This document shows positions 1 through 64,000 of a DNA stretch of 64,000 nt, in pieces. The position numbers and the translations under genes are program-made. Source of the DNA: Alphaproteobacteria bacterium (GTDB taxonomy: Bacteria; Pseudomonadota; Alphaproteobacteria; Puniceispirillales; Puniceispirillaceae). The stretch is from positions 1 to 64,000 of the forward strand of contig JAKMFL010000010.1 of NCBI GenBank assembly GCA_022425485.1, in the 5' to 3' direction. The notes below the pieces were generated by a model. The model was not told where the DNA came from. It saw only the letters and a program-made list of their open reading frames with translations, and ran no database searches. How positions within the stretch are numbered: the first letter of the stretch is position 1; each line of letters begins with the position of its first letter.

Positions 1-741
1 AGGGATAATGCCAGCAGGGGTTACGAAGTTTTATATAAAACAGAGTTCGGGGCAGTAGATGTAGGAACCAGTCAGGCATCATGGCAGCTTAATGATACTC
101 AATTCTCTATGAAGGGCATGTTTAAATCTGATGGCCTGACAGCATTATTTGCTGAATTTAAGGGGTTTATAAGCGTAAAAGCGGTAAAGCAGGGGCAAAA
201 CTGGCAAGGGCAACAGATTGATATGGCCAGTATCTATAAATCAAAATCAAGAACCTCTGAAACCTCTTGGTTGCCTGACGGGGCAATAGCCACCACTAAG
301 CTTGCCCCCCCTTTGGACTTGGATGAAGTTTATCCGCTTGATGAGGATATGAAGCGCGGTGTCACTGACCCCTTTAGCGCTGTGATGACCATGCTTGATC
401 GTCTTAAAGCTGGCGAGCCTTGTATTGGCACCTTCCAAATTTATGATGGCAGAAGAAGAGCCGAGCTATATTTCACTGATTTTGGGTTTGAAATAGTCGA
501 AAAAGACCGAGATTTTGGATATCAAGGAAAGGCGATAATTTGCGGCGTAGAGACTAAGCCTCTAGGGGGGCATAGGCTAAAATCACGTTTTAGGAAGGAT
601 GATGGCGGCAAGCCTAGAACCATGGCCTATGTCGCTGACCTCGGCAATGGGGTGCTTGTGCCTGTTCGGTTCGAGACAAACCTATTTTTTGGACGCTTAG
701 TAACCCGTCTAAATATGCGCCAATCGAAGTTTGAGAAATAG
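1..741 (+). CDS. DUF3108-like protein, 5' end truncated by window
   Basis: Frame 1 is open from base 1 (RDNASRGYEVLYKTEFGAVDVGTSQASW...), so the real start lies upstream of the listed ORF start at 109; pattern resembles the DUF3108 family. Confidence 0.6.
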   Translation, partial: RDNASRGYEVLYKTEFGAVDVGTSQASWQLNDTQFSMKGMFKSDGLTALFAEFKGFISVKAVKQGQNWQGQQIDMASIYKSKSRTSETSWLPDGAIATTKLAPPLDLDEVYPLDEDMKRGVTDPFSAVMTMLDRLKAGEPCIGTFQIYDGRRRAELYFTDFGFEIVEKDRDFGYQGKAIICGVETKPLGGHRLKSRFRKDDGGKPRTMAYVADLGNGVLVPVRFETNLFFGRLVTRLNMRQSKFEK

Positions 742-745
742 CATA

Positions 746-1273
746 ATGATTAAACTCAAAAAGGCGCTTTTAGTTTGTTTTATTTTAGTCTCCCCCGCCC
801 TTATGGCGGCAACAGAGGGTAGGTATGAGCGCGGTCAAAACCTAATTTTTATAGGGGAGGGGGCCTTAAAAGTATTTTTGTGGCGGGTATATGATGTTCG
901 CTTGCTGTCTGATAACCAGAAATTTTCTTGGAATAATGACCTAGTCTTAGAATTTGATTATCAGCGGGCGTTGAAAAAGAACGCGGTAATTGAGGCTTCT
1001 GTCAAAGAAATGCGCAGGCAGAAAGGGGTTACTGAAAAACAGTTAAGCAAATGGCAGAACTATCTTCAGCTAGCTATAAAACCAGCTGAAAAGGCAACAA
1101 AAGCAAGCCTATATTGGACAGCTGAGGGCAGAATCACCTTTTATTATGATGGCGTAAAAACGGTTACTATTGATGATGCGGATTTTGCGCGCGCATTCCT
1201 GAATATCTGGCTTGGGCCGGATACATCAGAGCCAGAGCTTCGGCGCGCTTTATTAGGTAAGAACGCAAATTAA
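746..1273 (+). CDS. Secreted chalcone-isomerase-like domain protein
   Basis: ORF with signal peptide (MIKLKKALLVCFILVSPALMA); CHI-like pattern YDVRLLS...FDYQRALKK; start moved from TTG 731 to ATG 746. Confidence 0.55.
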   Translation: MIKLKKALLVCFILVSPALMAATEGRYERGQNLIFIGEGALKVFLWRVYDVRLLSDNQKFSWNNDLVLEFDYQRALKKNAVIEASVKEMRRQKGVTEKQLSKWQNYLQLAIKPAEKATKASLYWTAEGRITFYYDGVKTVTIDDADFARAFLNIWLGPDTSEPELRRALLGKNAN

Positions 1274-1304
1274 ATGAAAAACCAATATAACATTATGTAT
1301 CGGG

Positions 1305-1434
1305 AAAAAAAATTAAGGCCGTCACAAACTTGGGGGAGGAACAGTGTGACGGCCTTGATTTAAAAAAAAGCTTTGGGGAAAACTTTGTTTTGGTGTGAGG
1401 GGTGTTGGCGCCCGGGCACCTACCGTCCCCCACA
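1305..1434 (-). ncRNA. Candidate small RNA or structured 3'UTR: 5' hairpin, linker, intrinsic terminator with anti-SD loop
   Basis: Minus strand: TGTGGGGG/CCCCTCACA stem enclosing GGTGC-CCGG-GCGCC, then AAGGCCGTCACA-(CTGTTCCTCCCCCAAGTT)-TGTGACGGCCTT-AATTTTTTTT. G-U pairs on minus become A-C mismatches on plus. Confidence 0.5.
1315..1356 (-). terminator. Intrinsic terminator hairpin (12-bp perfect stem, U-run on minus strand)
   Basis: AAGGCCGTCACA (1315-1326) and TGTGACGGCCTT (1345-1356); A-run at 1305-1312 gives the minus-strand U-run. Confidence 0.7.
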
Positions 1435-1508
1435 ATTTTAATTTAGTCTGCTACCCTGCTTCTAAATAGTGCTATAAATAACGCCCCGTGATGCAAAAAA
1501 CGCATCAC

Positions 1509-1955
1509 CTAAGCGCTGGTCGTTAGGATGGCAATACCAACCAAAACCAAAACTAGGGATGTTCTAGCAATATATGGGATGGCATTCATAATTTTGGGAT
1601 TTGGCGGCACGCCTTTTTTGGCGCTGTCACTCAGGTGAATATTCAAAAAGCAGATTACCAGCAGTAAGGCACTTGCTCCCAATAATTTTAAATGAAAAGC
1701 CCAGCCTAAATTAAAGCCACCATAAAGCTGATAGGTGAGGGCAATGCCGGTGCCCCATAAGATAATAATGGCAACAAGTCCCAATTTAGCGAGGGTCATC
1801 ATGGTTGCTTGAACGGGCGGGGCAGGCGGCATCCCTGCCTTTTGGTGGTTTTTAGCCAAGATGCTGTTGCCGACGCCAAGACCACCTGCCAAAAACAAAG
1901 CAAGATAGTGAAAAAACTTTAAAATAACGATACTGCTCATGATATTTCCCCTCAT
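1509..1955 (-). CDS. Small integral membrane protein, ~4 TM helices
   Basis: Hydrophobic ORF; likely start at MSSIVILKFF (internal Met); no firm family call. Confidence 0.55.
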   Translation of the reverse strand: MRGNIMSSIVILKFFHYLALFLAGGLGVGNSILAKNHQKAGMPPAPPVQATMMTLAKLGLVAIIILWGTGIALTYQLYGGFNLGWAFHLKLLGASALLLVICFLNIHLSDSAKKGVPPNPKIMNAIPYIARTSLVLVLVGIAILTTSA

Positions 1956-2100
1956 AAACCCTAAAATGCACCCCTCTTATATCCACTGCATCAGTTATTA
2001 TGAATATGGTCAATGGCGGACAAATATTATTTTTAGTGAAAAAATATGCTAGCTTCATGATTTATTGGGCTAAGCTAGGCAGGGCTACAATCTTTGACGA

Positions 2101-3183
2101 GTGAAAAAATTGATGAAAATATTTGCCATATTATCCCTTTATTTCAGCGTTTTTCTGTTTTCTTTCAATGGGCTTTCAGCAGAGCTTACCTATAAGCTTG
2201 AAAAAATAGGTGATGCTATTTCCCATCCATGGGGGATGGCTGCGTTCAGCGATAATAGCTGGCTGGTCACGTCGCGTTCGGGCAGCCTATTTAAAATTAA
2301 TATTCAAAGCGGTATCCAGCAGAAAATAGAAAATATCCCAGAAGTGTTTGCCAGAAAACAGGGCGGTTTGCTAGATGTGGCGGTTTCTGGCGGGGATATC
2401 TATCTGTGTTTTAGCCGGCCTCAAAACGGGGGCGCAGCAACCGCGCTCTATAAGGCACAGCTAGAGGGCGGAGCTTTGCGCGGCGGGGAATTCCTCTTTA
2501 CCTCCAATCAGGTTTCGCGCTCTGGCCGACATTTTGGGTGTCGCATCGCGTTTGATGATCGCTATATTTATCTTAGCCTTGGGGATCGTGGTGCGCGGGA
2601 AAGTGCCCAAGATAGCACGCTCTATGCAGGCGGGATTATTCGTTTGAATAGGGATGGACAGCTGGCTCCAGCGGCTAGATCTGGTTGGCTGGCGGGTGTG
2701 TTTACAAAAGGCAATCGCAATCCGCAAGGCATGGCAATACATCCACAAACAGGCGCGATATGGGCGCATGAACATGGCCCAAAGGGCGGGGATGAGGTGA
2801 ATATTCTCAAAACTGGTGCAAATTATGGCTGGCCGCTTCTAAGCTATGGGCGAGAATATTTTGGGGGAAAAATTGGCGATGGCCGGACAAAAGCCCAAGG
2901 ATATACAGACCCTGTCTGGGTATGGGTTCCCTCTATCGCTCCTTCTGGCATGGCTTTTTATGACAAGGATATGTTTTCTGAGTTCAAAGGTGGTTTGCTG
3001 GTCGGCTCCCTGAAATTTCGTGAGCTTTATCATATACAGCTGGAAAATGGGCTGCCAGTGTCCGAGCAAGCCTATTTAAAGCGAAAAATTGGGCGCATCC
3101 GTGATGTTGCTGTAGCAAGTGATGGCAGTATCCTCTTGCTTAGTGATGAGGCAAATGGCGGGGTTTACCGCTTATATCGTTAA
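2101..3183 (+). CDS. PQQ-dependent sugar dehydrogenase (soluble aldose/glucose dehydrogenase family)
   Basis: Signal peptide; HPWGMA..., EHGPKGGDEVNILKTGANYGWPLLSYGREY motif. Confidence 0.85.
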   Translation: MKKLMKIFAILSLYFSVFLFSFNGLSAELTYKLEKIGDAISHPWGMAAFSDNSWLVTSRSGSLFKINIQSGIQQKIENIPEVFARKQGGLLDVAVSGGDIYLCFSRPQNGGAATALYKAQLEGGALRGGEFLFTSNQVSRSGRHFGCRIAFDDRYIYLSLGDRGARESAQDSTLYAGGIIRLNRDGQLAPAARSGWLAGVFTKGNRNPQGMAIHPQTGAIWAHEHGPKGGDEVNILKTGANYGWPLLSYGREYFGGKIGDGRTKAQGYTDPVWVWVPSIAPSGMAFYDKDMFSEFKGGLLVGSLKFRELYHIQLENGLPVSEQAYLKRKIGRIRDVAVASDGSILLLSDEANGGVYRLYR

Positions 3184-3206
3184 ACAGGCCCGCGGGGAAA
3201 CGGCTG

Positions 3207-4316
3207 CTATTTCAAGCCGTGCAGGCTGGCCATCTCTGATATCAATGTTTCTTGTAGCTGGTTAAAACGCGCTTCTGGTTGCTGTCCTTTGATGCGGGCG
3301 CCCAACGGGTCTTCTGCGGTGATGGCAGAGCCACTCATTGTCTGTAGCACTGCATGGCCGCAAAAAGGGACATGCGCTTCTGAATAGCCGCCTTCATGTG
3401 CCATAACCAGCTTGCCACCTGTCTGTTCCATAAGCATGTCTGTCAGCATGGCAAAATCAGCGGCGCCTAAAAGCATCCGTGAAAGCGGGTCAACCCCAGA
3501 CGCATCGAAACCACAAGCGACAATAACGATATCAGCTTTAAAGGCCGCTAATTTTGGTAAGACAAGCTGCTCAAACGCCGCTTTGTAGGCGGTTGTGCCG
3601 CCGCCGGGCATAAGCGGTATATTCATATTTGAAAAAGGCGCATTATCCCCGCCTGTATGTTTTGCATCGCCGGTATCAAGGGGGTAGTTGCGCTCTTGAT
3701 GCAGAGAGATGGTCAGCACATCTGGGTCATCATAGAAAATATGTTCCGTGCCGTTTCCGTGATGCACATCCCAATCAACGATTGCAACGCGTTCTGCCTT
3801 GCCAGCTTTGCGGGCCGCGTTCACTGCAACAGCGATATTGTTCAGCAAACAAAATCCATTTGGATAATCTGGCAGGCAATGATGACCGGGGGGGCGCGAA
3901 AGCGCATAGGCATTTTTATGCTTGCCAGACAAAACTGAAAATAGAGCCTCTATCACCAGTCCCGTTGATAGGCTGGCTATCTCAAACCCACCCGGGCCAA
4001 AAGGCGTGCGCAGACCAAGATTACCACCTGCCTTATCTGACAGGGATTTGAACGCATCCAGATAGGCTTTTGGATGGACAAGACGCAGCGCCTCCATTGG
4101 GGCTAGAGCATAGGGGTTTAAGCATTCTAGGTCATCTTGCAGGCCGGTGACCTCGATTAAATTTTTCATGCGCCTTTTTGTTTCTGGCGCCTCAGGCAGA
4201 AATCCAGTGCTTGTTGGCTCTACCAAATCGCCAACAGGCAACAGAAAGGCATAATTGCCAGCTCCATGCCAAAAACATTTCTCGTGCCAGAAAAATCCCG
4301 TTTTTTGTGTACTCAT
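3207..4316 (-). CDS. Histone deacetylase family protein (acetylpolyamine amidohydrolase-like)
   Basis: SRPPGHHC...NGFCLLNNIAVAV...VAIVDWDVHHGNGTEHIFY, Zn-site motifs of the HDAC superfamily. Confidence 0.9.
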   Translation of the reverse strand: MSTQKTGFFWHEKCFWHGAGNYAFLLPVGDLVEPTSTGFLPEAPETKRRMKNLIEVTGLQDDLECLNPYALAPMEALRLVHPKAYLDAFKSLSDKAGGNLGLRTPFGPGGFEIASLSTGLVIEALFSVLSGKHKNAYALSRPPGHHCLPDYPNGFCLLNNIAVAVNAARKAGKAERVAIVDWDVHHGNGTEHIFYDDPDVLTISLHQERNYPLDTGDAKHTGGDNAPFSNMNIPLMPGGGTTAYKAAFEQLVLPKLAAFKADIVIVACGFDASGVDPLSRMLLGAADFAMLTDMLMEQTGGKLVMAHEGGYSEAHVPFCGHAVLQTMSGSAITAEDPLGARIKGQQPEARFNQLQETLISEMASLHGLK

Positions 4317-4407
4317 AACGCAGTTACCTCTTGACCAAGACCCTGTAAAACAGGTCTGTATAAAAGGTAATCAAAGAAAGCGGCCGCGTCATTAAGAGAC
4401 TTTATCC

Positions 4408-5607
4408 ATGCGTGTATTTACCAAACCCTTTACCCAGCAAGAAGCGATACCAGATGCCGGTATTCAACAAGCTATAGAGATTTTAAAGCATGGCCGTTTG
4501 CACCGCTATAATGTCGCCGCAGGAGAGGCATCAGAGGTAAGCTTGCTGGAGCAAGAATATGCCAGCTGGCAGGGCTCGCGCTATTGTATTGCAACGGCTT
4601 CTGGCGGTCAGGCCATACAGCTGGGGCTTCGGGTTTGCGGGGTAAAACCAGACGATAAGGTGCTGGCAAATGCCTATACGCTTGCCCCTGTTCCGGGCGC
4701 TATCCATGGCATAGGCGCGCTTCCAGTTTTAGTAGAGATTGACACAGATTATCATATTGATTTATCGCATCTGGACGAAATGGCGCGTCGCAGCGGGGCT
4801 AAAACTTTGCTGCTGTCCCATATGCGTGGCCATATTGCCGATATGGAAGCTTTAATGGCGATAGCCCGCACCTATGATATCAAAGTAGTGGAAGATTGTG
4901 CGCATACGATGGGTGCCAAATGGCAGGGCAAGCGTTCTGGTAATTTTGGGCATGTTGCGGCTTTTTCTACGCAAACCTATAAACATATGAATTCAGGTGA
5001 GGGCGGGTTTTTAACAACAGATGATGATGAAATGGCTGCACGCGCTATTATTCATTCAGGCTCTTATATGCTGTATGATCGCCATGGCACCTTGCCGCCT
5101 GATGAGGTATTTGAAAAAATTAAGCTGGAAGCTGCTAATTTTTCCTGCCGGATGGATAATTTACGTGCCACCATTATTCGCAGCCAGATGCCCCATCTAG
5201 AACAGAATATTCAGAGGTGGAATCGCCTTTATGATACGCTCTTTAGCGCTTTTGCGGTAATAGAGGGCATTGATATTCCCAAACGTCGTCAAGCTGAGTT
5301 TTATGTTGGCTCGTCGATACAATTTAGACTTAATGCGCTTGCCCCTAACGATATTCCGGCCTTTCTAGAACGCTGTGCAAGACGCGGCGTAGAGCTGAAA
5401 TGGTTTGGAGCAGACCAGCCCGCTGCATTTACTAGCCGTTATGATAGTTGGCGCTATATCAAAGAGTTGCCCGAGCTGCCCGCAACTAAAGCGGCGTTGG
5501 AAAAGACCGTTGATATGCGCATTCCGCTTACCTTCGATACAGATGACTGCAAAATTATTGCTGAAATCATTGCAGATGAAGTTGCCCCCTTTGTAATGGA
5601 AGCTTGA
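4408..5607 (+). CDS. DegT/DnrJ/EryC1/StrS family PLP-dependent aminotransferase
   Basis: VVEDCAHTMGAKW...FSTQTYKHMNSGEGGFL PLP-lysine region. Confidence 0.85.
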   Translation: MRVFTKPFTQQEAIPDAGIQQAIEILKHGRLHRYNVAAGEASEVSLLEQEYASWQGSRYCIATASGGQAIQLGLRVCGVKPDDKVLANAYTLAPVPGAIHGIGALPVLVEIDTDYHIDLSHLDEMARRSGAKTLLLSHMRGHIADMEALMAIARTYDIKVVEDCAHTMGAKWQGKRSGNFGHVAAFSTQTYKHMNSGEGGFLTTDDDEMAARAIIHSGSYMLYDRHGTLPPDEVFEKIKLEAANFSCRMDNLRATIIRSQMPHLEQNIQRWNRLYDTLFSAFAVIEGIDIPKRRQAEFYVGSSIQFRLNALAPNDIPAFLERCARRGVELKWFGADQPAAFTSRYDSWRYIKELPELPATKAALEKTVDMRIPLTFDTDDCKIIAEIIADEVAPFVMEA

Positions 5608-5629
5608 TGAGGCCAGCTTGTTGTTTGTG

Positions 5630-5896
5630 CTAGCCTAGCCGGTAGCGAACCCGGCATTTATGTCGAAGCTGGCGAACCACTTTGCCATCTGGGGTTGCGG
5701 CGGTTACGTGCCCACATTCAAAACAGGTGATTTGCCAATTGGTGCCTTCATTATCAAAGACGGTTTTATAAGCAGAAGCATCAGAGCCGCAATTTGGGCA
5801 GGCCACTTTTTCATAAGGGGCACTCTCATGAGGGGCAGGCTCATAAGGAATAGAGGGGCCCGAAATTTGATTGCGTCCTTGTCTTGATGTTGTCAT
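5630..5896 (-). CDS. Small zinc-ribbon protein
   Basis: CPNCGSD...CFECGH paired CxxC motifs. Confidence 0.5.
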   Translation of the reverse strand: MTTSRQGRNQISGPSIPYEPAPHESAPYEKVACPNCGSDASAYKTVFDNEGTNWQITCFECGHVTAATPDGKVVRQLRHKCRVRYRLG

Positions 5897-6102
5897 GCCG
5901 TCTTTTTATCCCGTTTTTAGGTGAGCAAGCCGAATAAGCGCCTATATTTATCATCCTATCCTTTCCCTTAAATGACAAGTATCACCGCTTCGCTAAAAAC
6001 AATCTTGCTTCTTTCAAGCTTCCTTAAGGGGTGATTTGCATTGCGCAGACACAGGCTGCTAGCCTATATGAATAACGCACCCTAGCTAAATGGAGAAAAA
6101 TT

Positions 6103-6417
6103 TTGAGCAAAGGACAGCGATATAATTTAGGCCATTATATAATGGGCGCGATGGCCATTATGGGTGTTGTTGGTTGGGTGATGCTGGTAGTGCCAGAGTT
6201 ACATTTTGTCTATAAGCAGGTGATCCCTGTGCTTGGTACTGGCAAATATATCGCTTTTCTGGTGATGGGAATGGCAATGTTCTTGTGCATGCCGATAGTC
6301 CTGACACGTAAAGCCTTTATGTTGTTACTGCCAGCTAAATGCCAAACCTTATTAGAAAAACTGGTGATGGGGCTTTTTTGTGTCCTTTCAATCGTGATTT
6401 CACGAAGCTTTATGTAG
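6103..6417 (+). CDS. Small membrane protein of unknown function
   Basis: 104 aa, ~3 hydrophobic segments; TTG start after GGAG-like RBS. Confidence 0.45.
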   Translation: MSKGQRYNLGHYIMGAMAIMGVVGWVMLVVPELHFVYKQVIPVLGTGKYIAFLVMGMAMFLCMPIVLTRKAFMLLLPAKCQTLLEKLVMGLFCVLSIVISRSFM

Positions 6418-6453
6418 TGGGCCTTGTAAGGGCGGAAAAGAAAGGGCTGCTTT

Positions 6454-7251
6454 ATGCCAGCTAAAGCAAGAGAGCTATATTCGGCCCAATTAAACTGGTA
6501 TCTGTTCAAGCCGACACAAGTGATTTTCGCCCAATTTTGGCAATTTATCCGCAAAGCTATGGCAGACAAAAACTATAACACTGAACAGCATTTATTTAAT
6601 GACGGGCAAACAGCGCTTAGCCTTGCTAGGCAAGAACGTCTGATGCTAGGGCAAATGTGCAGCCTAACCTATTCTAAATGCACGCCCGAGCTACCGACCT
6701 ATATTGGCAGTTATATTCTAGATGATGCGGCGCTTACAGCTGGATATTATCGAAGCGTTATTATCACCTCTAACCGGTTAAAGGGACAAAAGCTCAGCGT
6801 GCTAGAGCCCGCAAAACTAACTGCGGCCATTAGTGAGCCAGACAGCTTTTCTGGACGATTTGCGCTTTATCAAGCTTTAACAGGTGGTTTTGCCCCCTGT
6901 AATTTTGCTAAAACCATCCAAACAGGGGCGCATTTTAATACGCTGAAGGCAGTAGCATCAGCCAGTGCCGATATTGGCGCTATTGATTGTTTGACATGGC
7001 GCATTTTTACAACATTTTTTCCCGAAGCTGTTGCGCAGGTGACTATCGCAGGGTACAGCCCACAAATGGCTGGCCCCCCTTTGGTTAGCGGCTTTGCGGC
7101 AGACAGCAGAAGGTTTGCTGATTTAACAGACACACTAGATGCGGCGTTTACCGATAGCCTGATTTGTGAGCAGATGGCCATGCTGGGTATTTTGGGATAT
7201 GCATCGCTTGAGCACATCCATTATACTGCATTTGAGGGATGTGAAATCTGA
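6454..7251 (+). CDS. PhnD-like periplasmic-binding-fold protein
   Basis: SGRFALYQAL...GAHFNTLKAVASASADIGAIDCLTW pattern of phosphate/phosphonate SBP-like proteins; possible internal start at 6559. Confidence 0.55.
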   Translation: MPAKARELYSAQLNWYLFKPTQVIFAQFWQFIRKAMADKNYNTEQHLFNDGQTALSLARQERLMLGQMCSLTYSKCTPELPTYIGSYILDDAALTAGYYRSVIITSNRLKGQKLSVLEPAKLTAAISEPDSFSGRFALYQALTGGFAPCNFAKTIQTGAHFNTLKAVASASADIGAIDCLTWRIFTTFFPEAVAQVTIAGYSPQMAGPPLVSGFAADSRRFADLTDTLDAAFTDSLICEQMAMLGILGYASLEHIHYTAFEGCEI

Positions 7252-7343
7252 TAGCGTTTGCGTTTTTGAGAATTCCTTTTATTCTCTTAGCCGAAAACAT
7301 GGGTTGGTTTTGTTAAGTAACTGTTTTTTTGAAGGTGGTTTTA

Positions 7344-8042
7344 ATGTCTGGTGCTAGATTTTTTCCAATAATTATTGGCGGATTCCTGCTGACATCGTGT
7401 TCTGGGACGGATTGGCTAGAAAGTTTGGAAGCGCAAACAGGGGTTTTGTTTGAAAGCTCGTCCAGCCAAACCGGAGATTTTATCGCTAGTGAAGATGAGG
7501 CCTATAGCTTGCAACTTGAAGTGCAGGATGTGGATATTCCCTATGGAGACAAGCTGTCTTTTTCTATGGTGTCCTTGCCTAGTTGGTTATCGCTAAGCCG
7601 CGATGGCTTGCTAAAAGGCACGCCCAAAAATGGAGATGTCGGGATGCATGAAATCACCGTACGGGTTACCGACAGGGCTGGAAAATCTGATGACGCTAAT
7701 TTTGTGATAGATGTGCTGAATACCAATGATAGCCCTAAATTTGTTACTAATAATTTGCCTCGCGCTGTGCAAGACAATGCTTATGAGGTGCAATTGGAAG
7801 TTGCCGATGATGATTTGCCGCATGGGGATGTGATGCGCTTTAACGCGGTCAACGCGCCTATATGGCTTACCGTGTCCAATGATGGCCTGATACAAGGCAC
7901 CCCTAAAAATGAAGATGTAGGCGAGCATGTGATAGCAATAGAGGTTTCTGATAAAGCTGGCGTGGCGATACAAAAAGAGTTTAAGGTCACCGCTGAAAAC
8001 ATCAATGATGCCCCTATATTCCTGTTAACGAAGAGAAAATAA
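7344..8042 (+). CDS. Lipoprotein with two cadherin/Ig-like (He_PIG-type) repeats
   Basis: Lipobox GGFLLTSC; two repeats ending LPSWLSLSRDGLLKGTPKNGDVG / APIWLTVSNDGLIQGTPKNEDVG. Confidence 0.65.
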   Translation: MSGARFFPIIIGGFLLTSCSGTDWLESLEAQTGVLFESSSSQTGDFIASEDEAYSLQLEVQDVDIPYGDKLSFSMVSLPSWLSLSRDGLLKGTPKNGDVGMHEITVRVTDRAGKSDDANFVIDVLNTNDSPKFVTNNLPRAVQDNAYEVQLEVADDDLPHGDVMRFNAVNAPIWLTVSNDGLIQGTPKNEDVGEHVIAIEVSDKAGVAIQKEFKVTAENINDAPIFLLTKRK

Positions 8043-8047
8043 AACGG

Positions 8048-9202
8048 ATGCCAGATAGCCCAAATCCTGAGATAGGTTTTGATGTGCCAGCCCGTGTTGG
8101 CATGGCTTTAGAAGAAGTGCAAACCCCTTGCTTAATCGTTGATTTAGACGCTTTTGAGGTTAATTTAGTGCGTATGCGCAAGCTAGCTGATGCCAGCAAT
8201 GTTGGGCTTCGTGCGCACGCGAAAATGCATAAATCTGTGGATGTAGCTAAACGCCAAATGGAGATTGGCGGCGCTATTGGCATTTGCTGTCAGAAAGTCT
8301 CTGAGGCAGAAGTATTTGCGCGGGCAGGCTTCGATAATATCCTGATAACAAATCAGGTTTGCGACCCGGTTAAAATCGACCGCATGGCAGCTTTCTGCCA
8401 CCCGGACAAGCGGATTATCTGTTGTGTTGATGATATAAAAAATGTGGCTGATTTATCTGCTGCGGCTACAAAACATCAAGCAATTATTGAATGTTTAGTA
8501 GAGTTGGAATGCGGAACCATGCGTTGCGGGGTGCGTGATTTAGACGTGCTGGTAAAAATAGCCCAAGCTATCGAGGCGGCGCCGGGGCTTAAATTCACTG
8601 GCCTGCAAGCCTATAATGGGCGGGTGCAACACCATCAGAGTTTTGATGACCGCAAAGGGGTAGAAGCCGATGTTGTCGCGATGAGCAAAAACGCTATCGC
8701 CGCGCTGAGAGAAGCAGGCTTGTCTTGCGAGATTGTCAGCGGCGGGGGCACTGGCTCTTTTACCTTTGAGGCAGACTCTGGACTGTTTAACGAAATTCAG
8801 TGCGGCTCTTATGCTTTTATGGATGCGGATTATGGCCGAATAGAAAATGCCGACGGCCAGCGCTTTGATACAGCCGAATGGCAAAATGCCTTATTTCTCT
8901 GGACAAGTATCGTCAGCACCGCACAAAAAGGACGGGCTGTTTGTGATGCAGGGCTAAAGGTACAATCAGTGGATAGCGGCTTGCCCGTAGTGTTCGACCG
9001 AGAAGGGCTGGTTTATACACAATGCTCGGATGAGCATGGAATTATTGCGGATGATGCTGGGATTTTAGCCGTAAATGACAAAATTAAGCTTGTCCCGGGC
9101 CATTGCGACCCAACCTGTAATTTACATGACTGGTATGTTTGCGTGCGCGGCGGTAAGGTAGAGGCGCTGTGGCCAGTTTCTGCGCGGGGCAAAGCGTTTT
9201 AA
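8048..9202 (+). CDS. DSD1 family PLP-dependent D-amino-acid (D-serine/D-threonine-type) dehydratase/aldolase
   Basis: TPCLIVDLDAFEVNLVRM...LRAHAKMHKS...ICCQKVSEAE...HCDPTCNLHDWYV. Confidence 0.85.
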   Translation: MPDSPNPEIGFDVPARVGMALEEVQTPCLIVDLDAFEVNLVRMRKLADASNVGLRAHAKMHKSVDVAKRQMEIGGAIGICCQKVSEAEVFARAGFDNILITNQVCDPVKIDRMAAFCHPDKRIICCVDDIKNVADLSAAATKHQAIIECLVELECGTMRCGVRDLDVLVKIAQAIEAAPGLKFTGLQAYNGRVQHHQSFDDRKGVEADVVAMSKNAIAALREAGLSCEIVSGGGTGSFTFEADSGLFNEIQCGSYAFMDADYGRIENADGQRFDTAEWQNALFLWTSIVSTAQKGRAVCDAGLKVQSVDSGLPVVFDREGLVYTQCSDEHGIIADDAGILAVNDKIKLVPGHCDPTCNLHDWYVCVRGGKVEALWPVSARGKAF

Positions 9203-9216
9203 AGGCAGGTATATTT

Positions 9217-10524
9217 TTAAGCCGGCAGGAGCGAGGCACGCTTATCACGTGTTAAAATCCAAAGGACAATGCCAAGATTAAGGGCGTTCCATGCAATCCC
9301 ATTGATAAAGGCCGCTTGATAAGAGCCAGTAGCCTCATACAACCAGCCAGACATCCAGCCGCCTAAAGCCATTCCAAGAATGGTAACCATAATAACAAAG
9401 CCAACCCGTGCGCCAGCTTCTTTAGGCGGCAGAAATTCCCGCACTACTAGCGCATAGCTTGGCACAATGCCGCCTTGCGAAAGACCAAAAATTAGGCTGA
9501 CGACATAAAGCGAAGCCATACCATCGAAGGGCAGATACATGACCAAAGCGATACCTTGCGCAAAAGAGCCAAGCAAAAGCGTTCTAATGCCGCCTATTTT
9601 ATCCGCTATCAGCCCAGATACAATTCGGCTTATCACCCCCCCAAACAGCATGAGCGAGAGCATTTCTGCGCCTACTGCCGGGCCATATCCAAGCCCCACA
9701 CAATAAGAGACGATATGGACTTGCGGCATTGACATTGCAACACAACAAGCCAGCCCAGCAACACATAACAGCACTTGTAAGCGCAAAGGGGATATCCGCG
9801 TTTTCTGAATATTTTCCGTAACTTTTTGGGCTGCAATTTGATGGCCAGCCTCTGGTAATTCGCGCCGCAATAACAAAGACAGAGGCAGGATAACGCATAA
9901 GGTTACTATTGCTAAGGTGATATAGGCCGCCCGCCAGCCATCTTCGGCTAGAATATCAGATAAAAAGAGAGGCCAAATCCCGCCTGCTAGATAATTTCCA
10001 CTGGCTATCAACGCCACTGCGATACCACGCTGTTTTAAAAACCAGTGCGAGATATCGGTGATTAAGGGCCCGAAGCCAGATGCAGTCCCAAATCCAAGCA
10101 AGAGATGTACCGCTGCTAGCATATAAATATCACTTGTAATGGTGGATAGCATAAAGGCAGAGGCAGAGAGTAGTGCCGCTGCCATAACCGACAAGGTAAC
10201 CCCAAAACGGTCGATAATCCGGCCAATGATCAGGTTTCCAAGTGCAAAGCCGAGCATGTTCATCGTAAAGGGCAGAGAGGTCACTGACCGGCTGGTTACA
10301 AATTCAGCCTCTAAGGCTGGCATAATAGTGATTACCGCCCACATGCCGGTATTGGCAAAGATCGCAATGATTAGCGTGATCACCAACCGGAACCAAGAAT
10401 AGGGCGTATCGTGAATTTGCGGCATTAATTTAGGCACTCTCATAAAAAAAGCAGCAAAGCCTTGCCGCTGCGCAGGCCTCAAATTCTGCACCTTAATCCC
10501 ATAGCAGGTCAAATATTTTCCCAT
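9217..10524 (-). CDS. MFS transporter
   Basis: ~12 TM; true start may be nearer 10443 (MRVPKLMPQ). Confidence 0.8.
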   Translation of the reverse strand: MGKYLTCYGIKVQNLRPAQRQGFAAFFMRVPKLMPQIHDTPYSWFRLVITLIIAIFANTGMWAVITIMPALEAEFVTSRSVTSLPFTMNMLGFALGNLIIGRIIDRFGVTLSVMAAALLSASAFMLSTITSDIYMLAAVHLLLGFGTASGFGPLITDISHWFLKQRGIAVALIASGNYLAGGIWPLFLSDILAEDGWRAAYITLAIVTLCVILPLSLLLRRELPEAGHQIAAQKVTENIQKTRISPLRLQVLLCVAGLACCVAMSMPQVHIVSYCVGLGYGPAVGAEMLSLMLFGGVISRIVSGLIADKIGGIRTLLLGSFAQGIALVMYLPFDGMASLYVVSLIFGLSQGGIVPSYALVVREFLPPKEAGARVGFVIMVTILGMALGGWMSGWLYEATGSYQAAFINGIAWNALNLGIVLWILTRDKRASLLPA

Positions 10525-10614
10525 AGCTGGGTATGTTGTACCCCAATACAGGTTTAAGCAGAGCGATTATGGCGTGTTTCTTGCATCCATGCGCAGGGTG
10601 CACAAAATGAAATG

Positions 10615-10890
10615 GAGATGATAATGGCAGGAGCGTTAGGATCTGAAGATATTGTCGATATAATTGAGGCCACTATTAGGGTGTTAGTTGGTACTGGATT
10701 GACCAGAGAACAAGCTTTGCAAGTGATGCTTAGTCAATTGGCTGTTCAGGTGCAGCCCGAAATTATGCGCCTAGCGGTAAAGGTAAGCGAGAAATATGCG
10801 GATGCCTTCACTAATGCAGATTGGGATCCTGAAAATATGCAAAAAATCACGGATTGCGGGTCTGCTGATCATCCCTTTGCCCAGCTTTAA
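10615..10890 (+). CDS. Hypothetical small protein
   Basis: ~91-aa ORF, plausible RBS, alpha-helical; no family recognised. Confidence 0.4.
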   Translation, partial: EMIMAGALGSEDIVDIIEATIRVLVGTGLTREQALQVMLSQLAVQVQPEIMRLAVKVSEKYADAFTNADWDPENMQKITDCGSADHPFAQL

Positions 10891-11015
10891 GAATTAGAAA
10901 CACGCCTAAAGCTATAAAAGCCCTAGCAAAAGAGCTAGGTTGACAAGTAGCAGAGCTTCGCGCGACTCTCCTTTATCAGATTATACTGCTGGTTAAAAAG
11001 AGAGGGCTTTGGAAG

Positions 11016-11726
11016 ATGACAACCCCCATTAGAGCGTTATTATTTGACGTATTTGGCACCGTTGTGGATTGGCGAACATCTGTTAGCGGCGAAATTGAAG
11101 CATTGGCCAGAAGCTATGGCGTAGAAGTGGATGCCCCAGCTATGGCGGATGTATGGCGGGCTGAATATCAGCCAGCTATGGAAGAAATTCGTCAAGAAAA
11201 ACGCCCCTTTGAAATTCTGGATATATTACACCGCGAAAATCTAGAACGTATCCTACCGCGTTTTGGCCTTGCTGAAATATACGAGGAAGATAAAGAAAAG
11301 CTCAATCTATGTTGGCATCGCCTGCAGGGCTGGTCAGATAGTAGTGAGGGATTAAAAGCCCTAAAGCGGCGCTTCATACTGGCCACCCAGTCTAATGGTA
11401 ATATTGCACTTATCGTGAATATGGCAAAAGGGGCTGACCTTGCTTGGGATGTGGTGCTAGGGGCGGAGGTTACTGGCTATTATAAACCGCGGCCAGAGGC
11501 GTATGACAAGGCTTGTGCACAGCTTAACTTGCCTAGTGAGGCCTGTATGATGGTCGCTGCCCACAATGATGATTTGGTTGCCGCCCGCCAGCAAGGCATG
11601 CGCACTGCCTTTGTATGTAGACCAAAAGAACATGGCCCAAACCAGAAAACAGATATGGAGCCTACTTCTAATTGGGACTATGTAGCGAGCAGTTTCACGG
11701 ATCTTGCATCTCAACTTAAATGTTAA
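11016..11726 (+). CDS. Haloacid dehalogenase type II / HAD hydrolase
   Basis: ALLFDVFGTVVDWRTS...LATQSNGN...KPRPEAYDKACAQL...VAAHNDDL. Confidence 0.85.
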   Translation: MTTPIRALLFDVFGTVVDWRTSVSGEIEALARSYGVEVDAPAMADVWRAEYQPAMEEIRQEKRPFEILDILHRENLERILPRFGLAEIYEEDKEKLNLCWHRLQGWSDSSEGLKALKRRFILATQSNGNIALIVNMAKGADLAWDVVLGAEVTGYYKPRPEAYDKACAQLNLPSEACMMVAAHNDDLVAARQQGMRTAFVCRPKEHGPNQKTDMEPTSNWDYVASSFTDLASQLKC

Positions 11727-11865
11727 ATATCTTTATTAAGAAACTGTAAAAAAGCAATTATTTATATTTATGCTAGAATTATGGTTAAAAAATAACTTGC
11801 CAGCCCTTTCGGATTATTCTTTGCTAGCCATAGGGATAAGCTATTAGAGGCATGAGGGGCTAGTA

Positions 11866-12117
11866 ATGATATCCGTATTTTTACAGAATTTAGCCGTGAT
11901 TTTGGCGAGTTTATTGGTTCTGGCAAATCATCGCGCTGACTATACTCTTTACATCGCCATAGCCGCGATTGCACTGACCAGTATTCGGTTGATGTTTACA
12001 AAAGGTTTGGGAAGCTTAAAGGTCACTTTTTTCCTAATTCAGGGTTTCATTTTTGCAATTGCGATGTGGTATATTTTGTATCCGGGCCGTTTTAAAGAGA
12101 TTTTGAGTGCATTTTGA
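11866..12117 (+). CDS. Small membrane protein, unknown function
   Basis: 83 aa, ~3 TM segments. Confidence 0.4.
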   Translation: MISVFLQNLAVILASLLVLANHRADYTLYIAIAAIALTSIRLMFTKGLGSLKVTFFLIQGFIFAIAMWYILYPGRFKEILSAF

Positions 12118-12144
12118 TTTATTAGCAAAAAGGCAGGCAAGAAG

Positions 12145-12561
12145 ATGAGTTTATGGAAAGGCCAGACATTTAATGTGAGCCATGCAGATGGCACAGGCAC
12201 CAATGGCGGCGGGTTTGAGGGCGGTTTGCGTGCTTTTTTTGAATATCGTGATTTAGGCATTAAAGACGCAAGCAAAGGCAAGTTTATTGCGCATGTCATC
12301 CGCGCAATACCCGGGCGACATGCCGAGCCGCAATGGCACACGCATGATCTAGATTTTCAAATGGTCTACATCTTAAAAGGATGGGTTATATTTGAATATG
12401 AAGGTCAGGGCGAGATAACGTTGCGTGAGGGCTCTTCTGTTTTGCAACCACCGGGTATAAAACATCGGGAAGTTACGCATAGTGACGATCTGGAATTAAT
12501 CGAGATTTGTTCACCAGCGAGTTTTGAGACAGAACTGACAGGCCCGCCAGAAGAAGTTTAA
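12145..12561 (+). CDS. Cupin domain protein
   Basis: HAEPQWHTHDLDFQMVYILKGWVIFEYEGQGE...LQPPGIKHRE. Confidence 0.75.
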   Translation: MSLWKGQTFNVSHADGTGTNGGGFEGGLRAFFEYRDLGIKDASKGKFIAHVIRAIPGRHAEPQWHTHDLDFQMVYILKGWVIFEYEGQGEITLREGSSVLQPPGIKHREVTHSDDLELIEICSPASFETELTGPPEEV

Positions 12562-12582
12562 GGCCCGCCAGAAGAAGTTTAA
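12541..12582 (+). repeat. 21-bp perfect tandem duplication (x2) spanning the cupin stop codon
   Basis: GGCCCGCCAGAAGAAGTTTAA repeated exactly at 12541-12561 and 12562-12582. Confidence 0.95.
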
Positions 12583-12598
12583 AGCCAGCCCGAATGAA

Positions 12599-14134
12599 TT
12601 AGCCATTAATACTGGCTTTTGGAACGCAGCCGATATTATGCGGCCATAATAAGGTGCAGATTTCCTCAGCGCGGGTCATATCAAGGCTGGAATTGGTTTG
12701 TAATCGGTAGGCTGGCGCTGTTTTAAGCGTATCTTCGGAAATATCTATTTTCGAGCCGCTGGTATCTAACACATCATGGGCAATAATTTGCAGCCTGTAA
12801 GTGGAGAAAAGCTTGCTAAAACGCCCCTCCAACATGTTCATTTTTTGCTTTGCTTGCGCTACGTCAGCAAAGTCACCAAAGCTGAGATAAAACGCGCTGG
12901 CTGGTCGCTGGTTATCTGGCATATCGCTATAGGAAAGCTCTGGAAGTTGCAGGCTAACCGGCAGAATTAGCGATGTAGCATTCTGCTGGGCAGGGCTAAG
13001 AACGGGCGGTCTTGCGGGCTTGCGCGGTTGTTGCGGCTTCTGTTTTTGCGGCTTTTTTTGCGCGCTCCTCTCTACAGCCTTATTTTTTGTATCTGGCGTT
13101 GGCGCTTTAGCAATTAATGCAGGCTCGTCTGGTATCGGCGGTGGCGCGGTTGGGCGGATGGGCGGCGCCTCTGGCATCTTTATTAATTCGGCCTCTGATC
13201 TAGGTGTTGTTTCTGCCATGCTTTGCGCGGGTGCTGGTGTTGGCATTGGTGTTGGCGCTGGTGTTTGCGCTGGTGTTTGCGCTGGCATCTTTACCTCTGA
13301 TTCTAAATCTGGTTCTGGCCCTGATTCTAAATCTGGTTCTGGCGTTTTGTTAGCATCCTTTCTAGGGCTCGATTTGCTAGATTTTGGCAGGGTTGGCGTA
13401 AAGCTAATCCCGCCGCCAAGGGCTAATGTAAAAGGCTTAGTCTCTTTAGCAGATTTTTTCTCTGATATCTCTTGCGGGTTTTCGGCGCTTTTGTTTTTCA
13501 GTGACGCATTTTCAAGCGGTTTAATTTTGTCAGCTTTTGGGATTTCTGGACTAGCTGGTTCTGAAGGTTTTGTGTCCGCAACTTTAGCTGTTTCAGGCAA
13601 AGAGGCGTTATCTGTGGCAGCTGGCACCTCTTTAACGGCTTTCGTAGCTGGTGCAATAAGATAGGCAAGCTCTGGGTGTTTTTCCCTGATTTGCCTATCT
13701 CCCTGCTGAAATAAAAGGGCACATTGTGTCTTTATCAGCTGTGCCATCTTTTCTTGGCCAATTTTCAAGGTATTTTTATCTGTATCTGCTGGCTGACTGC
13801 TATCATTTGCCATTAATGCGGATAATACCCAGTCGCGATATTCAGCGATAAAGGCCTCAATATCTTTGCTGGCAATATCTTTTTCAAACTCCAACATCAC
13901 GGCTTTGCCAATTACCGCACCTGAAAATTTTCGGCGTTCCTGCCACAACTTACCCATATCCTCATTCAACAGGCTTTGTGATTCCATCAGGGCAGCAAAA
14001 CTTGCACAAATTGCGCCTTGCTCTGCTAGATTACTGTAATTTTTCCATGATTTCAGGTCGATGGCGGCATAGCTGGCGCTGCCGAAAAACGACACACTCA
14101 ACCCAAATAGTAGTGATAACCATCTGTTTTTCAT
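12599..14134 (-). CDS. Secreted protein with Pro/Ala-rich linker and C-terminal SPOR-like domain
   Basis: Signal peptide; low-complexity AQTPAPTPMPTPAPAQ linker; C-term FYLSFGDFADVAQAKQKMNML. Confidence 0.55.
   Translation of the reverse strand: MKNRWLSLLFGLSVSFFGSASYAAIDLKSWKNYSNLAEQGAICASFAALMESQSLLNEDMGKLWQERRKFSGAVIGKAVMLEFEKDIASKDIEAFIAEYRDWVLSALMANDSSQPADTDKNTLKIGQEKMAQLIKTQCALLFQQGDRQIREKHPELAYLIAPATKAVKEVPAATDNASLPETAKVADTKPSEPASPEIPKADKIKPLENASLKNKSAENPQEISEKKSAKETKPFTLALGGGISFTPTLPKSSKSSPRKDANKTPEPDLESGPEPDLESEVKMPAQTPAQTPAPTPMPTPAPAQSMAETTPRSEAELIKMPEAPPIRPTAPPPIPDEPALIAKAPTPDTKNKAVERSAQKKPQKQKPQQPRKPARPPVLSPAQQNATSLILPVSLQLPELSYSDMPDNQRPASAFYLSFGDFADVAQAKQKMNMLEGRFSKLFSTYRLQIIAHDVLDTSGSKIDISEDTLKTAPAYRLQTNSSLDMTRAEEICTLLWPHNIGCVPKASING
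13297..13344 (+). repeat. 24-bp tandem duplication inside the SPOR-like protein gene
   Basis: CTGATTCTAAATCTGGTTCTGGC(C/G) x2. Confidence 0.9.
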
Positions 14135-14214
14135 AACAAAACACCAATAAAATGCATGGCCATGCTCGCCAGCATATTGTTTTTTGCAAGATTAATGCCT
14201 GTTTTCAGCCCTGT

Positions 14215-15729
14215 TTAGCTGAATTGTAGCGCATCTGCTGCGGCGCGGATAAGGGCACGTGCTTTATTCTGGCATTCTTCATACTCAGACTGGGCGACGG
14301 AATCATACACAATGCCTGCGCCTGCCTGAATATGCATCTCACCGCCCTTTAAAATCGCTGTTCGCAGGGCAATGCAGGTATCCATCTCGCCTGTAGCAGA
14401 AATATAGCCAATGGCACCTGCATAAATGCCGCGCCGGTCTGGCTCTAGCTCATCAATGATTTCCATCGCCCGAATTTTAGGTGCGCCAGACACCGTACCT
14501 GCTGGAAAGCCAGCGACAAGCGCATCTAGCATATCGCATTCATCGCGAATGCTTCCACGCACTTCAGAGGCGATATGCATCACATGGCTGTAAAGCTCTA
14601 TCTGGAAGTTGGAAACGACACGCACAGAGCCAGGTTTTGCCACTCGGCCCACATCATTGCGCCCTAAATCTAATAGCATAAGGTGCTCTGAGCGTTCTTT
14701 GATATCGGCCATCAAGCTTTCAGCATGGGCATTATCTTCTTCTTCGTTTGCGCCCCTAGGACGGGTGCCAGCGATTGGGCGAATAGTAACCTCTTCGTCC
14801 CGCAACCGCACTAGAATTTCAGGGCTAGAGCCAACAATGGCAATATTGCCTAGATTGAAATGAAACAGAAAAGGTGAGGGGTTAAGACGGCGCAGACTGC
14901 GATAGAGCGCCAGCGAAGGCAGGGAGAAAGGAATGGTAAAGCGCTGTGAGAGAACAACCTGAAAGATATCCCCTGCGGTAATATATTCTTTGGCACGACG
15001 CACCATTTCGAAAAAGCGTGATTTTTCAATATTACTGTCAGGCTCGGTAAGCTCAGATTGCTTGGGCAGTGAGACAGGAGAGGGCAATTCACGCCGTAAA
15101 CATGCCTCAGTCTCATCCAAAGCTTCATGCGCTGCCTTCCAGCCATCCTCAGATGTTTCAAACGCGCTATGTCTAATCTGATAGGCTAGGGTAATGGTAT
15201 CTTTTAGCCGGTCAAAAATGGCCACAATAGAGGGGCGCATCATGGTACTGTCATAGACATCTAATTTGTCTGGATTATTGTCTGGCAGCACCTCAACATG
15301 GCGGATCATATCATAGCCCAGATAGCCAAATAGACCAGCTGCCATGGGCGGAAGGGGCGCTGTGTTTGGCATCGCACTTTCGTCTAGTAGCGTGCGCAGA
15401 CTATCCAGCGGATTGATGTCGCTCTGTTTTTCAAAATCATCGGGCGTTTTATCTGGGCTACGATTGATAAAAACATCCCGCCCACGCGATCGCCAAATCA
15501 GATCTGGCTTTATCCCGATAACTGAAAAGCGACCCCGTACTTCGCCGCCTTCAACTGATTCAAGCAAGCAATGATGGGTTTGCCCCTCTGCCAGCTTTAG
15601 CATTGCGGCAACCGCTGTCTGTGTATCAGCAACAAAACTGCGGTAAATGATTTGATTCTTCTGGTCTGCAAACAGCTGTTTGCAAGTCTCAAAATCATTA
15701 TGGGCAAGCTCTGTTGGTCGGGGCGTCAT
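14215..15729 (-). CDS. trpE: Anthranilate synthase component I
   Basis: Chorismate-binding motifs: IFQVVLSQRF, IAGTRPRG, GFPAGTVSGAPKIRAMEII, AGAGIVYDS. Confidence 0.93.
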   Translation of the reverse strand: MTPRPTELAHNDFETCKQLFADQKNQIIYRSFVADTQTAVAAMLKLAEGQTHHCLLESVEGGEVRGRFSVIGIKPDLIWRSRGRDVFINRSPDKTPDDFEKQSDINPLDSLRTLLDESAMPNTAPLPPMAAGLFGYLGYDMIRHVEVLPDNNPDKLDVYDSTMMRPSIVAIFDRLKDTITLAYQIRHSAFETSEDGWKAAHEALDETEACLRRELPSPVSLPKQSELTEPDSNIEKSRFFEMVRRAKEYITAGDIFQVVLSQRFTIPFSLPSLALYRSLRRLNPSPFLFHFNLGNIAIVGSSPEILVRLRDEEVTIRPIAGTRPRGANEEEDNAHAESLMADIKERSEHLMLLDLGRNDVGRVAKPGSVRVVSNFQIELYSHVMHIASEVRGSIRDECDMLDALVAGFPAGTVSGAPKIRAMEIIDELEPDRRGIYAGAIGYISATGEMDTCIALRTAILKGGEMHIQAGAGIVYDSVAQSEYEECQNKARALIRAAADALQFS

Positions 15730-15794
15730 GGGTTTTTCCGTTCCGTTTAGGGCCTTTATCTGAAATCTTTTACAAGAGCCGAAGCGCCTAGCCT

Positions 15795-17666
15795 TTAGCG
15801 TGCACTCTGACCGATAAGCAATTGCTGAACATTAGTTGAGTTAATTTCAAGCGCATGGGCTTCGGAGAGGGTGATGACCAGCGCCGAAGACATATCCGTC
15901 TGCACCAGATTATCAAGGGTGCTAGATATTTGTGTCTGCAAACCATCAAGAGCTTGTGCATCAGCGGCAATAATATCATCTGTGCGCACCAATATAACGC
16001 TCTCACCTGTCTCAACCAAACTCGCAGCGTCTTTATCCTGCGCAAAAGCAGCGTCAGCTATCAGGCTAGCAGCTTCATTATCAAGGCCGGTTCCGGTGCG
16101 ACTAAAAGCAGAGCTAGGCGCGACTTCACGCAGCGTATTTTGAACATCTTGCAAGCCTTTATCTGCCGCAGCTTTTGCCGTAGCTAGCGCTTGTATTTTT
16201 GTCCAGTCAGCTACCAGTCTTGTACGCACTTCTGCTAGCTCACGTGAACGTGCAGGCTTCTCAGAGATAGGTTGCAGCACGAAAAAGCTATCTTCAGCAC
16301 TCGCGATAACCTGACTAATTTCGTCTATATCTAACGCCCAGCCTTGGCTTAAGAACTGGCTATCGCTTGCTAGGTCCGCAAAGCTGTTTTCCATAACATT
16401 CCCGTCAATATCACGGCCATTAGGGTCAATATCGGCAATGGTGTTAACAGATAGATTGATGCTTGTAGCAGCTTCGGGCAATGTTGCGCCTGTACCAAGC
16501 GTATCTTCTATTTGATTGACCAGATCATAAACAAGGTCAATGGCTTTTTCATTCCGCAAGGTCGCTTCAATTTGTGGGCGCACATCCTCAAGCCCTAGCT
16601 CTTCACCTAGCTGAATGTCGTCAACCAACAGCAAATGATATCCAAATACAGAGGCAACAGGGCCGCTTACACTTCCCTTTTCAGCACTAAAAGCAGCGGC
16701 CGCTAGCTCACCATCTAAATCCTCTTTTGTGACCAGCCCAAGCTGTGTGTCTGGTGCGCTCCAGCCAAGCGTTTCGCTTGCAACTTCTTGGAAGCTTTTG
16801 CCAGATGCCAGCAAATCAGCAGCGGCTTTTGCGTCGGCTTCCTGTGTAAACACCATTTGCCGAATTTGGCGGCGTTCTGGCGTAATAAATTCATCCGCGC
16901 GTAAATCAAATGCTTGTGTAACCTCATCATCGGTAAGGTTGACTTGGTTTAAAACTTCCTCTGGGCTAACCAGAACCACATCAAAGCTACGCAAGTCAGG
17001 CGCATCATAGCCTGATTTCACTGTCTCGTAGAAGCTGGCGATTTCAGCTTGTGATGGCGGGGTTATCTTATTTAGCTCAGCTGGATAGGTCTTTATCGTT
17101 GCCACACGTTGCTCAAGTTGATAACCGGCAATGGTTTTAGCCATATGTTTGCCGCCGCGCGCCCCGCCAGCCAAGGCTGCTTCTATTTGTTCTTGCATCA
17201 GGATAAAATCTAACCGACGCAGATAATCTTCCTCGGACAGGCCTGACTGGGCAAGGGTTTGCACAAACCGGCTTTGCGAAAATTGGCCAAGTTCATCTTT
17301 AAAAGCCTCTGTATTCGCGATAGCTTGCCTTTGCATGTCTCTGGTTGCGGTAACGCCCATCCGGTCTGCTTCAGCGGCAAACAAGGTGCGGCGAGCCAAT
17401 GCGCCCAACACTTCGTTCAGCAAGCCTGCTTCGATAGCTTCCCCTGCGGACAGGTTTAGACCTAGACCACGCCGAGAGCGCTCAAACTCCGTTGCGGCTT
17501 CGGCCAGTGAGACCGAACGATCAGATGCCACAACTGCTTTATTGCCAGAAGAGAATAAGCCTGTTGATACATCGCCTATCCCCCAAATAGCGAACCCCCC
17601 TGCAAGAAAAATCAGGAAGAATTTCATTATTGGGTTCTTTGCCCCTTCGCGCATTGAACGTAACAT
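15795..17666 (-). CDS. ppiD: Periplasmic peptidyl-prolyl isomerase, SurA/PpiD-like
   Basis: MLRSMREGAKNPIMKFFLIFLAGGFAIWGIGDV N-terminal anchor, parvulin-like centre. Confidence 0.85.
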   Translation of the reverse strand: MLRSMREGAKNPIMKFFLIFLAGGFAIWGIGDVSTGLFSSGNKAVVASDRSVSLAEAATEFERSRRGLGLNLSAGEAIEAGLLNEVLGALARRTLFAAEADRMGVTATRDMQRQAIANTEAFKDELGQFSQSRFVQTLAQSGLSEEDYLRRLDFILMQEQIEAALAGGARGGKHMAKTIAGYQLEQRVATIKTYPAELNKITPPSQAEIASFYETVKSGYDAPDLRSFDVVLVSPEEVLNQVNLTDDEVTQAFDLRADEFITPERRQIRQMVFTQEADAKAAADLLASGKSFQEVASETLGWSAPDTQLGLVTKEDLDGELAAAAFSAEKGSVSGPVASVFGYHLLLVDDIQLGEELGLEDVRPQIEATLRNEKAIDLVYDLVNQIEDTLGTGATLPEAATSINLSVNTIADIDPNGRDIDGNVMENSFADLASDSQFLSQGWALDIDEISQVIASAEDSFFVLQPISEKPARSRELAEVRTRLVADWTKIQALATAKAAADKGLQDVQNTLREVAPSSAFSRTGTGLDNEAASLIADAAFAQDKDAASLVETGESVILVRTDDIIAADAQALDGLQTQISSTLDNLVQTDMSSALVITLSEAHALEINSTNVQQLLIGQSAR

Positions 17667-17713
17667 ATCTTATCCTTGTGGCATGCTGTGTTGAACAATC
17701 TGATATCCACGCT

Positions 17714-17736
17714 AACATCAGAACTGTTCTAATGTT
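17714..17736. promoter_or_regulatory. 23-bp near-perfect palindrome in the ppiD/tpiA divergent region, candidate operator
   Basis: AACATcAGAACtGTTCTaATGTT. Confidence 0.4.
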
Positions 17737-17810
17737 CGTAAATCAGCCACACTATAGTGAATAGAGCAGTCGAACTGCAAATCAAAAACACGAAAACCAT
17801 AGGATATTTT

Positions 17811-18590
17811 ATGATTATTGCTGGTAATTGGAAGATGAACCCAGATCATCAGGCTGCAGAAGCGCTTTTAGAGGCGCTTTCAGATTATACACCAGCTTCT
17901 GATAGTAACTGCGAAATCGTCTGTTTTCCTCCTGCTTGTTATTTTTCAATGGCCAATCAGGCGCTGGCGAAAACTGGTGTAAGGTGGGGCGCTCAAAACT
18001 GTCATCAAGAGAGCGGCGGCGCCTATACAGGCGAGATATCCGCGCAGATGATAAAAGAGCAGGGCGGTGCTTGGGTGATTTTGGGTCATTCCGAGCGACG
18101 CCAATATTTTGCTGAAACAGATGCGTTGGTTGGCCAGAAAATCGTGACAGCTTTGCAAACAGGGTTAAGACCTATCTTATGTGTTGGGGAGTCTGAAGAA
18201 GTCCGCAACAAACACAGTCATGATAATTTTGTTCAAAGCCAGTTAGAAGCAAGCCTAGAATTAGTCGCACAGATGAGCCCTGATGCGCAAAAAAAGGCGC
18301 TAGCCCAACTTGTGATCGCTTATGAGCCGGTATGGGCAATTGGCACAGGCAAGGTTGCCAGCTTGCTGGATATTGAAGCAATGCATCAAGGCCTGTTGCA
18401 GAAGATGGAGGCGTTATTTGGTGTCCAGCTGCCAGAAGCAGGCGTGCCTATTTTATATGGCGGGTCGGTAAATGATGCGAATGCTGCAGATATTCTTGGC
18501 TTGAAACCGGTATCAGGGGCATTAGTTGGCGGCGCATCGCTAAAGCCGGATGCTTTTTTGTCTATCTGTCACATAGCTGATAAAAAATAG
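17811..18590 (+). CDS. tpiA: Triosephosphate isomerase
   Basis: MIIAGNWKMN...WVILGHSERR...VIAYEPVWAIGTG...ILYGGSV; start set at 17811. Confidence 0.95.
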   Translation: MIIAGNWKMNPDHQAAEALLEALSDYTPASDSNCEIVCFPPACYFSMANQALAKTGVRWGAQNCHQESGGAYTGEISAQMIKEQGGAWVILGHSERRQYFAETDALVGQKIVTALQTGLRPILCVGESEEVRNKHSHDNFVQSQLEASLELVAQMSPDAQKKALAQLVIAYEPVWAIGTGKVASLLDIEAMHQGLLQKMEALFGVQLPEAGVPILYGGSVNDANAADILGLKPVSGALVGGASLKPDAFLSICHIADKK

Positions 18591-18726
18591 GGTAAATTGT
18601 CAAATAGTGTAAATTTATAAGCGCATATGCATTTTTTGCTTTACCTGCGGGGGCGCAATTTGCTAGTTAAAGCCATCATGGCGAAGGCTGTGATTACTCT
18701 AGAAATTTTGAACAGACGATAACGTT

Positions 18727-19050
18727 ATGACAACCATTTTGCTGACGATTCATATTATTATTGCTTTAGCACTGGTTGGAACGGTGTTATTGCAACGCAA
18801 TGAAGGTGGCGGCCTAGGCATTGGTGGCTCGTCTGGTGGCGGTTTCATGACAGCCAGAGGCACAGCAAACCTGCTGACCCGTACGACGGCAATTTTGGCA
18901 GCCTTATTTTTTGCAACTTCTATTGGCCTTGCTATCTTAGCTGGCGCTGGGAGTGAGCAAACCTCTATCGTTGATGAAGTGCTGAGCTCTACAGCTACGC
19001 CTGCGCCAGCAAGCGAGCCATCTGGGCCAGCCGTACCAACAGGAAATTAG
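18727..19050 (+). CDS. secG: Preprotein translocase subunit SecG
   Basis: GTVLLQRNEGGGLGIGGSSGGGFMTARGTANLLTRTTAILA. Confidence 0.93.
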   Translation: MTTILLTIHIIIALALVGTVLLQRNEGGGLGIGGSSGGGFMTARGTANLLTRTTAILAALFFATSIGLAILAGAGSEQTSIVDEVLSSTATPAPASEPSGPAVPTGN

Positions 19051-19099
19051 TAATCAGAATGTCGAAGCTCTTCTGCCCCCCCACCGACCAGCGTTTTGA

Positions 19100-20743
<1,644 letters not shown>

Positions 20744-20814
20744 AGCCCGGAAGCGCCTGCAGTCATAAAAGAGCATCCTTCTAGCGGAAAAAAACCAGCG
20801 GAGGTCTTAATAGC

Positions 20815-21633
20815 ATGGAAAAAGTTACAATAGGTTCTGTGGAAGCTGGCGGTGATGCGCCGATTATGCTTATTGCGGGGCCCTGCCAGATAGAGGGGCG
20901 CGATCATGCGCTCATGCATGCCGAAAAGCTTGCCGAAGCTGCGGCAGGGGCGGGTTTTGGTTTTGTTTATAAATCTTCCTTTGATAAAGCAAACCGCACC
21001 TCACTGGGCGCGCAGCGCGGCGTAGGCTTAGATGAGGGGCTGGAGATTTTAGCAGCGGTGCGGGCACGTATTGGCTGTCCTGTATTAACCGATGTGCATC
21101 TGCCAGAGCACTGTGCTGCGGTAGCTCAAAGCGTTGATATCTTGCAAATTCCTGCCTTTTTATGTCGGCAAACAGATCTGCTTATCGCGGCAGCTAAAAC
21201 AGACGCTGCGGTGAATGTCAAAAAGGGTCAATTCCTAGCCCCTTGGGATATGCGTCATGTTGCTGACAAAATAGTGCAATCTGGAAATAGTCGGGTTCTG
21301 CTAACAGAACGCGGGACGAGTTTTGGTTACAATACGCTGGTTTCAGATATGCGGGCATTGCCGCAAATGGCGGATATAGGTTTTCCAGTGATTTTTGATG
21401 CTACACACTCAGTGCAACAGCCGGGCGGGTTAGGCGGCGCGTCAGGGGGGCAGCGTGAGTTTGTGCCTGTATTAGCTAGAGCCGCTGTTGCGGTGGGCGT
21501 ACAAGGGCTGTTTATGGAAAGCCATATTGATCCAGATAACGCCCCGTCAGATGGCCCAAACATGATACCGTTGGAACATATGCCAGTCTTACTTGCCTCG
21601 CTCGCCAGAATTGCAGAGGCAAGCAAACTCTAG
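20815..21633 (+). CDS. kdsA: 3-deoxy-8-phosphooctulonate synthase
   Basis: IAGPCQIEGRDHAL, YKSSFDKANRTS, FDATHSVQQPGG. Confidence 0.95.
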   Translation: MEKVTIGSVEAGGDAPIMLIAGPCQIEGRDHALMHAEKLAEAAAGAGFGFVYKSSFDKANRTSLGAQRGVGLDEGLEILAAVRARIGCPVLTDVHLPEHCAAVAQSVDILQIPAFLCRQTDLLIAAAKTDAAVNVKKGQFLAPWDMRHVADKIVQSGNSRVLLTERGTSFGYNTLVSDMRALPQMADIGFPVIFDATHSVQQPGGLGGASGGQREFVPVLARAAVAVGVQGLFMESHIDPDNAPSDGPNMIPLEHMPVLLASLARIAEASKL

Positions 21634-21657
21634 CCAGCTTCCTATAAGAGCCCCTAA

Positions 21658-22956
<1,299 letters not shown>

Positions 22957-22984
22957 CCAGAGAGCTTACTCAAAAAAACCCAAT

Positions 22985-23033
22985 GAATCTAACGATTCGC
23001 TTTTTACTTGACGGTTTGATTCTGTTTTGATTC
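22985..23033. promoter_or_regulatory. Cluster of four GANTC sites upstream of ftsB
   Basis: GAATC 22985, GATTC 22994, GATTC 23018, GATTC 23029. Confidence 0.45.
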
Positions 23034-23100
23034 ACTGGTGCTATACATGCCATATCTGGGCATGAAATAGCGCCATCAGGTGATATAAGGACAACAAATC

Positions 23101-23424
23101 ATGCAAGCTTTTATGCGCAGACCCTTTTCTTATGCAGGTAGTTTTCTTCTTATAGGAACGCTGATTGTCTTTTTTGGTTTTCACACCGTTGCCGGAGAGC
23201 GCGGTTTGGTGGCGCGTGGCGGTCTCGATCGTGAAATCCTAATGGCGCAAGAAGAATTGGCGCTTATTAATAAACAGAATAATTTGATGGAAAGCCGCAT
23301 TCGGCTGTTGCGTGTGGGGGCGATTGATGCCGATATGTTAGCGGAGACGGCGCGCGCTGAATTAGGTCTTTATTCTGAAAATGATGTCATAATTACAATT
23401 GATATGAATAAATTGAAATTTTAA
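23101..23424 (+). CDS. ftsB: Septum formation initiator / FtsB-DivIC family
   Basis: Single TM then coiled coil, RGGLDREILMAQEELALINKQNNLMESRIRLLR. Confidence 0.75.
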   Translation: MQAFMRRPFSYAGSFLLIGTLIVFFGFHTVAGERGLVARGGLDREILMAQEELALINKQNNLMESRIRLLRVGAIDADMLAETARAELGLYSENDVIITIDMNKLKF

Positions 23425-23532
23425 TATCAAGGCAATGTTAACTATAATTCAGTTTATATTAAAATAATTCAATAAAAACAACGAAATAAATTTGTTGCAA
23501 AAATAAAACTCCTCATGCCATTCTTGACCATG

Positions 23533-23569
23533 AAGCGGTTTCGCCGCTTGTGAACTTTAGTTCATTCTT
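23533..23569 (+). promoter_or_regulatory. Two adjacent hairpins in the pdhA 5' region, second followed by a short U-rich tract
   Basis: AAGCGG-tttcg-CCGCTT and TGAAC-ttta-GTTCA then TTCTTTT, directly before the GGGAGAGG RBS. Confidence 0.45.
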
Positions 23570-23587
23570 TTGGGAGAGGAAGGCAAG

Positions 23588-24637
23588 ATGGCCAATAAAG
23601 TAGCGGCTGGCAAGACAGCTGAGGGCAAAAAGAGCGAGCGCAAACGCGGACGCCCCCCTAAATCCATTATTAATGACAAACCTTCAGCGGATGCGATGCT
23701 AGAGATGTATCGTCAAATGGTATTGATCCGCCGCTTTGAAGAGAAGGCTGGTCAGCTTTATGGCATGGGGCAAATTGGTGGTTTCTGCCATCTTTATATC
23801 GGCCAAGAGGCCGTGGTGGTCGGTATTCAGTCTGTTGCCAAAGAAGAAGATTCTGTTGTGACTTCTTACCGTGATCATGGCCATATGCTGGCCTGTGATA
23901 TGGATGCCGGCGGGGTAATGGCAGAACTAACAGGTCGTGAGGATGGCTATTCCAAAGGCAAGGGCGGCTCGATGCATATGTTTAGCCGTGAGAAAAATTT
24001 CTATGGCGGACACGGTATTGTAGCTGCACAAGTACCTATTGGTGCTGGCCTTGCTTTTGCCCATAAATATAATGGTGATGGCGGCGTTAATATGGCCTAT
24101 CTCGGCGATGGGGCGGCCAATCAGGGGCAGGTTTACGAGACCTTTAATATGGCGGCATTATGGAACTTGCCTGTTATTTTCGTTATTGAAAACAATCAAT
24201 ATGGTATGGGAACCTCTGTGAGCCGTGCTGCGGCGGGCCAGGAACTTGCAGATAGAGGGAAAGCCTATGGTATCCCGGGTGTGCAGGTTGACGGTATGGA
24301 TGTGCTGGCAGTGCGCACCGCAGCCGAAGAAGCGCTGGCACATTGCCGCGCTGGCAAAGGCCCCTACATTCTGGAAATGAAAACCTATCGATATCGTGGG
24401 CATTCTATGTCTGATCCAGCAAAATATCGTACCAGAGAAGAAGTGGATGCGATGCGCAAACAGCATGATCCCATTGAACAGCTTCGGGATGTTTTACTGC
24501 GTGAAGGTGCAGATGAAGCGCAATTAAAGGATATAGATCAGAAAGTTAAGAAAATTGTTGGCGATGCCGCAGATTTTGCTCTGGCAAGTCCAGAGCCAAA
24601 TGCAAGCGAGCTTTATACAGACATTATTGTCGCCTGA
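23588..24637 (+). CDS. pdhA: Pyruvate dehydrogenase E1 component subunit alpha
   Basis: [50 protein letters not shown]. Confidence 0.95.
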
Positions 24638-24665
24638 AACGGCTGGCAGCAGGAGAGAGTTTATT

Positions 24666-26087
24666 ATGGCAATCGAAATTAAAATGCCGGCTTTGTCGCC
24701 TACAATGACGGAAGGCCGCCTGTCGCGCTGGCTAGTTGCACAGGGAGATAGCGTTGCATCAGGGGACGTAATCGCTGAGATTGAAACCGACAAAGCCACT
24801 ATGGAAGTTGAAGCGATTGATGAAGGCACTATTGGTGCTATTCATATTGGCGAAGGCACAGACGGGGTTGTTGTTGGTGCGGTTATTGCAACCTTGCTAG
24901 AAGAGGGGGAGAGCGAGGTTCCGCCTATAGCTGAGACACCAGCACCAGTTGCTGAATCGGCCCCAGAAATGCTCCCAGAAGCATCTACAGAAGCATCTAC
25001 AGAAGCGGCGTCAGCATCTACAGCAATGCCGGCAGCATCTGTAGCAATGCCGGCCGCTGCGCCTGTTGGTGCAGAGCCAGATTGGCAGGGCAGCACGCGA
25101 ACCATGACAGTCAGAGAGGCATTACGTGATGCGATGGCTGAAGAAATGCGCCGAGATGAGCGGATTTTTGTTATGGGTGAGGAAGTTGCGGAATATCAGG
25201 GCGCTTATAAGGTTACGCAAGGGCTATTAGATGAGTTTAGTGCGAAACGGGTGATTGATACGCCGATTACCGAACATGGGTTTGCTGGGCTTGGTGTTGG
25301 GGCAGCTTTTGGTGATTTGCGCCCAATTATTGAATTTATGACCTTTAATTTTTCTATGCAGGCCATTGACCACATTATTAATTCTGCTGCGAAAACCTTA
25401 TATATGTCTGGCGGGCAGATGGGCTGTCCTATCGTATTTAGAGGGCCAAATGGCGCGGCAAGCCGTGTCGCTGCCCAGCATTCACAATGCTATGCAAGTT
25501 GGTATGCGCATTGTCCCGGCTTGAAAGTGGTTTCCCCATGGTCTGCTGCCGATGCTAAAGGCTTGCTGAAATCAGCTATCCGCGATCCAAATCCTGTGAT
25601 TTTCTTGGAAAATGAAGTGATGTATGGTCAGAGCTTTGAAGTGCCTGAGGCAGATGATTGGGTGGTACCGATTGGCCGCGCAAATATTGTCCGTCAAGGC
25701 GGTGATGTAACCATTACAGCCTTTTCTATCATGGTCGGCAAAGCCTTAGAGGCAGCAGAAGCCTTGTCCTCAATTGGTATTGAGGCAGAAGTCATTGATT
25801 TACGCAGTTTGCGCCCCCTAGATACCGAGACAATATTAGCCTCAGTCAAGAAAACCGGGCGTATGATTTCCTGTGAAGAAGGTTTCCCATTCGCTGGAAT
25901 AGGGGCTGAGCTTGCGATGCAGGTAATGGATGGCGCCTTTGACTATTTGGATGCGCCTGTTATGCGGGTTACCGGCAAGGATGTGCCGATGCCTTATGCG
26001 GCTAATCTTGAAACATTAGCCTTGCCGCAAGCACAAGATATTATCGAAGCTGGCAAGGCGGTATGCTACCGCGCAGGGGGGCTATAA
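24666..26087 (+). CDS. pdhB: Pyruvate dehydrogenase E1 component subunit beta with N-terminal lipoyl domain
   Basis: Lipoyl [17 protein letters not shown] fused to transketolase-like E1-beta [29 protein letters not shown]. Confidence 0.95.
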
Positions 26088-26088
26088 A

Positions 26089-27381
26089 ATGGCTGTGAAT
26101 ATTTTAATGCCGGCTCTATCGCCGACCATGACGGATGGCACGCTTGCGCGTTGGCTTGTTAGTGAAGGGGATGCGGTTCGCTCTGGTGACGTGATTGCTG
26201 AGATTGAAACCGACAAAGCCACTATGGAAGTCGAAGCTTTGGATGACGGGGTTATGGCCAAGCTCGTAGTTGCAGAAGGCACGCAGAATGTGGCGGTAAA
26301 TGCACTGATTGCTGTATTAGCCGAAGAAGGGGAAGATGCAAGCGAGGCAGCGAAAGAGGCGGAAAATGCACCTGTGGCTGCACCAACTCCTGCTCCAACT
26401 CCGGCACCAACTCCTGCCCCAACTGCGGCACCAACTCCGGCACCAACTCCGGCACCAACTCCGGCGAGCGCACCGGCCGCCCCCCAGCTTGCAGCTGGAC
26501 AAAAGGGGGAGCGTGTCTTTGCTAGTCCGCTAGCCCGGCGTATCGCTGGTGATGCAGGTCTAGATATTGGTAATCTTGCTGGTACAGGCCCACATGGCCG
26601 GATTATCCGCGCCGATGTAGAAGAAGCTATCGCCAAGGCAGGGACTGTAGCTACAGCACCATCTGCCGCCGCATCAATGATGCGTGTAGCTGGTCAATCA
26701 GAGCGTTTTGAGCCACATTCTGCGATGCGGCGCGTGATTGCGGAACGTCTGCAGCAATCCAAGCAAAATGCCCCGCATTTCTATCTGACCGTCGATTGCG
26801 AGATAGATACTTTATTGCAAGCACGAAAAGCCTTAAATGAAGCCGCCCCAGAGGGGGTGAAAATATCGGTCAATGATATGGTTGTCAAAGCGGCGGCGGC
26901 AGCGCTTATCGCTGTTCCTGAGGTTAATGGCTATTTTGAAGAGGCAGGATGCCGCTATTTCAGTGATGCTGATATTTGCATTGCTGTTGCAGTGGATGGC
27001 GGTCTGGTCACACCGGTAATCAAAGCAGCTAATCATCTAGGCTTATCTGCGATTGCTAGCGCCTCTGCGGACCTCGCGAAGCGGGCGCGTGATAATCAGC
27101 TTGACCCTGCGGAATATACTGGTGGCACTTTCACCATTTCCAATTTGGGCATGTTTGGCGTGCGTGAGTTTTCGGCTGTGATAAACCCGCCACAAGCAGC
27201 AATTTTGGCTGTTGGGGCAGGGGAAAAGCGTCCTGTTGTGCGCGGTGATGCCCTAGATATTGCCACGGTGATGAGCGTTACGCTATCTGCTGATCACCGT
27301 ATTGTGGATGGCGCGGTTGGTGCGCGCTGGCTACAGGCCTTTAAAGGGGCAATTGAAAACCCGGTAACGATGTTATTGTAA
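26089..27381 (+). CDS. pdhC: Dihydrolipoamide acetyltransferase (E2)
   Basis: Lipoyl, APTPAPTP linker, E3-binding domain, C-terminal DHRIVDGAVGA active site. Confidence 0.95.
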   Translation: MAVNILMPALSPTMTDGTLARWLVSEGDAVRSGDVIAEIETDKATMEVEALDDGVMAKLVVAEGTQNVAVNALIAVLAEEGEDASEAAKEAENAPVAAPTPAPTPAPTPAPTAAPTPAPTPAPTPASAPAAPQLAAGQKGERVFASPLARRIAGDAGLDIGNLAGTGPHGRIIRADVEEAIAKAGTVATAPSAAASMMRVAGQSERFEPHSAMRRVIAERLQQSKQNAPHFYLTVDCEIDTLLQARKALNEAAPEGVKISVNDMVVKAAAAALIAVPEVNGYFEEAGCRYFSDADICIAVAVDGGLVTPVIKAANHLGLSAIASASADLAKRARDNQLDPAEYTGGTFTISNLGMFGVREFSAVINPPQAAILAVGAGEKRPVVRGDALDIATVMSVTLSADHRIVDGAVGARWLQAFKGAIENPVTMLL

Positions 27382-27447
27382 GCTACATAACATCATTGAA
27401 ACCTATATAAATTAACTGCCCATTTAGAGCATAAAGGGATAAAAACC

Positions 27448-28857
27448 ATGCAAGACAAATCCTTTGATATTGTGGTTATCGGGGGCGGACCAGGCGGATA
27501 TGTTGCCGCTATCAGAGCTAGTCAGCTTGGTAAGTCTGTTGCTGTTATAGAGCGTGAACATCTTGGCGGCATCTGCCTGAATTGGGGCTGTATTCCAACC
27601 AAAGCGCTGCTAAGAGCAGCAGAAATGCGTCATAATCTGGCCCATATGGCTGATTTTGGTATTGAAGTTACGGGGGAGGTAACGGTCAATCTTGAAAAGG
27701 TAGTTAGTCGTTCGCGTAAAGTTGCGTCTAGGCTTTCGCAAGGTGTAGCGCATTTGCTGAAAAAAAATAAAGTAACCGTTCTGGATGGCACAGCAAAGCT
27801 TGGCGGTAAATCAGGTGCAAACTGGATAGTTGATGTTTCTGGCAAGGATGCACAAAAGCTACAAGCCCCGCATGTTATTCTTGCAACTGGGGCGCGTGCC
27901 CGCCAAATTCCCGGTTTGGAAACAGATGGTCGTAATATTCTGTCCTACAAAGAAGCGATGATCCCATCTGAGATGCCTAAATCTTTGATTGTGGTTGGTT
28001 CTGGCGCTATTGGGGTAGAGTTTGCCAGCTTTTATGCAGATATGGGCGTTCAAGTAACCATTATTGAAGCTCTTGAGCGTATTTTAAACGCAGAAGATGA
28101 AGAAATTTCAGCGCTTGCCCATAAAGCCTTTACAGCGCGTGGTATAGCCATTCATACCTCTGCAAAACTGAAAAAGCTGAAATCAGGGGCAAGCTCTGTC
28201 GAAGCGGAAGTAGAGATTGGCGGCAAAGGCCAAACCCTGAACGCTGATAAAGTAATTATGGCTGTTGGCATTACGGGTAATTCAGAAGGGCTAGGGCTAG
28301 AAGGCACCAAAATTAAGCTGGATCGTGGCCATATTGAAACAGATGGGCTGATGCGCACTGGTGAGCCGGGCCTTTACGCTATAGGCGATATCACTGGCGC
28401 ACCTTGGCTCGCTCATAAAGCTAGCCATGAAGGCATTATCTGTGTGGAGGCAATTGCGGGGCTAAAAAATACCCATGCGATGAAGGCAGATATGGTGCCG
28501 GGCTGTACCTATTGCCGGCCACAAATCGCATCGGTTGGCCTGTCAGAGGCCGCTGCCCGCGCCAAGGGGTACAAGATAAAGGTCGGTAAATTTCCGTTTC
28601 TTGGAAATGGTAAAGCGATTGCGCTTGGCGATGATGAGGGGATAATCAAAACCATCTTTGATGAAAAAACGGGCGCTTTGCTAGGCGCGCATATGATAGG
28701 CCCAGAAGTGACCGAGCTTATCCAAGGCTATGTCATTGCCCAGACGTTAGAGACAACCGAAGCTGAGTTGATGCAGACGATATTCCCGCATCCAACTTTG
28801 TCTGAAGCCATGCATGAATCGGTTCTTGATGCTTATGGACGGGCTATCCATTTTTAA
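27448..28857 (+). CDS. lpdA: Dihydrolipoyl dehydrogenase (E3)
   Basis: VVIGGGPGGYVAAIRASQLG, GGICLNWGCIPTKALL. Confidence 0.96.
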   Translation: MQDKSFDIVVIGGGPGGYVAAIRASQLGKSVAVIEREHLGGICLNWGCIPTKALLRAAEMRHNLAHMADFGIEVTGEVTVNLEKVVSRSRKVASRLSQGVAHLLKKNKVTVLDGTAKLGGKSGANWIVDVSGKDAQKLQAPHVILATGARARQIPGLETDGRNILSYKEAMIPSEMPKSLIVVGSGAIGVEFASFYADMGVQVTIIEALERILNAEDEEISALAHKAFTARGIAIHTSAKLKKLKSGASSVEAEVEIGGKGQTLNADKVIMAVGITGNSEGLGLEGTKIKLDRGHIETDGLMRTGEPGLYAIGDITGAPWLAHKASHEGIICVEAIAGLKNTHAMKADMVPGCTYCRPQIASVGLSEAAARAKGYKIKVGKFPFLGNGKAIALGDDEGIIKTIFDEKTGALLGAHMIGPEVTELIQGYVIAQTLETTEAELMQTIFPHPTLSEAMHESVLDAYGRAIHF

Positions 28858-28989
28858 TTGTGCACGATAGACTTGCTTTTTGCGCTACGGCATAGGCTGA
28901 TAGGATTTGTAGGGACATAAAGGCAATAGGGCTGTTACAAAGAACAAGAATAGAGCCTAAAATCTTTTGGCGGAAGTTATGGAGCATTT

Positions 28990-29955
28990 ATGCCATCACC
29001 AAATTTAACCAAGGGTGCACAGCGTCATCCTGAAAAACGCCGCAATGAAGATCGCCCGCAACCGCGTCGCCCAGACTGGCTGCGCGTAAAAGCGCCGCAA
29101 GCAGGCGCTTTCACGGAAACTAAGAAATTGATGCGCGAGCTTGATTTGGTCACTGTTTGCGAAGAAGCCGCTTGCCCTAATATTGGGGAATGCTGGTCAC
29201 AAAAACATGCAACTATGATGATCTTAGGCTCTATCTGTACGCGGGCCTGTGCCTTTTGTAATGTGGCAACTGGCAAGCCTGACCAGCTTGATCCGCATGA
29301 GCCAGATAATGTAGGGCTAGCGGTAGCGCGTCTTGGCTTGCAGCATGTTGTTATCACCTCAGTTGACAGAGATGATTTGGCAGATGGTGGGGCAGAACAT
29401 TTTGCCAGAACCATTCGCGCGATCCGCATGGCATCGCCAGCAACCACCATTGAGATTCTAACCCCTGATTTTCTGCGCAAACAAGGCGCTGTTGAGGTGG
29501 TGGTAGAAGCGCGTCCTGATGTTTTTAATCATAATATGGAAACAGTTGAGCGTTTATATAAGCCAGTGCGCCCGGGCGCGCGCTATGCCCACTCGCTGGA
29601 TGTATTGCATCAGGTAAAAAAATTAGACCCCAGCATTTTCACTAAATCGGGTATTATGGTAGGTCTCGGCGAGACAGATGATGAAGTGGTTCAGATGATG
29701 GATGACCTGCGGGAAGTGGATGTCGATTTTATGACTATCGGACAATATTTGCAGCCCACTCCAAAACATGCGATTGTTGACCGTTTTGTTACCCCAGAGC
29801 AATTCAAAACCTATGCTGAAACAGGTCATAAAAAAGGCTTTCTGATGATGGCATCGACGCCGCTTACCCGATCCTCCTATCATGCAGATGCAGACTTTGC
29901 GGCGCTGAAATCTCAGCGTTTGGAACAGCTAGCTGGCACCCAGCCAGCAGGATAA
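28990..29955 (+). CDS. lipA: Lipoyl synthase
   Basis: [28 protein letters not shown] radical SAM motifs. Confidence 0.96.
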
Positions 29956-29961
29956 AAGGCC

Positions 29962-30480
29962 ATGACGACCCATAGTGAAAAACGGGTATTAGCGCACCGC
30001 CCTGAACAGCTTTTTGAGCTTGTGGCTGATGTACAGCGCTATCCTGAATTTCTGCCATGGTGTGTAGCGGCCCGCGTTCGCTCCAAAACCGAAGAAATGC
30101 TGATAGCAGATTTAATTATCGGCTTTCAAATGTTTCGGGAAAGCTTCACTTCATACGTAAAGATGGATAGAGACACCCTATCTATTGAGGTCGAATATGC
30201 GGAAGGCCCGTTTAAATATCTAACCAATAAATGGCAATTTATCGAACACCCTGATGGCTGTGTCATTGATTTTTATGTGGATTTTGAGTTTAAATCGCGC
30301 CTATTACAAACAGTGATTGAAAGCTTGTTTACCGAAGCGGTCAAGCGGATGGTTCGTGCCTTTGAAACCCGCGCAAATAGTCTTTACAATGCTCAGATTT
30401 CGGCACCTCAAAGCCCCATTAAACAAAGCCCCATTAAACAAAGCCCTAGTTCTTTGGCAAGGCCTCAAGGACCAAGGTGA
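29962..30480 (+). CDS. Coq10/RatA family (START-like) protein
   Basis: LFELVADVQRYPEFLPWCVAARV...; overlaps cinA 3' end. Confidence 0.85.
   Translation: MTTHSEKRVLAHRPEQLFELVADVQRYPEFLPWCVAARVRSKTEEMLIADLIIGFQMFRESFTSYVKMDRDTLSIEVEYAEGPFKYLTNKWQFIEHPDGCVIDFYVDFEFKSRLLQTVIESLFTEAVKRMVRAFETRANSLYNAQISAPQSPIKQSPIKQSPSSLARPQGPR
30409..30446 (+). repeat. 15-bp tandem repeat (~2.5 copies) at the 3' end of the ratA-like gene
   Basis: CAAAGCCCCATTAAA x2 + CAAAGCCC; encodes SPIKQSPIKQSP. Confidence 0.95.
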
Positions 30481-30928
30481 GGCCAGCTTCAACGGCTTGA
30501 CTGCGCACCGCCTGCCTGTCTCCTGAAAAATCAAAACGTTTGCTTATCTGCACCCCGTCTTTCGTGGCAATGGCCATCCAAACTAAGCCAACAGGCTTAT
30601 CAGGGCTACCACCGCCCGGGCCTGCAACACCGGTAACAGAAAGGCTAATATTTGCCGCGCTATGGGTGATGCCGCCAACGGCCATAGCGGCGGCAGATTG
30701 CTGTGATACCGCGCCATGCGCTTCTAGCGTGCCCACGCTAACGCCTACCATTTCCTGTTTTGCTTGATTGCTGTAGGTGATAAAGCCGCGGTCAAGAACA
30801 GCAGAAGCGCCCGCTATATCGGTAAGGCCGGCAAAAATCATCCCGCCCGTGCAGCTTTCTACTGTGCAAATCATCCATTTTGCATCTCGTGCTGCCTCGA
30901 TAACATTTTTAGCAAGAGGTGAGGGCAT
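30446..30928 (-). CDS. CinA C-terminal domain protein (PncC-like nicotinamide-nucleotide amidohydrolase)
   Basis: CTVESCTGGMIFAGLTDIAGASAVLDRGFITYSNQAK; VTGVAGPGGG. Confidence 0.9.
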   Translation of the reverse strand: MPSPLAKNVIEAARDAKWMICTVESCTGGMIFAGLTDIAGASAVLDRGFITYSNQAKQEMVGVSVGTLEAHGAVSQQSAAAMAVGGITHSAANISLSVTGVAGPGGGSPDKPVGLVWMAIATKDGVQISKRFDFSGDRQAVRSQAVEAGLTLVLEALPKN

Positions 30929-30955
30929 CTACAGGCTCCTTAAAGCTCTCAAAAA

Positions 30956-31432
30956 TTATAGGCCATAGAGTGCGAATTGCAGCCCGAGCAGGCACATACC
31001 TGCCAGACCGCCAGCAACAATGTCATCTGCCATAATGCCGATACCGCCGCCTAGCTTTTCGGCCATACCAACAGGGCCAATTTTAGTAATATCAAAAAAC
31101 CGGAACAGGATAAAAGCAGCAATATACCATAAAAGCGCCCCTTCAATCAAAGGCGGGATACATAACAACACTACCCATTGACCTGCTACTTCATCAATGA
31201 TGACTTCTGAAGCATCTTTGGTGTTGCTCATTTGGCTATAGGTCTCCGAAGCGATAATCCCGATAAGAAGCGCAGCAAGGCTCGCCAGCGCCAGCACAAG
31301 ATAGCCTTGCGTGGCAATAAACCAGCCTGCGACAAGCGCGGCAAGGGAGCCTGCAGTCCCGGGGGCAGGCAGAAATCCTATCGGGCCTAGCGTCGCAATA
31401 AAGCAAAGAGCCTTTTTCAAGAAAAGCGGCAT
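30956..31432 (-). CDS. pgpA: Phosphatidylglycerophosphatase A
   Basis: LPAPGTAGSLAAL, DEVAGQWVVL, RFFDITKIGPVGMAEKLGGGIGIMADDIVAG. Confidence 0.92.
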   Translation of the reverse strand: MPLFLKKALCFIATLGPIGFLPAPGTAGSLAALVAGWFIATQGYLVLALASLAALLIGIIASETYSQMSNTKDASEVIIDEVAGQWVVLLCIPPLIEGALLWYIAAFILFRFFDITKIGPVGMAEKLGGGIGIMADDIVAGGLAGMCLLGLQFALYGL

Positions 31433-32698
31433 TTAGTGCGCCTCCTCAATGGCTGGCAGACTGAGGCTGGCTTGCGCCATCGCAGCAATCCCTTCGCCTC
31501 TGCCGGTAAAGCCTAGCCCTTCGCTGGTCGTGGCTTTTACAGATAAACGGCGTGTGGAAAGGCCAGTTATGTCTTTTAGCCTTGCTAACATTTGCTCGCG
31601 ATAGGGGCCAATTTTGGGACGCTCGCAGATTATGGTGACATCTAGATGCAGGATATGACCGCCTGCTTGCTGAACCGCATCGACCGCAAAGCGCAGAAAC
31701 TGGTCAGACGCTGCATCCTTCCATTTTGGATCTGAGGGCGGAAAAAACGTGCCAATATCACCTGTAGCTAGCGCCCCAAAAATAGCATCGCATAAGGCAT
31801 GTAAACCAACATCGCCATCGGAATGGGCAAGTAAGCCTCTATCATGGGCGACTTCAACGCCGCAAATCATAATAGGCCCGGGGCTATCTGTATCGAATTT
31901 ATGAACATCAAATCCAGAGCCAGTTCGTGTTTCCATTAGGTTCATTTCTGGGCTCATTTTTGGGCTCATCGCAGTTAAATCTTCTGCATAGGTGATTTTT
32001 GTTAAGCATTCATGCCCAGCAATGGTTACGATTTTTGCGCCAAAGGCCTCAGCTATCATGGCATCATCTGTAAAATTTTGGGCATCCGTGTGGGCGGCTT
32101 GCAGATGTGCCTCTAAAATAAGGCTTGTTTTAAAGGCTTGCGGTGTTTGTACCCGCATCAGCCTGTCTCGGTCAATTACATGACTTGTGGATGCATCAGA
32201 TACGTTTTTCTGGCGAATAGTATCACTTACTGGCAGAACCGGAATGACCGCTTGCCCCCCTTGCTCAAGGGCTGATTTCAGCGCCGATAATACAGATTTT
32301 GGGATGTTGGGGCGGGCTGCATCATGGATAGCAACAAAGGCACTATCCTGCCCATGAGAGTGCTGGAACTCCTGAAGGGCTTTCAGGCCGTTCAAGGCAG
32401 AGGCTGCGCGGCTATTCCCACCCGGTGCTAGCCTCACCTTATCACCATAAGGGGTGAGCTCTTCACGCAAATCTATCGGCAGGCCATCTGTTATTATATC
32501 TGGGGGTAATACTAAAATTATTTGGCCGCAATCTGGCCAAGCTGCAAAGCTTTCCAAAGAATGCGCTATAAGCGATTTTCGGTGGAGAAGCTGGAACTGT
32601 TTTGGCAAATCTGAGCGGTCATTTTGAAATCGTGTTGCCATTCCAGCTGCCAGAATAATGATATCGAGTTTGGCCGAAGCGGCAGGGGAAACAGACAT
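31433..32698 (-). CDS. ispDF: Bifunctional IspD/IspF
   Basis: IspD N-domain (ILAAGMATRF, AIHDAARPNI) fused to IspF (TRTGSGFDVHKF, HSDGDVGLHALCDAIFGALATGDIG). Confidence 0.95.
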   Translation of the reverse strand: MSVSPAASAKLDIIILAAGMATRFQNDRSDLPKQFQLLHRKSLIAHSLESFAAWPDCGQIILVLPPDIITDGLPIDLREELTPYGDKVRLAPGGNSRAASALNGLKALQEFQHSHGQDSAFVAIHDAARPNIPKSVLSALKSALEQGGQAVIPVLPVSDTIRQKNVSDASTSHVIDRDRLMRVQTPQAFKTSLILEAHLQAAHTDAQNFTDDAMIAEAFGAKIVTIAGHECLTKITYAEDLTAMSPKMSPEMNLMETRTGSGFDVHKFDTDSPGPIMICGVEVAHDRGLLAHSDGDVGLHALCDAIFGALATGDIGTFFPPSDPKWKDAASDQFLRFAVDAVQQAGGHILHLDVTIICERPKIGPYREQMLARLKDITGLSTRRLSVKATTSEGLGFTGRGEGIAAMAQASLSLPAIEEAH

Positions 32699-32802
32699 AT
32701 CTTAAGGCGCTTTCAAACAGCAGAAATTGGATTTTGTTGAGTTTGCCAATAGCTGACGCGAAGTGCAAGATTTGTCTATCTGTTGTTAAACAGATTAATC
32801 TC

Positions 32803-32831
32803 TGGTCAATGGCATTAAAATTGCCTATAAT
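32803..32831 (+). promoter_or_regulatory. Candidate sigma70-like promoter for dusB-ntr, -10 embedded in an inverted repeat
   Basis: TGGTCA - 17 bp - TATAAT; GCCTAtaattTAGGC overlaps the -10. Confidence 0.35.
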
Positions 32832-32871
32832 TTAGGCGTTTTCTAATGTTGATACAATTTAAGGCATTTTA

Positions 32872-33885
32872 ATGGGTTGTCTAAGCCAAATTTTAAACAG
32901 AGATGACACAGAAACAGCAGGCGCAAATATTTTGCCTGATGTAGTGCTTGCGCCAATGTCCGGCATAACAGACCGCGCCTTTCGCACGGCCGTGCGTGCC
33001 TCTGGTGGCGGGTTAGTTGTGTCCGAAATGGTGGCAAGTCATGCAATGCTGACAGATGTGCGTGCCGAGATGCAGAAACTGCAATTTAACGCCGCAGCGG
33101 AAGCCCCTGTCGCTATCCAAATTGCTGGGTGGGACCCGTTAATGATGGCAGAAGCCGCAAAGATGGCTGAGCAAATGGGGGCCTGCTTGATTGATATTAA
33201 TATGGGGTGCCCGGCAAAGAAGGTAACTGGACGGGCTTCTGGCTCTGCTTTGATGAAAGAACCTGTTCTTGCGGGTGAAATTTGCGCTGCAGTAGTAGAT
33301 GCGGTTAGCTTACCTGTAAGTCTGAAGACGCGTCTAGGCTGGGATGATCAGCATCGAAACGCACCTGAAATCGCTTATATTGCTGAGGAAAGTGGTGTTT
33401 CTTTGATAACGATTCATGGCCGTACCCGCACCCAAATGTATAAGGGTAGTGCGAATTGGAATGAAATCGCAAATGTTGTTCAGGCCGTTTCCATACCTGT
33501 GCTTGCAAATGGTGATATTGTTAGCCCTGAAGATGCGAAAAGCGCCTTAACAGCCTCGAAAGCGCAAGGCGTGATGGTTGGTAGGGGCGCACAAGGCCAG
33601 CCTTGGTTGTTAGCGCAAATTGCTGATCATTTGGCTGGCCGTGATATACGAAGCACCCCAGATATGGCGTTTCGGTATCGCCAAATATGTCAGCATCTAG
33701 ATATGGTATTAACCGATTATGGTATGCGGGGCGTGCGTTTAGCCCGCAAGCACCTTGCAGCTTATTGTGATTATCTTCCGCAATCTCAAGATTTGCGCCT
33801 TATTGCAACACAATCCGATAGCCCTGAGCCTGTCTTTGCTGCGCTGGCGGAATATTTCAAAACAGATGCTTGCTATGCAGCCTAA
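32872..33885 (+). CDS. dusB: tRNA-dihydrouridine synthase B
   Basis: [38 protein letters not shown]. Confidence 0.95.
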
Positions 33886-35026
33886 ATTATCGCCTCTTGC
33901 ATCTCCTGATAGCTCGCCCCTTGCTGAGGTAATGGATGTGCTACCCTTTCCAGTAGTTTTGCTTGATGAAGAAGATAGTTTTGTCTGGCTAAATCATGCT
34001 GGCGAGCATTTTTTCAAAAGTAGCCTATCTATTTTGTCTGGCACTCGTCTAGACAGGCTTATTCCTCAGGATAGTCAAATTTTCTCGCTTATTCGGCGGG
34101 CCCGCCAGTCTGGCAGTTCGGTTGAAGATAAAGCGATAACTTTTGTTGGGCCACGTATTGGGCTAAAGGGCGCAAGTATCCAGCTCGTGCCATTTCATAT
34201 GGCTGGCTTTGAGAGGCCACTTATTTTGATGACCTTGCAGGAACGCACGGGCGCAGAGCAGCTTGCCACGCAGCAAAATTTCAAAGGTGCAGCCTTATCT
34301 ATGTCCCGGATGACGTCTTTACTGGCCCATGAGATTAAAAACCCGCTAGCGGGCATTAAAGGGGCGGCACAATTGCTGGAAATGGAGTTACCAGAAGCCC
34401 AACATGAACTCAGCAATATGATTGTAAGCGAGACCGATAGGATTACATCGCTTTTACGGCGGATAGAAAACCTATCTTCAGATGCACCGGTAAGGTTTGA
34501 GACGGTAAATATCCACGAAATTCTCGATCATTGCCTGAAGATCACTTCTGCTTCTTTTGGCCGGCATCTAGATATTAAACGCTCTTATGATCCGTCCCTG
34601 CCGGATATTCAAGCAGACAGGGAGATGCTGGTGCAATGCTTTATCAATCTATTCAAAAACGCTTCTGAAGCTACTGCAGAGGGGGATAGCCTATCTATTC
34701 ATACCAGCTATTCTCTAACCCGTTATGTCACTACAGAGACCAGCCGCAAGCTTATCCATCTCCCCTTGCAAATTGCTATCACAGATAGCGGGAAGGGCGT
34801 GTCAGAAGAGTTGCAAGCCCATGTTTTTGAGCCCTTTGTATCCAATAAATCAGGGGGATCTGGTCTTGGGCTGGCTATGGTCGCAAGTGTCATTGCCGAT
34901 CATGGCGGGGCAATTGCTATGCAGTCCTCAGCACAAGGTTCTTGTTTTACGTTAAATCTACCTATTACCCAATCTTATACAGATAATGCGGTTGCAAATC
35001 AGACATCTGATGGGGAAGTTTCATGA
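33866..35026 (+). CDS. ntrB: Two-component sensor histidine kinase NtrB
   Basis: PAS region, H-box [22 protein letters not shown]-box [10 protein letters not shown]; true start near 33866/33875. Confidence 0.92.
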
Positions 35027-36459
35027 AAACGCGCACCTCTCAAATTATCGTAGCAGATGATGATAAAACGGTTCGCACAGTGATTGTGCAAGCCTTGTCC
35101 CGCCAAGGTTATCAAGTTGGCGCGGCAACTACCATAGCTGGATTATGGGATATTACGACCTCTGGGCGCGGGGATGTTTTGATAACTGATGTTGGCTTTC
35201 CAGATGGGGATGCGCTGGAATTATTGCCGCGATTACAAGAAAAACGCCCAGATCTTACCATTATTGTTATGAGTGCGCGGGCTAATTTGCTGACGGCGAT
35301 TAAAACCCAGCAAAGCGGCGTGTTTGACTATCTTCCGAAACCGTTTGAGCTGAAACAGTTATTGGATGTTATTGCACGGGCTGTAACCGCAGATCCCCCT
35401 GCTAGCAGGAATGAAAAACCAGCTGTTAGCTTGCCAAAACAATTGCCTATTTCTTTGCTTGGAAAATCCCCTGCAATGCAGATGAGCTTTAAGCTGTTAA
35501 CCCGTTTATCTGGCCAGCATATGCCCGTATTAATAAAGGCGGATATGGGGTCAGGCAAACAAACTATTGCCAAAACTTTGCATGAAATGGGGCCGCAATC
35601 TGGCGAAAGCTTTGAAGCTCTTAATCTCTCCCAATTGGAAGAAAGCCGCCATGAAGATGCCCTTTTCGGCCTTTCTGGCTTGTTAACGCGGCGCAGCTCT
35701 GGAATGGTGTTTATCAACTATATTGAACGGCTCTCTGCTCAAGCACAGATGCAGCTTGCTCGCTTTGTTGAAAATGCCGCCCCGTCTAATATTCCGATGC
35801 CAAAACATGCGGTGCGGGTGGTTGCTGGTACAGCCGTTAATTTGCAAGTGCTTGTTGAGCAGGGATTATTTCGCGAAGATCTTTTCTTTGAGCTGTCTGT
35901 CGCTGTGCTGAACGTGCCGCCTTTGCGCGATAGAGCTGAAGACATACCGCAAATTGCCCATTTGCTTTGTAGCCGCTTTTCAGAAGAGCTAAAGGCCGAA
36001 AAAACGCTAGAAGAGGAGGCCGTTGCCGCTTTGCAAGCCTATGACTGGCCGGGAAATATCAGAGAGTTGGAGCTGATTTTGAAAAGGCTGTGTTTGACCG
36101 GACAATATGCACGGCTAAGCGCAGCTATGGTGGCGGAAGAAATCGGTCGCACGGCAAATATTGTTGAACAGGCCCTGCCTGTGAAAGAGGCAAATTTATC
36201 CGATAGTTTTAGCCAGCATATTGAACGCTATTTTGCTGCTGCAGGGGATGCCAGTCCGGTACCGGGATTGCATTCCCGCATCTTAGCAGAAATTGAAAAG
36301 CCGCTTATTATGGAAACACTCTATCACACAGCAGGCAATCAGATTAAAGCCGCACATATCCTAGGCTTAAACCGAAATACCTTGCGTAAAAAAATCAAAG
36401 AGTTGAATATTCCAAGCAAACGCGATGTTTATCGCAAACGCGGGCAAGAAGGGCGGTAA
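35023..36459 (+). CDS. ntrC: NtrC-like response regulator with degenerate AAA+ domain
   Basis: Receiver (VADDD, TDVGFPDGDAL, PKPF), AAA+ remnant, Fis-type HTH; position between ntrB and ntrY. Confidence 0.88.
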   Translation: MKTRTSQIIVADDDKTVRTVIVQALSRQGYQVGAATTIAGLWDITTSGRGDVLITDVGFPDGDALELLPRLQEKRPDLTIIVMSARANLLTAIKTQQSGVFDYLPKPFELKQLLDVIARAVTADPPASRNEKPAVSLPKQLPISLLGKSPAMQMSFKLLTRLSGQHMPVLIKADMGSGKQTIAKTLHEMGPQSGESFEALNLSQLEESRHEDALFGLSGLLTRRSSGMVFINYIERLSAQAQMQLARFVENAAPSNIPMPKHAVRVVAGTAVNLQVLVEQGLFREDLFFELSVAVLNVPPLRDRAEDIPQIAHLLCSRFSEELKAEKTLEEEAVAALQAYDWPGNIRELELILKRLCLTGQYARLSAAMVAEEIGRTANIVEQALPVKEANLSDSFSQHIERYFAAAGDASPVPGLHSRILAEIEKPLIMETLYHTAGNQIKAAHILGLNRNTLRKKIKELNIPSKRDVYRKRGQEGR

Positions 36460-36466
36460 ACCAGTT

Positions 36467-38722
36467 ATGGCAGACGCCAAGATAATAGCGCAGACAAACC
36501 AGACAAAAAAGCTGGCAAGCATTCGCAAGAAGCTTTTCCAGCGCTTAAGCCGTGACAATGTTGGTTATGTGCTTATCGTTTTGACCTTTGTTCTGGGCTT
36601 TACGGTGTTTCTATCCCTCAGCACTGTTAGCGATATAAGCACACAATCCAATTTTTTATCGGCGGCAATTTTTCTAGCTATTATGTTGTTGCTCGTCCTT
36701 GCCTTTTTCGTGGGCAGGCAATTATTACGGTTATGGCAAGAACGTAAACGACGCCTAGCGGGTGCGCAGCTGCATTTGCGTCTTGTGATGCTATTTGGCC
36801 TTATCACAGCTATTCCATCTATTCTGGTAGCGGTATTTGCAGTCTCTTTAATTGATTATTCCCTGCGCGGTTGGTTTGCTGAACGTATTTCAACAGCTGT
36901 TAACGAATCTGTTGAGGTTGCTAGTGCCTATTTCGAAGAGCATTCACGCTCGGTTCGGGGGCAAATTTTAACGATGGCGAATGACATCAATCGCGAAGCC
37001 CCGCGGCTGGTGAATAATCAGAAATTATTGAATGAATATCTTTCGAACCAAACTGCTTTGCGAAACCTTTCTGAAAGCGTAATTGTCGATGGAACAGGCC
37101 GGATTAAAGCAAAGTCACAATTTGCCTTTGCTATCAGCTTTTCAAAAATAGATGGCGCTTTGTTGGAGAAGGCTCGTGATGGGGATGTTATCATTATCAC
37201 CCCAAAAGATAACAACAAGATACAAGCTATTGTAAAGTTAGATAATTTTTTAGATGCATACCTTCTAGCGGGCCGGTTTGTTGATGCAAATGTCTTGTCT
37301 GCGCTTGACCGAACGCAATTGGCGGTAAACGAGTATCAGTCGCTTGGATTGCGTCAATTTGATCTTCAAATTTCCTTTGCAGTGATGTTTTTTGTCGTGG
37401 CTTTACTGTTGGTTTTATCTGCGCTTTGGATTGGACTGACCTTGGCCAACTCGATAGTTGAGCCGCTGGTTAGCGTTATTGGCGTCGCAGAGCAAGTCCG
37501 GTCTGGCAATCTTAAAGAACGGGTGCCAGAAATTGATAATATGGATGAGATTGCGCGTCTTGGAACGAGTTTTAACGGCATGCTTGACGAGGTATCGAAC
37601 AGCCGAGAGCAATTGGTGGAGGCCAATAAACAGCTAGATGCACGGCGCGAATTTACCGAAGCTGTTCTAGGGGGGGTAACCTCTGGGGTTATTGGTCTGG
37701 ATAAGAGGGGGGTTGTTACCTTACCCAATCAGGCCGCTTGCACCCTGCTTGATGCCGATCTTTCGAGCCTTATTGGTAAAAAGCTCGTAGATATACAGCC
37801 AGAGTTTAAGCCTGTTTTTGACCAGCTTTCAGCGCAGCGTCGTCAACAGTTGGAACAGCAAATCATTATTCGGGGACGCAAGCGTGCGCTCACCCTTCGC
37901 GTCCGCATAGTCTCAGAGCGTGTCGAAGGGCGCTTGGTTGGCTATGTGCTGACCTTTGATGATATCACCGATTTCCTAGCCGCTCAGCGAAAGGCAGCTT
38001 GGGCAGATGTTGCGCGGCGAATTGCGCATGAAATTAAGAACCCTTTAACCCCAATAGCGCTGGCCACTGACCGATTAATGAAAAAATATCGCCCTGAAAA
38101 GCCAGAAGATGCAGAAAAATTTGACGATTATGTCACCATTATTAGCCGGCAGGTTGGCGATATAGGCCGGATGGTAGAGGAGTTTTCAAAATTTGCCCGG
38201 ATGCCAGCGCCCGTCATGAAAAAGACAGATTTATGCCGTTTAGTGCGCGAACAGGAAACGTTACTTCAGACCTATTCTAATCTGGAAATTATTTTCGATT
38301 TTCCAGAAGAGCCTGCCGCTATTTGGGTCATGGCTGATACAGGGTTGATACGCCAGATGTTAACAAATTTGATGAAGAATGCCATTGAAAATATGCAAGA
38401 AACACAAACCTCTACAGATGTATCTTCCGATAGTGATAAGCGTTTGCGTATAGAAATGAGCCTGTTGCTGGATGGTGACATTACCCAGCTTACACTCCGT
38501 GATTTTGGGAGTGGTTTTGCAGGCGAAGATATGGATAGGTATTTAGAGCCCTACATCACTACACGCAGCAAAGGGACCGGGCTTGGACTTGCGATTGCCC
38601 AGAAGATTATTTCTGACCATGACGGGCAGATAAATTTGTCTAATCATCCAGAGCAGGGGGCGATTGTCACGCTAACCATCCCCAATCTTAGAGACGATAC
38701 CGCGCTAGAGGCAAAGGCATGA
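36467..38722 (+). CDS. ntrY: Sensor histidine kinase NtrY
   Basis: Multi-TM N-term, HAMP, PAS, H-box [21 protein letters not shown]. Confidence 0.93.
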   Translation: MADAKIIAQTNQTKKLASIRKKLFQRLSRDNVGYVLIVLTFVLGFTVFLSLSTVSDISTQSNFLSAAIFLAIMLLLVLAFFVGRQLLRLWQERKRRLAGAQLHLRLVMLFGLITAIPSILVAVFAVSLIDYSLRGWFAERISTAVNESVEVASAYFEEHSRSVRGQILTMANDINREAPRLVNNQKLLNEYLSNQTALRNLSESVIVDGTGRIKAKSQFAFAISFSKIDGALLEKARDGDVIIITPKDNNKIQAIVKLDNFLDAYLLAGRFVDANVLSALDRTQLAVNEYQSLGLRQFDLQISFAVMFFVVALLLVLSALWIGLTLANSIVEPLVSVIGVAEQVRSGNLKERVPEIDNMDEIARLGTSFNGMLDEVSNSREQLVEANKQLDARREFTEAVLGGVTSGVIGLDKRGVVTLPNQAACTLLDADLSSLIGKKLVDIQPEFKPVFDQLSAQRRQQLEQQIIIRGRKRALTLRVRIVSERVEGRLVGYVLTFDDITDFLAAQRKAAWADVARRIAHEIKNPLTPIALATDRLMKKYRPEKPEDAEKFDDYVTIISRQVGDIGRMVEEFSKFARMPAPVMKKTDLCRLVREQETLLQTYSNLEIIFDFPEEPAAIWVMADTGLIRQMLTNLMKNAIENMQETQTSTDVSSDSDKRLRIEMSLLLDGDITQLTLRDFGSGFAGEDMDRYLEPYITTRSKGTGLGLAIAQKIISDHDGQINLSNHPEQGAIVTLTIPNLRDDTALEAKA

Positions 38723-40095
38723 ATGAAGAAATTCTCGTCGTTGATGATGAACCTGATATTCGCTCTCTTATCAGTCTGACTTTAGAGGATGAGGGGTTTT
38801 TGACTGTTCAGGCTGCAAATGCTGCGGAGGCACGTGCGGTCATTACCTCACGACCACCCTCTTGTATTATCCTTGATATTTGGATGCGTGATTCAGATAT
38901 GGATGGGCTAGAGGTGTTAAGCTGGTGTCAAAATCTATATCCAGAAGTGCCAATTTTGATGATTTCCGGACATGGAAATGTTGAAACCGCTGTTCAGGCT
39001 ATTCAGAAAGGCGCGCATGATTTTATCGAAAAGCCCTTTAAGGCTGAAAGGCTGCTATTGACTGTGCGCCGCGCCTTGCAGCAAAGCCGTCTAGCGCGTG
39101 AAAATGCAGAATTACGCGAAAAAACGGATGCGCCTGAAAAGGTGGAACTTATCGGTCAATCTGCGCAGGTGAGGCAGTTGCGGGCAACAATTGAAAAGGT
39201 TGCGCCTACTTCTAGCCGAATATTGATAACCGGGCCTACCGGGTCTGGTAAAGAAGTGGTGGCCCGCCTTATTCATGCGCATTCAGAACGCAAGGAGGGG
39301 CCCTTTATTGTAGCCCATTGTGCGCGAATTGGCGCCGAAAATGCAGATACCGAACTTTTTGGCTCAGAAATGCTGGCTACTGGTCGGCGCATTGTTGGTC
39401 TATTTGAGCAAGCGCATCGCGGAACATTATATTTTGATGAGCTGTGCGATTTACCTTTAGACACGCAAAGCCGGCTTGTCCGTGCGGTGGCTGAGCAGAC
39501 TTTCCGCAGGGTTGGCGGTACAGATCAGGTGACAACAGATGTGCGGATTATTTCAGCTTCTTCTGAAGATCTGGTCGGCGCAATCGAGGCAGGGGAGTTA
39601 AAAGAAGACCTATATTACCGGCTTGGCGTGATTTCGATGTCCGTTCCGGGGCTAGCGATGCGGCGTGAGGATATTAGCTTGCTCGCCCAATATTTTGTCG
39701 AAGATAGCGCACGCCGGCTTGGCAGGCCGCCAGTAAAGCTAGGGGATGATTTGCTGAATGCAATGCGTTCTTATGACTGGCCGGGCTCTGTGCGGCAATT
39801 ACGCAATGTTATAGAAACAATATTAATCTTGAATGAAAAGCCAGAGCAGGGGGTTGTAACCCTTGATGCGTTGCCAGCAGAATTGCTGTCTTCACCTGTC
39901 GAAGGGGCTAATCAGATTCTCCAGCAAAGCCTGTCGCTACCCTTGCGTGAAGCGCGAGAGTTATTTGAGCGTGAATATATGGTCTCACAGCTACAGAAAT
40001 TTGAAGGCAATATTTCACAAATGGCTAAATTTATTGGTATGGAGCGTTCTGCCTTGCACCGTAAATTAAAGGCGCTAAAGGTAGAAACAAGCTAA
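38719..40095 (+). CDS. ntrX: Response regulator NtrX
   Basis: Receiver + AAA+ (GPTGSGKEVVARLIH, LYFDELCDL) + Fis HTH; overlaps ntrY by 4 bp. Confidence 0.93.
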   Translation: MNEEILVVDDEPDIRSLISLTLEDEGFLTVQAANAAEARAVITSRPPSCIILDIWMRDSDMDGLEVLSWCQNLYPEVPILMISGHGNVETAVQAIQKGAHDFIEKPFKAERLLLTVRRALQQSRLARENAELREKTDAPEKVELIGQSAQVRQLRATIEKVAPTSSRILITGPTGSGKEVVARLIHAHSERKEGPFIVAHCARIGAENADTELFGSEMLATGRRIVGLFEQAHRGTLYFDELCDLPLDTQSRLVRAVAEQTFRRVGGTDQVTTDVRIISASSEDLVGAIEAGELKEDLYYRLGVISMSVPGLAMRREDISLLAQYFVEDSARRLGRPPVKLGDDLLNAMRSYDWPGSVRQLRNVIETILILNEKPEQGVVTLDALPAELLSSPVEGANQILQQSLSLPLREARELFEREYMVSQLQKFEGNISQMAKFIGMERSALHRKLKALKVETS

Positions 40096-40193
40096 TAGCC
40101 AGTAAAGCTGGTTTAAGGCAAATTTGCCAAACTCATGAGAGTGCGGCATAACGAGGCAGAATTATAACTCTCCTTTAAAAGGGTAACTATTCT

Positions 40194-41564
40194 ATGAAAA
40201 TCGTTATTTGTGGTGCAGGAATAGTTGGCAATGCGATTGCCCGCCATCTTTCTGCGGAACAGAATGATGTTACGGTAATTGACGCTGATCCGGACAAGCT
40301 GCAAAGACTGACCGAACAGGCAGATGTGGGCGCGGTAGAAGGGGTTTCTTCACATCCTGATATTCTGGCGCAAGCTGGCCTAAAAGAGGCAGAACTTTTG
40401 ATTGCGGTGACGGAATCAGATGAAATCAACATGGTGGCGTGTCAGGTTGCGCATACAATTTTTGAAACACCAACCCGAATTGCACGTATTCGCTCACGCG
40501 CCTATCTTGACCCCAATGTTGGCCAGCTCTATAGCCGTGACAATTTACCTATCGATTATATTATCTCGCCCGAGCGAGAGGTTTCAGCCGCTGTTGGGCG
40601 CCAATTACAATTGCCCGGTGCCTTTGATGTAAAGGATATGGCAGAAAATAAGATTAAGTTGATCGGTGTGCTGTGCAAGGAAAACTGTCCAATTTTAGCA
40701 ACACCATTGCGGCATCTAACCAATCTTTTTCCCGGCCTCAGCATGACAGTTGTGGCCATTATTCGGAACAATCAGGTAATCGTACCGCGTGATGGCACGG
40801 ATATGATGCAACCAGATGACCGGGTATATTTTGTATGTGATGAAAACCATGCCGCGCGCGCGATGGCCAGCTTTGGGCATACTGAAGAAGAAGCGCATTC
40901 TATTGTTATTTCGGGAGGCGGTAATATTGGCACATTGCTAGCACAGAATATCGAGGCGGCAAGTGATAATGCCGTGGTGCATATTATTGAGCGTGACAGA
41001 GCACAGGCAAGGCTGATTGCCGAGCAATTGCAGCGTACAAGCGTTATTTGGGGCAATGCGCTAGAGGCCGATATCTTGAAAGAAGCAGGGGCCACCACCG
41101 CAGAAACCTTTGTTTCTGTATCAAATGATGATGAGGTGAATATTCTGTCTGCCTTGTTGGCAAAGCGAATGGGCGCCCTTCATACGGTTGCGCTCGTCAA
41201 TATGCCGGGCTTTGTGCCCTTAATTAGTGCACTAGGCGTAGATGCGGTTATTAATCCGCCACAAATCACGGTATCGTCAATTTTGGAGCATATACGCAGA
41301 GGCCGAATTTTGGACGTGCATTCTGTGGTAGAAGGCTTGGGTGAGGTGTTAGAAGCAGAAGCTCTGCCCACATCCCCACTTGTTGGCCAGCCTTTGCGAA
41401 AATCACGTATTCCAAAAGGGGTCGCGATCGGTGCCATTTTGCGTAAAGATGTTGTCATCGCCGCAAGAGGGGATACCGTTATTGAAGCTGGGGATAGGGT
41501 GGTTTTATTTGCCGCACCGGGTAAAGCAAGCCGCGCTGAGTCTATCCTATCTGATCAGGTTTAA
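40194..41564 (+). CDS. trkA: Trk system potassium transporter regulator TrkA
   Basis: Two RCK repeats, VICGAGIVGNAIARHLSAEQNDVTVIDAD. Confidence 0.94.
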   Translation: MKIVICGAGIVGNAIARHLSAEQNDVTVIDADPDKLQRLTEQADVGAVEGVSSHPDILAQAGLKEAELLIAVTESDEINMVACQVAHTIFETPTRIARIRSRAYLDPNVGQLYSRDNLPIDYIISPEREVSAAVGRQLQLPGAFDVKDMAENKIKLIGVLCKENCPILATPLRHLTNLFPGLSMTVVAIIRNNQVIVPRDGTDMMQPDDRVYFVCDENHAARAMASFGHTEEEAHSIVISGGGNIGTLLAQNIEAASDNAVVHIIERDRAQARLIAEQLQRTSVIWGNALEADILKEAGATTAETFVSVSNDDEVNILSALLAKRMGALHTVALVNMPGFVPLISALGVDAVINPPQITVSSILEHIRRGRILDVHSVVEGLGEVLEAEALPTSPLVGQPLRKSRIPKGVAIGAILRKDVVIAARGDTVIEAGDRVVLFAAPGKASRAESILSDQV

Positions 41565-41630
41565 TTGCCTGCATTCACAGCGCCGGTTATTGCTGGCTGA
41601 ATTCTAATCCTACCGAAGAGAGGGGATATC

Positions 41631-42488
41631 ATGTCACGCATTGCTTATGTTAATGGCCGCTTTATTCCGCATAATCAGGCTAGTGTGCATGTTGAAGACA
41701 GAGGGTATCAATTTGCGGATGGTATTTATGAAGTTGTAATGGTGTTAAATGGCCAAGCTATAGATTATGATGGACATTTAAAAAGGCTTTATAAATCTCT
41801 GAAATCATTGAAAATAGAGGCTAGTTTTTCAGAATCATCCTTGCGAATAATTATTGCCCGCATGATCCGATTAAACTATGTGGTTAATGGCACAATTTAC
41901 CTTCAAGTAACCAGAGGTGTTGCCCGCCGAGACCATAAATTTCCCTCCGCCAGCCAGCCAGCACTCGTGATGACCGCCAAGCTTCTAGCCTCTATGCCAT
42001 CGCCAAGCCAAAAAGGGGTTGCGGCTATTACTGTTGCGGATGAGAGATGGGCACGCCGTGATATTAAGACCATTCAGCTCCTACCAAATTGTCTGGCAAA
42101 ACAAGCAGCCGCTGAAAAAGGGGCTTTTGAAGCGATTCTGGTGATGCCTGATGGCAGTGTTTCTGAGGGTTCTTCTAGCAATGTTTGGCTGGTTACAGAT
42201 AAAGGCGAGTTAGTTACCCGCAAAGCAAATGAAAATATTTTGAACGGGATCACGCGTCAGTCCGTACAAAGAATTGCAGGGGTGCATCAGTTAAAAGTTA
42301 GGGAGCGTAGCTTTGATGTTGCCGAAATGCTGAATGCGCGTGAAGTCTTCATAACAAGCGCGACGTCAATTGTAACCGCAGTGACAAAAATTGATGATAC
42401 CGTCATAGCTAATGGTGAAATTGGCGTTATAAGCGCGGCATTGCGTGAGGATTATATTCACCATGCAAGCGGCGGGATGCTGAAGTAA
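41631..42488 (+). CDS. dat: D-amino-acid aminotransferase-like PLP enzyme (fold IV)
   Basis: YVNGRFIPHNQASVHVEDRGYQFADGIYEVV; VSEGSSSNVWLV. Confidence 0.85.
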   Translation: MSRIAYVNGRFIPHNQASVHVEDRGYQFADGIYEVVMVLNGQAIDYDGHLKRLYKSLKSLKIEASFSESSLRIIIARMIRLNYVVNGTIYLQVTRGVARRDHKFPSASQPALVMTAKLLASMPSPSQKGVAAITVADERWARRDIKTIQLLPNCLAKQAAAEKGAFEAILVMPDGSVSEGSSSNVWLVTDKGELVTRKANENILNGITRQSVQRIAGVHQLKVRERSFDVAEMLNAREVFITSATSIVTAVTKIDDTVIANGEIGVISAALREDYIHHASGGMLK

Positions 42489-42491
42489 TAC

Positions 42492-42547
42492 TGCCAGAAG
42501 TGAATTGCCAGAATTGAATTGCCAGAAGTGAATTGCCAGAAGTGAAC
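42492..42547 (+). repeat. 14-bp tandem repeat, 4 copies, between dat and hfq
   Basis: TGCCAGAA(G/T)TGAA(T/C) x4. Confidence 0.97.
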
Positions 42548-42567
42548 CGAACATATGGAGCTGGATG

Positions 42568-42807
42568 ATGGATAAGGGTCAAAATTTACAAGATATCTTT
42601 CTGAATCAAATCAGAAAGCAGCATGTATCTGTAACTATCTTTCTGGTAAATGGCGTGAAACTGCAAGGGGTGGTCACGTGGTTTGATAGCTATTCTATTT
42701 TGCTTAAGCGTGAGGGACATATCCAGCTTATTTATAAACATGCGGTATCGACTATAATGCCGGCTAGCCCAGTAGATTTGCAAGGGCTAGATGGTGACGA
42801 TGACTAG
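42568..42807 (+). CDS. hfq: RNA chaperone Hfq
   Basis: [57 protein letters not shown]. Confidence 0.97.
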
Positions 42808-43648
42808 CCGCATTCCGGCGCTCTCCCCTCATTTTGATGAAGATATTCTTAGCCTGCAAACTCGTGTCGCTGAGCAGGATATCTTGCCTTATTTTCAGAA
42901 TCTTAGAGAGCTGGATATTGAAACAAAAAGTTCTGCTACTGATTTTGTAACCATTGCAGATAAGCAGGCTGAAAGGCAGCTTATCTCTGGCTTAAAGCGT
43001 TTATTACCAGAAGCGGGGTTTGTAGCGGAAGAAAATACCGCTCAATTTGGCCTGTCAGAGGCGTTGGATACAGGTTTCGTTTGGACTATTGACCCGCTTG
43101 ATGGCACCCGCAATTTTGTTAAAGGCAATGCACAATTTTGCACCATGTTAGGGCTTTTATATGATGGCATGCCCGTCGGCGCATGGATATATAAGCCGCT
43201 TACTTCGGAATCTGTAATGGCCCGCCATGATGGGTTACCGCGCTATATAGATGCGCAAGGTAGCCAGCAAAACCATCAGTCAAATGGCTGTAACTTAGGA
43301 AACGCCTCTATTCATAGCTTGAAAGGCTGCATGAATGCTATGGGGTTTGACAGCGCTATCCGTGAGCGTGTCAGGGAAAAGCTGAAAACCCTAAAAGGGC
43401 GCTTTCATATTGGCTCTGCAGGCGTAGAAGCGATGAGCATTGCTGCTGGTTCGTGTGATTATTTGATGCATAGCAAGCTTACCTACTGGGATAGCGTGCC
43501 TGTGGTTATGGTTCTCAATAGTCTTGGCTATCATGTACGGCTTGCCCCATCCGGAGCGCATTATCAGCCAGGGGATAAAGGGGTATTGCTTGCCGCACCA
43601 ACACCCGAAATATGGCAACAGCTAGCGGATTTTGTTTGGTCAGCCTAA
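42800..43648 (+). CDS. Inositol monophosphatase family protein (IMPase/HisN/CysQ-like)
   Basis: [10 protein letters not shown]...[32 protein letters not shown]. Confidence 0.9.
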
Positions 43649-43671
43649 GGTAAAGAACGAAAGGCGCGTGT

Positions 43672-44478
43672 CTATTCACGCTCTTTGGCTTTGGCCGCAT
43701 CCCATAATTTGTCCATCTTCTCAAGCCCGGCTGCTTCAAGAGGGATATTTTGCTCCGCTAGGGCATTTTCAATATACTCAAAGCGTCGCTCAAACTTACG
43801 ATTAGTTTCAATAAGGGCAGTTTCCGGATCAACCCCCACCTTACGCGCCAGATTTGCTGCGACAAACAAGATATCGCCTATTTCATCTTTTAGCCGGGTT
43901 TTATCTGTTCTATCTTGCTGCCATTGCACACGAAGCTCATCTGTCTCTTCATGTAACTTGTCGATCACCGCCTCAAGCTCTAGCCAGTCAAAGCCTACGC
44001 TCGCTGCCCGTTTTTGAAGCTTGGAGGCGCGGACTATGGCTGGCAAGGTGGTGGCAATGCCGTCTAGAAGGCTAACCGCTTCTTCACTTTCTGATGCGCG
44101 TTCCTCTGCCTTTATCTGCTCCCAGTTTTTCCGAACCTCGGTAGCTGTTTTGGCTTTTATATCGCCAAAAACATGCGGATGGCGGCGGATCATCTTATCG
44201 GAAATGCTGTTCGCAACATCATCAAAGGTAAAGCTCCCTTCTTCTGCGGCTATTTGAGCATGAAACACAACTTGTAGCAGCAAATCGCCCAACTCATCAC
44301 AGATTTTATCCCGCGCACCGTTCGCTATAGCTTCATTTACTTCGTAGGCTTCTTCTATTGTGTAGGGGGCAATACTGCTAAAATCTTGTTTGATATCCCA
44401 CGGGCACCCAGTTTCTGGATCACGCAAGGCTTTCATAATGTTTAAAAGACGTTCTATGGGAAGGGGCGGCGTTGTCAT
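43672..44478 (-). CDS. mazG: Nucleoside triphosphate pyrophosphohydrolase MazG
   Basis: LRDPETGCPWDIKQ...YTIEEAYEVNEAI...DELGDLLLQVVFHA. Confidence 0.94.
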   Translation of the reverse strand: MTTPPLPIERLLNIMKALRDPETGCPWDIKQDFSSIAPYTIEEAYEVNEAIANGARDKICDELGDLLLQVVFHAQIAAEEGSFTFDDVANSISDKMIRRHPHVFGDIKAKTATEVRKNWEQIKAEERASESEEAVSLLDGIATTLPAIVRASKLQKRAASVGFDWLELEAVIDKLHEETDELRVQWQQDRTDKTRLKDEIGDILFVAANLARKVGVDPETALIETNRKFERRFEYIENALAEQNIPLEAAGLEKMDKLWDAAKAKERE

Positions 44479-44583
44479 AAGAAACCTGCTTTTTTGAAAT
44501 CTACAGAATTGAGATGGCTCATCTTTCATCTCTGCTTGCATTATTATCCTAAGATGGTCAATATCATGTGCCAATCAATGATG

Positions 44584-45399
44584 TTTTACAGAGAAGTGAA
44601 AATGGATAATAAGCCTAGCTTTGATGCGTCGCCGAAACCTGTGAAAATAAGTGTTATGGCCAGATTGCGCAGCTGGTTCTTTACCGGCTTGTTAGTGACT
44701 GCACCCGTGATGCTGACCATTTATATCACTTGGCTGTTCATTGACATTATCGATGCACAAGTGGTGGGACTTATCCCGTCAGGCTTGCGTGATTATATCA
44801 CGCTAAAAGCGCCTATTGCAGGGCAATTGCCCGGTGTTGGCCTTTTGGTTGGCGCGGTAATGATTACCCTCATTGGCGCACTAGCTGCTGGATTTCTTGG
44901 ACGCTGGCTTATCCGTATTGGTGAGAATTTATTAAACCGAATGCCAGTGGTGCGTTCTATCTATGGCGCATCAAAACAGATTTTGGAAACAGTTTTGTCA
45001 GCGCAATCAGATGCTTTTCGTGAAGTGGTGTTGGTTGAATATCCGCGCAAGGGATTGTGGGTTATTGGGTTTGTAACTGGCGTCACTAAGGGGGAGGTGC
45101 AATCTAGTATTCGTCCAAAAACGGTAAATGTATTTATTCCAACAACACCTAATCCAACTTCTGGATTTTTGCTGTTTTGTCCTGAAAATGAAATTACCTA
45201 TCTGGATATGAGTGTGGAAGATGCAGTAAAGCTGGTGGTTTCTGGTGGAATTGTTACCCCGCCATCCCCGCAAAAATTAGGTAAATCAAAAAATCCAAAA
45301 ACGGGCCAAAAGACATCTGCTAAGAAAACAGCTGTTAAGAAAAAAACAGCTCCCAAAAAGGGCGCACCCAAAAAATGGGCCGTAAAAAAGAAGCGCTAG
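44584..45399 (+). CDS. DUF502 family membrane protein with Lys-rich C-terminal tail
   Basis: FFTGLLVTAPVMLTIYITW...RMPVVRSIYGASKQILETVL; tail KKTAVKKKTAPKKGAPKK. Confidence 0.85.
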   Translation, partial: FYREVKMDNKPSFDASPKPVKISVMARLRSWFFTGLLVTAPVMLTIYITWLFIDIIDAQVVGLIPSGLRDYITLKAPIAGQLPGVGLLVGAVMITLIGALAAGFLGRWLIRIGENLLNRMPVVRSIYGASKQILETVLSAQSDAFREVVLVEYPRKGLWVIGFVTGVTKGEVQSSIRPKTVNVFIPTTPNPTSGFLLFCPENEITYLDMSVEDAVKLVVSGGIVTPPSPQKLGKSKNPKTGQKTSAKKTAVKKKTAPKKGAPKKWAVKKKR

Positions 45400-45426
45400 G
45401 GAGCTGCTAAAGAGGGGTATGTAACC

Positions 45427-47526
45427 TCAGCCAGAGGCTAGGAAACGCACCGCATTATCGCGCTCAAACAAGCTTAGCAGTATGGCATAAGCCTCCATTT
45501 CTGGCGCATCGAGGCTCAAGCCTTTTTCTAAAATATTTTCGGCTTGCTGGCGGGCTAGCGGCAGTAAGTCTGCATGAAGCGCTAAATCTGCTAGACAAAA
45601 TTCTGGCAGGCCTGATTGACGCTGTCCTAGTACTTCGCCCGGGCCACGAAGACGTAAATCTTCTTCGGCAATAATAAAGCCATCATTGGTTGCCCGCATA
45701 ATCTTTAGCCGCGCCTGTGCAGCCTCGCTAAGGGGGGCTTGATACATCAAAATACAAGCTGATTGCGCCTCTCCCCTGCCAACACGCCCCCGCAGCTGGT
45801 GTAATTGTGCAAGACCAAAGCGTTCTGCATGCTCAATAATAATGATGCTAGCCTCAGGCACATCTACCCCAACTTCAATCACGGTGGTCGCGATCAGTAT
45901 CTGGCTTTTGCCTGTCTTGAAATCTGCCATTGCTGCTTCCCGTTCATCTGTTTTCATCCGTCCATGGACGAGCCCAATTTGAATATCTGGCAAAACAGCC
46001 TGCAATTGGCGATAACGGTCTTCTGCGGCGGCGACATCTAGCTTATCTGTTTCTTCAACCAGCGGACATATCCAATAAGCGCGTTGCTGACGGGCAACCG
46101 CTTGCCGCAAACGCTCAACAATCTCGGCAATCCGCTCTCCAGAGATGGCGGCTGTGCTAATTTCTTGGCGGCCTTTTGGTTTTTCATCTAAGCGGGAGAC
46201 CTGCAAATCACCATAGGCAGTCATGGCAAGGGTGCGCGGAATAGGCGTTGCGGTCATCACGAGCACATCACAGCCATCTCCTTTTTGACCCAGAACAAGG
46301 CGCTGGCGGACACCAAAGCGATGCTGCTCATCAACCACGGCAAGCCCTAGCTTGGAAAATTGAATATCATCCGAGAGCAAAGCATGCGTGCCGATAACGA
46401 TTTGGCAGGTGCCATCTGCTAATTTTTGCGTAACGTCTCTGCGTTCCTTTGTCTTCATCCCGCCTAGCAATAATTCTGGCTCTATTTGCATTTCTTTCAA
46501 GAGGGCGCTGAGGCTGGCGTGATGTTGGCGCGCTAAAATTTCAGTTGGGGCAAGCAATGCAGCCTGATAGCCTGCTTCTAGCGCATGCAGCATAGCCATC
46601 AATGCAACAAAGGTTTTGCCGCTCCCGACATCCCCTTGTAAAAGTCGCAGCATCCGCGCCGTGCTTTTCTGGTCAGATTTAATTTCATCTATTACCCGCA
46701 ATTGGGCGTTTGTGGGGGTAAAGGGCAGGGCACTTAGCAACCCTGCCGTCAGTTTCTCATTGCCTTCTTTAGGGCTGCCTTTACCCGCAATACTTGTTTG
46801 CCGGCGCAACAGCCCCAGTGCAAACTGATTGGCCAGCAGTTCATCATAGGCAAGGCGTGTTCTGGCTGGTGTTGAGGCAAGTAAATCGCTGGGTTCTTGC
46901 GGGTTATGTACCTCTTGCAAGGCGCGTTTATGAGATGGCCATTGGCGGCTATGTAATTGCTGGGCATCAATCCATTCTGGCAAGTCTGGTACGGCTTTGA
47001 GGCTCGTAACAATAGCGCGGCGCAGTATACGCGCACTTAGCCCCGCAGTTAGGGGATAAATGGGCTCTATTTCTGGAATTTCAGCAGCCTTTTCTAAAGG
47101 CGTGATATAATCGGGATGCGCCATTTGTAAGCGTCCCTGAAAGCGTTCAACACGTCCGCTTACTAATCTGCGCTCACCAATAGGCAGGCTCGTGCGAAGC
47201 CAGTCTGCTCGCGCCCTGAAAAAGACCAGCTCTAGGCGTCCGCCTTTTGTTTCAGCTGTAATCCGTGCTGGCCGATTTGATTTTCCGGGCGGAATATCGC
47301 CAGATAAAACCAAAATTTCAAATGTTGCGAGCTGGCCATCTTCAGCTTCATCTACAGATGGCCTAGCGCGTCTGTCATTCAGGCTAACCGGCAGATGACG
47401 TAGAATATCGATTAAATGTCCGCCAATTCGCTTTTCCATAATTGCCGCCAGCTTTGGGCCAATGCCGGGCAAGCTGGAGGTGCTGGCAAATAGACGGTAG
47501 AGGCTAGTAGGGCGCGGAATATGCAT
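45427..47526 (-). CDS. recG: ATP-dependent DNA helicase RecG
   Basis: LLQGDVGSGKT, DEQHRFGVRQR, QLHQLRGRVGRGE. Confidence 0.96.
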   Translation of the reverse strand: MHIPRPTSLYRLFASTSSLPGIGPKLAAIMEKRIGGHLIDILRHLPVSLNDRRARPSVDEAEDGQLATFEILVLSGDIPPGKSNRPARITAETKGGRLELVFFRARADWLRTSLPIGERRLVSGRVERFQGRLQMAHPDYITPLEKAAEIPEIEPIYPLTAGLSARILRRAIVTSLKAVPDLPEWIDAQQLHSRQWPSHKRALQEVHNPQEPSDLLASTPARTRLAYDELLANQFALGLLRRQTSIAGKGSPKEGNEKLTAGLLSALPFTPTNAQLRVIDEIKSDQKSTARMLRLLQGDVGSGKTFVALMAMLHALEAGYQAALLAPTEILARQHHASLSALLKEMQIEPELLLGGMKTKERRDVTQKLADGTCQIVIGTHALLSDDIQFSKLGLAVVDEQHRFGVRQRLVLGQKGDGCDVLVMTATPIPRTLAMTAYGDLQVSRLDEKPKGRQEISTAAISGERIAEIVERLRQAVARQQRAYWICPLVEETDKLDVAAAEDRYRQLQAVLPDIQIGLVHGRMKTDEREAAMADFKTGKSQILIATTVIEVGVDVPEASIIIIEHAERFGLAQLHQLRGRVGRGEAQSACILMYQAPLSEAAQARLKIMRATNDGFIIAEEDLRLRGPGEVLGQRQSGLPEFCLADLALHADLLPLARQQAENILEKGLSLDAPEMEAYAILLSLFERDNAVRFLASG

Positions 47527-47766
47527 CTGGGTTCTTGATTTTCTATCTGTTAGCAATCTGCATTGCTTCCAAGGGGTGATCACATCAGTTGAGGTCAATA
47601 TTTTTGTCTGACCCTTGCCTTACCCTGCCACAAAAAAATGTTTTCTTCCACTGTTCGGGAAAAGGGGCTAGACACAGGCTTTCGGGCTGTTCATAAAGTC
47701 CTCTCGCAATAGCTAGGCGTATAAAGGGCGATGCCTGAAATAGCCCTATTTTAACAGAGTGTGATT

Positions 47767-48051
47767 ATGACCACAGAATCCCCCCATCCAGCAGAGACCC
47801 GCGCGCTGCGTATCAAAAGGCTGATTTACCGGGCGAGCTATACGGGCATGAAAGAAACGGACTTGCTGTTAGGCCAATTTGCCCAGCTTTATTTGCCTGA
47901 CCTATCTGATGCAGGTCTAGATGAATTTCAGGCATTACTAGATGCAGGAGACCCCAATATTTTTGCATGGGTGCGCGGCGATGCCCAGCCGCCAGCTAAT
48001 CTAGATGGGCCAGTATTGGCACAGATTAAAAAATTTCAGTCAGAACTTTAG
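47767..48051 (+). CDS. sdhE: Succinate dehydrogenase assembly factor SdhE
   Basis: KRLIYRASYTGMKETDLLLGQFA (RGxxE-type variant) ...FQALLDAGDPNIFAWV. Confidence 0.9.
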   Translation: MTTESPHPAETRALRIKRLIYRASYTGMKETDLLLGQFAQLYLPDLSDAGLDEFQALLDAGDPNIFAWVRGDAQPPANLDGPVLAQIKKFQSEL

Positions 48052-48068
48052 ACTGCTGATTTAATTAT

Positions 48069-51000
48069 ATGAATTTAATAGAAAAAATTGATTTAAAAGA
48101 AAGAGTTTATGGCGGTGTTGACGGGGCTGTTCAGTTGCTGGTTGCCCAGCAAGCTGCCGTTCATGGCAAGCTGGTTTATATTGCCCGTGATGATGCACGA
48201 ATGGCACAGATGCAGCAGGGGCTAGCTGCACTCGATCCTGAGGTAAATATCCAGATTTTGCCGGCTTGGGATTGTCTGCCCTATGATAGGGTATCCCCGC
48301 ATGCCGGAATTATCTCTCAGCGTATTCAAACCCTATCACATCTTTATGGCATGGCAGACAGAATCGCATCGCCATCTGCGCCCGCTAAAAACAGTGTTTT
48401 ACTCACAACAATAAATAGCTGGATGCAGAAAATACCGCCGCGTAGCTTCTTTGCAGAAAACAGCTTAACGCTTCGTGCGGGTAGTGAAATGGCGCAAAAA
48501 GCCATCACCGATTTTCTTGCTCGAAACGGTTTCATGCGCACACAAACCGTTCGCGAATTTGGCGAGTTCTCCCTTCGTGGCGGCATTTTAGATATTTATG
48601 CCAGTACGCTAGCACCGCCAGTTCGTTTGGATTTCTTTGGTGATGAAATTGAGAGTATTCGGTATTTTGACGCCCTCAGCCAGCGCTCAGAAGGCGATGC
48701 AGGCACCCTTACGATACATCCTGCTTCGGAATATTGTTTGGATGAAGAGATTATCAGCCATTTCAGGCAACGCTATCTTAGTCTTTTTGGTGGCAAGGCC
48801 GCGCGTGACCCGCTTTATGAGGCTGTTTCCGCTGGCCAGACCGCTGCTGGGATAGAGCATTGGCTTGGCCTGTTGCATACAGAACTAACCGCACTACCTA
48901 GCTGTCTTGAAGGCTGGAGCTGCTTATTTGATGTGGAATGTCAGCCCGCAGCAACAGCGCGGTTGGAGCAAATATCAGATTTTTATAATGCTAGGTTAGA
49001 GGCAATATCGGATAAGGATGGAAGCGTATACCGCCCCGTGCCGCCAGAGGAGATGTATCTGGGGGCAAGCGATATTGAAGCGCTGTCCAGCCGCCAAAAT
49101 TCCAGCTTTTTGTTTAATTTTGCGGCACCTGATAACAGCGATTGGCCAGATATTGGTGCCCGCCTTGCGCCACATTTTCATAAACAGGCAAGCGGCGAAG
49201 AGCGTCCTATTGCTATAGCTGCCCAGCATATCCGTGATAATTGCACAAAAAGGGCAGTGATTTTATGTGCGAGTACGGATGCGGCTATCACACGCTTGAA
49301 CGAGCTGTTTGAGGCAGAAATAGGTGTCCTGCCGCAAGAGGTGAAAAGCCTAAAAGAGGTTGTTCATGCAGGGCTATATATCTTGCAATGGCCTTTGGAA
49401 ACCGGTTTTACAGCGCCTGATGCCCTTGTGTTAAGCGAGCAGGATATTTTTGGGGCGCGTATTGGGCGGCCGGCTGGAAAGAGGCGGCGTGCCGATAATT
49501 TCCTGCGCGAAGTATCTTCACTAGAGGTTGGCGATTTGGTTGTGCATGTTGAGCATGGCATTGGCCGCTATGAAGGGCTGGAGACGATAAAATCAGACGG
49601 CACCCAGCATGATTGTCTGCATCTACGCTATGCAGGCGGTGATAGGTTATATCTGCCAGTTGAAAATATTGAGTTGTTAAGCCGCTATGGCCAAGAAAGC
49701 TCGGATGTGGTCATGGATAGGCTTGGCGGCGTTGGTTGGCAAAGCCGGAAAGCGCGTATCAAAGGCCGCATTCGTGAGATGGCGGAGCAATTAATGAAAA
49801 TTGCCGCCAATCGGGCTGTCGCAAAAGCAGAGCCGCTATCGCCGCCAGAAGGCGTGTTTGCCGAGTTCTGTGCGCGATTTGGGCATTCTGAAACTGATGA
49901 TCAGCTAGATGCGATACAGGATGTTTTGGCAGACCTATCCTCTGGACAGGCAACGGACAGGCTAATCTGTGGTGATGTTGGCTTTGGCAAGACCGAAGTT
50001 GCGCTTCGGGCTGCGTTTGTGGCGGCTATGTCTGGATATCAGGTAGCTCTGGTAACGCCAACAACCCTGCTTGCGCGCCAACATACAAAATTGTTTGAAG
50101 AGCGTTTCAAAGGCTTTCCAGTAAAGGTAGCTAGCCTATCACGGATGGTGACGGCCAAAGATGCACAAAAGGTTAAGGACGGGCTAAAAGACGGGTCGGT
50201 ACAGATGGTGGTTGGCACCCATGCGTTGCTTGCTAAATCTATAGATTTTAATCATCTGGGGTTATTGATCATTGATGAAGAACAGAATTTCGGTGTTGCC
50301 CAGAAAGAGCGGCTAAAAGAGTTACGCGGGGATGTGCATGTCCTTACCCTATCCGCAACCCCAATCCCGCGTACCCTGCAGCTTGCCCTATCAGGGGTTC
50401 GGGATATGTCGCTTATCGCAACCCCGCCTGTAGACCGTCTAGCTGTTCGAACTTTTGTTGGTGGCTGGGATGGTGTGGTACTAAAAGAAGCCTTGATAAG
50501 AGAGCGTTTCAGAGGCGGGCAGAGCTTTGTTGTCTGCCCACGCGTTGCGGATTTAAACCGTGTTTATGACAAGCTGGTAAAGATGGTTCCAGATTTACGT
50601 ATCTTTACCGCACACGGGAAAATGGCACCAAATGAATTAGATGATGTGATGACAGATTTTGGCGAGGGCAAGGCAGATGTCTTGCTGTCAACGAACATTA
50701 TTGAGTCTGGCATTGATATTCCGACCGCTAATACGATGATTATCCACCGTGCGGATATGTTTGGGCTTGCGCAGCTTTACCAATTACGGGGCCGGGTAGG
50801 GCGCAGCAAAGAGCGTGCCTATGCCTATTTGACTACTGACCCTGATCTTATCTTGACCGCGCAGGCCAAACGTCGGCTGGATGTTATGCAAACGCTCGAT
50901 ACCTTAGGGGCAGGCTTCTCGCTAGCCTCCTATGATATGGATATTAGGGGTGCTGGAAACCTGCTAGGGGATGAGCAATCTGGCCATGTGCGCGAGGTGG

Positions 51001-51545
51001 GTATCGAGCTGTATCAGGATATGCTGAAACAGGCTGTTGATATCGCTAAACAGAGCCGCCAGTCAGAAGCAGAAAGCACCGCAGAGTCCCAAGAATGGTC
51101 ACCGCAAATTTCGCTTGGCACAAATGTTCTTATTCCTGAGCAATATGTGCCAGACCTTTCTGTGCGGCTATCTTTGTATCGGCGCATCGGTAATTTACGA
51201 AGTCCGGACGAAATATTTGATGTAAAAGCGGAATGTGCTGACCGATTTGGAAAGCTTCCAGATACAATGAACAATTTGTTGGAAATAGTTGAATTAAAAC
51301 AATTATGCCGCCAGCTAAATATCCAAAAATTTGATGCTGGGGATAAGGGATTTGCGCTTAGCTTCCGTGATAATCAGGTACAAGATCCAGATGCGCTTAT
51401 TGGCTGGATTGCGGCGCAAGCTGGCAAGGTTCAGCTAAAGGCAAATCATCGGCTTATCATCAAGGATGATCTGGCAAAGGTGTCTGTGCGCAGTGGGCAG
51501 GCTAAAAACTGGCTACGTTCAATGGCACAAACGCTTACCGCATGA
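48069..51545 (+). CDS. mfd: Transcription-repair coupling factor
   Basis: 1158 aa; GDLVVHVEHGIGRYEG, LICGDVGFGKTEVALRAAF, QLYQLRGRVGRSKERAYAYL. Confidence 0.97.
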   Translation: MNLIEKIDLKERVYGGVDGAVQLLVAQQAAVHGKLVYIARDDARMAQMQQGLAALDPEVNIQILPAWDCLPYDRVSPHAGIISQRIQTLSHLYGMADRIASPSAPAKNSVLLTTINSWMQKIPPRSFFAENSLTLRAGSEMAQKAITDFLARNGFMRTQTVREFGEFSLRGGILDIYASTLAPPVRLDFFGDEIESIRYFDALSQRSEGDAGTLTIHPASEYCLDEEIISHFRQRYLSLFGGKAARDPLYEAVSAGQTAAGIEHWLGLLHTELTALPSCLEGWSCLFDVECQPAATARLEQISDFYNARLEAISDKDGSVYRPVPPEEMYLGASDIEALSSRQNSSFLFNFAAPDNSDWPDIGARLAPHFHKQASGEERPIAIAAQHIRDNCTKRAVILCASTDAAITRLNELFEAEIGVLPQEVKSLKEVVHAGLYILQWPLETGFTAPDALVLSEQDIFGARIGRPAGKRRRADNFLREVSSLEVGDLVVHVEHGIGRYEGLETIKSDGTQHDCLHLRYAGGDRLYLPVENIELLSRYGQESSDVVMDRLGGVGWQSRKARIKGRIREMAEQLMKIAANRAVAKAEPLSPPEGVFAEFCARFGHSETDDQLDAIQDVLADLSSGQATDRLICGDVGFGKTEVALRAAFVAAMSGYQVALVTPTTLLARQHTKLFEERFKGFPVKVASLSRMVTAKDAQKVKDGLKDGSVQMVVGTHALLAKSIDFNHLGLLIIDEEQNFGVAQKERLKELRGDVHVLTLSATPIPRTLQLALSGVRDMSLIATPPVDRLAVRTFVGGWDGVVLKEALIRERFRGGQSFVVCPRVADLNRVYDKLVKMVPDLRIFTAHGKMAPNELDDVMTDFGEGKADVLLSTNIIESGIDIPTANTMIIHRADMFGLAQLYQLRGRVGRSKERAYAYLTTDPDLILTAQAKRRLDVMQTLDTLGAGFSLASYDMDIRGAGNLLGDEQSGHVREVGIELYQDMLKQAVDIAKQSRQSEAESTAESQEWSPQISLGTNVLIPEQYVPDLSVRLSLYRRIGNLRSPDEIFDVKAECADRFGKLPDTMNNLLEIVELKQLCRQLNIQKFDAGDKGFALSFRDNQVQDPDALIGWIAAQAGKVQLKANHRLIIKDDLAKVSVRSGQAKNWLRSMAQTLTA

Positions 51546-51618
51546 GCAATCTCTGCTAAACACTGCCTCAATCAACGTGCGTGTTTTAAATGCTGCGGCC
51601 TCTTGGAAATATAGAGCT

Positions 51619-52266
51619 TTAGAAATCAGACGCTGGGCGCACGCATGCATCTATGGCGCTAACCAGTACATCTGGCGGATAGGCGCCAGCTAGCGAATAG
51701 CGTCCAGAAAAAATCATCATTGGCACCCCTTCGATGCCCGCCATTCGCCCTTCATCTAAATCTTCGGTTAGCTGGCTTTCTGCTTCGCTATCACTGGCTT
51801 GCAAAACAGCCATATCAAGGCCAGACTTTGCGACGATATCTTTTTGTATGTCGCTATCAGATATATCTAGCCCATCAAGGAAATAGGCTTGGAAAAAATG
51901 CTCTGATAGGGGGTCTGCATCTGGCCCTGCGGCTATCAGCAATTTATGAATAGGCCGGCTATCTGGGGTTCGTTCAATATCCATAAAATTGAAATCAATA
52001 CCACTTTCTGCGCCTGCTTTGGATATACGCGCATAAACAGCTGATGCTGCGGGACCAAATTTAGCATGCAGATAAGCTTGGCGATCCATCCCTTGCTGCG
52101 GCATCGTCGGATTCAGTAAAAAAGTGCGCCAGCGATAGCGCGGTCTAACATTTGGCCGCAAGGCAAAGGCTGCTTCCAATCTTTTTTTCCCAATATAGCA
52201 CCAAGGGCAGATAATATCAGAAAAGATATCTATATCAATTATAGCAGTATCAATTTTAGGGGGCAT
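51619..52266 (-). CDS. DsbA family oxidoreductase (FrnE-like)
   Basis: IFSDIICPWCYIGKKRLEAAF; C-terminal GVPMMIFSGRYSLAGA. Confidence 0.9.
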   Translation of the reverse strand: MPPKIDTAIIDIDIFSDIICPWCYIGKKRLEAAFALRPNVRPRYRWRTFLLNPTMPQQGMDRQAYLHAKFGPAASAVYARISKAGAESGIDFNFMDIERTPDSRPIHKLLIAAGPDADPLSEHFFQAYFLDGLDISDSDIQKDIVAKSGLDMAVLQASDSEAESQLTEDLDEGRMAGIEGVPMMIFSGRYSLAGAYPPDVLVSAIDACVRPASDF

Positions 52267-52384
52267 TTTGCGCGGCTCATCATCAAATTTTTATGTCTAT
52301 GGTAAGACGGGTTTTAAGTTTACTTTTACAAATCTAACCGTATTTTCATGGTTTGTGTAACACTTTAAGAATGAAGGTGCGGAT

Positions 52385-52891
52385 ATGGATGAAAAGCTTG
52401 TAAAGAAGGCAGAAAAGCTAAGAGATAAGCTGCTTAGCTCCGCACAAACTATTGGCATCAGCATTTTAACGCCTAATGCTGAAGGGCAGGGAATGCCAGA
52501 TACCGGTTTTGCTCCCTTTATACGCCTTGAGGGCAGTTTTTATATCTATTCCAGTGATTTATCTTCGCATATCCGCAGCCTGATAGCTGGCCAGCCTGTA
52601 CAATTTTTCCTCATCGCTGATGAGGGAAGCTCTCAAAATATCTGGGCGCGTGTCCGGCTGAAATTCAGCGCAAGCGTTGAAGAATTATCGCGCGAGGATG
52701 CCGCATTTGATAATTTGTTGGATAATATCGGCGATAAACATGGGCCGGTAATGGATCTTATCCGTAATTTTACCGATTTTCACCTGTTTAAAATTACGCC
52801 AGAGCGCGGTAATCTGGTAACTGGATTTGCGGCTGCTTTTGAGGTTGAAGGCGCAGATTTTGAGATTACAACCCACCTGCGGCAAGGATAG
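52385..52891 (+). CDS. HugZ/pyridoxamine 5'-phosphate oxidase-like flavin/heme-fold protein
   Basis: FAPFIRLEGSFYIYSSDLSSHIRSL...QNIWARVRLKF; FTDFHLFKITPERGNLVTGF. Confidence 0.7.
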   Translation: MDEKLVKKAEKLRDKLLSSAQTIGISILTPNAEGQGMPDTGFAPFIRLEGSFYIYSSDLSSHIRSLIAGQPVQFFLIADEGSSQNIWARVRLKFSASVEELSREDAAFDNLLDNIGDKHGPVMDLIRNFTDFHLFKITPERGNLVTGFAAAFEVEGADFEITTHLRQG

Positions 52892-52897
52892 GCGGTT

Positions 52898-53566
52898 ATG
52901 GCAAAAAATTTGCCGATATTCTGGAGTTTCCGGCGATGTCCCTATGCGATGCGTGCGCGCCTTGCGGTGCGCTCTGCTGGTATCAAAGTGGAATTGCGCG
53001 AAATCTTGTTGCGAGATAAGCCATCTGCTTTCCTTACGGCCTCTGCAACCAAAACAGTGCCTGTTCTGGAGCTTGATGATGGGAGGGTTATTGAAGAAAG
53101 CCGGGACATCATGTTCTGGGCTTTGAAAATGGCGCAGGATCCTGAAGGCTGGCTAGCCCCCCATACTAAAGATGCAGGCGCAGTTTCAGCATTCTTTGAG
53201 AGGTTGGATGGCCCGTTCAAACAACATCTAGACAGGTATAAATATGCAACGCGCTTTGCAGAAAATAAAAAAGAGATTGCAGAAAATCAGGTAATTCACC
53301 GGACAGAAGGGGCGGTTTTCTTGGGCGAAATAGAAGCGCTTTTATCCAAGCAGGCCTGTCTATCTGGTGCGAAAATGGGCATTTTAGATTTTGGCTGCTT
53401 ACCCTTTATTCGCCAGTTTCGTCTAGCAGATATGCATTGGTTTGATGCGCAAGACTGGCCGCATTTGCATCGCTGGCTAGCGGCATTTTTGGTGAGTGAC
53501 CGCTTTAGCCAAATCATGGAAAAATATCCACCTTGGCAGCCAGAACAAGCCCCTGTCTATTTTTGA
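52898..53566 (+). CDS. Glutathione S-transferase family protein
   Basis: YSFRRCPYAMRARLAV-like N-term (WSFRRCPYAMRARLAVRSAGIKVELREI), KTVPVLELDDGRVIEES. Confidence 0.88.
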   Translation: MAKNLPIFWSFRRCPYAMRARLAVRSAGIKVELREILLRDKPSAFLTASATKTVPVLELDDGRVIEESRDIMFWALKMAQDPEGWLAPHTKDAGAVSAFFERLDGPFKQHLDRYKYATRFAENKKEIAENQVIHRTEGAVFLGEIEALLSKQACLSGAKMGILDFGCLPFIRQFRLADMHWFDAQDWPHLHRWLAAFLVSDRFSQIMEKYPPWQPEQAPVYF

Positions 53567-53582
53567 AAAGAGGGGGTGTTTT

Positions 53583-54509
53583 TCAAGAAGAGCGGGTGTC
53601 TCGCATGCTCGATAGAATATAAACGCTTAGCGAGCCAAGTACAATTGTACCGCCCATAATCATCCAAAGGCCTGGGCGTTCACCCACGCCAAGCCAGACC
53701 CAGAACGATCCCAAAATCGTCTCTAAAAACATGAAAAGACTGACATTGGCTGCATTGGTATGGCGCGTGGCACTGGTCAGCGCAACAAAAGATATCGGCA
53801 AAATTATCAAACCACTGATGGATATCATCAAAATATTGCCATCCAACAAGCTAGGCCCATCAGGAGTGGTTAGCGTCATAAACAAGCCCACACATCCGGC
53901 AAGCAAAGACCCTAGCCCGTTCATTCCCAATAGTGGGATAGCTTCATTCCCACGAAGCAGAACAAAGCTTAACCCTAGCGATGCTGCGGCTGTTAGCCCG
54001 CAAATTGCGCCAATAAGGGTACTTCCCGCTGGGGCAGCAATAACATTATCGCCATCAGATACGGCGATGATGATGCCAATAAAACAAAAAATGATAGCTA
54101 TCCAACTTGCTCTGCTTATCGCTTCTGATAAAAAAGTTAGCGAAAAAAGCGCAGCAAAAATGGGCGCACAGGCAATTGTTATCAACACAATCGCAACAGA
54201 AGATTCAGCAATCCCATAGGTAAAAGAGGTGCCGCCAGCTAGTGTGCATAAAACTGCGCCAATGCCTGAGCGGCTAAATAGAGCAGAAATTTCTGCTTTA
54301 GTTTTGTGCGCATTTTTGGCTAACAAGCTATGCACTGCCCATATAGAAAGGAGCAAAATGCCCATTTCTAGTCCGCGCCAGCTCATCATTACCCATGCTT
54401 GCATCTCGGACAGGCGCATAAATAGCGTGTCTGGTGTTATCATCAGCGCACCAAACAAGGCCAGCAGCAGCCCAAAGCGGCTGTTTGTTAACTCGGCTTT
54501 CATTTTCAT
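53583..54509 (-). CDS. EamA/DMT family transporter
   Basis: ~10 TM, start at MKMKAELTNSRFG. Confidence 0.82.
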   Translation of the reverse strand: MKMKAELTNSRFGLLLALFGALMITPDTLFMRLSEMQAWVMMSWRGLEMGILLLSIWAVHSLLAKNAHKTKAEISALFSRSGIGAVLCTLAGGTSFTYGIAESSVAIVLITIACAPIFAALFSLTFLSEAISRASWIAIIFCFIGIIIAVSDGDNVIAAPAGSTLIGAICGLTAAASLGLSFVLLRGNEAIPLLGMNGLGSLLAGCVGLFMTLTTPDGPSLLDGNILMISISGLIILPISFVALTSATRHTNAANVSLFMFLETILGSFWVWLGVGERPGLWMIMGGTIVLGSLSVYILSSMRDTRSS

Positions 54510-54555
54510 AGGCGCCTTATGATGGAGGGTTCTTTTCTGTAGTGCTAACCAAGCG

Positions 54556-56085
54556 TCAACCGGGGGTAATATTTTCCAAAAACGCACGGCTTTGTGCGGT
54601 GATTTGGTGTTTTTTCTCGGCCGACATTTTATCCCAACTTCGGTAAATCATGCCAAGGCGAGGATTTGTCCGAAGTTTATCTTCATGACGGCTAAGGAAG
54701 TCCCAATACAAATACCCGAACGGGCAAGCCCGGTCACCATTTTTCTCTTTCGGGCTATATTTACACCCCGAACAATAATCCGACATCCGATCAATATAGG
54801 CACTGCCTGCGGCATAGGGCTTGCTGGCCAGAATACCGCCATCTGCGAAGAGCACCATGCCAGAGACATTTGGCAGTTCTACCCATTCATAAGCATCTGC
54901 ATATACTGAAAGATACCAGTGATTAACGGCATCTGGGGATAGGCCAGCCAGCAACGAGAAATTACCAATAACCATTAAGCGCTGAATATGATGGGCATAG
55001 GCATGACGCTGGGTCTCGCTAAAGCATTGATGCAAGCAGTTCATGTCTGTTTGTGCGGTCCAGAAAAATTCAGGCAGGTCACGCTCTGCTTGCAGAAAAT
55101 TTAAGGTTTTGTATTCTGGCATTTTCAGCCAGTATAAGCCGCGAACAAATTCACGCCAGCCTAGGATCTGGCGAACAAACCCTTCTACCGAATTTAACGG
55201 GGCGAGCCCTTTATTATAGGCCTCAACCGCTGCATCTACTGCTTGCATTGGGCTAAGCAGGCCACAATTTAAATAAAAGCCAATATGGGAATGGAACATA
55301 AAGGGCTCGCCTGTGCGCATCGCATCTTGATAGGTGCCGAAATGCGCTAGCCTCTCAGTAATAAATTGGTCTAGCACTTGGCGTGCCTGTGCATGTGTTA
55401 CAGCAAAGAAAAAGGGTTCTAGATCGCCATAGTGATGGGCAAATTCTGTTTCTACCAGCTGGCATACTTCGGTGGTGATATCATCTCGCTCGAAATGGGT
55501 CGGCGCAGGGACGGAAACGCTGCTATCTGGCGGTTTTCGGTTATCACTATCATAATTCCATTGCCCGCCAATAGGCTTATCATCTTGCATCAAAATTCCG
55601 GTTTTGCGGCGTAATTCGCGGTAGAAAAATTCCATCCGCAACTGCTTACGCCCCTCTGCCCAAGCCGAAAATTCATCAAGGTTGCAATAAAATCGGTCAT
55701 CATCATGTATTTCTACTGAAAAACCTGCACTATTCTGCCAGTCTTTTAGCATCTGCAAGACGCGGTATTCAGAAGGGTGGGTTACAATTACGCGGCTTAA
55801 TTGATGGCGGCTAAGGGCGCGTTCTGCTTCGCCTGTGAAATGGTGTGTATTGCGCTCATCATCTAGTTTTACGTAATCTACGTTCCAGCCAGCCTGACCA
55901 AGGGCTTTGGCAAAATGACGCATGGCAGAGAACAAAAAAGCAATTTTTTTCTTATGATGCTGAACATAGCTAGCTTCCTCGCGTAATTCAGCTAGCAAAA
56001 CGACATCTGTTTCTTTGGAGCCTGCTTTCAGGGCGGGAATATCAAAGCTGAGTTGATCGCCCATAATAAGGATTAATGCGCTCAT
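54556..56085 (-). CDS. Cryptochrome/photolyase family protein, FeS-BCP (PhrB) type
   Basis: LILIMGDQLS start, CSGCKYSPKEKNGDRACPFGYLYWDF [4Fe-4S] cysteine region. Confidence 0.92.
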   Translation of the reverse strand: MSALILIMGDQLSFDIPALKAGSKETDVVLLAELREEASYVQHHKKKIAFLFSAMRHFAKALGQAGWNVDYVKLDDERNTHHFTGEAERALSRHQLSRVIVTHPSEYRVLQMLKDWQNSAGFSVEIHDDDRFYCNLDEFSAWAEGRKQLRMEFFYRELRRKTGILMQDDKPIGGQWNYDSDNRKPPDSSVSVPAPTHFERDDITTEVCQLVETEFAHHYGDLEPFFFAVTHAQARQVLDQFITERLAHFGTYQDAMRTGEPFMFHSHIGFYLNCGLLSPMQAVDAAVEAYNKGLAPLNSVEGFVRQILGWREFVRGLYWLKMPEYKTLNFLQAERDLPEFFWTAQTDMNCLHQCFSETQRHAYAHHIQRLMVIGNFSLLAGLSPDAVNHWYLSVYADAYEWVELPNVSGMVLFADGGILASKPYAAGSAYIDRMSDYCSGCKYSPKEKNGDRACPFGYLYWDFLSRHEDKLRTNPRLGMIYRSWDKMSAEKKHQITAQSRAFLENITPG

Positions 56086-57512
56086 ATTTTGCTCTTTGGT
56101 AAATCTGCAAATGCATCTAGCGCGCGCTGGCGTGAGGCTTTCACCTCAACAATTGGCTGGGGATAGTTTTGGCCAAGCTGAACGCCTGCACGCCTCAAAA
56201 CATCCTTTGGTGCATCCCACGGATTAAATAAAAATTTGTTTGGCATATCTTGCAATTCAGGGACAAATCTTCGGGTATAAGTCCCATCGGGGTCAAATTT
56301 CTGCCCTTGCGTTACTGGATTAAATACGCGGAAATACGGCGCTGCATCCGCGCCGCATCCAGCAATCCATTGCCAGCCAGCACTGTTATTAGCGCGGTCT
56401 GCATCAAACAGGCAATCCCAGAACCACGCCTCGCCATGATGCCAATGCAGCAGCAGATTTTTAACTAAGAAAGAGCCAACAATCATACGAACGCGGTTAT
56501 GCATATATCCTGTTTGATAAAGCTCGCGCATCGCGGCGTCTACAATCGGATACCCTGTTTGGCCGCGCTGCCACCTTTTTAAATGTTCCGAATCTTCGGC
56601 CCAGCCAAAGCTTGCAAACCGCTTTTGTAGGGGGTTTGTTTTCATATCTGGGTTGAAATGCAGCAAGCTATAGGAAAATTCGCGCCACCCCAGCTCGGAA
56701 CGGAAGATATCTAGCTGTTTATCTTCAGGGCTTTTGTTTTTGCCAGCTTCATGCCACGCCTGATGCGCAGATATCTGACCAAACCGCAGATAAGGAGAAA
56801 GCCGGGAGACATTTGTTCTAGCAGGGAAGTTGCGGCCATCCACATAGTCATTGATGCCGTCATTACTAGATGCAGCTGCAAAGGCTTGCAAGCGGGCATG
56901 GCCGCCTTTTTCACTAATATTCCAATCTTTGGTGATGTTTGTTTGCCAGTCTGCCCCACCTAGCAGGCGCAGCGCCTCTAGCGGCAAGGCATTATGAGAG
57001 ATTATCGGCGCATGGTCTAATGCAGGCGCAGCTAGCGGTATCCGCGGCGGCTGGGCATTTAAACATCCGCGCCTGTAAAAGGGGGTAAAAACTTTGTAAG
57101 GCGTGCCATCTTGTTTGGTTATTTCTTCTGGCTCCCACAGTAAATTTCCGCTTATCACACTGGCTGATTTTCCTTGTGCGGCGAGTATTTCTCTGATTTC
57201 AGAATCTGTTTTAACGCCAGCTTGATGGTATCGCCGGGTCATGGTTAGCATTTTTGCATCTAATGCGCCCATCAATTCAGGCAGGATATCGATCGCGCAG
57301 CCCTTATAAAGGAGCAAATTTCCGTCCAACTGCTGATTAAGGGCAGATAGGCTATGATGCAGCCAAACCTGTGCTGCGCCCCCTAACGCTGAAGCGGCTT
57401 CATCTTCTTCTAAAATATAGACATAAGCAGTCTTTGCACTTTGGCTGGCATGGTTAAGGGCTGGGTTATCGCTAAGGCGCAAATCATCACGGAACCAATG
57501 CAAAACAGTCAT
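56082..57512 (-). CDS. phr: Deoxyribodipyrimidine photolyase (class I CPD-like)
   Basis: LHWFRDDLRLSDNPAL; WQWIAGCGADAAPYFRVFNPVTQG; start ATG at 57512. Confidence 0.93.
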   Translation of the reverse strand: MTVLHWFRDDLRLSDNPALNHASQSAKTAYVYILEEDEAASALGGAAQVWLHHSLSALNQQLDGNLLLYKGCAIDILPELMGALDAKMLTMTRRYHQAGVKTDSEIREILAAQGKSASVISGNLLWEPEEITKQDGTPYKVFTPFYRRGCLNAQPPRIPLAAPALDHAPIISHNALPLEALRLLGGADWQTNITKDWNISEKGGHARLQAFAAASSNDGINDYVDGRNFPARTNVSRLSPYLRFGQISAHQAWHEAGKNKSPEDKQLDIFRSELGWREFSYSLLHFNPDMKTNPLQKRFASFGWAEDSEHLKRWQRGQTGYPIVDAAMRELYQTGYMHNRVRMIVGSFLVKNLLLHWHHGEAWFWDCLFDADRANNSAGWQWIAGCGADAAPYFRVFNPVTQGQKFDPDGTYTRRFVPELQDMPNKFLFNPWDAPKDVLRRAGVQLGQNYPQPIVEVKASRQRALDAFADLPKSKI

Positions 57513-57513
57513 T

Positions 57514-57588
57514 AAGGGCAATATCCAATTTATCCGAGGGGTGTGCGCAGCAAAACTACGCCTCTCGCAGCAAACAAAGGCTGCCCTT
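57514..57588. promoter_or_regulatory. Nested inverted repeats immediately upstream of phr
   Basis: AAGGGCA (57514-57520)/TGCCCTT (57582-57588) enclosing an 11-bp stem 57535-57545/57557-57567. Confidence 0.4.
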
Positions 57589-57635
57589 TATATTCGAAAA
57601 TTAGAGCGGAGTGGATTGCCCGTATCGCAGGAAAA

Positions 57636-58061
57636 CTATTGGTACTCGTTCAGGTTTTTTAAGATATCCAGAACCTTACCTATTCGCGTATCAAACAGCC
57701 CACTATCTTGTTTCTTGCCAGCGTTATGTCCCCAAACAGGGCCAGGCCATGCCGCATCGCCTATATGGCGGGCAAGGATATGAAAATGAAATTGACTAAC
57801 CATATTTCCAAGTGCGCCGATATTTATTTTATCAGCCTTTTCAATGCTTTTTAAAGCTTTGCTGAAAATATTGGTAAGGGTAGAAATATCCTGTTGTTCG
57901 GTGTTGCGCAGTTCATGCCACTCGCAAATATCCTTCCGCTTGGGGATCAATAGAAGCCAGAAAAAGCGATTATCCTTTACCAACCTAATCTGCAAACTTT
58001 GATATTCTGCGATAAATAAACTGTCTTTTTCCAGCTGGGGATGAAGGGTAGTGTTAGACAT
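57636..58061 (-). CDS. HIT family protein
   Basis: NIGALGNMVSQFHFHILARHIGDAAWPGPVWG. Confidence 0.88.
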   Translation of the reverse strand: MSNTTLHPQLEKDSLFIAEYQSLQIRLVKDNRFFWLLLIPKRKDICEWHELRNTEQQDISTLTNIFSKALKSIEKADKINIGALGNMVSQFHFHILARHIGDAAWPGPVWGHNAGKKQDSGLFDTRIGKVLDILKNLNEYQ

Positions 58062-58090
58062 TATTCATGTATCTCCTCTTCACTCTATAA

Positions 58091-58270
58091 AAAACCTTTA
58101 TAAAATTCTTTACAAAGGTTTTCTTTGGTGTTTTGCTATTTTGAACGAACTGGCTGTTCGCTTTTTTTGGATATAGCCAAGTTTGGGGAGGACACGCCAC
58201 GCTTTGACGTGGCGAAATAAAATAAATAATAATCTTTTCATTAAATCCGCCATTTTGGCGGATTTTTTTT
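58091..58270 (+). ncRNA. Candidate multi-hairpin RNA (sRNA or leader) ending in an intrinsic terminator
   Basis: Hairpins 58091-58122, 58146-58160 (then T7), 58195-58214, AU-rich linker, terminator 58244-58270. Confidence 0.4.
58244..58270 (+). terminator. Intrinsic terminator
   Basis: AATCCGCCA-ttt-TGGCGGATT followed by a T-run. Confidence 0.8.
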
Positions 58271-58401
58271 AATAATTTTTTTAAAACTGTTTGTTGATTT
58301 CATTGGTTTTTCTGCCACTATTTATAAGAATAGCTGCCAAGATATATTTTTCAGCAGCTCTATTTTGGATGTGTTTGTTTAAGAAATGTTAGGCGTATCA
58401 T

Positions 58402-59796
58402 ATGAATTTTGATCATTTTTTCCCTGTATCTAAAAAGCAGAAAGTTACCGCTGGCCTTGTGGGTGCTGGTCAGTTTGGCGCCTCGCTTATCAATCAGGCA
58501 ACCTTAATGCCGATGTTGGATGTACCTTTTTTGTGTGATCTTAATATAGAGCTTGCCAAAAAAGCGTTTTCAGATGCAGGCGTTGCAGAAGAAGACATCT
58601 TTTATGCTGATAATAAAAAAGCAGCCCTTAGCGCCTTTGAGCTGGGAAAAAAAGTTATTACCGATGATTATCGCCTCGTTTGTGAATTGCCAGCCGATAT
58701 TATTGTTGAAGCTACAGGACAGCCAGAGGCCGCCGCTTCTATTGCTTATCTTGCGCTAACCAGCGGCTATCATGTTGCGATGGTAACCAAGGAGGCCGAT
58801 AGTGTCGTTGGCCCTTATCTAAGCCGTATAGCTTCTCAGAACGGTAAATTTATTACCCCCGTAGATGGGGATCAGCCGAGTTTGCTTATCGGTTTGATGT
58901 CATGGGCAGGTTTGCTTGGTTTGGATATATTGGCGGCGGGTAAATCTAGTGAATATGATTTTATCTATTATCCAGAGCGCGATATTGTTAGCTGGCGCGG
59001 GCATGAAAAACACCTGCCAGATTTTAAAGATGCATGGGCTATGGGGGATGATATCCAAGCCAAGCTGGAAATGCGTGCCAGATTATTAGATGGATTTCCC
59101 CAACGCACGGTTCCTGACTTATGCGAAATGGGCATTGTCTGTAACCATACTGGCCTGTTGCCTGATGTTGCAGATTTTCATGCCCCGCACGCAAGGGTGG
59201 GCGAAGTTGCTGATATTTTCAGCCCGCGTTCCAGAGGCGGTATTGTGGCATCATCTGGCCGGGTAGATGTGTTTAACTGTCTGCGCCGCGCAGATGAGCA
59301 GAGTTTTGCTGGCGGCGTTTATGTGGTGGTTGATTGCAAAGGCGAGGAAAGCTGGAAAATCTTAAAAGAAAAGGGGATTCCGATGCATAAAGATGGTCGC
59401 TCTGCCCTGCTTTATAATCCCTCGCATCTTTTGGGAGTGGAAGCGCCGATATCGCTACTCTCAACGGTATTGCTTGAAAAGCCGTCTGGAGCCATAACCC
59501 TTGAACATCATGTTGATCTGCATGCCTGTACCACCAAAGCTTGGAAAAAAGGGCAGCACTTGCGCATTACCGACCAGCATCATCATGAGGTAGATGGCCT
59601 AAAGCCGTTGTTGCAAGCTGCATCACCAGCCCGTAGTGATAAGCCGCTACCCTATTATATGGCAGCAGGCCAGATGCTTGCCTGTGATGTGCCCGCAGGC
59701 ACTATAATCACGCGTGAAATGATAACCCCGCCAGCAGAATCGCAGCTATTTTCGCTGCGAGATGCGATGGATGCATGGCTTTACCCCGGCACCTAA
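58402..59796 (+). CDS. NAD(P)-dependent oxidoreductase with C-terminal SAF domain (homoserine dehydrogenase-like)
   Basis: AGLVGAGQFGASLINQ Rossmann; SAF-like MLACDVPAGTIITREMI. Confidence 0.8.
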   Translation: MNFDHFFPVSKKQKVTAGLVGAGQFGASLINQATLMPMLDVPFLCDLNIELAKKAFSDAGVAEEDIFYADNKKAALSAFELGKKVITDDYRLVCELPADIIVEATGQPEAAASIAYLALTSGYHVAMVTKEADSVVGPYLSRIASQNGKFITPVDGDQPSLLIGLMSWAGLLGLDILAAGKSSEYDFIYYPERDIVSWRGHEKHLPDFKDAWAMGDDIQAKLEMRARLLDGFPQRTVPDLCEMGIVCNHTGLLPDVADFHAPHARVGEVADIFSPRSRGGIVASSGRVDVFNCLRRADEQSFAGGVYVVVDCKGEESWKILKEKGIPMHKDGRSALLYNPSHLLGVEAPISLLSTVLLEKPSGAITLEHHVDLHACTTKAWKKGQHLRITDQHHHEVDGLKPLLQAASPARSDKPLPYYMAAGQMLACDVPAGTIITREMITPPAESQLFSLRDAMDAWLYPGT

Positions 59797-59853
59797 GCCT
59801 GTTTTTTAGGAATCGGGAAATTTATTTAGGGGTATTTGCGGTAATATCGCCCT

Positions 59854-59871
59854 CTGTCATGAAAGCTTCAT
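59854..59871 (+). promoter_or_regulatory. Possible Pho box upstream of ppk
   Basis: CTGTCATgaaaGCTTCAT versus CTGTCAT-N4-CTGTCAT. Confidence 0.35.
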
Positions 59872-59925
59872 CTGAATATGGTGGGATGAAGGAGTCATTT
59901 GGGCTATTGTCTGTTACACACTAAT

Positions 59926-59955
59926 ACGATCAGGCACGATTAGGCACGATCAGGT
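59926..59955 (+). repeat. 10-bp tandem repeat, 3 copies, upstream of ppk
   Basis: ACGATCAGGC / ACGATTAGGC / ACGATCAGGT. Confidence 0.93.
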
Positions 59956-59988
59956 TTCAGATTTTTTAATGAGAGTTTCGGTAAAACA

Positions 59989-62118
59989 GTGACAACAACA
60001 CAATCCCTTTTAGATGGTGAAAATAAAAGCCGTTATTTTGACCGCGAGTTGTCATGGTTATCCTTTAATGAGCGGGTTTTGTGGCAGGCAAAATCAGAGG
60101 CTAATCCGATAGGCGAAAAGCTTCGCTTTATTTCTATTTCAGCGTCAAATTTAGATGAATTTTTGATGGTGCGTCTGGCAGGTATGTATCAGCTACAAAT
60201 GCGCGGCTATCACCGGATGCCAGAAACAGATGCCCAGATATCTGGATTGCTGGAGGCTATCGAAGCCAAAGTGACATATCTGCTTTCGGAACAACAAAAA
60301 GCAGAAAAGCAGGTTTTAAGCCAGTTGGCAGAGAATCATTGCGATATTTGTGACGTTTCAGATTTAACAGCAGAACAACTAAACTGGCTAGAAGAGTGGT
60401 ATGAAAAAAACCTCCTTCTGCTGCTTTCCCCTACAACCATAGACCCGCGCCACCCCTTTCCCTTTATCCAAAATAAGGGGCAGGGGTTGCTAATAGAAAT
60501 GGCTAATCATCAGAAAAAAGCGCAAAAAGTGGTTATCCTGCTGCCCCTGAACACGCCGCGTTTCATCGCTGTGCCAGCCGAAAATAATAGGGCACAGGAT
60601 GCGCTAAAATTTGTACCTGCTGAAACAGCTATCATGGCTTTTCTGGATAAGATTTATCCAGATTTTAACGTAAAGCAAAGCGGCATGTTTCGTTTATTGC
60701 GAGATTCAGATGTAGAAATTGATGATGAAGCTGCTGATCTGGTTAGCCAGTTTGAAACTGCGTTACGCAAGCGTCGGCGCGGCAATGTTGTCTCTCTTAT
60801 TATCTCTGATGGATTGTCAAAATCATCTCGTAACTTTCTGAAAACACAATTTAATCTTAGTGAAACGCAGATTTTTGTTAGCTCTGGCTTGGTAGGGGCG
60901 GGCGATTTGAGCGAAATTGTAAGCCGGCTGCCTTCAGCTCTATTATATCCAGAATACACCCCGCGTTTTCCCCAGCGTATTGTGGATTTTAAGGGCGATT
61001 GTTTTGCTTCTATCCGCAATAAGGATATTATTGTTCACCACCCTTATGAGAGTTTTGATGTGGTGGTGCGGTTTTTGGAACAGGCGGCGCGTGACCCAGA
61101 TGTGCTTGCTATCCGTCAGACCCTTTATCGTACCTCGCCGCAATCGCCAATTGCCAAAGCCTTGGTGGAAGCAGCTGAGAATGGTAAGACGGTCATGGCG
61201 CTTATTGAGCTAAAGGCCCGGTTTGATGAAGAAAACAATATTCAATTAGCACGGATGCTAGAGCGTGCTGGCGCGCAGGTAGCCTATGGTATTGCTGATC
61301 TTAAAGTGCATTCTAAATTGACCCATATTACACGGCGTGAAAGCGGTAAACTTGCATCTTATGTGCATTGCGGTACGGGCAATTATCACCCTATCACCGC
61401 AAAAATATACACCGATTTATCGTTTTTTACCTGTGATGAAAAACTATGTTCAGAGATTTGGCAGGTTTTTAATTTTCTGACCAGCTATGTGCCGCCCAAA
61501 AAGATGAGCAAGGTAGTGATGTCGCCAACGCATGCGATAGATTGGCTTTATAGCGCTATCGATACAGAGATTAAAAACGCTGAACAAGGCTTGCCAGCCC
61601 ATATTTGGATAAAAACCAATGCAATTGTTGATAAGGGGGTCATTGACTGCCTTTATGAGGCCTCAAACGCTGGCGTTAAAATAGATTTATGTGTGCGCGG
61701 TATCTGCTGTCTTCGCCCACAAGTTACGGGTTTATCAGAAAATATCCGAGTCTGGTCAATAATTGGCCGGTTTTTGGAGCATGGGCGAATTTATGCTTTT
61801 GCCAATGGCGAGGCATTGGGCAAATCTAATACCAAAGTCTTTATTGGCTCTGCCGACCTGATGCCACGTAATCTATATCGACGCGTTGAAGTGTTGGTAC
61901 CTTTAGAAAATAGAACGGTTCGCAAACAAGTTTTAAGTCAGGTGGTGCGTGCCCTTGATCTTGATAAAAGGAACAGCTGGGACTTGCAACCAGACGGCGC
62001 TTATACAAAACTGGAAGCAAGCGAGGATAATCTGCTTTCTGCGCATGAGTATTTTATGCAGAATCCAAGCTTGTCTGGGCAGGGGAGTTTAGCCCCTAAA
62101 ACATCAGACAATAAATAG
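59989..62118 (+). CDS. ppk1: Polyphosphate kinase 1
   Basis: RYFDRELSWLSFNERVLWQA; HSKLTHITRRE; VHCGTGNYHP. Confidence 0.97.
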   Translation: MTTTQSLLDGENKSRYFDRELSWLSFNERVLWQAKSEANPIGEKLRFISISASNLDEFLMVRLAGMYQLQMRGYHRMPETDAQISGLLEAIEAKVTYLLSEQQKAEKQVLSQLAENHCDICDVSDLTAEQLNWLEEWYEKNLLLLLSPTTIDPRHPFPFIQNKGQGLLIEMANHQKKAQKVVILLPLNTPRFIAVPAENNRAQDALKFVPAETAIMAFLDKIYPDFNVKQSGMFRLLRDSDVEIDDEAADLVSQFETALRKRRRGNVVSLIISDGLSKSSRNFLKTQFNLSETQIFVSSGLVGAGDLSEIVSRLPSALLYPEYTPRFPQRIVDFKGDCFASIRNKDIIVHHPYESFDVVVRFLEQAARDPDVLAIRQTLYRTSPQSPIAKALVEAAENGKTVMALIELKARFDEENNIQLARMLERAGAQVAYGIADLKVHSKLTHITRRESGKLASYVHCGTGNYHPITAKIYTDLSFFTCDEKLCSEIWQVFNFLTSYVPPKKMSKVVMSPTHAIDWLYSAIDTEIKNAEQGLPAHIWIKTNAIVDKGVIDCLYEASNAGVKIDLCVRGICCLRPQVTGLSENIRVWSIIGRFLEHGRIYAFANGEALGKSNTKVFIGSADLMPRNLYRRVEVLVPLENRTVRKQVLSQVVRALDLDKRNSWDLQPDGAYTKLEASEDNLLSAHEYFMQNPSLSGQGSLAPKTSDNK

Positions 62119-62138
62119 ACTGGCAGGTTTGTTTGCTA

Positions 62139-63662
62139 ATGGGGGCGGGTTTGAAGCAGGATAAGGCACAACTGTCTGAAGACAGGCATTTGGCGCATGA
62201 TACGCCAACGGCAGCTGTTATTGATATTGGCTCAAACTCAATCCGGCTTGTGGTTTATCGCCGCGACGGAAATTATCCCTTTCCCTTTTTTAACGAGCGC
62301 ATTACCTGTGAGTTGGGGCGCGGTCTGGATATTAGGGGTGAATTAGATCCCGAACGCATTGATGTTGCGTTGCAAGTGCTCGCTAGATTTGGCAAGCTTC
62401 TTGATGCGTTAAAGCCCACTTATGTAAAAATTGCCGCAACCGCAGCGGTACGCCGCGCAAAAAATGGCGATACGTTTTTAAAACCTGCTACCAAAATCTT
62501 GGGGTATCCTGTTGAAATATTGCCAGCTTCAGAAGAAGCGCGTCTGGTCACGCTGGGCCTTACCCGTAATATGCCTATCATCAATGGACTTGTTGTGGAT
62601 TTGGGCGGCGGCAGTATTGAGCTTGTTCTGGTTAAAGATAGCCAAGTTCAGGATTATGTAAGCCTTAATATCGGCCATCTCAGTAGCTTATCTAAAAAAG
62701 AGATCAAGGCACAAGTGAAGGCAGTAGGTTTTCTTTCTGCTGCTAAGGGGCAAATGCTATATGGCATTGGCGGTAGTTTTCGTGCAGTAGGCTCTGCCTT
62801 TATTTCCCGCAGCAATTATCCGCTATTCCTATTGCATGGATTGGTAATCCCGCCCGCGCAATCTAAGGGTTTATTGAAATCTTTAACCGCAGAAGAGCCA
62901 GATCTTGACGGGGTGCCCGCTGGCCGACAAAAAACCATAATGATGGCGGCTCAAATAATTAAAATTGTTAAAAAAACTGCAAGGACAGAAGATTTATTTA
63001 TCAGCGGAACCTCGCTGCGTGACGGGCTAATAGCTGACATTCAACCGGTATTCGCAGAAACCCAAGATCAGCTGTTGATCACCGGGCAGCAAATTGCCTT
63101 ACATACCCAAAGACAGGCTGGTCTTACAGCTAGTCTGGTTGAGCTTTTAATGCCAATTGCCGATTATTTTCGAACCTCAGGTCGGGCAGAAATTGATGGC
63201 CGCAAGCGGAATTTAAAACGCTTGCTGGAAGCCGCGTGCATGTTATCGGATATCTGCTGGAATGAAAGCCCAGATAGGCGGGCGCAATTGGCTGTGGAGC
63301 GGATATTGGCGTTACCTATATTTTCGGTCACGCATAAAGAGCGTGCGTGGCTCGCGCTGGCGATTTATCATCGCTATGTTGGGCTAAGGCCGCATAAGCC
63401 CACGATGGATATATTCACAAAAATTCTATCACGCGCAGAACGGTTTTCAGCCCAAGCCGTTGGTCTTGGTATGCGCTTCGGACACATATTCTGCGGCGGT
63501 GTGCCAGACTATTTGTCCCTGATAACGTTATCGGTAGAAGAGGGAAATCTTGTATGCCATCTGCCCGCCGCAGAACGAACGCTCATGGATACACATTCTG
63601 CACGCCGCCTCAAAGCTTTTGCTAAATGCTGCGGGCTTTCATCACGTTTCGAGACCCAATAG
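62139..63662 (+). CDS. ppx: Exopolyphosphatase / Ppx-GppA family
   Basis: AVIDIGSNSIRLVVY; VVDLGGGSIELV; YGIGGSFRAVG. Confidence 0.93.
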   Translation: MGAGLKQDKAQLSEDRHLAHDTPTAAVIDIGSNSIRLVVYRRDGNYPFPFFNERITCELGRGLDIRGELDPERIDVALQVLARFGKLLDALKPTYVKIAATAAVRRAKNGDTFLKPATKILGYPVEILPASEEARLVTLGLTRNMPIINGLVVDLGGGSIELVLVKDSQVQDYVSLNIGHLSSLSKKEIKAQVKAVGFLSAAKGQMLYGIGGSFRAVGSAFISRSNYPLFLLHGLVIPPAQSKGLLKSLTAEEPDLDGVPAGRQKTIMMAAQIIKIVKKTARTEDLFISGTSLRDGLIADIQPVFAETQDQLLITGQQIALHTQRQAGLTASLVELLMPIADYFRTSGRAEIDGRKRNLKRLLEAACMLSDICWNESPDRRAQLAVERILALPIFSVTHKERAWLALAIYHRYVGLRPHKPTMDIFTKILSRAERFSAQAVGLGMRFGHIFCGGVPDYLSLITLSVEEGNLVCHLPAAERTLMDTHSARRLKAFAKCCGLSSRFETQ

Positions 63663-63704
63663 CATAAAGCCAGCAGCATAAAAAAGATTTAAACCTCTTT
63701 CAGA

Positions 63705-64000
63705 TTAGGAAGCCTTTATAGCTTGCGGATTTTTTCTGGCGGCCTCTAATGCTTTTGGCAGATTGGCGGCTAGATGTGTGCAATCTTCAGGCGTGCCAGC
63801 CGTAATACGGATGCACCTATTCTGGGGCGTCGTTCCGGGCATGCGCACAAATATTCCTTGATGGATCAAATTCTGCATCACCCTAGCCGCGAAATCTCCA
63901 TCGCCCCCACAATCAATCGCTAGGAAATTAGTCGCAGAAGCAAGCGGGGTGAGGCCGTTTTCAACCGCTATTGCGGCTATATCTGACAGTGCACCTTCAA
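63705..64000 (-). CDS. hisC: Partial fold-type I aminotransferase, HisC-like C-terminal part
   Basis: Reverse translation ...PLASATNFLAIDCGGDGDFAARVMQNLIHQGIFVRMPGTTPQNRCIRITAGTPEDCTHLAANL*; truncated by the window end. Confidence 0.75.
   Translation of the reverse strand, partial: EGALSDIAAIAVENGLTPLASATNFLAIDCGGDGDFAARVMQNLIHQGIFVRMPGTTPQNRCIRITAGTPEDCTHLAANLPKALEAARKNPQAIKAS

Follow-up and report, generated by a model that had tools for sequence, protein, structure and literature searches.

Does the DNA between positions 1305 and 1434 of the 64,000-nt stretch analysed here (the window) only provide a strong terminator, or does it encode a small regulatory RNA (sRNA) with its own control and its own task? 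An earlier note, made by reading the letters of the sequence, had proposed a novel minus-strand sRNA whose terminator loop could mask Shine-Dalgarno (SD) sequences. Our data favour, with a probability that we put at about two in three, an independent trans-acting sRNA that would be activated by a LysR-type regulator under nitrogen limitation and would silence transporter mRNAs through its anti-SD loop.

Structure, strand and conservation of the RNA

The features of the locus are as follows:

1305 to 1434, minus strand: sRNA gene, made up of the 5' hairpin H1, a linker/H2 with a C-rich loop and an intrinsic terminator with an anti-SD loop
1394 to 1434, minus strand: 5' hairpin H1, 8-bp outer and 7-bp inner stem, CCGG loop
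1362 to 1386, minus strand: linker or weak hairpin H2, C-rich loop UUCCCCAAAG
1305 to 1356, minus strand: intrinsic terminator, 12-bp stem, 18-nt loop, U8 tail
1332 to 1342, minus strand: anti-SD core GUUCCUCCCCC within the terminator loop
1440 to 1445, minus strand: possible -10 element TAAATT, 6 nt before the start of H1
1464 to 1474, minus strand: second, degenerate box TAGCACTATTT with a conserved TAGCA half-site
1488 to 1508, no strand given: palindrome GTGATGC-N7-GCATCAC, a putative LysR-type box (TGC-N7-GCA, T-N11-A)

Read 5' to 3' on the minus strand, H1 extends from UGUGGGGG to CCCCUCACA (1434-1394) and encloses GGUGC-CCGG-GCGCC. The terminator has a stem, AAGGCCGUCACA/UGUGACGGCCUU, of 12 bp without a mismatch (1356-1345/1326-1315) and the loop CUGUUCCUCCCCCAAGUU (1344-1327), and the stem is followed by AA and then by U8 at 1312-1305; these elements were found, on reading and folding, as the earlier note had described them. 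The minimum free energy of minus-strand 1434-1305 is -47.0 kcal/mol; shuffled sequences average -31.9 (sd 3.7), which gives z -4.12, and none of the 200 shuffles was as low. The plus strand folds too (z -2.9), because inverted repeats must, and lacks a U-tail after its stem. The two G-U pairs of H1 (8/42 and 20/29), which would be A-C on the plus strand and from which the orientation had originally been argued, are confirmed, and in the three-sequence alignment the paired positions contain seven G-U cells and zero A-C cells on the minus strand. The minus strand is therefore strongly favoured as the functional RNA. As for the linker, the AAAAC-AAA-GUUUU sequence pointed out before is present, but the mini-stem is not conserved; the conserved part is the C-rich loop UCCC(C)AAA with weak arms, and the same position is occupied by a UUUCCUCC loop in genome G007 and in genus g4.

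A DNA search of 61 genomes revealed one clear relative, in G001, with 83% identity over 142 nt (G000 is the window's genome; G001, G002 and G007 belong to the same genus and G065, G020 and G031 to genus g4). The similarity takes in both the promoter region and the RNA itself and weakens past the terminator. A third copy was seen in G002 by reading the DNA downstream of homologues of the neighbouring gene at 1509-1955. The alignment of these three orthologues contains 27 pairs with 98.8% of the cells paired. Three pairs, one per helix, carry compensatory changes (GC to AU and UA to GC in H1, UA to CG in the terminator stem), and no slid register of the three sequences shows any. With three close orthologues only, the covariation is modest, its score being reached by 20 of 500 shuffles. 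The covariance model additionally found a displaced, non-syntenic copy in G007 (E 1e-4) and gave a weak match in G065 (E 0.036); the latter is supported by copies 99% and 87% identical in G020 and G031 and by the fold of the g4 homologue into three hairpins, the second and third of which have UUCCUCC loops. The terminator loop is kept while the stems change: CUGUUCCUCCCC is identical in G001, and G007 has AUUUCCUCCCU in loop 2 and CUCUCCUCCACA in the terminator loop.

The hairpins are thus conserved in relatives with compensatory changes, and the absence of conservation and covariation on which the earlier note would have given up its proposal did not occur. Syntenic orthologues, a non-syntenic homologue, a promoter-type element of its own and unrelated stems with like loops behind the same box (see below) all speak for the conserved minus-strand RNA with an anti-SD terminator loop that had been proposed, and on this comparative evidence a real sRNA gene at 1305-1434 is highly probable.

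The palindromic box and the genes that share it

Upstream of each sRNA copy a TGC-N7-GCA palindrome is kept, which reads TGMTGC-N7-GCATC. The distance from its end to GTGGGG is exactly 56 nt in four genomes of the genus, and this spacing is held even in G007, where the DNA in between is unrelated. The position of the T-N11-A box at the sRNA is typical of LysR-type activators. The TAGCA half-site lies two helical turns downstream, with a centre-to-centre spacing of about 22 bp, in a register common to the sRNA, glnK and urtA promoters: 48 cases fall at this one register, and every other offset has five or fewer (the two peaks, at 16 and at 17, are a single register, counted for both orientations of an asymmetric pattern). 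A T-N11-A palindrome near -65 and, some two turns downstream of it, a second site, the transcription start being placed from H1, is what is expected of a LysR-type target promoter. The candidate -10 element recurs as TA...T in four genomes; a sigma70 scan found no consensus pair at the sRNA promoter, and a simple terminator scan returned nothing, its loop limit of 8 leaving out the 18-nt loop of this terminator. Control of the sRNA by the LysR-type box is, as far as sequence can tell, very likely.

The distribution of the box was followed with the strict pattern VTGCAAAAAHYGCAYC in the 61 genomes of the family, with the reversed pattern as a control. About 112 strict sites were found, in 55 of the 61 genomes, vs one site for the control, and the strict box is much rarer in other families of the order. 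The largest classified group (37 sites) lies between a LysR-type gene and glnK-amtB, followed by genes for an MPGP/GPGP-like phosphatase and GpgS-like (glucosylglycerate-type) proteins (9), circularly permuted ATP-grasp genes (8), urtA (5), CuyA/ACC-deaminase-like genes (3), NMT1-like SBPs (2) and an SBP_bac_5 gene (1). The other 47 sites are unclassified; they include the sRNAs, 17 at most, and intragenic sites without an obvious nitrogen link. The ATP-grasp sites stand beside CP_ATPgrasp_1/2 proteins in eight genomes (L191, L205, L215, L222, L225, L227, L244, L251).

The window's genome has three exact sites only: at the sRNA, in the LysR/glnK-amtB intergenic region and before the gpgP/gpgS-like (glucosylglycerate) pair. 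The second (site at 1568 of G000:C13:1-3600) separates a LysR-type gene from a divergent glnK and a marine-subtype ammonium transporter gene (TIGR03644), an arrangement that, together with the palindrome in between, is conserved across the family. The third (G000:C73:38851) precedes mannosyl/glucosyl-3-phosphoglycerate phosphatase-like and GpgS-like genes, which would place a nitrogen-free compatible solute in the same regulon as the sRNA. The box, a putative operator, is common to the sRNA and to the genes of ammonium and urea uptake and of compatible-solute synthesis, and the sRNA is likely to belong to a nitrogen-limitation regulon. Because the box sits in its own divergent promoter, the LysR protein is the predicted binder. 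A search of genome contigs with this protein gave matches only in two close relatives. The chances seem even that it is the family's main nitrogen-limitation regulator, governing high-affinity nitrogen uptake and nitrogen-free osmolyte synthesis, with anti-SD sRNAs as a standard repressing arm in which the stems are freely replaced and the operator and loop are kept.

Known sRNAs and other readings of the locus

NfeR1 of S. meliloti, the alpha-r14 RNA, is induced by nitrogen stress and silences mRNAs, including those of transporter SBPs and of ntrB, through redundant anti-SD loops; it is activated by the LysR-type protein LsrB at TGCA-N6-GCAT (-72 to -57) and repressed by NtrC (PMC10746234). 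The RNA studied here resembles it in its anti-SD loops on sequence-variable stems, its LysR-type box, its probable nitrogen link and its predicted SBP targets, and might be considered a divergent, vertically inherited member of alpha-r14, in which case the LysR protein would be orthologous to LsrB/VtlR. Over its full length the g4 copy L132 matches RF02344 with 30.1 bits, which is the highest score among the homologues and the top sRNA-family match of the locus (L130 reaches 24.1), and the window box TGCAAAAAACGCAT, centred 64 nt upstream of H1, from which the start is placed, agrees in motif and position (TGCA-N6-GCAT near -65) with the published LsrB box (PMC10746234). However, all these scores are below the curated 58.8 bits, that of the window RNA being 19.9, and the three identical CCUCCUCCC loops that mark alpha-r14 are absent: the window has UUCCUCCCCC in the terminator loop only, and g4 has two UUCCUCC loops. 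For these two reasons the sRNA was not assigned to alpha-r14. Unlike in NfeR1, the CCGG loop of H1 has no anti-SD sequence and H2 is merely C-rich. LsrB is reported to be redox-responsive and to lie beside abcR1/2, whereas the LysR gene of the window's genome adjoins glnK-amtB, and the box here is common to glnK-amtB, urtA and gpgP/gpgS-like genes. That the RNA is a vertically inherited member of alpha-r14 seems unlikely to us.

VtlR/LsrB also activates AbcR1 and VrsA (PMC8844928, PMC7486931). Like AbcR1/AbcR2, our RNA is predicted to be an LTTR-activated anti-SD sRNA acting on transporter mRNAs, but the LTTR box of AbcR is GCAT-N3-TG-N3-T, and no LTTR gene adjoins the window sRNA. In Rfam no family reached its threshold with the window RNA or its homologues: the window RNA scored 17.4 bits with AbcR (alpha-r15, RF02345; threshold 40) and 14.4 bits with CcsR1 (RF02791; threshold 65.3). 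A whole-genome scan with RF02345 across the class gave zero matches, controls included, and so is silent on the absence of AbcR. The top window matches, sar, ctRNA_pT181 and Yfr1, were set aside as chance resemblances in terminator shape or base composition, the homologues giving them no support. With the CcsR or CCUCCUCCC-motif 'cuckoo' RNAs the window RNA shares CCUCC-type loops able to mask the SD; CcsR-type RNAs are under a stress sigma factor and often occur in arrays, whereas the window sRNA is single-copy with a LysR-type box. NsiR4 of cyanobacteria and NrsZ of Pseudomonas are nitrogen-responsive sRNAs controlled by NtcA or NtrC/RpoN; membership in a nitrogen regulon would be common to them and to our RNA, but the control proposed here is of LysR type, and no Rfam match links them.

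The locus could also be a strong intrinsic terminator beside a chance hairpin and play no part in trans. The 3' hairpin has the classical form of a terminator, hairpins are frequent between genes and terminator hairpins occur in the background too, but the conservation of the loop while the stems change, the compensated H1 and the end of the upstream gene before the palindrome all make this improbable, as does the enrichment of anti-SD loops behind the box. Of 224 directions leading away from the box, 15 have a terminator-like hairpin with a UCCUCC/CUCCCC-type loop, against 3 of 594 positions drawn at random from these loci (Fisher p 9e-7). When terminator-like hairpins alone are counted, the proportions with anti-SD loops are 15/34 behind the box and 3/67 in the background; the p-values, about 1e-6, are optimistic as the genomes are related. 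C-rich, mostly UCCUCC-type loops on unrelated stems stand behind the same box in 17 genomes and form about ten distinct sequence clusters (G000/G001/G002; G007; G003; the g4 trio; several types in genus g2; G027), some of them weaker, with AUCCCC loops only or with the terminator 269 nt away. A second candidate in G000, before DUF2721 (L129, looser box), was rejected as it has no anti-SD terminator. Beside two box-linked sRNA candidates, short ORFs starting with MTK were seen, one between the first hairpin and the terminator (L250, MTKSALRFLKKQ...) and one after the terminator (L177, MTKLASVFREVYWN...); they may encode related small proteins.

Processing from the 3' end of the mRNA of the 1509-1955 gene is quite improbable. 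This gene encodes, on the same strand, a 148-aa membrane protein without Pfam/NCBIfam matches that was found in 29 of 61 related genomes; its stop codon is about 75 nt from H1, and it is kept as the neighbour in G000, G001 and G002. However, the conserved two-box element lies between this stop codon and H1, in most relatives the gene is present but the sRNA is not, and the G007 and g4 copies, none of which adjoins a 1509-1955 homologue, have the same box at similar spacing. The sRNA is therefore regarded as an independent gene, and of the two origins that the earlier note had left side by side, independent or processed, only the first is upheld. Finally, a functional plus strand, or use of its GGGGGAGGAACAG (1332-1344) as the RBS of a small ORF, can be dismissed in spite of the perfect SD and the fold of that strand, since the only nearby start, a GTG just past the SD, is followed at once by TGA, the U-tail is lacking and the one-sided changes would give A-C pairs.

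Predicted targets and a possible mechanism

Targets were searched with one 8-mer pattern, GGGAGGAA followed by ATG within 3-9 nt, which gave four sites in G000 and five in G001. Two of these are kept in both genomes before real genes, one for a branched-chain-type ABC SBP (Peripla_BP_6; site UUUUGGGAGGAACCCGAUG, predicted pairing GUUCCUCCC) and one for a DctP TRAP SBP; the strong RBS of the type UUGGGAGGAA, guessed at the outset, matches a predicted target conserved in the two genomes. The targets are most plausibly SBP transporter mRNAs, which as a prediction agrees with the targets of NfeR1 and AbcR, and silencing via anti-SD pairing is a likely mode of action. A 13-nt perfect complement of the loop, UGGGGGAGGAACA, conserved at G000:C73:19388 (L275) and G001:C36:5564 (L276), was set aside, there being no plausible ORF downstream.

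In the mechanism that we propose, the LysR-type regulator, whose gene stands divergent to glnK-amtB on a different contig, would act under nitrogen limitation: it would occupy the palindrome, at about -64, together with the half-site, near -40, and activate transcription from a start near 1434; the RNA would end at the U8 terminator. Its exposed anti-SD loop, possibly helped by the C-rich loop of H2, would pair with strong SD sequences and block the translation of selected mRNAs, most plausibly those of transporter SBPs not worth making when nitrogen is short. The sRNA would then probably be a repressing arm of a nitrogen-starvation response that is not described in the literature searched, where we found neither nitrogen sRNAs of SAR116 nor a LysR nitrogen regulator.

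Bacteria of the SAR116 type, to which the host of this DNA probably belongs, are plentiful in surface ocean waters poor in nitrogen. If our reading is true, a nitrogen regulon emerges for this group in which the operator is defined and there are candidates for the regulator and for the post-transcriptional arm, and the rhizobial circuit of LysR box and anti-SD sRNA (NfeR1, AbcR) reaches far beyond rhizobia, whether through deep descent or because it was recruited repeatedly.

The silencing of ntrB, as effected by NfeR1 in S. meliloti, is disfavoured here: in the window's genome ntrB is a poor predicted target, the pairing of its site with the sRNA being weak (rank 25 of 53). The window itself carries an ntrB-ntrC-ntrY-ntrX-like cluster at 33755-40095. 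The protein in the NtrC position reaches only 345 bits with TIGR01818, whose cut-off of 558.6 several relatives from g2, g4 and g9 exceed, and by this measure NtrC looks strongly diverged in the window's genus.
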